Shown: in pieces, positions 1-34,534 of the stretch
Layout: every line of letters begins with the position of its first letter
How positions within the stretch are numbered: position 1 is the first letter of the stretch
Virus record (IMG/VR): IMGVR_UViG_3300030333_004687
Span: 1-34,534 of that record
DNA length: 34,534 nucleotides
Source: a virus
Reading direction: 5' to 3' (one strand)
Notes under the pieces: model-generated
Told to the model about the DNA's origin: nothing
Seen by the model: the letters and a program-made list of their open reading frames with translations, nothing else
Database searches by the model: none
Translations under genes and position numbers: made by a program

Positions 1-144
1 GGAACAAGTGGAGCAGTATCAGGTGCAAAAGTATATTTCCCATTTTTTAATATGTTTGAAGATGTGTTTCAAGCAGATGGAACTACATTATCCACAGAGT
101 TATGCACAAACCATAGTGGAAATTATAAGACATCAAACTTTTTT
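1..144. repeat. Contig-end overlap, left copy
   Basis: Bases 1..144 match 34391..34534 except for five substitutions at 78, 84, 87, 88 and 93. The reading frame is continuous across the junction: 663 nt from 33728 to 34390 plus 936 nt gives 533 codons including the stop. This is best read as the closing overlap of a circular or circularly permuted genome of 34,390 bp rather than a repeat within the genome. Confidence 0.93.
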
Positions 145-936
145 GGATATGGTAGAAATAGTGTTGGAGTGTTAGATGGATTTTGTAAAGGCACAATAGC
201 CTTTAAATTTTACAAAGCAGGTTATCAAGAATTTGGATTAAGTGGAATTACTGCTACAACATCAACAGGATTAACAGCAGGGAATACATATTATTTAAAA
301 ATTGCTATAGATGGAGCAGGAACTCCTGATGAAATATCAATAACACCTGTAAGTAGCAATACTGCTTTTGGAGGAACAAATGGATTTATACAATTATTAC
401 AAGAAGCTATAGATGCTTTATATAATACATCAACAGCTAATAATTTTGAAAGAGGTGCAACAGTAGCATTAGTAGATGGGGATATAAGAGTAACATCTAA
501 TCAACATTTATCAACATCAGCTATAGCATTAACAGCAGGAGCATCAGGTTCTGATGCAAGTGATAGATTATTTGCACAACAAAATGGTAGAATACAAACA
601 GCACCTGAAGGAGCAGTTCCTGCAAGATTGCCTGATACATATTTTTATAAAGATGGAGTAAAGCATTTTAATATAGATGAAATTATGTTTGATGATGGTT
701 ATGGAAATTTACAAGCAGGTTCAGCTATAACAGGTGAAGGCACAATAAATTACGATACAGGAGCAGTAACATTAAAAAATTGCCCTAAAAAAGCTGATTT
801 TGTTATATCAGCTATAGGAAAATCAGGATTAGGTTGTGGTGCAGATTCTTCAACTACAATGCTAACTAAAATTCAAGCAAGAAGTACAAATGCTAAAAGA
901 AATGGAAGAATTAGAATAGTAACATACGATATATAA
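1..936 (+). CDS. Structural protein, C-terminal part (gene split by contig ends)
   Basis: The frame is open from base 1, with no stop before 936, and joins in frame to the gene starting at 33728. The complete product would be 532 residues. The ATG at 52 is internal, not the true start. The protein is rich in Thr, Ser, Gly and Ala, has no Cys-based catalytic motif, and contains many short beta-like stretches, as expected of a phage adsorption or head/tail decoration protein. It sits after two other fibre-like genes and directly before the connector genes. A strong AAAGGAG site for the next small gene follows its stop. I do not recognise a named family. The structural role is inferred from context and composition. 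Confidence 0.8.
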   Translation, partial: GTSGAVSGAKVYFPFFNMFEDVFQADGTTLSTELCTNHSGNYKTSNFFGYGRNSVGVLDGFCKGTIAFKFYKAGYQEFGLSGITATTSTGLTAGNTYYLKIAIDGAGTPDEISITPVSSNTAFGGTNGFIQLLQEAIDALYNTSTANNFERGATVALVDGDIRVTSNQHLSTSAIALTAGASGSDASDRLFAQQNGRIQTAPEGAVPARLPDTYFYKDGVKHFNIDEIMFDDGYGNLQAGSAITGEGTINYDTGAVTLKNCPKKADFVISAIGKSGLGCGADSSTTMLTKIQARSTNAKRNGRIRIVTYDI

Positions 937-946
937 AGGAGAAAAA

Positions 947-1024
947 ATGCCAAAAGGTAAAGGAACATATGGTAAAAAAATAGGTAGACCAAAAAAGAAA
1001 AAAGGAATGAAAAGGAAAAAATAG
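947..1024 (+). CDS. 25-residue Lys/Gly-rich basic peptide
   Basis: A short ORF starts with ATG at 947 behind a clear AAAGGAG site and stops with TAG at 1022..1024, immediately followed by the ATG of the next gene. The peptide begins MPKGKGTYGKKIGRPKKKK and is almost entirely Lys, Gly, Arg and Pro. It has no fold that can be predicted. In my recollection similar tiny basic ORFs occur beside structural genes in uncultured aquatic phages, but no function is established. The GRPKKKK stretch resembles an AT-hook-like DNA-binding segment, so DNA or capsid-interior binding is possible. The good RBS and the exact abutment to its neighbour support it being translated. Confidence 0.6.
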   Translation: MPKGKGTYGKKIGRPKKKKGMKRKK

Positions 1025-2002
1025 ATGGCTGTTTCTACATTTAAATATGCAACATCAACAGATTTACAAAGAGTATACAGTCGTATAGGTGATTATGACA
1101 CTAAAGCACCTGTATATAATTTTGTAAGCACAGGTGTAAATCATTTTTATAAAGCATATAATACAGGCAAAATAGACCAATTATATTTTAATGGTATAGA
1201 AGGAACAGCAGTAACAGATGACCCTAATGCTAATTATGAGTATAGATATTCGCCTACTGTTGATTCTGTAGAAGTATATATAGATACTGATAATCCCAAT
1301 GATATACAAATAGAAGCAGGGGTAGATTTTCAAACATTAATAGATGATGTATTGGAAAATGCAAGTCAAGAAATAAATACTTTGTTAGATGCAAGATATC
1401 CTATCCCTATTCCAAAAGCATTTTTATATAGTTCTGACCCTGCTAATGATACACCACAATATGACCCTATTATAATTAGAACAACTTGTTACCTTGCTAT
1501 AGCGAATCTTATGCGTTCGCAAGACCCTTTGAGTGAAGAAGCAGATAAATTTTATTCTTTAATAACCAATGCAGAAAATACAGGTTTGATTGATGAGGTT
1601 AATGCAGGAAAAAGAAAATTAAATTTTGAAATAGATGCTACAGATAAAAGTGGTAACATAATAGAAGTAACACGAACAGGAACAATGCATTTAGTTGAAA
1701 CTTATGGCTCATATTCAGGAAAGTTATATGATAGAATACAAATCATTTGTACGACATTAGGTGTATATGGAGTAGCGAAAGTAACTATAAAAACATTTGA
1801 TGGTGATAAATTATATGGTAATGAAAACACAGGTATAGAAATTACAGGTGGATTGCAACATATTTCAGGTGGCATATATGCAAGATTTGAAGGTAATTCA
1901 ATGGCTGTAGATGATAGATGGGATATTGAAGTGAGAAGTAGTGCATTATCCGAAACAAATGCACCAATCAAAGAAATTAATATTAGACGTGGTTGGGGAT
2001 AA
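1025..2002 (+). CDS. Head-tail connector, Mu gp36-like (DUF1320)
   Basis: This 325-residue protein carries the pattern of the Mu gp36/DUF1320 family. The N-terminus reads YATSTDLQRVYSRIGDYD, and a helical segment around residues 100-185 contains ASQEINTLLDARYPIPIPKA followed by IIRTTCYLAIANLMR. Family members are connector (head completion) proteins of siphophages and myophages. The region from about residue 200 to the C-terminus is beta-rich and exceeds the usual family length of about 140-170 residues, so an extra domain appears to be fused. It directly follows the 25-residue basic peptide and overlaps the next gene as TAATG, consistent with a neck-gene cluster. Confidence 0.72.
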   Translation: MAVSTFKYATSTDLQRVYSRIGDYDTKAPVYNFVSTGVNHFYKAYNTGKIDQLYFNGIEGTAVTDDPNANYEYRYSPTVDSVEVYIDTDNPNDIQIEAGVDFQTLIDDVLENASQEINTLLDARYPIPIPKAFLYSSDPANDTPQYDPIIIRTTCYLAIANLMRSQDPLSEEADKFYSLITNAENTGLIDEVNAGKRKLNFEIDATDKSGNIIEVTRTGTMHLVETYGSYSGKLYDRIQIICTTLGVYGVAKVTIKTFDGDKLYGNENTGIEITGGLQHISGGIYARFEGNSMAVDDRWDIEVRSSALSETNAPIKEINIRRGWG

Positions 2003-2433
2003 TGGCAGTTACATACGATAAAATAGCATTTACTAAAATTGAAAAAGAATTAAGAGATTCAATTAATAATGATTTTAATAATGTTTATATTTCTCACGAT
2101 TTTAAAATGGTAGGAACAGAATGCATTAGAATTAATTTAATTAATAGTACTAATTTAGAAACTACAAATGCATATGAGCAAAGAGAATATAATGTTGAAA
2201 TAAGATATTATTTTAATACTAAAATTTTGGGCGATAGTGTTAATGATGCAATAAAAGCTAAATCAGATAGATTAAGAAAAAAATTAATTGATATACAGGT
2301 CAATACACCAAATTGGGCATATATGGATATAGAAGAAATTGATTATGGAGTTGAAGATGAAGAAAATGAAGAAAATTCTGTATATATAGTGCAATATACA
2401 TTAAGTTTAATAAACCATAATCCATTAAATTAG
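2002..2433 (+). CDS. Probable tail terminator / neck protein
   Basis: This 143-residue protein is placed between a gp36-like connector and the tail tube gene, where siphophages encode the tail terminator. I chose the ATG at 2002, which overlaps the previous stop as TAATG; an in-frame ATG at 1993 would add three residues inside the upstream gene. The sequence starts with helices (KIEKELRDSINNDF) and continues with alternating strands, such as EYNVEIRYYF and ENSVYIVQYTLSLI. That alpha/beta order is compatible with terminator proteins of the gpU or gp17 type. Assignment rests mainly on size, order and secondary-structure pattern; no diagnostic motif is visible. Confidence 0.5.
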   Translation: MAVTYDKIAFTKIEKELRDSINNDFNNVYISHDFKMVGTECIRINLINSTNLETTNAYEQREYNVEIRYYFNTKILGDSVNDAIKAKSDRLRKKLIDIQVNTPNWAYMDIEEIDYGVEDEENEENSVYIVQYTLSLINHNPLN

Positions 2434-2441
2434 GAGATTAA

Positions 2442-2621
2442 ATGGCTAAATATAAAGCAACAGAAAAATTTTTTAAATTAAAAGATAAGTATTTTTCAGA
2501 AGGAACAATAATTACTTTGACTCGTGGTGGTACTGTTACTTTAGATGATACAAAGTCAATACCTAAAAAAGTATTAGAAACATTAGAAACTTTAGAGCAG
2601 AAAAAGAAGGAGAGTAAATAA
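2442..2621 (+). CDS. Small hypothetical protein, 59 aa
   Basis: This short ORF starts at ATG 2442 behind TAGGAGATTAA and ends in TAA overlapping the tail tube ATG at 2621. The product is charged, with KFFKLKDKYFSEGTIITLTR followed by a Lys/Glu-rich C-terminal helix. It may be a small neck or tail accessory protein. No family is recognised. Confidence 0.65.
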   Translation: MAKYKATEKFFKLKDKYFSEGTIITLTRGGTVTLDDTKSIPKKVLETLETLEQKKKESK

Positions 2622-3658
2622 TGGCTCAAGCAACAAATTATTTTCCATCACAAAATGTTAGTGTTTGGATTGAAAAAGAAACAAAAGTAGGTAGAAGCAA
2701 TGATGATACTCCTGATAATGCAGAGTTGAAAAAATTACAAACAATGTCATTTACTATACCTGAAGCAAGTGTGCCTGTTGAATATTCAGCACAAAGAGCA
2801 GGTGCTTTTACAATGTTAGAAGGACAAGCACATCATTCGCAAGGTACAAAAATGTGGGAATTTGAAACAGTATTGAGAGGTACACCTGATTCTGTATTGT
2901 TAGCAACAGAAGCTGTATTTGAAGATGGCTCGACTGAAGCTGTATTAAATAATGATTATTCATTTCCTACAACAGCATATAAGCACGATTCAACATCATC
3001 ACCTGCTACTTTCAATATAAGATTTATTGATGCAGGAGCAGATGCTACATTGCACAATATTGTTTGCAGAGGTTGTGTAGGTACAGGATTTACATTAACA
3101 GAAGATATTGGTAGTGAAGGTGGAGAATTGATATGTACTATTAATTGGGCAACAGCATATATGCCTGATAATGCTACTGCACAAGCAGATGATGATATTA
3201 CTTCAGCACAATACGATACAGGAGTACCTAAAAATATTAGGTCATTACAAGCAAGCACAACAGGTATTAATGGTGGTGCTTTAGAAGAACTTGTTATACA
3301 ATCTTGGGAATTATCAGTATCAAGAACTATTGAAAGAATACATTATGCAGATACTACAGATGGTAGTTATGAGCCATTAGGATATGCTATGACAGGTGGA
3401 ATAGAAATTACAGGTTCAATTACAGCAATAAGAAATGATGATATACACGATTTGTTGGCTAAATTTTATGATAGTGCTACAGTAGATGTAAATATTCAAG
3501 AAGCAAGTAATTTTGCAATAGCATTAGATAAATGTGTGATAAATGAACCAACAATAGATAATGGTGGTGCAGTATTGACCGAAACAATACCATTTACTGT
3601 TGTAGGAGCAAATGATGTAAGTTCAAGTACAAAAATGTTAGGGATAACCATAGCATAA
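2621..3658 (+). CDS. Major tail (tube) protein
   Basis: This 345-residue protein starts with an excellent AAGGAGAG site and an ATG overlapping the previous stop. It lies between the neck genes and the paired tail assembly chaperones plus tape measure, which is the conserved siphophage position of the tail tube gene. The sequence is beta-rich with little Cys and includes paired strand stretches such as QTMSFTIPEASVPVEYSAQR and KMWEFETVLRGTP. The duplicated beta architecture and the length fit long tube proteins with an additional surface domain. No catalytic motif is present. Tube identity rests on gene order and composition, supported by the genes either side. Confidence 0.72.
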   Translation: MAQATNYFPSQNVSVWIEKETKVGRSNDDTPDNAELKKLQTMSFTIPEASVPVEYSAQRAGAFTMLEGQAHHSQGTKMWEFETVLRGTPDSVLLATEAVFEDGSTEAVLNNDYSFPTTAYKHDSTSSPATFNIRFIDAGADATLHNIVCRGCVGTGFTLTEDIGSEGGELICTINWATAYMPDNATAQADDDITSAQYDTGVPKNIRSLQASTTGINGGALEELVIQSWELSVSRTIERIHYADTTDGSYEPLGYAMTGGIEITGSITAIRNDDIHDLLAKFYDSATVDVNIQEASNFAIALDKCVINEPTIDNGGAVLTETIPFTVVGANDVSSSTKMLGITIA

Positions 3659-3670
3659 TGAAAGGGATAA

Positions 3671-3919
3671 ATGAAAATAACATACAACAAAAAAGATTAT
3701 ACATTAAAACAGATTAATGTAGATAAAAGATTTGAAATATTAGATTTAATAGCAGGAGAAGGAGATAGTCCAAGACCTTCTGTATTATTAACAATATTAA
3801 GAAATTCAGTTGAATTAGCTGATGAACAAATTGAACAAATGTCAGCATTAGAAATAGGCGAACTTACAGGTGAAGTAGTAAAATACTTAACAGAAGGTAA
3901 AAAAAAATCTATGAAGTAA
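3671..3919 (+). CDS. Tail assembly chaperone, upstream (G-type) product
   Basis: This 82-residue protein directly follows the tail tube gene and precedes the tape measure, the position of the lambda gpG-type tail assembly chaperone. It begins MKITYNKKDYTLKQINVDKR, has a helical middle, and ends in KKKSMK at a stop that overlaps the next ATG (TAATG). The last codons contain a run of nine A residues at 3899..3907. The -1 frame is open from 3901 onward into the next ORF, so an extended G-T product is likely. Chaperones of this type coat the tape measure protein during tail assembly and are absent from the virion. Confidence 0.72.
   Translation: MKITYNKKDYTLKQINVDKRFEILDLIAGEGDSPRPSVLLTILRNSVELADEQIEQMSALEIGELTGEVVKYLTEGKKKSMK
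3899..3907 (+). other. Candidate -1 programmed ribosomal frameshift site (A9)
   Basis: Nine consecutive A residues lie in the zero frame as AAA AAA AAA, three codons before the stop at 3917..3919. In the -1 frame a TAA sits at 3898..3900, immediately before the run, and no stop follows until 4308. Slippage would replace SMK-stop with IYEV and then read the downstream ORF. The position between tube and tape measure genes matches the conserved tail chaperone frameshift of siphophages. Confidence 0.6.
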
Positions 3920-4308
3920 TGTTGCGAATAAATGTGTGGATAAGTTTTAAAGGAGCAGACAAGCCATTTTTTAGTGATTTTCCTTATAAAGCATATTCAT
4001 TTATAGATAAAAAAATGATTGAATTTAAAGGTATGAATGATGTTCAAGAAGAACTTGTTAAATTATACGATAAATGCACAGACAAAGATTACAGCATAGG
4101 TAATGCTTTGTTCACACAATCAAAACATTTTGTAGATACTCACTTATTAATAGACCCTGAATCGCAAAAAGATATAACTAAATATAATTTTTGCAAAGTT
4201 AGTAACACTCCTCTGTTTGAATCAGTAAATCAAACACCATATGAAGAAATCCAAAAATTTATGATAATTGATGAAGAAATAGGACATATAAAAGAATATG
4301 ATAAATAA
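3919..4308 (+). CDS. Tail assembly chaperone, downstream (T-type) region
   Basis: This 129-residue reading frame lies in -1 relative to the upstream chaperone and overlaps the tape measure start by 11 bases. It could be translated alone from ATG 3919, which overlaps the previous stop and lacks a strong ribosome site. It could also be produced as the C-terminal extension of a frameshifted G-T fusion through the A9 run. The sequence has aromatic and acidic segments typical of a T-domain, including FSDFPYKAYSFIDKK. No motif is diagnostic; the role follows from position and the frameshift geometry. Confidence 0.62.
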   Translation: MLRINVWISFKGADKPFFSDFPYKAYSFIDKKMIEFKGMNDVQEELVKLYDKCTDKDYSIGNALFTQSKHFVDTHLLIDPESQKDITKYNFCKVSNTPLFESVNQTPYEEIQKFMIIDEEIGHIKEYDK

Positions 4309-6418
4309 TTTACTAATAAAATTAGGTTTAAAAGGTGCAGAAAAAACTAAAAAAGGTTTAAAAGGAGTAGGTGGTGCTGTAAAAGGTTTAACATCTTCAA
4401 TGCTGAAGGCAGGTGCTGTAATATATGGTGCTAAAGGTCTTATTACAGGAATGCAAAAGACTGTTCAACTTGGAGGGCAATTTCAAAGTGTAAATAAAGC
4501 ATTTAACAATTTAGCTAAAGCTAATAAAATGGGTGCAGAATCATTTAAAAAACTTGACCAAGCATTAAATGGCACAGTAGGCAAAGTAGAAATAATGACA
4601 CAAGCTAATAATGCTATGTTACTTGGAATTTTTAAAGGAGTACCTGATGCTGAAACAGAAATGGCGAAAATGTTTGATACTGCTCAAAAATTAGCACAAG
4701 CTGTAGGACAAGATGCTTCGTATGGTATAGAATCACTTACTACAGGTTTAGGTCGTCAATCTAAAATGATGTTAGATAATCTTGGTATAATGGTAGATAC
4801 TGAAGAATTATACAAAAACCACGCTGATGCTATCGGTAAAAAAGTATCTGCATTAACAGATGAAGAAAAGAAAACAGCATTTGTAACAGGAGCATTAGCA
4901 AAAGCAACAGAAATGGCTAATGGACTTGGTGAAGAAACTTTAACATCTTCACAAAGAATAGCAAGATTGACAACAACAATGACAGATTTAGCAACAGAAA
5001 TTGGAGTTGCAGTTGCTCCTGCTGTAGGTAAAATGGCCGATATGACAGTTATAGCTATTGAAAAAGTTACAGAATTTGCAAAAAGTATAGATTGGAAAGG
5101 AACATTTGAAAATTTATTAAATAGTGTAGATTTAATATTTAGTTCAATTAAACAATTAGTAATAATATATTTCGATTTTATTCCTGATTATGTAAAAAAT
5201 AGTGTTATACCTGCATTTATTAAGGCTTGGGACGTTTTTAGAGGGTGGACTGATTATTTATATGGATTAATAGTAACACCAACAATATTAGTTTTTCAAT
5301 TAACAGGAACAGCAATGCTTAAACATTTCACTATAGCTTGGAGTAAAGTGAAAAATTTATTTATAACAGGTATAAATTTTATTAAAGTTCTATTTAATGA
5401 ATTATCTGATACTTGGGTAGGTCAAAAAATGGGATTAATGCCTATAGAATTAACAGATATGATAGACACAGATAAAATAGGTGCTGATTATAATAAAACA
5501 ATAAAAGATTTAAAAACTCAATTAGGAGGAACTGCAATAGGTGGAACAATAGCATCTATTATAACAGGAGCAGGTGAAGATAATATTAAATCTAATGAAG
5601 ATTTTACAAATGCTATTGCAGGAGTTTATAAAAATTTATGGAACACTATAAAAGTAGATAAAAAAACTGCTTTACCTGAAGGCATAAGTGGTGATGATAC
5701 AGGTAATGGTGGTGAAACTCCACAACAAACTTGGCTTGAAAAATGGAAAGAATCTTATGCAGGTAGAGTAGAAGCATTAAAAGAACACCAAGAAAAAATA
5801 AATGAAGTAAATTCTATAGCTATGGGTCAGTTTAGTGCTATGACAAATGCTATGAGTGCAGAGGTAGATGCAAGATATCAAAATGAATTAAGTAATTTAC
5901 AAGATAGTGCTAAATACAGAAATGCAGATGCTGAACAACGAGCAGATATGGAAAAAGATTTAAGCAAAAAATTTGCAGGAGAAAGATTAAAATTATGGCG
6001 AATGAATAAAGCAAGCCAAGTTAGTCAAGCTATAATGGGTATTTCTCAATCTATAATCAAAGCATTAGAATTAGGACCTTTTATGGGACCCGTTATGGCG
6101 AGTATAGTTGGTGCAATGGGAGCAGTACAATTAAATGCTATCAAACAAACAAAGCCACCTAAATTTGCAAAGGGTGGATTAGTAGGAGGAAATAGACATT
6201 CAGCAGGTGGAACTATGATAGAAGCTGAAGCAGGAGAATTTGTAATGAATAGAGGTGCTGTTCAAAGATTAGGTGCTAATAATTTAGCAAATATGAATGC
6301 AGGAGGTTCAGGAACAACAATAAATATATCTGCACCAATGTTAGACGATACAGTAGCTGATAGTATTATTCCAAAAATTAAAGAAGCTGTAAGGCGAGGT
6401 GCTGATATAGGCTTATGA
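4298..6418 (+). CDS. Tape measure protein
   Basis: This 706-residue protein is the long gene after the chaperones. The N-terminus is rich in Lys, Gly and Ala with hydrophobic helices (residues about 25-60). A long helical body follows, with several strongly hydrophobic segments around residues 265-360, which tape measure proteins use for genome delivery. The C-terminus carries the recurrent tape measure signature FAKGGLVGGNRHSAGG, followed by an EAGEFVMNRGAV motif. At about 1.5 angstrom per residue, the known scaling for these proteins, the tail would be near 100 nm. The start overlaps the chaperone gene, and the stop overlaps the next gene as ATGA. Confidence 0.9.
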   Translation: MINNLLIKLGLKGAEKTKKGLKGVGGAVKGLTSSMLKAGAVIYGAKGLITGMQKTVQLGGQFQSVNKAFNNLAKANKMGAESFKKLDQALNGTVGKVEIMTQANNAMLLGIFKGVPDAETEMAKMFDTAQKLAQAVGQDASYGIESLTTGLGRQSKMMLDNLGIMVDTEELYKNHADAIGKKVSALTDEEKKTAFVTGALAKATEMANGLGEETLTSSQRIARLTTTMTDLATEIGVAVAPAVGKMADMTVIAIEKVTEFAKSIDWKGTFENLLNSVDLIFSSIKQLVIIYFDFIPDYVKNSVIPAFIKAWDVFRGWTDYLYGLIVTPTILVFQLTGTAMLKHFTIAWSKVKNLFITGINFIKVLFNELSDTWVGQKMGLMPIELTDMIDTDKIGADYNKTIKDLKTQLGGTAIGGTIASIITGAGEDNIKSNEDFTNAIAGVYKNLWNTIKVDKKTALPEGISGDDTGNGGETPQQTWLEKWKESYAGRVEALKEHQEKINEVNSIAMGQFSAMTNAMSAEVDARYQNELSNLQDSAKYRNADAEQRADMEKDLSKKFAGERLKLWRMNKASQVSQAIMGISQSIIKALELGPFMGPVMASIVGAMGAVQLNAIKQTKPPKFAKGGLVGGNRHSAGGTMIEAEAGEFVMNRGAVQRLGANNLANMNAGGSGTTINISAPMLDDTVADSIIPKIKEAVRRGADIGL

Positions 6419-9213
6419 TAATACAAAGTGAAAAATTTGCAAATGAATTACAATCAAAGAATACATCTATTATTCCAATGGTTGTATTTGAGCGAAATAA
6501 CACGATTGTAGCCACTATTTCTACAAACGGAACACATATGTCTATACAAGGCACAAATCGTTATTTTGAGCCTATTTTAAATAATATTCCAAGCATAAGA
6601 GAATCTGTAGATATAGAAAGTAGAAATTTTAAAATTAGCAATATAAGTTTAACTATAAATAATTTTGAAATAAAAGGTCAGCCAAGATTTAGTGATAAAT
6701 TGAATACTATTATAAATTCTAAATGTTATATTTATTATAAACCAATTAATGCACAAAACGAAAATGATTGTTTAAAAGTATTTGAAGGCGTAGTAACAAG
6801 AATGAGCCATACAGATATATCCGTATCTTTATCTATTGAAGATAGGTCACAAGAAAATGTGCATAAACAAATACCAATAACAAGATTAGAAGCTACAGAT
6901 GATATATTAGATAAATATAAAAATAAACCTGTTCCAATATGTTATGGAGAAGTTAAAGGAGCAAAAGCAGTTATTACGCCATCAGATGATGGTACACAAG
7001 ATTATAAAATGTTATTAGATAGAGAAGATATACTTATAAAAGGCTATGTATCAGATAATTTATACAATACGCCATTATATACATATATAGAAGATACAAA
7101 AGTATATTTAAAGCGAAGCACAGTACATTTTAATTATGGAGATAATGCACAATACGAAACAACTTTAGGTTCAAGTAAAATAGTATTAAAAAGAATTTTT
7201 GATGATTCTACGCCACATTCTGCATTTGCAGTCAATGAAGCAGAAATATGGTATAAGAAAAATCCTGATATTGCTATACACGACGAAGAAGAATTGGATA
7301 CAGGTTGGGGAATTTATAAAGATGGTTATTTTCAAGATAACACGGTAGGAGTAAAAAAAGACAATACACCACAGGAAATTATTAATTTACATAACATATT
7401 AGATGATAATATATTTTCTTATGGTAATTTACATACTATAAATAAACCTGAAGATGAGTGCAATATGTTAGCTTATTGGAGTGATGATTTAAATAGAATA
7501 GTTACTCGATACTTTTTATTGAGATGTACATTTAATAAATTGTCAGATGATAACCTATTCTATCACAATAGGGCAATTCCACAAATTATTATAAAAGGCG
7601 AAACATTAGATTATTTTCATTCAAGCACATTAACTGATACTCCTATTACATTAGGATTTGCAAGAGCATTAAGAACAGATGCTGGTAACTTTGCAACTAA
7701 TTTTTTATTTGATGAAGGTGGAGAAGATAATGTTTTTTTGTTATGGAATCATAATAACGAAGATTTATCAACAGAAGAACATACAATAGACGATACAAGT
7801 GAAAATATGGAATTTTTTAGTGTAAATATTAGACCATCTAATTATAATGAAGGTACAGGAAATTCTGTATCAGTTAATTCTAAAATAAATATTTTTGAAA
7901 TATCGCAAAATTGGCACGGAAGATTAAAAGATATATTTAAAAATCAATTTTATGTAGATGTATGGGGTAGAAAAGGCGAAGAAGGTGTTGATTATAAATG
8001 GGATTATATAAGAAAAGTAGCTTATTTTCAAGCAGTAGTTTGGAAAAATCATATTGGCTATACTCAAATAATAGTAAATGAAATAAATTATCCATTAATA
8101 AAAAGATTTTTAAAAACTAATCGTGACCATATAATAGAATTTTGGGCATTTGGCGAATATAGAAAAATTAAAATAACATCAAATGCAAAAACAAATCCTT
8201 TTTTAGGTACTAAATTTCAAGTATTTGATTATGAAGATATAGGAGAAAACCCTATAGATAATGGAGTAATACCTTTAGGCGATATGTATTTTTGTTATGA
8301 TTATATATCTTCTCCTCCTGATATAATAAGAGATTTATTATTAACCGAAATAGGCTATAATGGAGAAGTAAACGAAGCAGAATTAGAAACAGCAAGAGCA
8401 GAACATAAAAATATACATTTGTCAGTAAATCAAGCAGATGAAATAAATAGTAAAAATTTAATAGAAAAAATAGCAAGAGAATCTAAATTATATCCTAAAT
8501 TTAGAAATGATGGTTCATTTGGTTTTAATACTATAAAAGATATATATGATGATACTGATGTAGATGATACTATAGATATAAATGATATTATAAATTATAA
8601 ATTTAACAGAACAAAATTAGAAGATATTAAAACTAAAATAAAAATTATATATGGGAAAAATGCATTAGGAGAATATACTAAATCAACGGAATATTTACAA
8701 GCAGGAGATTATTTTGCAGGTTATGATAATAATTATTATGGATTATCAGAAGATGATAGAACAAGTACATTAGATTTTACATCAGAATATATACAAGACG
8801 AAACAAGTGCATTGACATTTCAAAAGTATTTAATGGCTTGGTATGCAAATCAACATAATATTATAGATTTAGAAATGCCTTTAAAATATTTAAAATATGA
8901 AATAGGCGACATAGTTAAATTTGATGAACTTATTAACAATATAAAGTTATATGGAGAAGATTATACAATAAATCAAGCAAGAAATGGTCAATATATATAT
9001 AAATATTTTATGGTTTTAGAAACTACAAAAAATATAAATAAAATGTCTATGAAATTATTACAATTACATAGAAACGAACAAACACAGGGTGGTAATGTTA
9101 TGGGTTCAGGCATTGGAACAGGTAAAAAATCAGGAATGTTAATAGAACAAGAATTAGATGAATTATTTTTAGATAATCCTGATTTAAAGAAACCATACGA
9201 AGAAACTATATAA
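6415..9213 (+). CDS. Tail tip / baseplate hub protein
   Basis: This 932-residue protein directly follows the tape measure, where distal tail, hub or tail-associated proteins are encoded. The sequence is a mix of beta stretches and acidic loops. The region around residues 630-740 (helices around LLLTEIGYNGEV and LIEKIARESKLYPKF) resembles the fold order of tail hub proteins that form the central trimeric ring. No peptidase, lysozyme or glycosidase motif is evident. The start is ATGA-coupled to the tape measure, and the end is TAATG-coupled to the next gene. The hub call is inferred from size and position; a distal tail protein fused to a hub is equally possible. Confidence 0.62.
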   Translation: MIIQSEKFANELQSKNTSIIPMVVFERNNTIVATISTNGTHMSIQGTNRYFEPILNNIPSIRESVDIESRNFKISNISLTINNFEIKGQPRFSDKLNTIINSKCYIYYKPINAQNENDCLKVFEGVVTRMSHTDISVSLSIEDRSQENVHKQIPITRLEATDDILDKYKNKPVPICYGEVKGAKAVITPSDDGTQDYKMLLDREDILIKGYVSDNLYNTPLYTYIEDTKVYLKRSTVHFNYGDNAQYETTLGSSKIVLKRIFDDSTPHSAFAVNEAEIWYKKNPDIAIHDEEELDTGWGIYKDGYFQDNTVGVKKDNTPQEIINLHNILDDNIFSYGNLHTINKPEDECNMLAYWSDDLNRIVTRYFLLRCTFNKLSDDNLFYHNRAIPQIIIKGETLDYFHSSTLTDTPITLGFARALRTDAGNFATNFLFDEGGEDNVFLLWNHNNEDLSTEEHTIDDTSENMEFFSVNIRPSNYNEGTGNSVSVNSKINIFEISQNWHGRLKDIFKNQFYVDVWGRKGEEGVDYKWDYIRKVAYFQAVVWKNHIGYTQIIVNEINYPLIKRFLKTNRDHIIEFWAFGEYRKIKITSNAKTNPFLGTKFQVFDYEDIGENPIDNGVIPLGDMYFCYDYISSPPDIIRDLLLTEIGYNGEVNEAELETARAEHKNIHLSVNQADEINSKNLIEKIARESKLYPKFRNDGSFGFNTIKDIYDDTDVDDTIDINDIINYKFNRTKLEDIKTKIKIIYGKNALGEYTKSTEYLQAGDYFAGYDNNYYGLSEDDRTSTLDFTSEYIQDETSALTFQKYLMAWYANQHNIIDLEMPLKYLKYEIGDIVKFDELINNIKLYGEDYTINQARNGQYIYKYFMVLETTKNINKMSMKLLQLHRNEQTQGGNVMGSGIGTGKKSGMLIEQELDELFLDNPDLKKPYEETI

Positions 9214-9746
9214 TGACAACTTTAACTAATATTAAAATAAATTATGGAGATGGAAATTGTTATTATACATCTAATGGGCAATGGGCAGGATTAGAAATAC
9301 ATTTTAGAGGTATTCCTAATATTACTCCTAAATTAAATGAAAAATGGAATTATAAATTAAATAAAAACATATTAACTATATTAGGAACAACATTTGAATT
9401 GCCTGATATAGATTTATTTGGTTATGATGGTGAATTGCAAATTATACGAGTTATTGCAATAGATTGGTATAAAAATAAATTAATAGCTGAAGTTGAAAAT
9501 ACATTTATTTCTACTTGGAATAAAACACCTGAAGATTATGAAAATGGTAATTTTTGGGGTAGCTATAATAAAGATTATACAATAGGAGTTAAAAATCCTA
9601 TTATAAAATTAAAACAAAGATTAACAAAAGAAGAAAAAATATTACAAGAAAAACAGGCACAATGGGAAGCAAGAGTGCCTATAGACCCATCAGAGCCAGC
9701 ATCTGATGCTTATTCAGGTGGAGGTAGTGGAGGTGGAGGATTATAA
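9213..9746 (+). CDS. Tail tip-associated protein with Gly-rich C-terminus
   Basis: This 177-residue protein is TAATG-coupled to the hub gene and followed at once by another tail gene. The body appears beta-rich, with many Trp, Asn and Tyr residues. A charged helix follows (residues about 135-155, including RLTKEEKILQEKQAQWEAR), and the last residues are the flexible tail YSGGGSGGGGL. The Gly-rich end looks like a linker or exposed tail rather than a fold. No family is recognised; position implies a tail tip or baseplate component. Confidence 0.55.
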   Translation: MTTLTNIKINYGDGNCYYTSNGQWAGLEIHFRGIPNITPKLNEKWNYKLNKNILTILGTTFELPDIDLFGYDGELQIIRVIAIDWYKNKLIAEVENTFISTWNKTPEDYENGNFWGSYNKDYTIGVKNPIIKLKQRLTKEEKILQEKQAQWEARVPIDPSEPASDAYSGGGSGGGGL

Positions 9747-10847
9747 ATGAAATTAGTTAAACCAAGATTTTTTATTGATGTAATGCAACTTGCTAAAAGT
9801 TTAGGCGAGTTATCACAAGTTACAGCATCTACAAATGATAATTACCAAGAAGATAATCCATATGATTTATTTTTATTTAATTATAGAAAACAAACACAAT
9901 TTACAGTAAATGCAAATAATGTAGGTAATTGGAAACATATTTATTCGCACCCAAGATTTGTATCAAGTGTAGATTATTTATTTCTTATAGGTCAAAGTTT
10001 AACATCAGGCGAAACAGTATACGGTTCATCAAATTTAAAAGCACAATATGTAAGTTCTGATTTAACTTCATTTAGTGATGTAGATTGGAATATAGAAAAC
10101 ACAACTACATATAACGCTACATTGGATTCACAAAATAATGTTTTAAATTGTGATGGTACAGGTGGTGCTATGATAAGAAAAACAAATCATTATAATACAG
10201 GAGCAGGTTTGCCTAATACTTTTTTTAATCAAGTAAATGATGCATTAGAAGGTAAATCATTAAGAGTAGTAAATTTTAATGTAACACCTGTTACTTCTTT
10301 ATCTAATGAAAGATTAGCAGGAGTAAGTTATGGTTGGCATTATACTATGCCTCATCAAGCAAATTTAGATTATAATTATTCTATTAATTATGATGGAGTA
10401 GATGAAATAACATCTAAAGGTGGAAATACATTAACAAATAAAAGGCATAGTGATGGCGTTGGTCATTTAAAATATTATCCATATCAAGCATTTAGAAAAC
10501 ACCCAAACGGAATTAAAACAAGAGAATATAATTCAGGGAGAAAATCTTGGGATATTAGATTTGAATTTATAGACCAAAATGATTTAATGCAAGATTATGC
10601 GACAGGAAATCCTATGCATCAATGGAATGATGTAGATGGAGATAATACAGGTCAATGGGCAGGATTGCAAAACAATTTTGTTAGCAGGGTTATTTATGGA
10701 ACACAAGGGTATTTGCCTTTTATATTTCAACCTGATTCTGAAAAAGATTATTATACTATTTGTAAATTTGACCAAAATAGCTTTAGATTTAGACAACAGG
10801 CTCCTGACCTATGGGAGCTTTCCTTGAAAATTGTAGAAACTTGGTAA
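9747..10847 (+). CDS. Distal tail / receptor-binding candidate protein
   Basis: This 366-residue protein is the last gene of the tail module. It has abundant aromatic residues, Asn and Ser, little Lys-rich helix, and pairs of beta-like stretches near the C-terminus, such as RKSWDIRFEFIDQNDL and WELSLKIVETW. Such composition is common in jelly-roll distal tail or receptor-binding proteins at the tip of siphophage tails. It starts one base after the previous stop. Its last codons contribute to the left arm of a 13-bp inverted repeat. The role is inferred from its terminal position in the tail cluster. Confidence 0.5.
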   Translation: MKLVKPRFFIDVMQLAKSLGELSQVTASTNDNYQEDNPYDLFLFNYRKQTQFTVNANNVGNWKHIYSHPRFVSSVDYLFLIGQSLTSGETVYGSSNLKAQYVSSDLTSFSDVDWNIENTTTYNATLDSQNNVLNCDGTGGAMIRKTNHYNTGAGLPNTFFNQVNDALEGKSLRVVNFNVTPVTSLSNERLAGVSYGWHYTMPHQANLDYNYSINYDGVDEITSKGGNTLTNKRHSDGVGHLKYYPYQAFRKHPNGIKTREYNSGRKSWDIRFEFIDQNDLMQDYATGNPMHQWNDVDGDNTGQWAGLQNNFVSRVIYGTQGYLPFIFQPDSEKDYYTICKFDQNSFRFRQQAPDLWELSLKIVETW

Positions 10848-10928
10848 AGGGAGTTCCTCAAAAAATACGCACTACTTTCATATAAAAGAACGAATATCAT
10901 CTACCTAACCAAAAAAACTCCCTTTACC
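10843..10928. repeat. 13-bp perfect inverted repeat with 60-nt spacer
   Basis: GGTAAAGGGAGTT at 10843..10855 is exactly reverse-complementary to AACTCCCTTTACC at 10916..10928. The left arm covers the stop codon of the last tail gene. The right arm follows a run of A. On the + strand no U tract follows the right arm, so it is not a textbook intrinsic terminator. On the - strand the inner side of the arm is T-rich. It marks the border between late tail genes and early genes. Confidence 0.75.
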
Positions 10929-11043
10929 ATCGCCTCCTTCTAAAAAAATCAATATTTTTTAAAAAAAAACAACATTAGTGGTTTGTTTGTATTACTTTTG
11001 TTTAATAAATTTAAACATAATTTAAATAAAGGAAATAAAAAAG
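10848..11043 (+). promoter_or_regulatory. Late/early boundary region, the longest gap (196 bp)
   Basis: This is the only sizeable gap in the window; no gap exceeds 300 bases. It holds most of the 13-bp inverted repeat, then ATCGCCTCCTTCTAA at 10929..10943, then a very AT-rich stretch with A runs up to the first early gene. A weak sigma70-like promoter can be drawn: TTGTTT at 10983..10988, a 17-bp spacer and TAAATT at 11006..11011. The early-gene promoter is expected here from the gene layout, but these boxes are poor matches. Confidence 0.4.
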
Positions 11044-11301
11044 ATGAAAACATTACAAAAAACAAAATTGACATACAAACAATTACATACATATTTAAAA
11101 GACTTTGTTGCTGATATTGATACAAAATTTGTTACACATATAAATAGCAATATGCAAATATGTATTAATAAACAATTAATGATGGAATTGGATAAAAAAA
11201 TATCAAGTATTGGTAATCGTGCTTTTAAAACCTCGTTGGATACATCTTATGAAAATAAATTAAAATATGTTGTATATACAATCAATACAGAAGATAAATA
11301 A
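11044..11301 (+). CDS. Early hypothetical protein, tandem paralogue A (85 aa)
   Basis: This is the first gene after the boundary gap, preceded by AAAGGAAATAAAAAAG. It shares its first nine residues (MKTLQKTKL) and the following pattern (K-x-L-x-TYLKDF) with the next gene, so the two are tandem duplicates that have diverged after about residue 25. The product is small and Lys-rich with no recognised domain. First position in an early operon is often used for host-takeover or regulatory proteins, but nothing in the sequence proves that here. Confidence 0.62.
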   Translation: MKTLQKTKLTYKQLHTYLKDFVADIDTKFVTHINSNMQICINKQLMMELDKKISSIGNRAFKTSLDTSYENKLKYVVYTINTEDK

Positions 11302-11320
11302 AAACAAAGGAGATAAGTAG

Positions 11321-11557
11321 ATGAAAACATTACAAAAAACAAAATTAGGTGTAAAAAGGTTGAACACCTACTTGAAAGATTTTATATCAACAGCAAGAAT
11401 AGTAAAAATTAAAAATAATAAAATGATAATAATTTTAAATCAAGAATATGATAAAAAAATTATGAAAAAATTAGATAAAATTAAAAATGATTATTATTAT
11501 AGTTTTTATTTAGATTCGTTTGAATCAGAGTACACCATATCATTAGGAGGTAAATAA
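11321..11557 (+). CDS. Early hypothetical protein, tandem paralogue B (78 aa)
   Basis: This 78-residue protein starts behind AAAGGAGATAAGTAG. Its first 26 nt are identical to those of the upstream paralogue, and residues up to TYLKDF align. The C-terminal half differs, being rich in Lys, Asn and Tyr. The stop overlaps the next ATG (TAATG). No domain is recognised. Confidence 0.62.
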   Translation: MKTLQKTKLGVKRLNTYLKDFISTARIVKIKNNKMIIILNQEYDKKIMKKLDKIKNDYYYSFYLDSFESEYTISLGGK

Positions 11558-11895
11558 TGATAAGCGAATTAACTTTTGGCGATATAAGTATATTTGGCTA
11601 TGGGTTGCCTGATAAAGAAACCTTGCCTGATGTAAAAAATGGGGAGGTAGATTGGGATATCCGTACAAGCAGAAAAGGTCATAAAGTTGAATTTAATATA
11701 ACTATACACAAAATTCAAATCAATTTTGAAGATAATCACGAACTACATATAGAAAACCCTGATGAAGTAAATATAGAGTATAAGGGTTCATTAAGTAGAG
11801 CTTTTTCTATAGGTTTATGGCTTGATGATATAATTATAGATTTTGATGAAGATGGTAAACCTGATTGTACAATATATTTTGGAAGGAGTTTTTAA
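11557..11895 (+). CDS. Hypothetical acidic protein (112 aa)
   Basis: This acidic early protein is TAATG-coupled to the preceding gene. The pattern alternates beta-like stretches with Asp/Glu-rich loops, for example HKVEFNITIHKIQINFEDN and LDDIIIDFDEDGKPD. The second of these resembles a metal-binding Asp loop but could be coincidental. No signal peptide, membrane segment or known family is apparent. Confidence 0.6.
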   Translation: MISELTFGDISIFGYGLPDKETLPDVKNGEVDWDIRTSRKGHKVEFNITIHKIQINFEDNHELHIENPDEVNIEYKGSLSRAFSIGLWLDDIIIDFDEDGKPDCTIYFGRSF

Positions 11896-12105
11896 ATGCA
11901 TTACGATTATACAGATTCATATTTTGATGATGGTAGAGATGAAGAAAACGAATACATACAATGTTTTTGTTGTGAAGATATGGTTTTATTGAAAGATACA
12001 GATGAATATAGATTTTTTAATCCTTTAAAAAGTAAAAAACAAAATAAAATTTTATTTGAAGATACTAATATTTGTATAAGATGTACAGAAAGTATGGGAG
12101 ATTAA
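11896..12105 (+). CDS. Small Cys-rich, probable zinc-binding protein (69 aa)
   Basis: The start follows the previous stop directly, with an AAGGAG site inside the upstream gene. Cysteines at about residues 23, 25 and 26 (CFCC) and a CIRC pair at about 60 and 63 could form a zinc ribbon. The N-terminus is acidic and aromatic. Small zinc-ribbon proteins of this kind are common in phage early regions and usually bind nucleic acid or protein. No family is identified. Confidence 0.6.
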   Translation: MHYDYTDSYFDDGRDEENEYIQCFCCEDMVLLKDTDEYRFFNPLKSKKQNKILFEDTNICIRCTESMGD

Positions 12106-12106
12106 T

Positions 12107-12286
12107 ATGTTTACAAAAACAGATGAAATATATGATTTTATTATAGAAAGTAGCATAGCAACAGAAGATGAAGTAAGTCTTGTTACATCAATTAATGGAT
12201 ATAATGAAGATTCTTTAAATTCTATTTTATATTCAAGAACAGGCTACAGAGATATAGAACAATTAAAAGATATGGAAGAATATTAA
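12107..12286 (+). CDS. Small hypothetical acidic protein (59 aa)
   Basis: ATG at 12107 lies one base after the preceding stop, and TAA is at 12284..12286. A GGGAG site lies ahead of the start. The peptide (MFTKTDEIYDFIIESSIATE at the N-terminus) is acidic and predicted to be helical. It resembles generic small phage proteins with no recognised family. Codon use matches the neighbours. Confidence 0.55.
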   Translation: MFTKTDEIYDFIIESSIATEDEVSLVTSINGYNEDSLNSILYSRTGYRDIEQLKDMEEY

Positions 12287-12288
12287 TA

Positions 12289-12423
12289 TTGTTAGAAGAT
12301 ATAAATTTAAACAGGGAGGTAGAAAGATTTTCAAAACTACCTCCCCATTCACGAGATAAGCAAATATTTGAAAGGAATATTTGCATAACAAAGTTAGGAG
12401 ATGTTGTAAATGGAAAACAATAA
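12289..12423 (+). CDS. Possible TTG-initiated small ORF (44 aa)
   Basis: A frame opened by TTG at 12289 stays open to TAA at 12421..12423, overlapping the next gene by 14 bases. It encodes a peptide containing REVERFSKLPPHSRDKQIF, a balanced composition unlike random AT-rich noise. It would fill the otherwise empty stretch between two genes. Against it, there is no clear ribosome site, the start codon is non-ATG, and two inverted repeats in the same stretch could be the reason for the sequence. Confidence 0.35.
   Translation: MLEDINLNREVERFSKLPPHSRDKQIFERNICITKLGDVVNGKQ
12314..12345 (+). repeat. GC-rich hairpin, 9-bp stem
   Basis: GGGAGGTAG at 12314..12322 pairs perfectly with CTACCTCCC at 12337..12345 around a 14-nt A-rich loop. 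The stem is strikingly GC-rich for this genome and buries a GGGAGG Shine-Dalgarno-like sequence. No T tract follows, so it is more likely an RNA regulatory or processing structure than a classic terminator. It could alternatively be constrained coding sequence. Confidence 0.6.
12361..12383 (+). repeat. AT-rich hairpin, 8-bp stem
   Basis: CAAATATT at 12361..12368 is exactly complementary in reverse to AATATTTG at 12376..12383, with a 7-nt loop containing AAAGG. It follows the GC-rich hairpin by 15 bases and lies 26 bases before the next ATG, so it could act as an operator or an mRNA leader structure. Confidence 0.5.
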
Positions 12424-13036
12424 AATAAAAGAGTTAGCAAAAAAATATAATCTTAATAAAGATGATTTTTGGAATCTAACAGGTAATGTATATATAATAA
12501 AACACGATGCAGTACAAAAGATAGCAAAAATTGAAAAAATAGTATTTGAAAATCCTACTATTGTAGAGCATAGCAGAGAGCATTGTGTGTTAATGGGAAC
12601 TGCTACTAAAAATTGGAAAGATAAAGCAGGTACAGAAATATATACATCAGAATGGACTTTTGGAGAAGCAGATAAAAAAACAAATTGTAAAAATGCATAT
12701 ATCTTTGCAATGGCTGAAAAACGACTAAAAGATAGACTTACCCTAAAATTAGTAGATGCTTACGAATACGGCATATATAGCGATACAGAAGCAGATGAAT
12801 TTAAAAATAAAAAGAAAACAACAACTACTGCATCAGGCAAACAACAAGAATATGTTTATAAATTATTGAATCATACAGCATTTCAAACAGGTAGTGGTTT
12901 AGAATTGTATAATACTGATTCTTTAGATTTAATGGGTATATTTGAAAGTCAAAGGGAAACATCTCTCCTTATAAATGATTTAAAAGAACATATCGTAAAA
13001 TGGGAAGATTACCAAAAACAAGGCAAAACAATATGA
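12410..13036 (+). CDS. Possible ssDNA-annealing / recombination protein (208 aa)
   Basis: This 208-residue early protein starts at ATG 12410, with TAGGAGATG upstream. The core (residues about 20-130) contains NVYIIKHDAVQKIAKIEKI, a beta stretch, a GEA motif (85-87) and the helix AMAEKRLKDRL (100-110). That layout resembles phage single-strand annealing proteins of the Rad52-like/Erf type, where an AE-containing helix ends the core fold. A Thr/Lys linker (about 134-142) separates a helical C-terminal domain. The presence of a RusA resolvase and an HNH nuclease downstream fits recombination-dependent replication. The family call is from pattern memory only and is tentative. Confidence 0.45.
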   Translation: MENNKIKELAKKYNLNKDDFWNLTGNVYIIKHDAVQKIAKIEKIVFENPTIVEHSREHCVLMGTATKNWKDKAGTEIYTSEWTFGEADKKTNCKNAYIFAMAEKRLKDRLTLKLVDAYEYGIYSDTEADEFKNKKKTTTTASGKQQEYVYKLLNHTAFQTGSGLELYNTDSLDLMGIFESQRETSLLINDLKEHIVKWEDYQKQGKTI

Positions 13037-13194
13037 ACAAACAAGATAAAAAACAATTATTGAAAAATAAAATTCAAAGATTAAAACAAAGATTATTAGA
13101 TGCAGAATTATTAATTGCAGAAATATGTCCTGATTCTAATCCTGAATATTTGTATTTACAAAAAAAAATATATATTAAAAAAGGAAAAAAATGA
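13033..13194 (+). CDS. Small coiled-coil protein (53 aa)
   Basis: I chose ATG 13033, which overlaps the preceding stop as ATGA; an in-frame ATG at 13000 lies deep inside the upstream gene. The first 30 residues form a strongly basic amphipathic helix (KNKIQRLKQRLLDAELLIAE), and the C-terminus is Lys-rich. It may be a small nucleic-acid- or protein-binding accessory. The stop overlaps the next gene by 4 bases. Confidence 0.55.
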   Translation: MNKQDKKQLLKNKIQRLKQRLLDAELLIAEICPDSNPEYLYLQKKIYIKKGKK

Positions 13195-13613
13195 AGAAAA
13201 AACACATAGCATTTCTCCTAACTAAACAAATAGGAGCAATGGTAGAAATAGATAAATTAGATAATATATTAAATGAAAATTTATTAGAAGATATAAAAGA
13301 CCATATAGATTTTACCGATTATATTATGGACGAAATTGGTTTGCCTGACGAAGGAGAAGTATGTATAGCTACAGAAGATTTTGACCATTTAAAGAATGGG
13401 GATAAAACTTTTAAATATTGCAGAGATTGGGTATTTGATACAGTTTATGATATAGCTCATTCTACTATAGATGATAAATCATTTAAAATAATAGATTTAA
13501 TAAATGAAATGGAAGAACATTCTACTAATATAATTATGTTAAAAGATAAAGAATTACTTATGGAGGCAGGTAATAAAGCTATAAAAAAAATAAATAAAAA
13601 TTTAAAAAATTAA
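13191..13613 (+). CDS. Hypothetical protein (140 aa)
   Basis: This protein is ATGA-coupled to the coiled-coil gene. It is acidic and largely helical, with a central segment DYIMDEIGLPDEGEVCIATE and a Lys-rich C-terminal helix. No membrane segment or catalytic motif is visible, and no family is recognised. It belongs to the run of small early genes between the putative recombination protein and the regulatory proteins. Confidence 0.6.
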   Translation: MKKKHIAFLLTKQIGAMVEIDKLDNILNENLLEDIKDHIDFTDYIMDEIGLPDEGEVCIATEDFDHLKNGDKTFKYCRDWVFDTVYDIAHSTIDDKSFKIIDLINEMEEHSTNIIMLKDKELLMEAGNKAIKKINKNLKN

Positions 13614-13623
13614 GGAGATAAAA

Positions 13624-13833
13624 ATGGCTACAAGTCAAAAAGATAGAGTATTAAATTGGTTAAAAACAGGTAAAACATTAACACCTATAGATGCATTAAA
13701 CAATGGTATGGGAATGAGATTATCATCAATAATTCACATATTAAGAAATGAAGGACACGACATTACAGATGTTGGAAAAGAAAAATATTCTGAATATAAA
13801 TTAATGTCAAAAGGTGGGCAGTTAAATTTTTAA
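13624..13833 (+). CDS. Small winged-helix/HTH protein (69 aa)
   Basis: The start lies behind the strong site AAGGAGATAAAA. The sequence QKDRVLNWLKTGKTLTPIDA, followed by MRLSSIIHILRNEGHDI and then a beta-hairpin region (GKEKYSEYKLM), has the layout of a small winged helix in which the LSSIIHILRNEG segment is the recognition helix. Such proteins are common in phage early regions. It probably binds DNA, but its target and sign of regulation cannot be inferred. Confidence 0.68.
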   Translation: MATSQKDRVLNWLKTGKTLTPIDALNNGMGMRLSSIIHILRNEGHDITDVGKEKYSEYKLMSKGGQLNF

Positions 13834-13853
13834 AATAAAAGGAGATAAGAAAG

Positions 13854-14006
13854 ATGGTAGAAGAATCTAATTTTTTGGTAACAGTACTTGTTAGGAATGT
13901 TCAGCCTCAATCAGTTGAGGATATGCAATTAAATGCACAACAATATATTAAAGATGATATAGAAGATGATAACTTGTACATAGAAAACATAAAGGAGATA
14001 AAATGA
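13854..14006 (+). CDS. Small acidic hypothetical protein (50 aa)
   Basis: ATG at 13854 has AAAGGAGATAAGAAAG upstream. TGA at 14004..14006 overlaps the next start as ATGA. The peptide combines a beta-like N-terminus (NFLVTVLVRNVQPQSVEDMQ) with an acidic helix. The ribosome binding site of the next gene (AAGGAGATAAA) lies within its last codons, so the two are translationally linked. No family is recognised. Confidence 0.58.
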   Translation: MVEESNFLVTVLVRNVQPQSVEDMQLNAQQYIKDDIEDDNLYIENIKEIK

Positions 14007-14284
14007 AAATATCAAGAATGAATAAAGGTAGTTGGGGAAAAGTAGTTGCTTTTTTTGATTTAGAAACAAGCGAAGGCTTCACATTGAAAGGTTTTAAATT
14101 AGTTGAAGGTTCAGATGGTTTGTTTGTAGGCTATCCAAGCGTAAAAAATAAAGATGATAAATATGATTTGACAGTTTTTGCAGATAAAGAACTTAAATCA
14201 GAAGTACATCAAATGGCTATAGATTATTTTAATCAAGAGCAATCATCAGAACCTCAAAAACCTGATTTTTTAGAGGAGTTTTAA
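14003..14284 (+). CDS. SpoVG-like nucleic-acid-binding protein
   Basis: This 93-residue protein matches the SpoVG family pattern: ISRMNKGSWGKVVAFFDLE, then EGFTLKGFKLVEG, GLFVGYPSVKNKDDKYD and a C-terminal helix beginning ADKELKSEVHQMAI. SpoVG proteins are small DNA/RNA-binding regulators of low-GC Gram-positive bacteria and related groups, and phages often carry a copy beside replication genes. The family's conserved GLFVG(F/Y)PS loop is intact. The C-terminus is acidic (PDFLEEF), which resembles the acidic tails of single-stranded DNA-binding proteins and may recruit partners. It is ATGA-coupled to the upstream small gene and abuts the HTH gene downstream. Confidence 0.8.
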   Translation: MKISRMNKGSWGKVVAFFDLETSEGFTLKGFKLVEGSDGLFVGYPSVKNKDDKYDLTVFADKELKSEVHQMAIDYFNQEQSSEPQKPDFLEEF

Positions 14285-14452
14285 ATGAGAGATATAGTCA
14301 GAAATTTATTAATCAAAAACGAGAGAAGTCCTATGTGGCTCTCTCGTAAAATTGGTGTAAGCCACTCATTAGTTTATTATTGGATAAAAAAAGAAAGAAA
14401 AATCAGCAAAGAGCATTTCAAAAAAGTTTTAAAAGTTTTTAAATTGAAATAA
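14285..14452 (+). CDS. Small HTH (XRE/Cro-like) regulator (55 aa)
   Basis: ATG 14285 follows the SpoVG-like stop without a gap. The sequence MWLSRKIGVSHSLVYYWIKK is a clear helix-turn-helix, with the turn at IGVS and the recognition helix SHSLVYYWIKKER. The compact 55-residue size suits a Cro-like or replication-linked DNA binder. It directly precedes the replication initiator gene, so it may control replication or early/late switching. There is no divergently transcribed repressor and no integrase, so a lysogeny switch is not supported by this window. Confidence 0.68.
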   Translation: MRDIVRNLLIKNERSPMWLSRKIGVSHSLVYYWIKKERKISKEHFKKVLKVFKLK

Positions 14453-14469
14453 AAATAGGAGATAAGCAA

Positions 14470-15270
14470 ATGAAAAAAGATGCATATTATTTTAGCCACG
14501 ATGCAAATGCACAACACGACCCAAAAATTTTAAAAATGTTATCACAATTAGGTTGGGAAGGATATGGCTTGTATTGGGCGATAGTCGAAAGATTAAGAAA
14601 TGAACCGACATATGCTTTAGAATGTGATTATGATTGCATAGCTTATGCTTTACGAGCAGATAGAGATGTAATCAAAAAAATAATTATGGACTATAATTTA
14701 TTTGAAGTATATGATGGCTCATTTTGGAGTGAATCTTTATTAGGAAGAATGAAAAAGAAAGAAGAAATTAGTCGAAAAGCTAAAGAATCTGCACTTAAAA
14801 GATGGAAAGGCAATACAACAAAAAAGCAAACGCAAAGCAAACGCAATACAATAAAAGAAAATAAAAATAAAGTAAAGAAAACACCTAAAGAGTTGAATTA
14901 TATGTTTATTGAGTTTTGGACTTTATACGATAAAAGGGTAGGAGATAAATCTAAAGTTCATAAAAAATGGGAATCTTTGACAAATTCAGATAGAGAAAAA
15001 ATTATGAAAACATTGCCTGATTTTTTAAAAACAATAAAAGATAAACAATATCAGCCTTACCCAATGACTTATTTAAATAATAAAAGATGGGAAGATGATT
15101 TAACTATAAAGAAAACATCTGAAGAGAAACTTTTAGAATCTCAAGAAAATCAAATCAAAAGGGAAAGAAAAAAACAACAAGATGAATGGGATTCAATAGA
15201 AAAAAAATCAGCAAGTCCAAATGAAATATCATCAATTATTAATGATTGGAAAAAGAAAAAAAATGTATAA
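14470..15270 (+). CDS. Replication initiator-like protein (Lin1244/Lin1753-type N-terminal domain)
   Basis: This 266-residue protein has two parts. Residues about 1-100 match the Lin1244/Lin1753 (DUF4373) domain of phage replication proteins, with DAYYFSHDANAQHDPKILKM and LGWEGYGLYWAIVERLRNE. After a basic linker, the C-terminal domain shows the FWTLYDKRVGDKSKVHKKWE and PYPMTYLNNKRWEDD pattern seen at the end of many phage helicase-loader or initiator proteins. It most likely recognises the phage origin and loads the host replicative helicase, which fits the absence of phage polymerase and helicase genes. It starts behind AGGAGATAAGCAA. No origin iterons are obvious inside or beside it. Confidence 0.72.
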   Translation: MKKDAYYFSHDANAQHDPKILKMLSQLGWEGYGLYWAIVERLRNEPTYALECDYDCIAYALRADRDVIKKIIMDYNLFEVYDGSFWSESLLGRMKKKEEISRKAKESALKRWKGNTTKKQTQSKRNTIKENKNKVKKTPKELNYMFIEFWTLYDKRVGDKSKVHKKWESLTNSDREKIMKTLPDFLKTIKDKQYQPYPMTYLNNKRWEDDLTIKKTSEEKLLESQENQIKRERKKQQDEWDSIEKKSASPNEISSIINDWKKKKNV

Positions 15271-15318
15271 AGTAAAGTTATTATTGCCTAAAATAAAAAA
15301 AAAGAATTAACTTAACCA

Positions 15319-15771
15319 ATGGCTGAAAAGCTAACAAAAGATGAAATAGCACAAAAAAAGAAAGAACGAGCAGTTGCAAGAAGGTTGATGATTGACCGAT
15401 TGCGATTTTGGGTAGGTGTTTTTTCTGTTCCCTCTATTATGATTATGGTAGGAATACTTGTAGGCTCTGCATATTATTTAAAATCTGAAGCACTTGCAGT
15501 TGTAACAGGTCTTGTTTCGACAGTTACTTTAGGTTTGATAAATGTATTACAACAAATGACTGCACCACCACAGCCTGATGACCCTGTATTGCAATTAGCT
15601 AAAGAAAATGCTCATTTACAAGAAATGATGGCAAAAAATTTAATGGAACAAAACAAATCAGCAGAAATAATGATGGATAAAAACCACATTAAAATTGGTG
15701 GTAATGGTATGAAAGTAGCAACGAGTAACGAAAAGGATTTAATTTGGGGAGATGATAAACCTGATGAGTAA
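15319..15771 (+). CDS. Two-TM membrane protein (150 aa)
   Basis: A basic N-terminus (residues 1-29) leads into two hydrophobic segments at about 31-53 and 57-79, then a cytosolic or periplasmic Gln/Glu-rich helix (85-120) and a polar tail. The hairpin topology resembles small holins or membrane anchors. However, this gene lies in the early replication region, far from the lysozyme at 31298. Its function is unresolved: a holin, a superinfection-exclusion protein or a membrane anchor for replication are all possible. It overlaps the next small TM gene by 8 bases, so the two probably act together. The start codon lacks a convincing ribosome site. Confidence 0.6.
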   Translation: MAEKLTKDEIAQKKKERAVARRLMIDRLRFWVGVFSVPSIMIMVGILVGSAYYLKSEALAVVTGLVSTVTLGLINVLQQMTAPPQPDDPVLQLAKENAHLQEMMAKNLMEQNKSAEIMMDKNHIKIGGNGMKVATSNEKDLIWGDDKPDE

Positions 15772-15892
15772 ATTAATATATTCAGTAGGGTTAGCTTTTT
15801 TGATAAGTTCGTTGATAATGGTATGTATTTATATACCGATAAAAATCAAAATAATGGAGTATTTAGATGATAAGCAAAAACGAGTTAAGTAA
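15764..15892 (+). CDS. Small single-TM protein (42 aa)
   Basis: ATG 15764 overlaps the end of the upstream two-TM gene. Residues about 5-27 are hydrophobic (SVGLAFLISSLIMVCIYIPI), followed by a basic tail KQKRVK. The N-in single-pass topology and the overlap suggest a partner of the upstream membrane protein. No family can be named from 42 residues. Confidence 0.55.
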   Translation: MSKLIYSVGLAFLISSLIMVCIYIPIKIKIMEYLDDKQKRVK

Positions 15893-15930
15893 TTTTAGGA
15901 CATTTGTTAAATTTATAGAACAGGCTATCT

Positions 15931-16305
15931 ATGGCAAAAAAAGAAGGATACGAAGAAATAAACCTACCATTAAGACTTCCGTCGAGAAACCTAACAAACA
16001 AGTGGCATTGGTCAAAGAAATCGAAAGAAAAATCGATTTACAAATTGCTAATACGAAATCAAATGAGATTAAAAAAGATTCAGAAAACAAAGCCGAAGGA
16101 AAAATTTTTAATAGCGATAATTTCTTACCGAAAACGATTACTTGATTATGACAATCTTGATGTTAAATTAATATTAGATGCATTATGTGATGAAGGATTT
16201 ATATGGGACGATGCACCAAAATATATTAAAAAACCAATAATAGAACAACATAAGGATAAAAATGAAAGAATACAAATTATCCGTTACTCCTTTAAAATAT
16301 CTTGA
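15931..16305 (+). CDS. RusA-type Holliday junction resolvase
   Basis: This 124-residue protein shows the RusA signature: LPLRLPSRNLTNKWHW near the N-terminus, then LLDYDNLDVKLILDAL with Asp72, Asp74, Asn75 and Asp83, and GFIWDDAP with Asp93 and Asp94. These acidic residues correspond to the metal-binding active site of RusA endonucleases, dimeric enzymes that cut Holliday junctions and branched DNA before packaging. The length equals the family norm of about 120. The 5' two thirds of the gene has many CpG dinucleotides, unlike surrounding genes, which suggests a different origin. A competing frame at 15867..16145 overlaps it but shows no such motifs. Confidence 0.85.
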   Translation: MAKKEGYEEINLPLRLPSRNLTNKWHWSKKSKEKSIYKLLIRNQMRLKKIQKTKPKEKFLIAIISYRKRLLDYDNLDVKLILDALCDEGFIWDDAPKYIKKPIIEQHKDKNERIQIIRYSFKIS

Positions 16306-16576
16306 TTATGTAAGAAATTATAGATATTGTATAGTATGTTTAAAAAATACCCTTGTAGAGCCACACCATTTAAAAGCTATTGGTATGGGTAATAATCGCA
16401 AAAAAGAATTAATACAGCATTATACAGCAATTCCTGTATGTAGGGATTGCCATACTGAATATCACGCTAAAGGGGAAAAATACCAAGCAGATAAATATAA
16501 AATGAACCATTGGAAAGAAAATTCTAAAATTTTGAGTGAATATTTAATAAGTGAATTAAAAAAGGAAACATTATGA
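16262..16576 (+). CDS. HNH-type nuclease, zinc-containing (104 aa)
   Basis: Cys23 and Cys26 (CIVC), His35-His36 in EPHHLKAIG, and Cys60/Cys63-His64 (CRDCH) followed by His68 outline a zinc-supported HNH fold. The pattern HHL, then IPVCRDCHTEYHAKGE, is typical of small phage HNH/DUF968-like nucleases associated with recombination or packaging. It overlaps the RusA gene by 44 bases, with AAGGATAAAA ahead of the start, and is ATGA-coupled to the ParB-domain gene. Roles could include DNA end processing or assistance to the terminase. The substrate is unknown. Confidence 0.75.
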   Translation: MKEYKLSVTPLKYLDYVRNYRYCIVCLKNTLVEPHHLKAIGMGNNRKKELIQHYTAIPVCRDCHTEYHAKGEKYQADKYKMNHWKENSKILSEYLISELKKETL

Positions 16577-17157
16577 AAATAATATCAAGAGTACCAAGAG
16601 ATTTAAAACAGGCTGATTATAATCCAAGACAATTAACAGACAAACAATATAAAGATTTAAAAACATCAATACAGAAATTTGGATTAATTGACCCTATTAT
16701 AGTAAATGAAAATAAAAAAAGAAAAGATATTGTAATAGGTGGGCATCAAAGATTAAAAGTTGCTTTAGATTTAGGGCACGATACTGTACCTTGTGTTCAT
16801 TTAGATTTATCTATTAAAGAAGAAAAAGAATTAAATGTTAGATTAAATAAAAATACAGGTCAATGGGATTATGATGTATTAGCTAATGAATTTGATATGG
16901 AAGAATTAGTAGATTGGGGATTTAATGAAAAATCTTTATTAGGATTATTTGATGAAATAGATTATTCTATATTAGAAGATAATGATGTTGATGAGCAAAT
17001 GGAAAATTTGGAAAAAGAAACAAGAAAAGCTATACAAATAGAATTTACTGTAGATGATTATGAGTTAGCATTTGATTTATATAAACAAATGAGAGAGAAA
17101 TATGAATATGTTGGAGCTGAATTAATTGAATTTTTTAGAGGAAAATTAAATGAATAA
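16573..17157 (+). CDS. ParB-like N-terminal domain protein
   Basis: This 194-residue protein has a ParB/Srx-like domain in its first 95 residues: ADYNPRQLTDKQYKDLKTSI, GLIDPIIVNE, the GGHQR motif at about 56-60 and a beta stretch. Phage proteins of this type occur with DNA methyltransferases and DNA-modification genes and may act as NTP-dependent DNA clamps or nucleases; the exact activity is unproven. The C-terminal half (about 110-194) is acidic and helical and ends in a segment like AELIEFFRGKL. It is ATGA-coupled to the HNH gene and overlaps the glycosyltransferase by 8 bases, placing it in the base-modification cassette. No partition (ParA) gene is present, so plasmid-type partitioning is unlikely. 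Confidence 0.8.
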   Translation: MKIISRVPRDLKQADYNPRQLTDKQYKDLKTSIQKFGLIDPIIVNENKKRKDIVIGGHQRLKVALDLGHDTVPCVHLDLSIKEEKELNVRLNKNTGQWDYDVLANEFDMEELVDWGFNEKSLLGLFDEIDYSILEDNDVDEQMENLEKETRKAIQIEFTVDDYELAFDLYKQMREKYEYVGAELIEFFRGKLNE

Positions 17158-17899
17158 AGATGTAATAGTGTGTATAGGTAGTAAAGGAAGACCTCAAACA
17201 ACAACATATAAATTATTTGAGGGAAAATTTAAAGTATATCATTTTATAGAACCACAAGAAATGGATTTATACGATGTTCCAAATATGATTAACATAGAAC
17301 AAAATGATATGGGAATATCTTATATGAGAAATTTTGTATTAAAATGGTGTAAAGAAAATAATAAAAAATGGATAATATTAGCAGATGATGATATAGTGAG
17401 TTTTGGTAAATCAGTTAATGGAAAAACTATTAAAATGGACGCTGAAATATGGAATGATATATATAACAAAGTAAAAAATATGCCATTTGAATTAATAGGG
17501 ATAAATTATGTTCAACACGCTTGGCACGAAATGTATAGCGTTTCTATTAATAGTAAATTTGTAGATTGTTGTGTATTGATTAATGTAAGTGCAGTAAATT
17601 GGGATTTTGGTGATTGGTTATTAAAAGTAGATAGAAATTTCACTTTAGAAACAATAAAAAATGGGTATGGTACAATAAAATTTAATAAATATTGGTTTAG
17701 TTGTCCTGAGGTAGGTACAAATACAGGTGGGTTGCAAGATATGTACAAAGCCAAAAAAGATACTGAATGGGCAGTTAAATTAGTGGAAAAATGGAGACCT
17801 CACGCCAAGTTAATAAAAAAGAAAAAAAGAATAGATGCGAAAGTGAATATAAAAGCAGTAGCAAAACATTATAATAAAAAAACAGATGAAATCCGTTGA
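17150..17899 (+). CDS. TET-associated glycosyltransferase (TAGT-like)
   Basis: This 249-residue protein looks like a GT-A fold. An N-terminal strand, VIVCIGSKGRPQTT, is followed by MGISYMRNFVLKWC (residues about 54-67, with the conserved RN), and then the metal/nucleotide-sugar motif LADDDI with Asp79-81. Later features include HAWHEMYSVSINSKFVDCC and the PEVGTNTGGLQDMYK segment. This layout fits TET-associated glycosyltransferases, which are known in phages to add sugars to 5-hydroxymethylcytosine made by TET enzymes. The adjacent TET/JBP gene supports that role. The donor sugar cannot be read from the sequence. The Lys-rich C-terminus may bind DNA. The gene overlaps the TET gene by 14 bases. 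Confidence 0.75.
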   Translation: MNKDVIVCIGSKGRPQTTTYKLFEGKFKVYHFIEPQEMDLYDVPNMINIEQNDMGISYMRNFVLKWCKENNKKWIILADDDIVSFGKSVNGKTIKMDAEIWNDIYNKVKNMPFELIGINYVQHAWHEMYSVSINSKFVDCCVLINVSAVNWDFGDWLLKVDRNFTLETIKNGYGTIKFNKYWFSCPEVGTNTGGLQDMYKAKKDTEWAVKLVEKWRPHAKLIKKKKRIDAKVNIKAVAKHYNKKTDEIR

Positions 17900-18707
17900 A
17901 TTAATATCAAAAGAGCATAATCATAAGATAGGGCAAAGATGTAAAGATATAGAGCCTAATGTAACTCAAGATTCGTTATTTGTAGAAAATGGCGAAATAA
18001 TAGGTTTTTATAAAACAAACATAACAGGCAAAATAAAAAAATTGCTTGATATTATAGATATAGAATTTAGAAGTAAAAATGTACCTAAATCATTATTAGA
18101 AAGGTCAGATGTATTTGACGCTGTATATAATAAAGGCAAAACAAGAAAACAAGCTAAAGCAACACAAACTATACAAATGAGTACAATATTAGGAAGTATG
18201 TTACCAAAACCTCATATGCGACGACCATATCCTTGTGTTAGTTCAGTACATTATAAAAATGAAGCAAAAAATTTTATAAAAGCTATGATTATGGCAAGTA
18301 TTGAATCAGAATCTTTAATAAAAAAGTATGCAAACAACATATTACAAAGGCAAAAAGAATTAGTTTCAAAAAAAGTTCCAAAAAAATGGCAATTTGGTAA
18401 TATATTTACAGGGAGTATAAGTAATTATAATATATCAGCACCTTACCATAAGGATAATAATAATCTTGTAGGAGGTGTTAATGTTATATATACAACAAGG
18501 AGTGATGCAGAAGGAGGATTTTTAAATGTACCTGAATATGATATTACTATAGAAATGGCTCATAATTCTGTATGTGTATATCCTGCTTGGAAAAATATGC
18601 ACGGAGTTACACCTATAAAAACTTATGGAAGCAGGTCGTATAGAAATACTCATATATTTTATGTATTAAAAGGATTTGAAAAATATGGCGAGACCAAAGA
18701 AATATAA
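17886..18707 (+). CDS. TET/JBP-family 2-oxoglutarate/Fe(II) DNA dioxygenase
   Basis: This 273-residue protein ends with a complete double-stranded beta-helix. The iron ligands are HKD at about His188-Asp190 and His239 in WKNMHGVTPI, and Arg250 or Arg253 is available for 2-oxoglutarate. The strand pair GGFLNVPEYDITIEM lies between them, as in TET/JBP enzymes. The N-terminal 110 residues include a basic, possibly DNA-contacting region. Family members oxidise the methyl group of 5-methylcytosine (TET) or thymine (JBP) in DNA; phage TETs make hydroxymethylcytosine for glycosylation. The gene overlaps the glycosyltransferase upstream and the small terminase downstream by 23 bases, so modification and packaging are transcribed together. 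No cytosine methyltransferase is seen in the window. Confidence 0.82.
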   Translation: MKSVELISKEHNHKIGQRCKDIEPNVTQDSLFVENGEIIGFYKTNITGKIKKLLDIIDIEFRSKNVPKSLLERSDVFDAVYNKGKTRKQAKATQTIQMSTILGSMLPKPHMRRPYPCVSSVHYKNEAKNFIKAMIMASIESESLIKKYANNILQRQKELVSKKVPKKWQFGNIFTGSISNYNISAPYHKDNNNLVGGVNVIYTTRSDAEGGFLNVPEYDITIEMAHNSVCVYPAWKNMHGVTPIKTYGSRSYRNTHIFYVLKGFEKYGETKEI

Positions 18708-18999
18708 TATAGACCCTGAACAAGTTGAAAAATTAGCACAATTTGGCTGTACTAATACAGAAATAGCATCTTTTTTTGGTTGTGATGAAAGTTTAATTCG
18801 AAAGAGTTATTCCGAAAATATTACAAAAGGGAAAGACAAAGGGAAAATAAGATTAAGACAGTTGATGTGGCGAACTGCTGAAAATGGCAATGTAACTATG
18901 CAAATATGGTTAAGTAAGCAATATTTAGGAATGAGTGATAAACAAGAAGTGACTACTATGGAGTTACCTCAAGGATTTGATACACATCATATTGAATAA
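18685..18999 (+). CDS. Terminase small subunit-like DNA-binding protein
   Basis: I chose ATG 18685 (MARPKKYNID), giving 104 residues; an in-frame TTG at 18676 would add three. Residues about 10-45 form a helix-turn-helix (VEKLAQFGCTNTEIASFFGC and DESLIRKSYS). The segment GKIRLRQLMWRTAENGNVTM, followed by QIWLSKQYLGMSD, is the pattern of phage small-terminase-like proteins that recognise pac or cos DNA. It overlaps the TET gene and is followed by the large subunit gene after one small ORF. Confidence 0.75.
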   Translation: MARPKKYNIDPEQVEKLAQFGCTNTEIASFFGCDESLIRKSYSENITKGKDKGKIRLRQLMWRTAENGNVTMQIWLSKQYLGMSDKQEVTTMELPQGFDTHHIE

Positions 19000-19129
19000 A
19001 AAGAAAAAGAAAAAAACAACACATAGAACTTGGAGCTACCTTATTAAAAAAATAGTTCCTGAAGGGGAAAAAGGTAGGCATTGGTGGTTGTATTCTTGGT
19101 TAATGAATAATAGGACATTAAAAAAATGA
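18992..19129 (+). CDS. Small basic Trp-rich protein, TTG start (45 aa)
   Basis: A frame starting at TTG 18992, overlapping the TerS stop region, runs to TGA at 19127..19129, overlapping the terminase start as ATGA. It fills the gap exactly. The peptide has a poly-Lys N-terminus and GRHWWLYSWLMNNRTL, with four Trp in 45 residues, improbable for AT-rich noncoding DNA. The end-to-end coupling on both sides supports translation. Function is unknown; an accessory packaging factor is a guess from position. Confidence 0.55.
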   Translation: MNKKKKKKTTHRTWSYLIKKIVPEGEKGRHWWLYSWLMNNRTLKK

Positions 19130-20352
19130 GTATAGGATTATTTAGTCATCAAACTAAATTTGTTTATTCAGAATCAAAATATCCTGCATTGGTATCAGGA
19201 TATGGTGCAGGAAAGACATATGCTTTATGTGTGAAGGCATTGAAAGAATGTGGATTTAATTCAGGATACACAGGTATTTTAATGTCCCCTACATATAGAA
19301 TGATAAAAGATACATTACAGCCAACATTAGAGGAGGTTATTAAAATTGCTAAATTTAATTATGAATACTCTGCGAGTGATAATAGATATCGTATTTATTG
19401 GTCTGATGGGTATGCTGATATTCTTTTACGGAGTGCTGAAAACTATCGTAGGCTGGCAGGACTCAATTTGGCTTGGGCAGGTATTGATGAATCTGCCTTA
19501 CTTAAAGACGACCAATGTTGGAAAATGGTTTTATCAAGACTGCGACAAGGAAACACATTACGAGCATTCGTATGCACAACACCTGAAGGATTCAATTATG
19601 TGTACAGATATTGGAAAGAAGATGTCAAAGAAGGATATGAATTAATACAAGCTGATACTGAATCTAATTCTAAATTACCTGAAGAATTTATACAATCGTT
19701 AAAAGATAATTATGATGAAAAATTAATTAAAGCATATATGCAAGGTCAATTTGTAAACTTGCAATATGGTGCAACATACTATAACTTTGATAGGAAAATA
19801 AATGTACAAAAAACACATTACAATCAAAACAAGCCAATATGTATTGGAATCGACTTCAATGTCGACCCAATGTGTGCAGTGGTATCGCAAATGCACGCCA
19901 ATGGTAAAGTTCAAGTCATCAACGAATTTAAAATACGACATAGTGGAGGGAAAGAGCTTATAACAGAGCAAATGGCTATTATGATAAAAGATAATTATCC
20001 TAATCAAGTATATTATTGCTATCCTGACCCATCAGGCAAACAAAGAAAAACATCTTCTATTGAAACTGACCACGATATATTAAGGCAAAATGGTTTTATA
20101 TTAAGATTTAAAAAACAAGCACCAAGAGTTGTTGATAGAGTGAATGCTGTTAATAAGCTGTTTGATAATTTAATTATTGACCCTAAATGTAAAAATCTTA
20201 TAGCAGATTTTGAACAAGTAGTGAATAAAGAAGGAACACGAGATATAGATAAATCCAATCCTGAATTGACACATATGTCAGACGGATTTGGATATTTTGT
20301 AGAATATGAATATCCAATCAGAAAACCTGAAACTAAATCATTTATGGCATAG
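19126..20352 (+). CDS. terL: Terminase large subunit
   Basis: The 408-residue ATPase/nuclease of the packaging motor. Walker A is SGYGAGKT (residues about 24-31). Walker B and the catalytic Glu are LAWAGIDES (Asp-Glu at about 121-122). The coupling motif is in CTTPEGFN (about 149-156). The RNase H-like nuclease carries IGIDFNVDP (Asp near 242), YPDPSG (Asp near 300) and HMSDGFGYF (Asp near 385). The length is at the short end for TerL. It uses ATP hydrolysis to pump DNA into the capsid and cuts the concatemer. The gene has more CpG than the structural genes. It ends in TAG, and the portal follows behind AGGAGAAAT. Confidence 0.95.
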   Translation: MSIGLFSHQTKFVYSESKYPALVSGYGAGKTYALCVKALKECGFNSGYTGILMSPTYRMIKDTLQPTLEEVIKIAKFNYEYSASDNRYRIYWSDGYADILLRSAENYRRLAGLNLAWAGIDESALLKDDQCWKMVLSRLRQGNTLRAFVCTTPEGFNYVYRYWKEDVKEGYELIQADTESNSKLPEEFIQSLKDNYDEKLIKAYMQGQFVNLQYGATYYNFDRKINVQKTHYNQNKPICIGIDFNVDPMCAVVSQMHANGKVQVINEFKIRHSGGKELITEQMAIMIKDNYPNQVYYCYPDPSGKQRKTSSIETDHDILRQNGFILRFKKQAPRVVDRVNAVNKLFDNLIIDPKCKNLIADFEQVVNKEGTRDIDKSNPELTHMSDGFGYFVEYEYPIRKPETKSFMA

Positions 20353-20359
20353 GAGAAAT

Positions 20360-21697
20360 ATGATAGTATTTAGCACAGTAGAACAAGTAATACAAGAATC
20401 AATACAAAAATTAAAGTCATACAATCAAGATAAAATGTTTGAAAAAAGAGATATGGCAATAGATTATTATACATTTAATAATACAAGTAAATACATTGAT
20501 AAGTATTTTAGTGGTACTTTACAGAGTGAAATACCATTATATCCTGTAAATATGACTGCAAGACTTATAAATAGAATTAGTTTAGTTTATAAAAATCCTC
20601 CTGTAAGGGAAATAGAATCTGATATATATGAAGAATTGACTTTACATAAAAATATGAGAATGAAACAATTTGAAAGATTGCATAATTTAGTAGGAACAAT
20701 GGCTGTTCAAATAGGTTGGAATGAAAATAAATTTATATATAATCCTATTATTAATTTTGAACCAATATTTAATTATGATGACCCATTAAAGCCTATAGCA
20801 ATTACATATTTATTACCTAAAGGTACTGCTGATAATTATAGTTTCAATGAGCCTGATATGTTTATGTATTGGGATAATGAAAATCATTTTATATTTGATG
20901 AAAGAGGTAATATTACTCACGTCAATGAACAAGATATAAATCCTTATGGGGTATTGCCTTTTATATTTCTGCAACCTGTTACTCAAATAGATGAGTTTTG
21001 GAATGAAGGAGCATTAGATATTCCAATAGCAAATTGTCAGGTAGATATAGCTATGACTATGCTACAACATCATATACGGAGTGCAGGAGGTCAGTGGGTA
21101 GTTGAAGGTAGGATTGATGCAAATGAAGTTCAGCTTGGATTGAATAAAATATTAGCTGTTGAGGGAGGTACAGTTAATAATATATCGGCACAAACCAATA
21201 TTGAATCTATAATGAATGGCATCAAATTTCAGTTGCAACAGGTTGCACAGAATCATCATATCACATTTGATTTTGGTTTGTCAGGTAGTAAATCAGGTGT
21301 TGCTTTAAGAATGGAAAATATGGAATTATTAGAAGCAAGAGAAGATGATGTAGAGAAATATAGAAATACTGAAAAAGAATTGTATAAAATAGAAAAAACT
21401 ATAGCAGAAATAGAAGGTGGTGGTATTTTACCTGAAGATATTAAAATAGATTTTGATGAAATAGAATTTCCTGATGCTGACCAAGAGATGAAGGAATGGG
21501 ATTGGAAATTTAAAAATGGATTAGCAGATAAAGCAGATTATTTAATGGCTAAAGACCCTGATGGATATCCAAGTAGAGAAGAAGCATTAGCATATTTAGA
21601 GGAAAGGAAAACAGAAACACCATCAGAAAAAAATAATAGTGGATTAAATATATTCAAACAAGCGAGAGATAATGCAAGAACTGATAGAACTGTCTAA
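20360..21697 (+). CDS. Portal protein
   Basis: This 445-residue protein starts at ATG 20360 behind AGGAGAAAT; an in-frame ATG at 20306 lies inside TerL and is less likely. It directly follows TerL, as in most tailed phages. The wing/crown region includes NMTARLINRISLVYKNPPVR, and a typical portal C-terminal helix region includes SGSKSGVALRMENMELLEAR, comparable to the long helices around the tunnel. Portals form a dodecameric ring at one capsid vertex and dock the terminase and connector. The gene overlaps the following small gene by 26 bases. Confidence 0.88.
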   Translation: MIVFSTVEQVIQESIQKLKSYNQDKMFEKRDMAIDYYTFNNTSKYIDKYFSGTLQSEIPLYPVNMTARLINRISLVYKNPPVREIESDIYEELTLHKNMRMKQFERLHNLVGTMAVQIGWNENKFIYNPIINFEPIFNYDDPLKPIAITYLLPKGTADNYSFNEPDMFMYWDNENHFIFDERGNITHVNEQDINPYGVLPFIFLQPVTQIDEFWNEGALDIPIANCQVDIAMTMLQHHIRSAGGQWVVEGRIDANEVQLGLNKILAVEGGTVNNISAQTNIESIMNGIKFQLQQVAQNHHITFDFGLSGSKSGVALRMENMELLEAREDDVEKYRNTEKELYKIEKTIAEIEGGGILPEDIKIDFDEIEFPDADQEMKEWDWKFKNGLADKADYLMAKDPDGYPSREEALAYLEERKTETPSEKNNSGLNIFKQARDNARTDRTV

Positions 21698-21902
21698 AAA
21701 AATTGATATATTAAAAGAACAAGTAACTAAAGAATCAGAAGATATTACAAAATTTATTAATCCTGATAAATTATTGGCTAATCCTGAACAACATTTATTA
21801 GAAATAGCAAAAGAATTTGCTGAAAGTTATCAAGATGAAATGGAAAAAGCTGAAATATTAGGAAGGCAATTTGCTGAAAAGATATTGAGGAAAGTAAAAT
21901 GA
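21672..21902 (+). CDS. Small helical protein between portal and gpG-like gene (76 aa)
   Basis: This 76-residue acidic protein overlaps the portal end by 26 bases and the next gene as ATGA. The sequence is almost entirely helical (MQELIELSKKIDILKEQVTK) and looks like a short coiled coil. It may assist capsid assembly as an internal or scaffolding accessory, but no family is known to me. Confidence 0.6.
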   Translation: MQELIELSKKIDILKEQVTKESEDITKFINPDKLLANPEQHLLEIAKEFAESYQDEMEKAEILGRQFAEKILRKVK

Positions 21903-22360
21903 TAGATGTTAAATGGGGAAAAAGAGCTTGGAAAACTCCAAACAAGATAGATATATCTAAAGATATAAATGCATTTGCAGGTATGATTAAAAAAGATATA
22001 TTAGAAGGTATCACAAAAAGAAGAAGTGATATAGATGGAAAAACATTAAAAATATCCCCACAAGCAATAGAAGCTAAAAGAAAAAAAGGTTCTCCAAAAC
22101 CTGATGTTGCATTATATGATACAGGATTGATGTCAAAGTTAGAGCCGATAAGTGGTAAAAATAAAGCTACGCCACAAAAACAAATAGCAACAATAAAAGT
22201 TTCAGAAAAAAAGACCTATAAAAAATCTAATTTGACTGCTATGGACGTTGGTAAAAAATGGGTAGCAAGAGGTGTAAAATGGTTTGGTGTTAGAAAAGAA
22301 ATGGAAACACAAATAGAAAGATTGATGATTAAAAGAATAATGCAGGCTTTTAAAAGATGA
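21899..22360 (+). CDS. Mu gpG-like virion morphogenesis protein
   Basis: This 153-residue protein has the LYDTGLMSKLEP motif (compare L-x-DTG-x-L in the gpG/gpS virion morphogenesis family) and the late segment RGVKWFGVRKEM, which aligns with the R-x-F-G-ls element. The C-terminal helix is followed by basic residues. These proteins complete tails or act in head-tail joining in Mu-like and many siphophages. Here the gene sits among head genes between portal and MuF-like, and is ATGA-coupled at both ends. Confidence 0.65.
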   Translation: MIDVKWGKRAWKTPNKIDISKDINAFAGMIKKDILEGITKRRSDIDGKTLKISPQAIEAKRKKGSPKPDVALYDTGLMSKLEPISGKNKATPQKQIATIKVSEKKTYKKSNLTAMDVGKKWVARGVKWFGVRKEMETQIERLMIKRIMQAFKR

Positions 22361-22830
22361 GTATAGAAGAATTAGCTACAGCATTAGAAATAAAAATATC
22401 TGCATCAGTTTCTAAAACAGCTTTAACATTAGAAGAATTTATACAGGTAGGAAGATTAAATGGTATGAGTGATGCACAAATATATCAACAGATTATAAAT
22501 GATATATCAAGAGATGGTAGATTATTTGGAGCATTTAGAAATCAGTTGCGAGGAAATATGAAATATGGTATTGAATCTATGGCTAATATAGGAATGACAC
22601 AAACATTTAAATCAGAAGGGTATGACAAATGGAGATGGGTAGCAGTAGGTAATAATGTATGTCCTGATTGTGCAGAAAGGCACGGATTAGAGGGAGATGA
22701 AGATTTCTTTAATACAATAGGACTGCCTAAATCAGGATTTTCAGTATGTGGTGAAAATTGTGAATGTAAATTTGTAGTAACACAAAGTGAAAAAACAGCT
22801 AATCCAATTAGAAAAAAAGATTTGAATTAA
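22357..22830 (+). CDS. MuF-like head morphogenesis protein, short form
   Basis: This 157-residue protein carries the C-terminal signature of Mu gpF-type minor head proteins: ANIGMTQTFKSEGYDKWRW, then CPDC (Cys102, Cys105) with ERHG (His109), followed by CGENCECKF (Cys131, 135, 137). MuF proteins are usually 250-500 residues; this one keeps little more than the C-terminal domain. The metal-binding Cys/His set is intact. It lies between the gpG-like and scaffold genes. The role is minor capsid assembly or ejected protein. Confidence 0.8.
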   Translation: MSIEELATALEIKISASVSKTALTLEEFIQVGRLNGMSDAQIYQQIINDISRDGRLFGAFRNQLRGNMKYGIESMANIGMTQTFKSEGYDKWRWVAVGNNVCPDCAERHGLEGDEDFFNTIGLPKSGFSVCGENCECKFVVTQSEKTANPIRKKDLN

Positions 22831-22872
22831 AGATAATACAATATAAATTACAATCAATTAACAGGAGATAAA

Positions 22873-23439
22873 ATGGTACAAGAATCCGTCAATCAAGACG
22901 ATAACAAGACTTCCGTTGGAAACAACGAAAAAAATAAGCCGTCAACACAAGACGAAAATGGGAATCTAATTCCACAAGCAAGATTTAATGAATATGTTGC
23001 AAAAACCAACAGTAAAGTTGAAGCAATGCAAAAGGAAATAGATAAATACAAAGCAAAAGAGCAAAAACATAGACAAGCAAACCTTGAAGCACAAGGAGAT
23101 TATAAGCAAATAATTTTTGAGCAAGATGCTGAATTAAAAAATTTGCGAGAGTTTAAAGCTACTATCGATAAACAAAATACCGAAAAAAGGCAATCCTATT
23201 TAGATATGCTTACAGATGACGATAGAGAAATCTATGGCGATTTACCTCTTAATGCTTTAGAAAAACATATTAATAAACAAAAACAAGCATTGCAAGAAAA
23301 AGCACCAATACCTGCAACAGATACTCGAAAAGCTGTTCGTAATAATAATGTACCTGATGAAGTTAATTGGGCAGATATGGATAAAGAGGAAAGGCGTAGT
23401 AATTGGGACAAAATTCTTGCAAAATATTCTAAAAAATAA
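22873..23439 (+). CDS. Capsid scaffolding protein
   Basis: This 188-residue protein is charged and helical, with a disordered polar N-terminus (residues 1-35) and a central coiled coil (EAMQKEIDKYKAKEQKHRQA). Its C-terminal segment includes WADMDKEERRSNWDKILAKY. This composition and its position immediately before the major capsid gene are those of scaffolding proteins that template procapsid assembly and then leave. No protease motif is present. It starts behind AGGAGATAAA. The first 100 bases have notably more CpG than the neighbours. Confidence 0.75.
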   Translation: MVQESVNQDDNKTSVGNNEKNKPSTQDENGNLIPQARFNEYVAKTNSKVEAMQKEIDKYKAKEQKHRQANLEAQGDYKQIIFEQDAELKNLREFKATIDKQNTEKRQSYLDMLTDDDREIYGDLPLNALEKHINKQKQALQEKAPIPATDTRKAVRNNNVPDEVNWADMDKEERRSNWDKILAKYSKK

Positions 23440-23455
23440 ATTGGAGAATTAAGTT

Positions 23456-24385
23456 ATGGCAACAAATATGACACCTGTCGGTGCTGCTAATGAAGGTGCA
23501 GATGCATTTGTACCCGAACTGTGGGCGAGAGGAATACAAAACTATATTGAAAAGAAATTAAGATTTGCTAATTTAGCAACTGATTTGTCAGGTATGCTTA
23601 CAGGTAGTGGAGATACAATTAATATCCCTGCTGTAGCAACTGAAACTGCAACAACAGCAGTAATCCACGACTTTGTAGATGGAACATCAGCTATAAATTA
23701 TACACAAACAGATGATACTACTCGTCAGCTTGTAGTAAATGAAATGGCTTATGTTGGTAAAATCTTACCTGATGTAACTCAAATTCAAGCTAACCCTGAT
23801 ATGATGACAATGTATGTTCAAAATATGGGTTATCAAATTGCAGATGCGATTGATAAAAAAGTATTTTTGTCTATGATTGGTACTAATGGTACAGGTGTAT
23901 TAGATGGAGATACAACTCAAGTTGATTTAGCAACAGATAATACATTTGTTCAAGCTGATTTACAATCATTAATTGCAGGGTTCTATAATAATGGAATTGA
24001 CCCAAGAGATGGTTATGTAATGGCAGTTCACCCATATATCTTTAAGCAACTTGCAATGTTGAGTGAATTTATTAGATTAGATTATAGAGAATCAGCTAAT
24101 CAATTTATGTCAAAAGGTTCTGTAGGAACATTGCTTGGTATGCCTTTGTATCCTGACCATAGGTTTACACAATGGGACGACGGAAGTGGTGTTCCATCAG
24201 GAACAAATGGTGTAGTAGTTGGTTTATGTTGGCAACCATCTAATTTATTTATGGCTTATTCACAAAGACCTAAAGTAGTTTCACAATATAGTGTTGATTT
24301 CTTGGGTACTAAAATGGCTGTAAGTTCATATTATGGTGCTATTACAGGTGCTAAAAGCAAAATAATATCAATAACTAATCCTTAA
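23456..24385 (+). CDS. Major capsid protein (HK97-like fold expected)
   Basis: This 309-residue protein follows the scaffold gene and has the features of capsid proteins of this lineage: an N-terminal arm, FVPELWARGIQNYIEKKLRF, a conserved helix/strand core ending in VGTLLGMPLYPDHRF, and the C-terminal SVDFLGTKMAVSSYYGAI segment. It forms the icosahedral shell. The N-terminus does not look like a cleaved delta domain. A GC-rich hairpin follows shortly after the stop. Fold assignment is from size, order and pattern. Confidence 0.88.
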   Translation: MATNMTPVGAANEGADAFVPELWARGIQNYIEKKLRFANLATDLSGMLTGSGDTINIPAVATETATTAVIHDFVDGTSAINYTQTDDTTRQLVVNEMAYVGKILPDVTQIQANPDMMTMYVQNMGYQIADAIDKKVFLSMIGTNGTGVLDGDTTQVDLATDNTFVQADLQSLIAGFYNNGIDPRDGYVMAVHPYIFKQLAMLSEFIRLDYRESANQFMSKGSVGTLLGMPLYPDHRFTQWDDGSGVPSGTNGVVVGLCWQPSNLFMAYSQRPKVVSQYSVDFLGTKMAVSSYYGAITGAKSKIISITNP

Positions 24386-24399
24386 TAGTTGAATGTGTT

Positions 24400-24433
24400 T
24401 ATGGGGTGGGGAGTTGGAGCGACCTGCCCCATA
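24400..24433 (+). terminator. GC-rich hairpin after the capsid gene
   Basis: TATGGGG at 24400..24406 pairs with CCCCATA at 24427..24433, and inner G-rich/C-rich segments can extend the stem with small bulges. It is the strongest local GC element and lies 15 bases after the capsid stop. It could dampen transcription into the fibre genes or stabilise the capsid message. There is only a short ATATTT after it, so efficient intrinsic termination is uncertain. Confidence 0.5.
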
Positions 24434-24450
24434 TTTAAACGGAGATATAT

Positions 24451-24618
24451 ATGAAATATTTTTTAAAGCCTGATGGATATATAACAGGCAAAAAAGCAAT
24501 AAATAGTAAAATAGAAGCTGAATTTAAAAAACTTGGCTATAAAGAATGTGATTTAGATGGAAAATTAATCACAGCTAAAAAAGAAATAAAAAAGAAAACT
24601 ACAAAGAAAAAGAAATAA
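24451..24618 (+). CDS. Small Lys-rich protein (55 aa)
   Basis: ATG 24451 follows CGGAGATATAT, and the stop abuts the next ATG at 24619. The N-terminal half is a short structured-looking segment (MKYFLKPDGYITGKKAINSK), and the C-terminal 15 residues are mostly Lys and Thr. Such small basic proteins next to capsid genes may bind packaged DNA or the capsid interior. No family is recognised. Confidence 0.6.
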   Translation: MKYFLKPDGYITGKKAINSKIEAEFKKLGYKECDLDGKLITAKKEIKKKTTKKKK

Positions 24619-24969
24619 ATGGCTAAATTATCCACTATGGAATCTTATGAAGCATTAAATGCTTCTACAGGTGTGGGTGGTCAATGGTCAGTTAAAAGTG
24701 CAGTAACAGCAGGTTCTTCAGCAGATGTAACAAATACACAGCATATTGAAGTAGATACAGATACAGCACAACTCGGAATATTAAGTGATGTAGAAATATA
24801 TTTCAATTTTTCAATTACACAAACAGATATAACTACTGCAAAAGATTTAAAACTACCTAAAGGAACGCTTACTTTTATTACTATTCCAAGAGGTTTGGGA
24901 AATGTAATATATTTTAATATCTTATCAACAACATCTACTACAGGTAGTGTCCGTATAGTAGAGATATGA
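24619..24969 (+). CDS. Small beta-rich head/decoration-like protein (116 aa)
   Basis: This 116-residue protein abuts the small Lys-rich gene and overlaps the giant fibre start as ATGA. It is Thr/Ser/Gly-rich with strands such as VEIYFNFSITQTDI and NVIYFNILSTTS, as expected of a capsid decoration or fibre-anchoring protein. The position between capsid and fibre suggests it attaches the fibre to the virion, which is an inference. Confidence 0.55.
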   Translation: MAKLSTMESYEALNASTGVGGQWSVKSAVTAGSSADVTNTQHIEVDTDTAQLGILSDVEIYFNFSITQTDITTAKDLKLPKGTLTFITIPRGLGNVIYFNILSTTSTTGSVRIVEI

Positions 24970-27900
24970 TTAAAGGCATAATATCTACAATATCTGCATC
25001 TCCTATTGGCGAATCTACAGGAACAGATGCAGTATCCATATTTGATACCCTAACAGTAAAAGCTGATACAGAAGTTCTTTCCATATTAAATGTTCAAAAA
25101 TCAGATGGTACTGAATTATTAACAGTAGATGCAGATACAGACCAATACAATTCAGGTAATTGGTCGCACGATGGATTAACAATATTTGGTTCACCTATAA
25201 AATTACCTAATGGTTCAAATTCAGCACCTGCTATTACATTTCACGGAAGTAATCCTACAGGAATTAGATATGATGGTACAAGTTTTCATTTTCAAAGAGA
25301 AAGTACAGGAACTGCAGTTTCTCTTGGTGTTAATAATATTGGCTTTGGTGGTGGTGGTAATTCAAAAATATCAGCAGTAACAAATACATCTGTTACTATT
25401 AATGGTGGTGCAAATTTATTCAAAGTAGAAGCTACTAAAGTATCTATAAGTAAAGGATTAATTGAATTACCTGCTGATAATATAGGTATTGGTAATGCTG
25501 TAGCATTTCACGCTGACGCAACTTATAATGTAGCAATAGGAAATCAGGCTTTAAATGCAACTACAGGCGAAGCAACAGGAAATGTAGCAATAGGCGACCT
25601 TTCATTAACCTCATTAACTACAGGTGATTCAAATGTAGCGTTAGGATTTACAGCAGGGCAATCTTTGACTACAGGCTCACATAATATGTTGATAGGTCAA
25701 GGTGCAGGAAATAAAATAGTAGGAGCAGGTGCAAATACATTAGTAGGTACAGGTGCAGGATATCAATTAGTAGATTCAAATGATAATTATAATGTAGGAA
25801 TAGGAACATATGCACTATATAGAGCAGGTGGTGCTGACCCAAATAGTAATATTGCTATAGGATATTATGCTATAGGTCAAGGTCATTCTACAGTTGCAAA
25901 TAATAATCCAAAATTAAATGTAGCTATAGGAAAATCAGCATTAGGTGGCACAACAGCATCAGATGTGAATTTAACAGCATCTAATAATATTGCTATCGGA
26001 CACGAAGTTATGAAATTAGCATCTTCGGCTTATGCAAATACAGTAATAGGTTACCAAGCAGGATTAAATATAACTACAGGCTCAAGCAATATGTTATTTG
26101 GAGCACAAGCAGGTGATGCTTTAACTACAGGAGAAAGAAATGTAGCTATAGGTAGAAATGCTTTATCAGCAGAAGATGAACACGGATATAATGTTGCTAT
26201 TGGATATCAATCTATGTTAGTTCATAATGGAGGTGCAAATGGATTTAATGTAGCTATAGGCGATTCATCATTAGTTGATTCCACTACAGGTACAAATAAT
26301 GTTGCTATTGGATATCAATCAGGTGCAAATATTACAACAGGATTTTATAATATAGCGATTGGTACAAATGCTTTATCAACTCATACAGAAGGCAATAGAG
26401 AGGTAGCTATTGGTTATGGTGCTTTACAAAGAGCAACTAATACAGATGTAAATGGTGCATTAAATGTAGGTATTGGATATTTAGCAGGAGCATATGTTTC
26501 ATCAGGTAGGCAGAATATGTTTATTGGTGCATATAGTGGTTGGGGTTGGGAATCTACTGATATAGAAGATGATGCTAAATTACAAGGTAATGGTAATGTT
26601 GGAATTGGATATTATTCATTAAGAAATGTGCAAACATATTTAACAAATCACGCTAATAATAATATAGGAATTGGTACACAGGCAGGTCAAGGTATTACAT
26701 ATGGAAACTCTAATGTTGCTATTGGTTCGCATACATTGTCAGAAGCAAATTGTTATTATAATACGGTAATCGGTAGAAGTGCAGGAAGATATTTATCTAC
26801 TAATCATAATGTAGCCATAGGATATGAATCTTTAATTAATGGTGAAACTGATGATGAAGCAAATAATACAGGTGCTTCTAATATAGCTATTGGTTCTTAT
26901 GCAATGGGGCATAATTCAGGAGATGATATTGCTCATTTTACAGCAGAAAAAAATATTGGTATTGGCTATAAAGCATTAAGTGAAAATTTAGAAGGTAATT
27001 ATAATGTAGCAATAGGCTATGAAGCATTATTAGATGATGTGTATGGCGATAGCAATGTTGCTATAGGATATCAAGCATTAAAGGACGCAGGTACTGAAGC
27101 ATCAGGAAATAATCATCAATCATTTGGTAATGTAGCAATAGGATACCAAGCAGGATATCAATGTCAATATGGAGATGCTAATTTCTTTTTAGGGAAACAG
27201 GCAGGTAGATATTTAGGTGGTGCAGATAGAAGTGGTAATATAAATCTTGGCTCATATAATGTAGCTATTGGTGTATTCTCTATGACACACGGACATAGCA
27301 CAACACCTGCTAATAATACAGGATATCAAAATATAGCTTTAGGTTATGCCTCTATGCAAGGGCAAGGTGGTACTAATTTTACAGCACAAAATAGCATAGC
27401 TATTGGTACTACATCTTTGCAAAATATTCAATCTGCTCATATGTGTACAGCTATTGGTACTCATTCTATGAAAGATTTGACTACAGGTGATGACAATATT
27501 GCTATAGGATATTCTGCATATAGATATAGAACTACTGCTTCAGACAATATAGCTATAGGTAATTACTCTTTTATGAATGGTGAAACAGATGATTTTGGTG
27601 GAAATACAGGTGGTGAAAATATAGCCATTGGTCACTATTCAATGGGAGATAATACAGGTGCTGATTTAGCTAATTTTACAGGAGAGAAAAATGTAGCTAT
27701 TGGTTATAAATCATTAAGTAAAAATTTAACAGGTTCAGATAATATTGCTATAGGATATGAAGCACTAAAGACAGAAGATACAGGTAGTGATAATATAGCG
27801 ATTGGAAAAAACTCATTAAAACTTCAAAATTATGATGGAAGTGGGTATAATGTATGTATAGGTAATGGTGCAGGTGAAAATGCTACGTCTACGAAATTTT

Positions 27901-30302
27901 CATTTTTTCTTGGTCAATCAGCAGGTAAATATGTAACAACTGCTAATAATAACATTGCATTAGGTTACGAAACACTTGGTGCAGGTAAGGGTGCTAATAG
28001 ATTAAGAGGATATGGTGATGGTGGTGGAATGGCGGCTTATTCAGGTGAAAGAAATATTGCTATTGGATATAGAGCATTATATAGTTTAAGTAATTATATA
28101 GCTTCTTCAGATACATTAATACTTGGAACATCAGCATCATCATACAACAATACTGTAATTGGTGCTTATGCAGGTACTGATATGACTACTGCTAAACAAA
28201 ATACTCTAATAGGTGCAGGTGCAGGACAAAATGCATTAGGTAATTTAAACACAATGATTGGTAATGGTGCAGGTGGCAATGTATTTAATGCAAGTAATGT
28301 AGTAGCTATTGGAACTGCTATGGGTTCTTATAGTGGTCAAACAGGTTGTGTTGCTGTAGGTGTAGGAGCATTTAAAAATTTAAGAGTAAGTGGTGGAATA
28401 AGCACGGTAGATGATACTACTCCAACACCATCAGGTGCTTGGACTGCAAGTCAATCACATACAAATATATCAGCAACAAGTGATGATTCGGTAAATGGAA
28501 CAGGAGCAACATTTGATATAGAAACTGATGGTTCAGGAAATCCTACATTTACAGTTAATACAGCAGGGTACGGATATAAATCAGATGATGAATTAACATT
28601 TACAGACCCACACGCAGGTACATCAAATACAGCAGTAGTAGTAGTAAATGCTACATTAAGCGAAACAGATAGACAAGTAGCAATCGGATATAATGCAGGT
28701 GTTGATTTAACATATGGTGTAGGTAATACATTAGTAGGAGATGAAGCAGGGCAAAATATCACTACAGGAAATTACAATACAGCAGTTGGTCCAAAATCGT
28801 TAAGTACTAATGTAACAGGTGGCTACAATGTAGCAATGGGTCGCAGAGCATTGTACACATCTACAGCAAGTTTTAATACAGGTATAGGTTCTGATGCAGG
28901 TTATAAAAATACAACAGGGCAGTATAATTTCTTTTTAGGATATACAGCAGGATATGAAAACACTACATCAAATGATAATGTATATATTGGCTATCAAGCA
29001 GGAAGATACAAATCAACAGGAGCAAGTGGTGCAGGTAGAAATATAGCAATAGGTTCTTCAGCTTTTAGAAATGGTGAAAGTGATGATGCAGATAGTAATA
29101 CAGGTTATGAAAATGTAATATTAGGTTGGAACGCTATGTCAGGGAATGTAGGTGCTGATGCAGGACATTGCACTGCTAATCAAAATGTTTTAATTGGCGT
29201 TAAAGCAGGATATATGAATTTATCAGGGAATTACAATGTAGGTATTGGAGATGAAGTATTGTATGATTCAACTACAGCAGATGGAAATACAGCAATCGGA
29301 TACAGAGCATTAAACAAAGACACTGTTGGTTCAAATACAGCAATAGGATATCAAGCAGGGTATAATAATGATGATGGTACTAATAATATTGCTATTGGAT
29401 ATAATGCTATGTATTCTAATACAAGTGCTGATAGTGTAGTAGCTATTGGATTTGAAGCAGGATATTCAATAACAGTAGGGGATTCAAGAAATACAGCTAT
29501 TGGAAAACAAGCAGGTAAAAATGTTACAACAGGGCAAAGAAATGTATGGATAGGTTCTAATGCAGGATATGATGCAACTATATATTCTGATGCAAGTAAT
29601 AGGGTAACAGGAAGCGATAATTGTGGTATAGGAGATTGGGCATTAAAAAGTATTAAAGAAGGAGCAACAGGGAATACAGCTATTGGTTCAAGTGCAGGAG
29701 AAAATGTAGGCGATACAGATTATGGTACATATATAGGATATAAAGCAAAGAATACTGGAACATATGATTATGTTAGAGATGGTCAAGTTAAAATAGGTGC
29801 TTACGGAGGATTTCAAGGTTATTCAAATAAAATAACAATGAGTAATTTTACTACTGTAGCAGACAATGATAATGCACATACAAGACCATTAATAAGATTG
29901 CCAAGATATGGATTTTTAAAAAGAATTACTTGTACAGTAGTAACAGCATCAGGTGGTACAGGAGAATATAATATTTCGTTAGGCTCAAATGTTGTTAATG
30001 CAGGTGCATCTATGGCAGACAGAAAAGAATTGATAGGGAAAGATATACAAGCTGCCGAATTAGTTGGTGCAAAATTAAGACAATCTACTGTAACAGCAGA
30101 TGGAGATACTAAATTAGATATAATTACTGCTAAATATGTACATATATGGGAAGCAGACCAATCAGTAGATGATAGTGCAGGTTGGACTTTATTGGAAGGG
30201 CAAGATATGTTTGTATATATATGCCATGCTAACGGTAGTAATGCCAATGATTCTACTAATGCAGAATTAAGAATAACTATTGAATATTTTGGAGAAGATT
30301 AA
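24966..30302 (+). CDS. Giant trimeric beta-roll fibre with about 70 NxAIG-type repeats
   Basis: This 1778-residue fibre covers about 15% of the genome. The N-terminal 190 residues include an anchoring-type module with LNVQKSDGTELLTVD (41-55). Residues about 188-1595 carry roughly 70 copies of an N-[VIT]-[AG]-[IL]-G-x-x-[AS]-[LGM] motif. This resembles the left-handed parallel beta-roll of YadA/Hia-type trimeric adhesin heads. Spacing varies from about 17 to 35 residues. Residues about 1139-1235 (28380..28670) interrupt the repeats with an unrelated beta domain. The last 140 residues form a non-repeated cap, with RLPRYGFLKRITCTVV. No S74 autoprotease motif is evident. The likely role is host attachment as a trimeric fibre. 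Confidence 0.85.
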   Translation: MIKGIISTISASPIGESTGTDAVSIFDTLTVKADTEVLSILNVQKSDGTELLTVDADTDQYNSGNWSHDGLTIFGSPIKLPNGSNSAPAITFHGSNPTGIRYDGTSFHFQRESTGTAVSLGVNNIGFGGGGNSKISAVTNTSVTINGGANLFKVEATKVSISKGLIELPADNIGIGNAVAFHADATYNVAIGNQALNATTGEATGNVAIGDLSLTSLTTGDSNVALGFTAGQSLTTGSHNMLIGQGAGNKIVGAGANTLVGTGAGYQLVDSNDNYNVGIGTYALYRAGGADPNSNIAIGYYAIGQGHSTVANNNPKLNVAIGKSALGGTTASDVNLTASNNIAIGHEVMKLASSAYANTVIGYQAGLNITTGSSNMLFGAQAGDALTTGERNVAIGRNALSAEDEHGYNVAIGYQSMLVHNGGANGFNVAIGDSSLVDSTTGTNNVAIGYQSGANITTGFYNIAIGTNALSTHTEGNREVAIGYGALQRATNTDVNGALNVGIGYLAGAYVSSGRQNMFIGAYSGWGWESTDIEDDAKLQGNGNVGIGYYSLRNVQTYLTNHANNNIGIGTQAGQGITYGNSNVAIGSHTLSEANCYYNTVIGRSAGRYLSTNHNVAIGYESLINGETDDEANNTGASNIAIGSYAMGHNSGDDIAHFTAEKNIGIGYKALSENLEGNYNVAIGYEALLDDVYGDSNVAIGYQALKDAGTEASGNNHQSFGNVAIGYQAGYQCQYGDANFFLGKQAGRYLGGADRSGNINLGSYNVAIGVFSMTHGHSTTPANNTGYQNIALGYASMQGQGGTNFTAQNSIAIGTTSLQNIQSAHMCTAIGTHSMKDLTTGDDNIAIGYSAYRYRTTASDNIAIGNYSFMNGETDDFGGNTGGENIAIGHYSMGDNTGADLANFTGEKNVAIGYKSLSKNLTGSDNIAIGYEALKTEDTGSDNIAIGKNSLKLQNYDGSGYNVCIGNGAGENATSTKFSFFLGQSAGKYVTTANNNIALGYETLGAGKGANRLRGYGDGGGMAAYSGERNIAIGYRALYSLSNYIASSDTLILGTSASSYNNTVIGAYAGTDMTTAKQNTLIGAGAGQNALGNLNTMIGNGAGGNVFNASNVVAIGTAMGSYSGQTGCVAVGVGAFKNLRVSGGISTVDDTTPTPSGAWTASQSHTNISATSDDSVNGTGATFDIETDGSGNPTFTVNTAGYGYKSDDELTFTDPHAGTSNTAVVVVNATLSETDRQVAIGYNAGVDLTYGVGNTLVGDEAGQNITTGNYNTAVGPKSLSTNVTGGYNVAMGRRALYTSTASFNTGIGSDAGYKNTTGQYNFFLGYTAGYENTTSNDNVYIGYQAGRYKSTGASGAGRNIAIGSSAFRNGESDDADSNTGYENVILGWNAMSGNVGADAGHCTANQNVLIGVKAGYMNLSGNYNVGIGDEVLYDSTTADGNTAIGYRALNKDTVGSNTAIGYQAGYNNDDGTNNIAIGYNAMYSNTSADSVVAIGFEAGYSITVGDSRNTAIGKQAGKNVTTGQRNVWIGSNAGYDATIYSDASNRVTGSDNCGIGDWALKSIKEGATGNTAIGSSAGENVGDTDYGTYIGYKAKNTGTYDYVRDGQVKIGAYGGFQGYSNKITMSNFTTVADNDNAHTRPLIRLPRYGFLKRITCTVVTASGGTGEYNISLGSNVVNAGASMADRKELIGKDIQAAELVGAKLRQSTVTADGDTKLDIITAKYVHIWEADQSVDDSAGWTLLEGQDMFVYICHANGSNANDSTNAELRITIEYFGED
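25527..29750 (+). repeat. Degenerate coding repeat array (NxAIG beta-roll units)
   Basis: Within the giant fibre, about 50 units precede the interrupting domain and about 20 follow it, by manual count of motifs such as NVAIGYQAL and NIAIGYEAL. At DNA level the core is an AT-rich AATGTAGCTATAGGATAT-like sequence with synonymous drift. A higher-order unit of about 64 residues recurs at 26838..27029, 27576..27767 and about 29070..29260. Confidence 0.85.
28380..28670 (+). other. Inserted beta domain interrupting the fibre repeats
   Basis: About 97 codons lack the NxAIG motif. The segment contains SVNGTGATFDIETDGSGNPT and an AGYGYKSDDELTF stretch. From memory, such GTGATF...GSGY-type modules recur in structural proteins of aquatic phages. 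The repeats resume immediately after it (RQVAIGYNAG). Confidence 0.65.
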
Positions 30303-30318
30303 AAAAAGGAGTATTGAA

Positions 30319-30582
30319 ATGAATATAAAAAACTATGTAAGTTTAAAAAGTAAATCAGCAGTAAGTTTTAGTAAAGCTGATGATAGTGATGGAGTTACTC
30401 GTTACTATCTAACACAAAAAAGATGGGATAGTGAAACAGGCACTGCTTTGGCTGATAATAAATCTGAAGTAGAACTTCATCACTATGAAAATGATAAAGC
30501 AAGTATTGAAGCTGAAATTGCTGAATTAACAACAAAAAAAGATGCATTAACAGAAATAATAAAGGATATTAAAGCACTATGA
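30319..30582 (+). CDS. Small fibre-linked protein with C-terminal coiled coil (87 aa)
   Basis: I chose ATG 30319, behind AAAAGGAG, giving 87 residues; an upstream in-frame ATG at 30280 lies within the fibre gene. The N-terminal half is beta-like (GVTRYYLTQKRWDSETG). The C-terminal 35 residues are a Glu/Ala/Ile coiled coil (ASIEAEIAELTTKKDALTEI). It may be a fibre assembly chaperone or a virion joint, inferred from position after the fibre gene. It is ATGA-coupled to the next gene. Confidence 0.58.
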   Translation: MNIKNYVSLKSKSAVSFSKADDSDGVTRYYLTQKRWDSETGTALADNKSEVELHHYENDKASIEAEIAELTTKKDALTEIIKDIKAL

Positions 30583-30770
30583 ATGAAAATAAAAAAAAGA
30601 TTGAAGAAAAAACTCCAACATTGCCTAACATTGACTATAAGAAAGACAAAGAAGAATTAGTCAATACTTATAACAAAGCTATTGTAGAAAGAGATAGGAA
30701 TGCAGAAATAGCTACAAGATGTTTAGGTGCATTAGAATTATTAAATAAATATGAACCAAATGAGGAATAA
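30579..30770 (+). CDS. Small helical protein (63 aa)
   Basis: This protein is ATGA-coupled to the preceding gene and Lys/Glu-rich with a long predicted helix (KEELVNTYNKAIVERDRNAE). It contains one Cys, lacks membrane segments, and has no recognisable family. It may be an assembly factor for the fibre module. Confidence 0.58.
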   Translation: MNENKKKIEEKTPTLPNIDYKKDKEELVNTYNKAIVERDRNAEIATRCLGALELLNKYEPNEE

Positions 30771-30773
30771 AAT

Positions 30774-31298
30774 ATGTCAGAAACAAATATAAATGGTTAT
30801 TCATCGCAACAATCATTAGCAAAAAAAGCGTTAGATGTAATTTCAGTTACAGCTACGACAGATGCAGAATCTATTGGTGATAATAAAGTAATATCTCAAT
30901 CAATAGAAATACCATATGCATTTTCAGTAGAAGGTGGTTCATCATTAGTAAAATCAATCACAGTATTTGATGATACAAATACAAAACCTGCTATTGATAT
31001 AGTATTTTCAAGTGTAAATACAGCAATAACACAAGATGAAGGTAAATTGGTTGGTGAAGATGTAGATGATTTAGATGCAGTATTTGCAAGTGCTTTGGGA
31101 ATAGTTAAAATTGTAACAGGAGATTACTCTGATTTAGCAGATTGTGCAGTAGGTTCTAAATATGGAATAGATTTAGCTGTACAAGGAGCATCAGGTACTA
31201 AATCAATGTATATGCACATAATAAATAGAAGTGGTGGAAATTGGACTGCAACATCAACTGATGATATGAAAGTTAAAATTGGAGTGATGAAAGACTAA
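30774..31298 (+). CDS. Beta-rich structural protein (174 aa)
   Basis: This protein starts three bases after the upstream stop. Its Ser/Thr/Ala/Val/Asp-rich composition and strand pattern (VISQSIEIPYAFSVEGGSS) are those of small virion surface or fibre-tip proteins. It overlaps the lysozyme start as TAATG. Its place between the fibre satellites and the lysis genes suggests a virion component. No family is recognised. Confidence 0.55.
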   Translation: MSETNINGYSSQQSLAKKALDVISVTATTDAESIGDNKVISQSIEIPYAFSVEGGSSLVKSITVFDDTNTKPAIDIVFSSVNTAITQDEGKLVGEDVDDLDAVFASALGIVKIVTGDYSDLADCAVGSKYGIDLAVQGASGTKSMYMHIINRSGGNWTATSTDDMKVKIGVMKD

Positions 31299-31699
31299 TG
31301 GAAGAATTGCTAAACAACATAAAAGAATCTGAAGGCTATAGAGATAAAGTCTATAAATGTACAGAAGGATTTGATACTATAGGTTATGGTTTTGCTATTA
31401 AAGATTTAGTATTAGAGGAAGATATTTGTGATATAATTCTTGCAAGGAAAATAGAAAAATTAATGGTAAAGATACAAAAAAAATTCCCATTTATAACTGA
31501 ATTACCATCAGATAAATCAGAAGTAGTCATAGAGATGTGTTATCAAATGGGAGTAACAGGTGTATCTAAATTCAAAAAAATGCTAAAACATTTAGAAGAT
31601 GGTAATTTTGAAAAAGCATCTATAGAAATGTTAGATAGTAAATGGGCAAAACAAACACCAAATCGAGCATTAAAATTAAGTAATGCTATGAAAAAATGA
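31298..31699 (+). CDS. T4-type lysozyme (endolysin, GH24)
   Basis: This 133-residue enzyme aligns by eye with T4 lysozyme. ESEGYRDKVYK contains the catalytic Glu12 (T4 Glu11). CTEGFDTIGYGF supplies Thr27 (T4 Thr26), with Cys21 replacing T4 Asp20. The C-terminal part keeps EMCYQMGVTGVSKFKKML and KQTPNRALKL, compare T4 QTPNRAKRV. It hydrolyses the glycan strands of peptidoglycan for lysis. There is no signal peptide or SAR segment, so it needs a holin. It is about 30 residues shorter than T4 lysozyme. Confidence 0.88.
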   Translation: MEELLNNIKESEGYRDKVYKCTEGFDTIGYGFAIKDLVLEEDICDIILARKIEKLMVKIQKKFPFITELPSDKSEVVIEMCYQMGVTGVSKFKKMLKHLEDGNFEKASIEMLDSKWAKQTPNRALKLSNAMKK

Positions 31700-31923
31700 T
31701 AGATAGAAAATTCACATTAGGCAGTATTATCTCTATAATAGTCCTTATGGTTAATATTGTATGGTCAGCGAGTATTTTAACTAACAAGACAAAAACTAAC
31801 GCTGATGATGTAGAATTGGCTCTTAAAATAGCAAGGAGTAATGAAATAAAGATAGCTATAATAGAAACCAAAATATCACAAGGATTTGATAAGATAGAAA
31901 CATTAATTAGGGAGTTAAAATGA
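31696..31923 (+). CDS. Holin-like protein with N-terminal TM (75 aa)
   Basis: ATGA-coupled to the lysozyme, this protein has one hydrophobic segment at residues about 7-29 (TLGSIISIIVLMVNIVW). A helical charged tail with a heptad-like pattern (AIIETKISQGFDKIETLI) follows. The layout resembles small holins or XhlA-like hemolysin-type membrane proteins. Its place in a four-gene overlapping lysis block supports a holin or antiholin role. Confidence 0.6.
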   Translation: MIDRKFTLGSIISIIVLMVNIVWSASILTNKTKTNADDVELALKIARSNEIKIAIIETKISQGFDKIETLIRELK

Positions 31924-32132
31924 AAAAGTTTTTTAGTTGGGTAAAAAGTATTGGTGGTAAATTTATAATAAGTGCTATAAAGAATAACACAGATTGGTTA
32001 GCCAAAAAAATGGCAGATTCAGGAGATATACCTTGGGTTAGTGAAAAAAATGAACAAAAAGAAGCTAAAAAAGCAATAGAAGCACTTACAAGTTTTCTTG
32101 AAGAATTAGTAGAAAAAGAACTTAAAAAATGA
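31920..32132 (+). CDS. Small amphipathic protein in lysis block (70 aa)
   Basis: ATGA-coupled to the holin-like gene. The N-terminus is basic and amphipathic (MKKFFSWVKSIGGKFIISAI), with possible membrane-surface binding, and the C-terminus is a Glu/Lys-rich helix. It could be an accessory holin, a pinholin-like peptide or an unrelated structural factor. Confidence 0.5.
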   Translation: MKKFFSWVKSIGGKFIISAIKNNTDWLAKKMADSGDIPWVSEKNEQKEAKKAIEALTSFLEELVEKELKK

Positions 32133-32281
32133 TACAATTAATGTTAGCTAAATGGATAATGAAAAAAGGCAGTATTAAAGCCTTATTATTTGTTGGTGAT
32201 TTAATTGTAAAAACTACCAAATCTGAAAAAGATGATAAAATGTGGGAAAAAGTCAGACCTATAATAGAAGAATTTAAATAA
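32129..32281 (+). CDS. Small hydrophobic/charged protein (50 aa)
   Basis: ATGA-coupled to the previous gene and TAATG-coupled to the next. Residues about 1-30 contain a short hydrophobic stretch (SIKALLFVGDLIV), and the C-terminus is charged. This pattern could suit a membrane-associated lysis accessory. No family is recognised. Confidence 0.5.
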   Translation: MIQLMLAKWIMKKGSIKALLFVGDLIVKTTKSEKDDKMWEKVRPIIEEFK

Positions 32282-32931
32282 TGCCAAATTTAGAATTAGA
32301 AAACTCATTAGACCATAATTTAAAGCCAATAAAAGTTGGTAAAGAATTAACGCCTATAGAAGTATCTACAAATAAATTATGGTATCAAAAAACACCTACA
32401 GATAATTATGAAGTAGCTAATAAAAAATATGTAGATGATAATACAGGTACACCTTCATCAGTTCAGTATTATTATGATATTAGATATACATCATATTATA
32501 CGACATCAAGTTCTGCTATATACTTGCCTATGAATGGAACTACATCAGTTTACACATCAACAGAAAAAACATCTGTATCACATTCTAACGAATATGTAGG
32601 TTGGGTTGCACCTTATAATGGAACAATAGAAAAGATTTTTTTTAGAAGCGAGATTGCTATGCCTTGTGATTCAGGAGGTACTGCATTAGAAATTAATACA
32701 TATTATTCAGCAGATGGCACAGAAACACCCACTACTCTAAATATGAGGTTCGTAAAAGACGATGAAGATGTTGCAGATGATACTACTATTGAATGTGATT
32801 TTACAGGTAGTTTATATGCAGGAGATAATACAATAGTTAAGGGTAGAATATATGCTATAAAAGTTACACCACCTGCAGCACCTTACGATACAAATGTAAC
32901 AGCAGTTTTTAAATGGGACGTAACGACATAA
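32281..32931 (+). CDS. Tail or head fibre-like protein (216 aa)
   Basis: The motif ANKKYVDD (residues about 46-53) matches the ANK-x-YVDD element common in phage tail fibre proteins. After it the sequence becomes beta-rich (SVQYYYDIRYTSYYTTSSSA), with Thr/Tyr/Ser bias. This is likely a receptor-binding or fibre-tip protein. The start is TAATG-coupled to the lysis block; the end is TAATG-coupled to the next fibre gene. Confidence 0.68.
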   Translation: MPNLELENSLDHNLKPIKVGKELTPIEVSTNKLWYQKTPTDNYEVANKKYVDDNTGTPSSVQYYYDIRYTSYYTTSSSAIYLPMNGTTSVYTSTEKTSVSHSNEYVGWVAPYNGTIEKIFFRSEIAMPCDSGGTALEINTYYSADGTETPTTLNMRFVKDDEDVADDTTIECDFTGSLYAGDNTIVKGRIYAIKVTPPAAPYDTNVTAVFKWDVTT

Positions 32932-33728
32932 TGAGTTTAACAAATAAAACAATAGCCAATAGTTATAAAGATATATTAGAATTGGATAATGATAATGATG
33001 GAATTGATGCTACAGCAAGAACTGTTAAAAGTGGAAATGGGAATGATTCAGCATTAAGATTATCAAGAGATATAGTTAGTATTAGACCCTCAAATGCTGA
33101 AACTACAACAGCCTTAAGAGTACAATCTTATGAAGGAAGTACATTATTACAAGTAGATTCTACCAATACAGAAGCTAAAGCATTAGGGCAGTATGTAAAT
33201 ACAAATATAAAACAATTTAATATATGTTCAGTTAATGGTGAGCCACATACAGCAAATACTTGGACGATGATGAGTGCAATGGGTAATTCAAGATGGAATA
33301 CTGTATCATTAGAAATGGGAACAGGAAGTACACCTGCAACTACTTATGATATTTCATCTACAAATGAAGCAGATAATTTAGTTCAATGTATGTGGTATGT
33401 TCCATATAATATAGCTATAGATTCTTGTAATGTTTGGTTTGGTGCAGATGATGCAAGTGGAGATACAGTCAAATTTTCAGTTATGAGTTATACAGTATCT
33501 ACTGCAAATGATGCAACAGGTGGAGATTTAAGTGCAGGAGTTGAAAATTGTGTTTCCCCATCAACAATAGCAGGAGCAGGACACGAAATAGCTTATTATC
33601 AAGCATTAACAGTAAGCACAGCAAATGTAGATGCAGGTAAAGTTATAATAGCTTGTGTTCATCAAGACGGAACGAATGCTGATTTAACAGTAAATATGCA
33701 ATTAGTATATCATTTAAGGAGTACATAA
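32931..33728 (+). CDS. Fibre-like structural protein (265 aa)
   Basis: I chose ATG 32931, coupled to the upstream stop; an in-frame ATG at 32913 lies inside the previous gene. Residues 62-76 read LRVQSYEGSTLLQVD, the same module type as residues 41-55 of the giant fibre. The C-terminal part (VPYNIAIDSCNVWF and VKFSVMSYTV) is beta-rich and comparable in kind to the giant fibre cap. Probable trimeric head or tail fibre. The stop overlaps the next gene's ATG. Confidence 0.65.
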   Translation: MSLTNKTIANSYKDILELDNDNDGIDATARTVKSGNGNDSALRLSRDIVSIRPSNAETTTALRVQSYEGSTLLQVDSTNTEAKALGQYVNTNIKQFNICSVNGEPHTANTWTMMSAMGNSRWNTVSLEMGTGSTPATTYDISSTNEADNLVQCMWYVPYNIAIDSCNVWFGADDASGDTVKFSVMSYTVSTANDATGGDLSAGVENCVSPSTIAGAGHEIAYYQALTVSTANVDAGKVIIACVHQDGTNADLTVNMQLVYHLRST

Positions 33729-34534
33729 TGAATTTAGAAACAAGACTTACATTAACAACAGAAAAAGGTAGTAAAACTTTTTCATATACAAAAGAAGCAT
33801 CGCAAGAATTTGATTATGAACAAATAGTAGATAGTAATGATGCATTTATAACAATGGTAGAATTTAATCCTGCATCAAAAGCACAAACAACATTAGAAAA
33901 TCCAAGAGTAATATGTTTGTATAACTCTGATGTTCAGCCTGTAGAAGTAAGAGTAACCTATCAAGGAATAACAGCAGGTGCTTCTGATGGAGCATCAGGT
34001 GCAGATGGTGTAATAAGTAAACTATTAAGAGGTGGAGAATTTTTAGTATATCCAAATGCTACAGCAGTTAATTATATAACAGCAGATGAAAGTGCAATGA
34101 ATGGTACAGATATAGCATATGATGACCAAGTTTTAGTATCAGCAAGATATGCAGATTCAGGAGCAACATTGGGTGCTAATTTAGAAGATTCAGATACTAC
34201 AGTAACAGTAAGTGATTTAAGTTATTTTAAAGTAGGCGATTTGATACAAGTAGGAATTGATACTGCAACAGCTACAAGATTAGAAATAATGCAAGTAACA
34301 GCAGTAGCATCAGGTGGTGCTTCAGGTGCATTGACAGTAAGACGAGCATTGTATGGAACAAGCAAAGCTGATAAAGATACTCAAGATAATGGAACAAGTG
34401 GAGCAGTATCAGGTGCAAAAGTATATTTCCCATTTTTTAATATGTTTGAAGATGTGTTTCAAGCAGACGGAACAACGCTATCAACAGAGTTATGCACAAA
34501 CCATAGTGGAAATTATAAGACATCAAACTTTTTT
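33728..34534 (+). CDS. Structural protein, N-terminal part (continues at base 1)
   Basis: ATG at 33728 overlaps the previous stop as TAATG. The frame is open to the end of the window and, after the 144-base overlap, continues in frame to the stop at 936, giving 532 residues in total. The N-terminus (MNLETRLTLTTEKGSKTFSY) and the rest are beta-rich with Asp, Ala and Thr. The short ALTVRRALYGTS segment is reminiscent of phage structural proteins, but no family is certain. Confidence 0.8.
   Translation, partial: MNLETRLTLTTEKGSKTFSYTKEASQEFDYEQIVDSNDAFITMVEFNPASKAQTTLENPRVICLYNSDVQPVEVRVTYQGITAGASDGASGADGVISKLLRGGEFLVYPNATAVNYITADESAMNGTDIAYDDQVLVSARYADSGATLGANLEDSDTTVTVSDLSYFKVGDLIQVGIDTATATRLEIMQVTAVASGGASGALTVRRALYGTSKADKDTQDNGTSGAVSGAKVYFPFFNMFEDVFQADGTTLSTELCTNHSGNYKTSNFF
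34391..34534. repeat. Contig-end overlap, right copy
   Basis: This is the right copy of the terminal overlap with bases 1..144. The five differences (34468, 34474, 34477, 34478, 34483) all preserve the encoded amino acids. Two of them create CpG dinucleotides absent from the left copy. Confidence 0.93.

Follow-up and report, generated by a model that had tools for sequence, protein, structure and literature searches.

Both the coupling of TET enzymes to glycosyltransferases in phages and the hypermodification of phage thymidine are already known. Phage systems with a TET enzyme and a TAGT glycosyltransferase reportedly act on 5-methylcytosine (5mC), following work by Burke in 2021. Systems that combine a C5-methyltransferase, a TET and a glycosyltransferase are mentioned in a passage of PMC12730594 that cites Burke 2021, and in T6-like phages glucosylated cytosine has been assigned to TAGT (PMC13390438). 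In phages ViI, M6 and phi W-14, thymidine is tailored after formation of a 5-hydroxymethyl group, and the hypermodified thymines of Salmonella phage Vi01 arise by way of 5hmdU, with a kinase and further transferases taking part (PMC6449724). In the base J pathway of kinetoplastids, the hydroxylases JBP1 and JBP2 are followed by the J glucosyltransferase. ParB domains accompany phage DNA-modifying enzymes in the ParB–methyltransferase fusions of phrog_498, and ParBc proteins are found beside the phage CmoX carboxymethyltransferases, where their function is not known (PMC12783734).

The locus described here lies in IMG/VR record IMGVR_UViG_3300030333_004687, the whole of which (34,534 bases, the entire virus record) was analyzed and is referred to below as the window. 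No terminal repeats were found in these 34,534 bases, and the gene order may represent one circular permutation of a siphovirus, in which case the genome would be near-complete. The cassette (Table 1) shares with the phage 5mC systems a TET/JBP enzyme and a glycosyltransferase predicted to tailor a hydroxymethyl-pyrimidine, but the window and most of its relatives lack a C5-methyltransferase and have instead a constant ParB partner and one exchangeable slot. With ViI, M6 and phi W-14, the sister cassettes of the window share a homologue of the amino-acid:DNA transferase (ADDT), a P-loop kinase and a predicted tailoring step after 5-hydroxymethyl formation. In contrast to those phages, the cassette has no PF00303 protein, the hydroxymethyl group would be formed by its TET on DNA already replicated, and the tailoring enzyme in the window is a glycosyltransferase. 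The succession of a TET/JBP hydroxylase and a glycosyltransferase, predicted here to act on thymine, is also that of base J synthesis; however, the viral TET is a single-domain protein with a ParB partner, and has neither the J-binding domain of JBP1 nor the SWI/SNF domain of JBP2. A ParB domain and a phage DNA-modifying enzyme are common to the phrog_498 fusions, the CmoX clusters and the window, in which the ParB is a separate protein and its partner a dioxygenase rather than a SAM-dependent enzyme. The literature that we searched, which did not include the key primary papers, contained no description of a constant ParB–TET pair with an exchangeable slot or of a base J-like product in a phage, and an earlier report of the gene association is possible.

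Table 1. Positions of the cassette genes and of the adjoining terminase genes in the window.
Feature	Position	Strand	Evidence
ParB-like protein, 194 aa	16573..17157	+	PF02195, phrog_498, phrog_620, ParB-N model match
TAGT glycosyltransferase, 249 aa, LADDDI motif, in the exchangeable slot	17150..17899	+	PF20691, phrog_842
TET/JBP Fe(II)/2-oxoglutarate dioxygenase, 273 aa	17886..18707	+	PF12851, phrog_6059, invariant residues, AlphaFold2/Foldseek
Terminase small subunit-like protein, directly 3' of TET	18676..18999	+	phrog_309 (E = 2e-11)
Terminase large subunit, flanking, outside the chemistry	19126..20352	+	PF03237 (E = 4e-17)

A preliminary description of this DNA had placed three overlapping genes for a ParB, a TAGT and a TET/JBP enzyme at 16573–18707; the coordinates were correct, and the families were backed by both Pfam and PHROGs. 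The overlaps are 8 bp between ParB and TAGT and 14 bp between TAGT and TET. For the terminase small subunit-like gene that follows, and that marks where in the genome the cassette sits, the TTG at 18676 is the first in-frame start, with an ATG at 18688 as an alternative. The assignment of the middle gene as a TAGT glycosyltransferase was confirmed by a match to PF20691 above the cut-off (E = 1.9e-7, 31.6 bits versus 27.5), together with the acidic LADDDI motif; the protein also matched phrog_842 with E = 2e-15.

The ParB-like protein has PF02195 as its sole Pfam match (E = 3.1e-10, above the cut-off), and neither a central HTH in the protein nor a ParA elsewhere was named in the general Pfam scans of the window proteins. 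The protein comprises an N-terminal domain (residues ≈9–81) and a conserved C-terminal segment (residues ≈130–190) with the pattern DYSxL...KAIQIEF.... Residues 1–149 matched phrog_498 (E = 7e-35), phrog_620 was matched as well, and in Foldseek the model of the protein matched the ParB-N domain that is found in CTP-binding ParB proteins and in Noc. Its nearest sequences are the ParB parts of phrog_498 proteins, in which they are fused to phage DNA methyltransferases. A protein labelled “DNA methylase” in cyanophages MED4-184 (L013, 15790–16431) and MED4-117 (L014, 13830–14471) is ParB-like instead: we rejected the label because this 213-residue protein aligns with the window ParB over nearly its whole length, which leaves no room for a methyltransferase.

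The TET matched PF12851 just below the cut-off (E = 9.8e-8, 31.8 bits versus 34.9), which the relative in G010 passed with 43 bits, and matched phrog_6059 with E = 6e-40. In 55 diverse relatives, no substitution was seen at H188, D190, H239 or R253, and the H-x-D-x-x-N motif is kept in all of the 187 relatives in which it was compared. By homology within the family, H188, D190 and H239 would be the metal ligands and R253 the contact to 2OG. The AlphaFold2 model, based on an alignment of the 55 relatives, had a pLDDT of 93.4, and a Foldseek search with this model gave TET2 as the best match (E = 8e-11, TM = 0.70), with CcTet, CMD1 and NgTet1 also at the top. The catalytic residues and the predicted fold are thus in agreement with the earlier assignment as a TET/JBP dioxygenase. 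The 273 residues contained no further significant Pfam domain. We considered N193 (D+3) as a discriminator between thymine and 5mC, but rejected it, as TET2 has an asparagine at the aligned position and the phage relatives also keep this residue. The name attached to phrog_6059, queuine tRNA-ribosyltransferase, is misleading, and RefSeq phage TETs apparently acquired the same label by way of the PHROG name (L013, 17129–17914; L202, 785–1759; other actinophage gp2).

The absence of a recognizable DNA methyltransferase from the window, also noted previously, held: Pfam found no such domain among the + strand window proteins scanned, and PF00145 had no match anywhere in the 34,534 bases. The only PHROGs match named “DNA methyltransferase” in the window was phrog_498, which arose from the match of ParB to its ParB part, and the one methyltransferase-like hit, a sub-threshold match of the terminase (E = 0.026), was judged spurious. 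The PF00145 C5-methyltransferase was also missing from 28 of the 31 cassette records with a length of 28 kb or more, and from six actinophages that carry ParB–TET. The absence is thus common to most of the family. The earlier suggestion that an enzyme is missing from the window is probably wrong, since thymine is the best-fitting of the proposed substrates and a thymine route would need no methyltransferase. One cluster (L102, 2701–8024) was seen with its own cytosine methyltransferase, three genes downstream of the TET, in the order ParB, TAGT, TET, small HTH-like gene, phosphatase-like gene, C5-methyltransferase and terminase. In G047, G055 and G056, a C5-methyltransferase gene is located elsewhere in the contig, while in L056, L057 and L069 a small SPPC-type protein was counted among the C5-methyltransferase occurrences.

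Relatives of the window TET are encoded by at least 583 stretches in IMG/VR, as determined by a profile search, whereas the genomes of 84,980 bacterial and archaeal species yielded one distant match, in an actinomycete MAG. The family is therefore mainly viral. The gene-order analysis covered 187 loci. ParB was located upstream of TET on the same strand in 168 of these, while the remaining 19 are truncated, with 3 to 1,390 bases before TET; the arrangement is thus far beyond chance. Downstream, Terminase_6N was the first large gene in at least 31 of the 45 non-redundant loci with enough DNA on that side. The gene junctions within the cassettes are mostly 4-base overlaps, by which the genes are coupled.

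The content of the slot, in contrast to the ParB–TET pair, varies. The labels for the 168 loci, assigned partly by hand reading, were TAGT (74, including the window), FkbM methyltransferase (72), empty (9), a probable glycosyltransferase without a Pfam match (6), ADDT sets (4) and a kinase alone (3). Pfam confirmed 40 TAGT and 15 FkbM proteins among 81 slot proteins from non-redundant loci, and the slot protein of ≈300 residues that matched no Pfam family is a probable GT-B glycosyltransferase. In the four ADDT loci (L011, L072, L079 and L101), the transferase is accompanied by a kinase, by PALP, or by a glutamine amidotransferase and a GNAT protein; in L101 the set is placed after TET rather than before it. 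Slots with two or three genes also occur: L099 has TAGT together with a sulfotransferase, and L054 a Gly_transf_sug protein together with TAGT. Compared with locus L002, the window is 73% identical in ParB and 79% in TET, while the glycosyltransferases have no BLAST similarity. Unrelated slots also occur in closer pairs: FkbM and TAGT in L157 and L188 (ParB 97%, TET 91% identical), TAGT and the Pfam-less probable glycosyltransferase in L045 and L051 (90% and 93%), and FkbM and an empty slot in L155 and L162 (95% and 94%). When the slot label was placed on a tree of 75 TETs, at least 23 changes were needed, where the least possible number is 5. Thus, ParB–TET is a constant chassis, in which the middle gene is an interchangeable tool.

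The pair is also present in cultured phages. In Prochlorococcus phages MED4-184 and MED4-117 the order is ParB, FkbM, TET, a small gene and TerL, and Prochlorococcus phage P-HS2 gave a match at coordinates identical to those in MED4-184. In the actinophages, ParB and TET come first and are followed by the tailoring genes, which are ADDT and a kinase in Mycobacterium phage Zemanar (L202) and Rhodococcus phage Tonitrus; ADDT, a kinase and a further enzyme in Gordonia phage CloverMinnie; a kinase in Microbacterium phage Terij and Arthrobacter phage Ottawa; and TAGT and a deacetylase in Arthrobacter phage Altadena, the isolate that most resembles the window in gene content. For Zemanar and Tonitrus, gp1 is a ParB by annotation; any match to our ParB profile stayed short of E = 1. 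The kinases were identified by PF18751 in Zemanar, CloverMinnie (gp4) and Terij, and by motifs and annotation for gp75 of Ottawa and CloverMinnie. Zemanar gp4 (L202, 2875–3465) is annotated as a terminase small subunit, while Pfam identifies it as P-loop Nucleotide Kinase3 (E = 3e-71).

The locus is probably a cassette for post-replicative DNA hypermodification with a modular design, in which ParB–TET is constant, the slot enzyme does the tailoring, and thymine is the most likely target. ParB would dock on or select the DNA and position the enzymes there, and probably serves to bring in the TET. The TET would oxidize the 5-methyl group of a DNA pyrimidine, most likely thymine, to 5-hydroxymethyl, and the slot enzyme would then decorate the hydroxyl; in the window, the TAGT would add a sugar. 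The result would be a glycosylated 5-hydroxymethyluracil resembling base J, which would shield the phage DNA from host nucleases. More tentatively, ParB–TET could be a general thymine-hydroxylating chassis of phages, leading to base J-like glycosyl-5-hydroxymethyluracil with TAGT, 5-methoxymethyluracil with FkbM, 5-phosphomethyluracil with a kinase, and amino-acid-linked uracils with ADDT.

Three substrates had been put forward in the preliminary description: host-made 5mC, 5mC made by an unrecognized enzyme, and thymine. The last, with its base J-like product, agrees best with the comparative evidence and is most likely correct, by our estimate with a good deal of room for doubt, while host-made 5mC appears less likely, because the cassette is found in phages of very different hosts. 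Thymine is favored by the 28 records and six actinophages without a C5-methyltransferase, by the nesting of kinase-slot TETs among those with TAGT slots, and by the ADDT/kinase sets that lack the usual hydroxymethylase. By analogy, these sets would be expected to use 5-hydroxymethyluracil, on which their known relatives act. The ADDT of L101 matches that of Vi01 (E = 7e-23), which is encoded three genes from a PF18747 5-hmdU DNA kinase 2 gene; the cassette kinases are PF18751-like and distinct from this HMUD2 family. Neither the window nor any other tested record with this cassette had PF00303 (thymidylate synthase/hydroxymethylase), but all six ADDT phages without a TET did. Among the 12 ADDT phages tested, five had only TET, six had only PF00303, and one (Cr30) had both; this exclusivity (Fisher p = 0.015) is soft, as n is 12 and some of the phages are related. 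In Cr30, the PF00303 match scored 373 bits versus 43–86 in the others, and the protein may be an ordinary thymidylate synthase. In the ADDT phages, TET would appear to take the place of the hydroxymethylase that acts at the nucleotide level. The window itself lacks PF18724 (ADDT), and no kinase match was found among its scanned proteins; for the window, the argument for thymine is drawn by analogy from the sister cassettes.

The alternative that the TET oxidizes 5mC, supplied by the host or by an unrecognized phage enzyme, and that TAGT glycosylates the resulting 5hmC, is in our judgment unlikely but deserves serious weight. The methyltransferase-containing phage systems in the passage of PMC12730594 citing Burke 2021, the T6-like TAGT assignment (PMC13390438), the C5-methyltransferase within the L102 cluster and the asparagine at D+3 common to the window TET and TET2 are all consistent with it. 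It is harder to reconcile with the general lack of PF00145 in the longer records, with ADDT/kinase tailoring known from 5hmU DNA, and with a host range that extends from Prochlorococcus, which typically has 0–1 restriction-modification systems per genome and in many genomes none (PMC8262939), to actinobacteria. We also looked for a footprint of 5mC deamination and found none: CpG in the window is low (0.36), but C at codon third positions is not depleted before G (0.092, compared to 0.110 before A and 0.081 before T), and CpG across the cassette loci (0.25–1.38) tracks GC content (r = 0.74).

Enzymes of the TET/JBP superfamily act on both thymine and 5mC, and the substrate might differ by lineage, with thymine used in the ADDT/kinase cassettes and 5mC in those with TAGT or FkbM. 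The ADDT-linked TETs of L011 and L101 do sit on long branches in the 75-TET tree. However, the kinase-slot TETs of L032 and L097 nest in TAGT clades (89% and 75% identity to their TAGT-slot neighbors), so that one base could serve all slots, and the TAGT and FkbM cassettes as a rule have no C5-methyltransferase; we find such a division improbable. Since glycan synthesis often involves members of the FkbM, Gly_transf_sug and sulfotransferase families, it could also be imagined that the glycosyltransferase, FkbM and sulfotransferase proteins decorate a surface glycan, with no modification of DNA and the TET as a bystander. The fixed position of the slot between ParB and TET with 4-bp overlaps, the DNA dioxygenases as best matches to the TET fold and the action of ADDT on DNA in known systems make this highly implausible.

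From one metagenomic phage comes a testable rule, that of a constant oxidizer with a swappable decorator. Several slot types are available in cultured phages (MED4-184, MED4-117, P-HS2, Zemanar, CloverMinnie, Tonitrus, Terij, Altadena and Ottawa), leading to predicted bases of which some are possibly unreported. A TET that is indeed directed at thymine would bring bacterial viruses into the range of base J-type chemistry, and would supply enzymes with which 5hmU and its derivatives could be written straight into DNA. If ParB–TET is a general thymine-hydroxylating chassis, it would also be a prokaryotic counterpart of the base J pathway of kinetoplastids, and could be its source.

Some further observations were made on annotation. 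A Tet_JBP domain is present in Cr30 gp129 (L210, 7354–8682), which is annotated as a “Putative SNF2 DNA repair protein”; this phage also has an ADDT homologue and PF00303. Nonlabens phage P12024L (L193, 7122–9387) has an operon of TET, TAGT and a DPPY-type methyltransferase, away from the terminase and with no adjoining annotated ParB. In the window, 15867–16305 contains two overlapping frames, of which the RusA-like one is 15931–16305, and 24966–30302 encodes a tail-spike/structural protein of 1,778 residues with eleven stretches matching phrog_4636.
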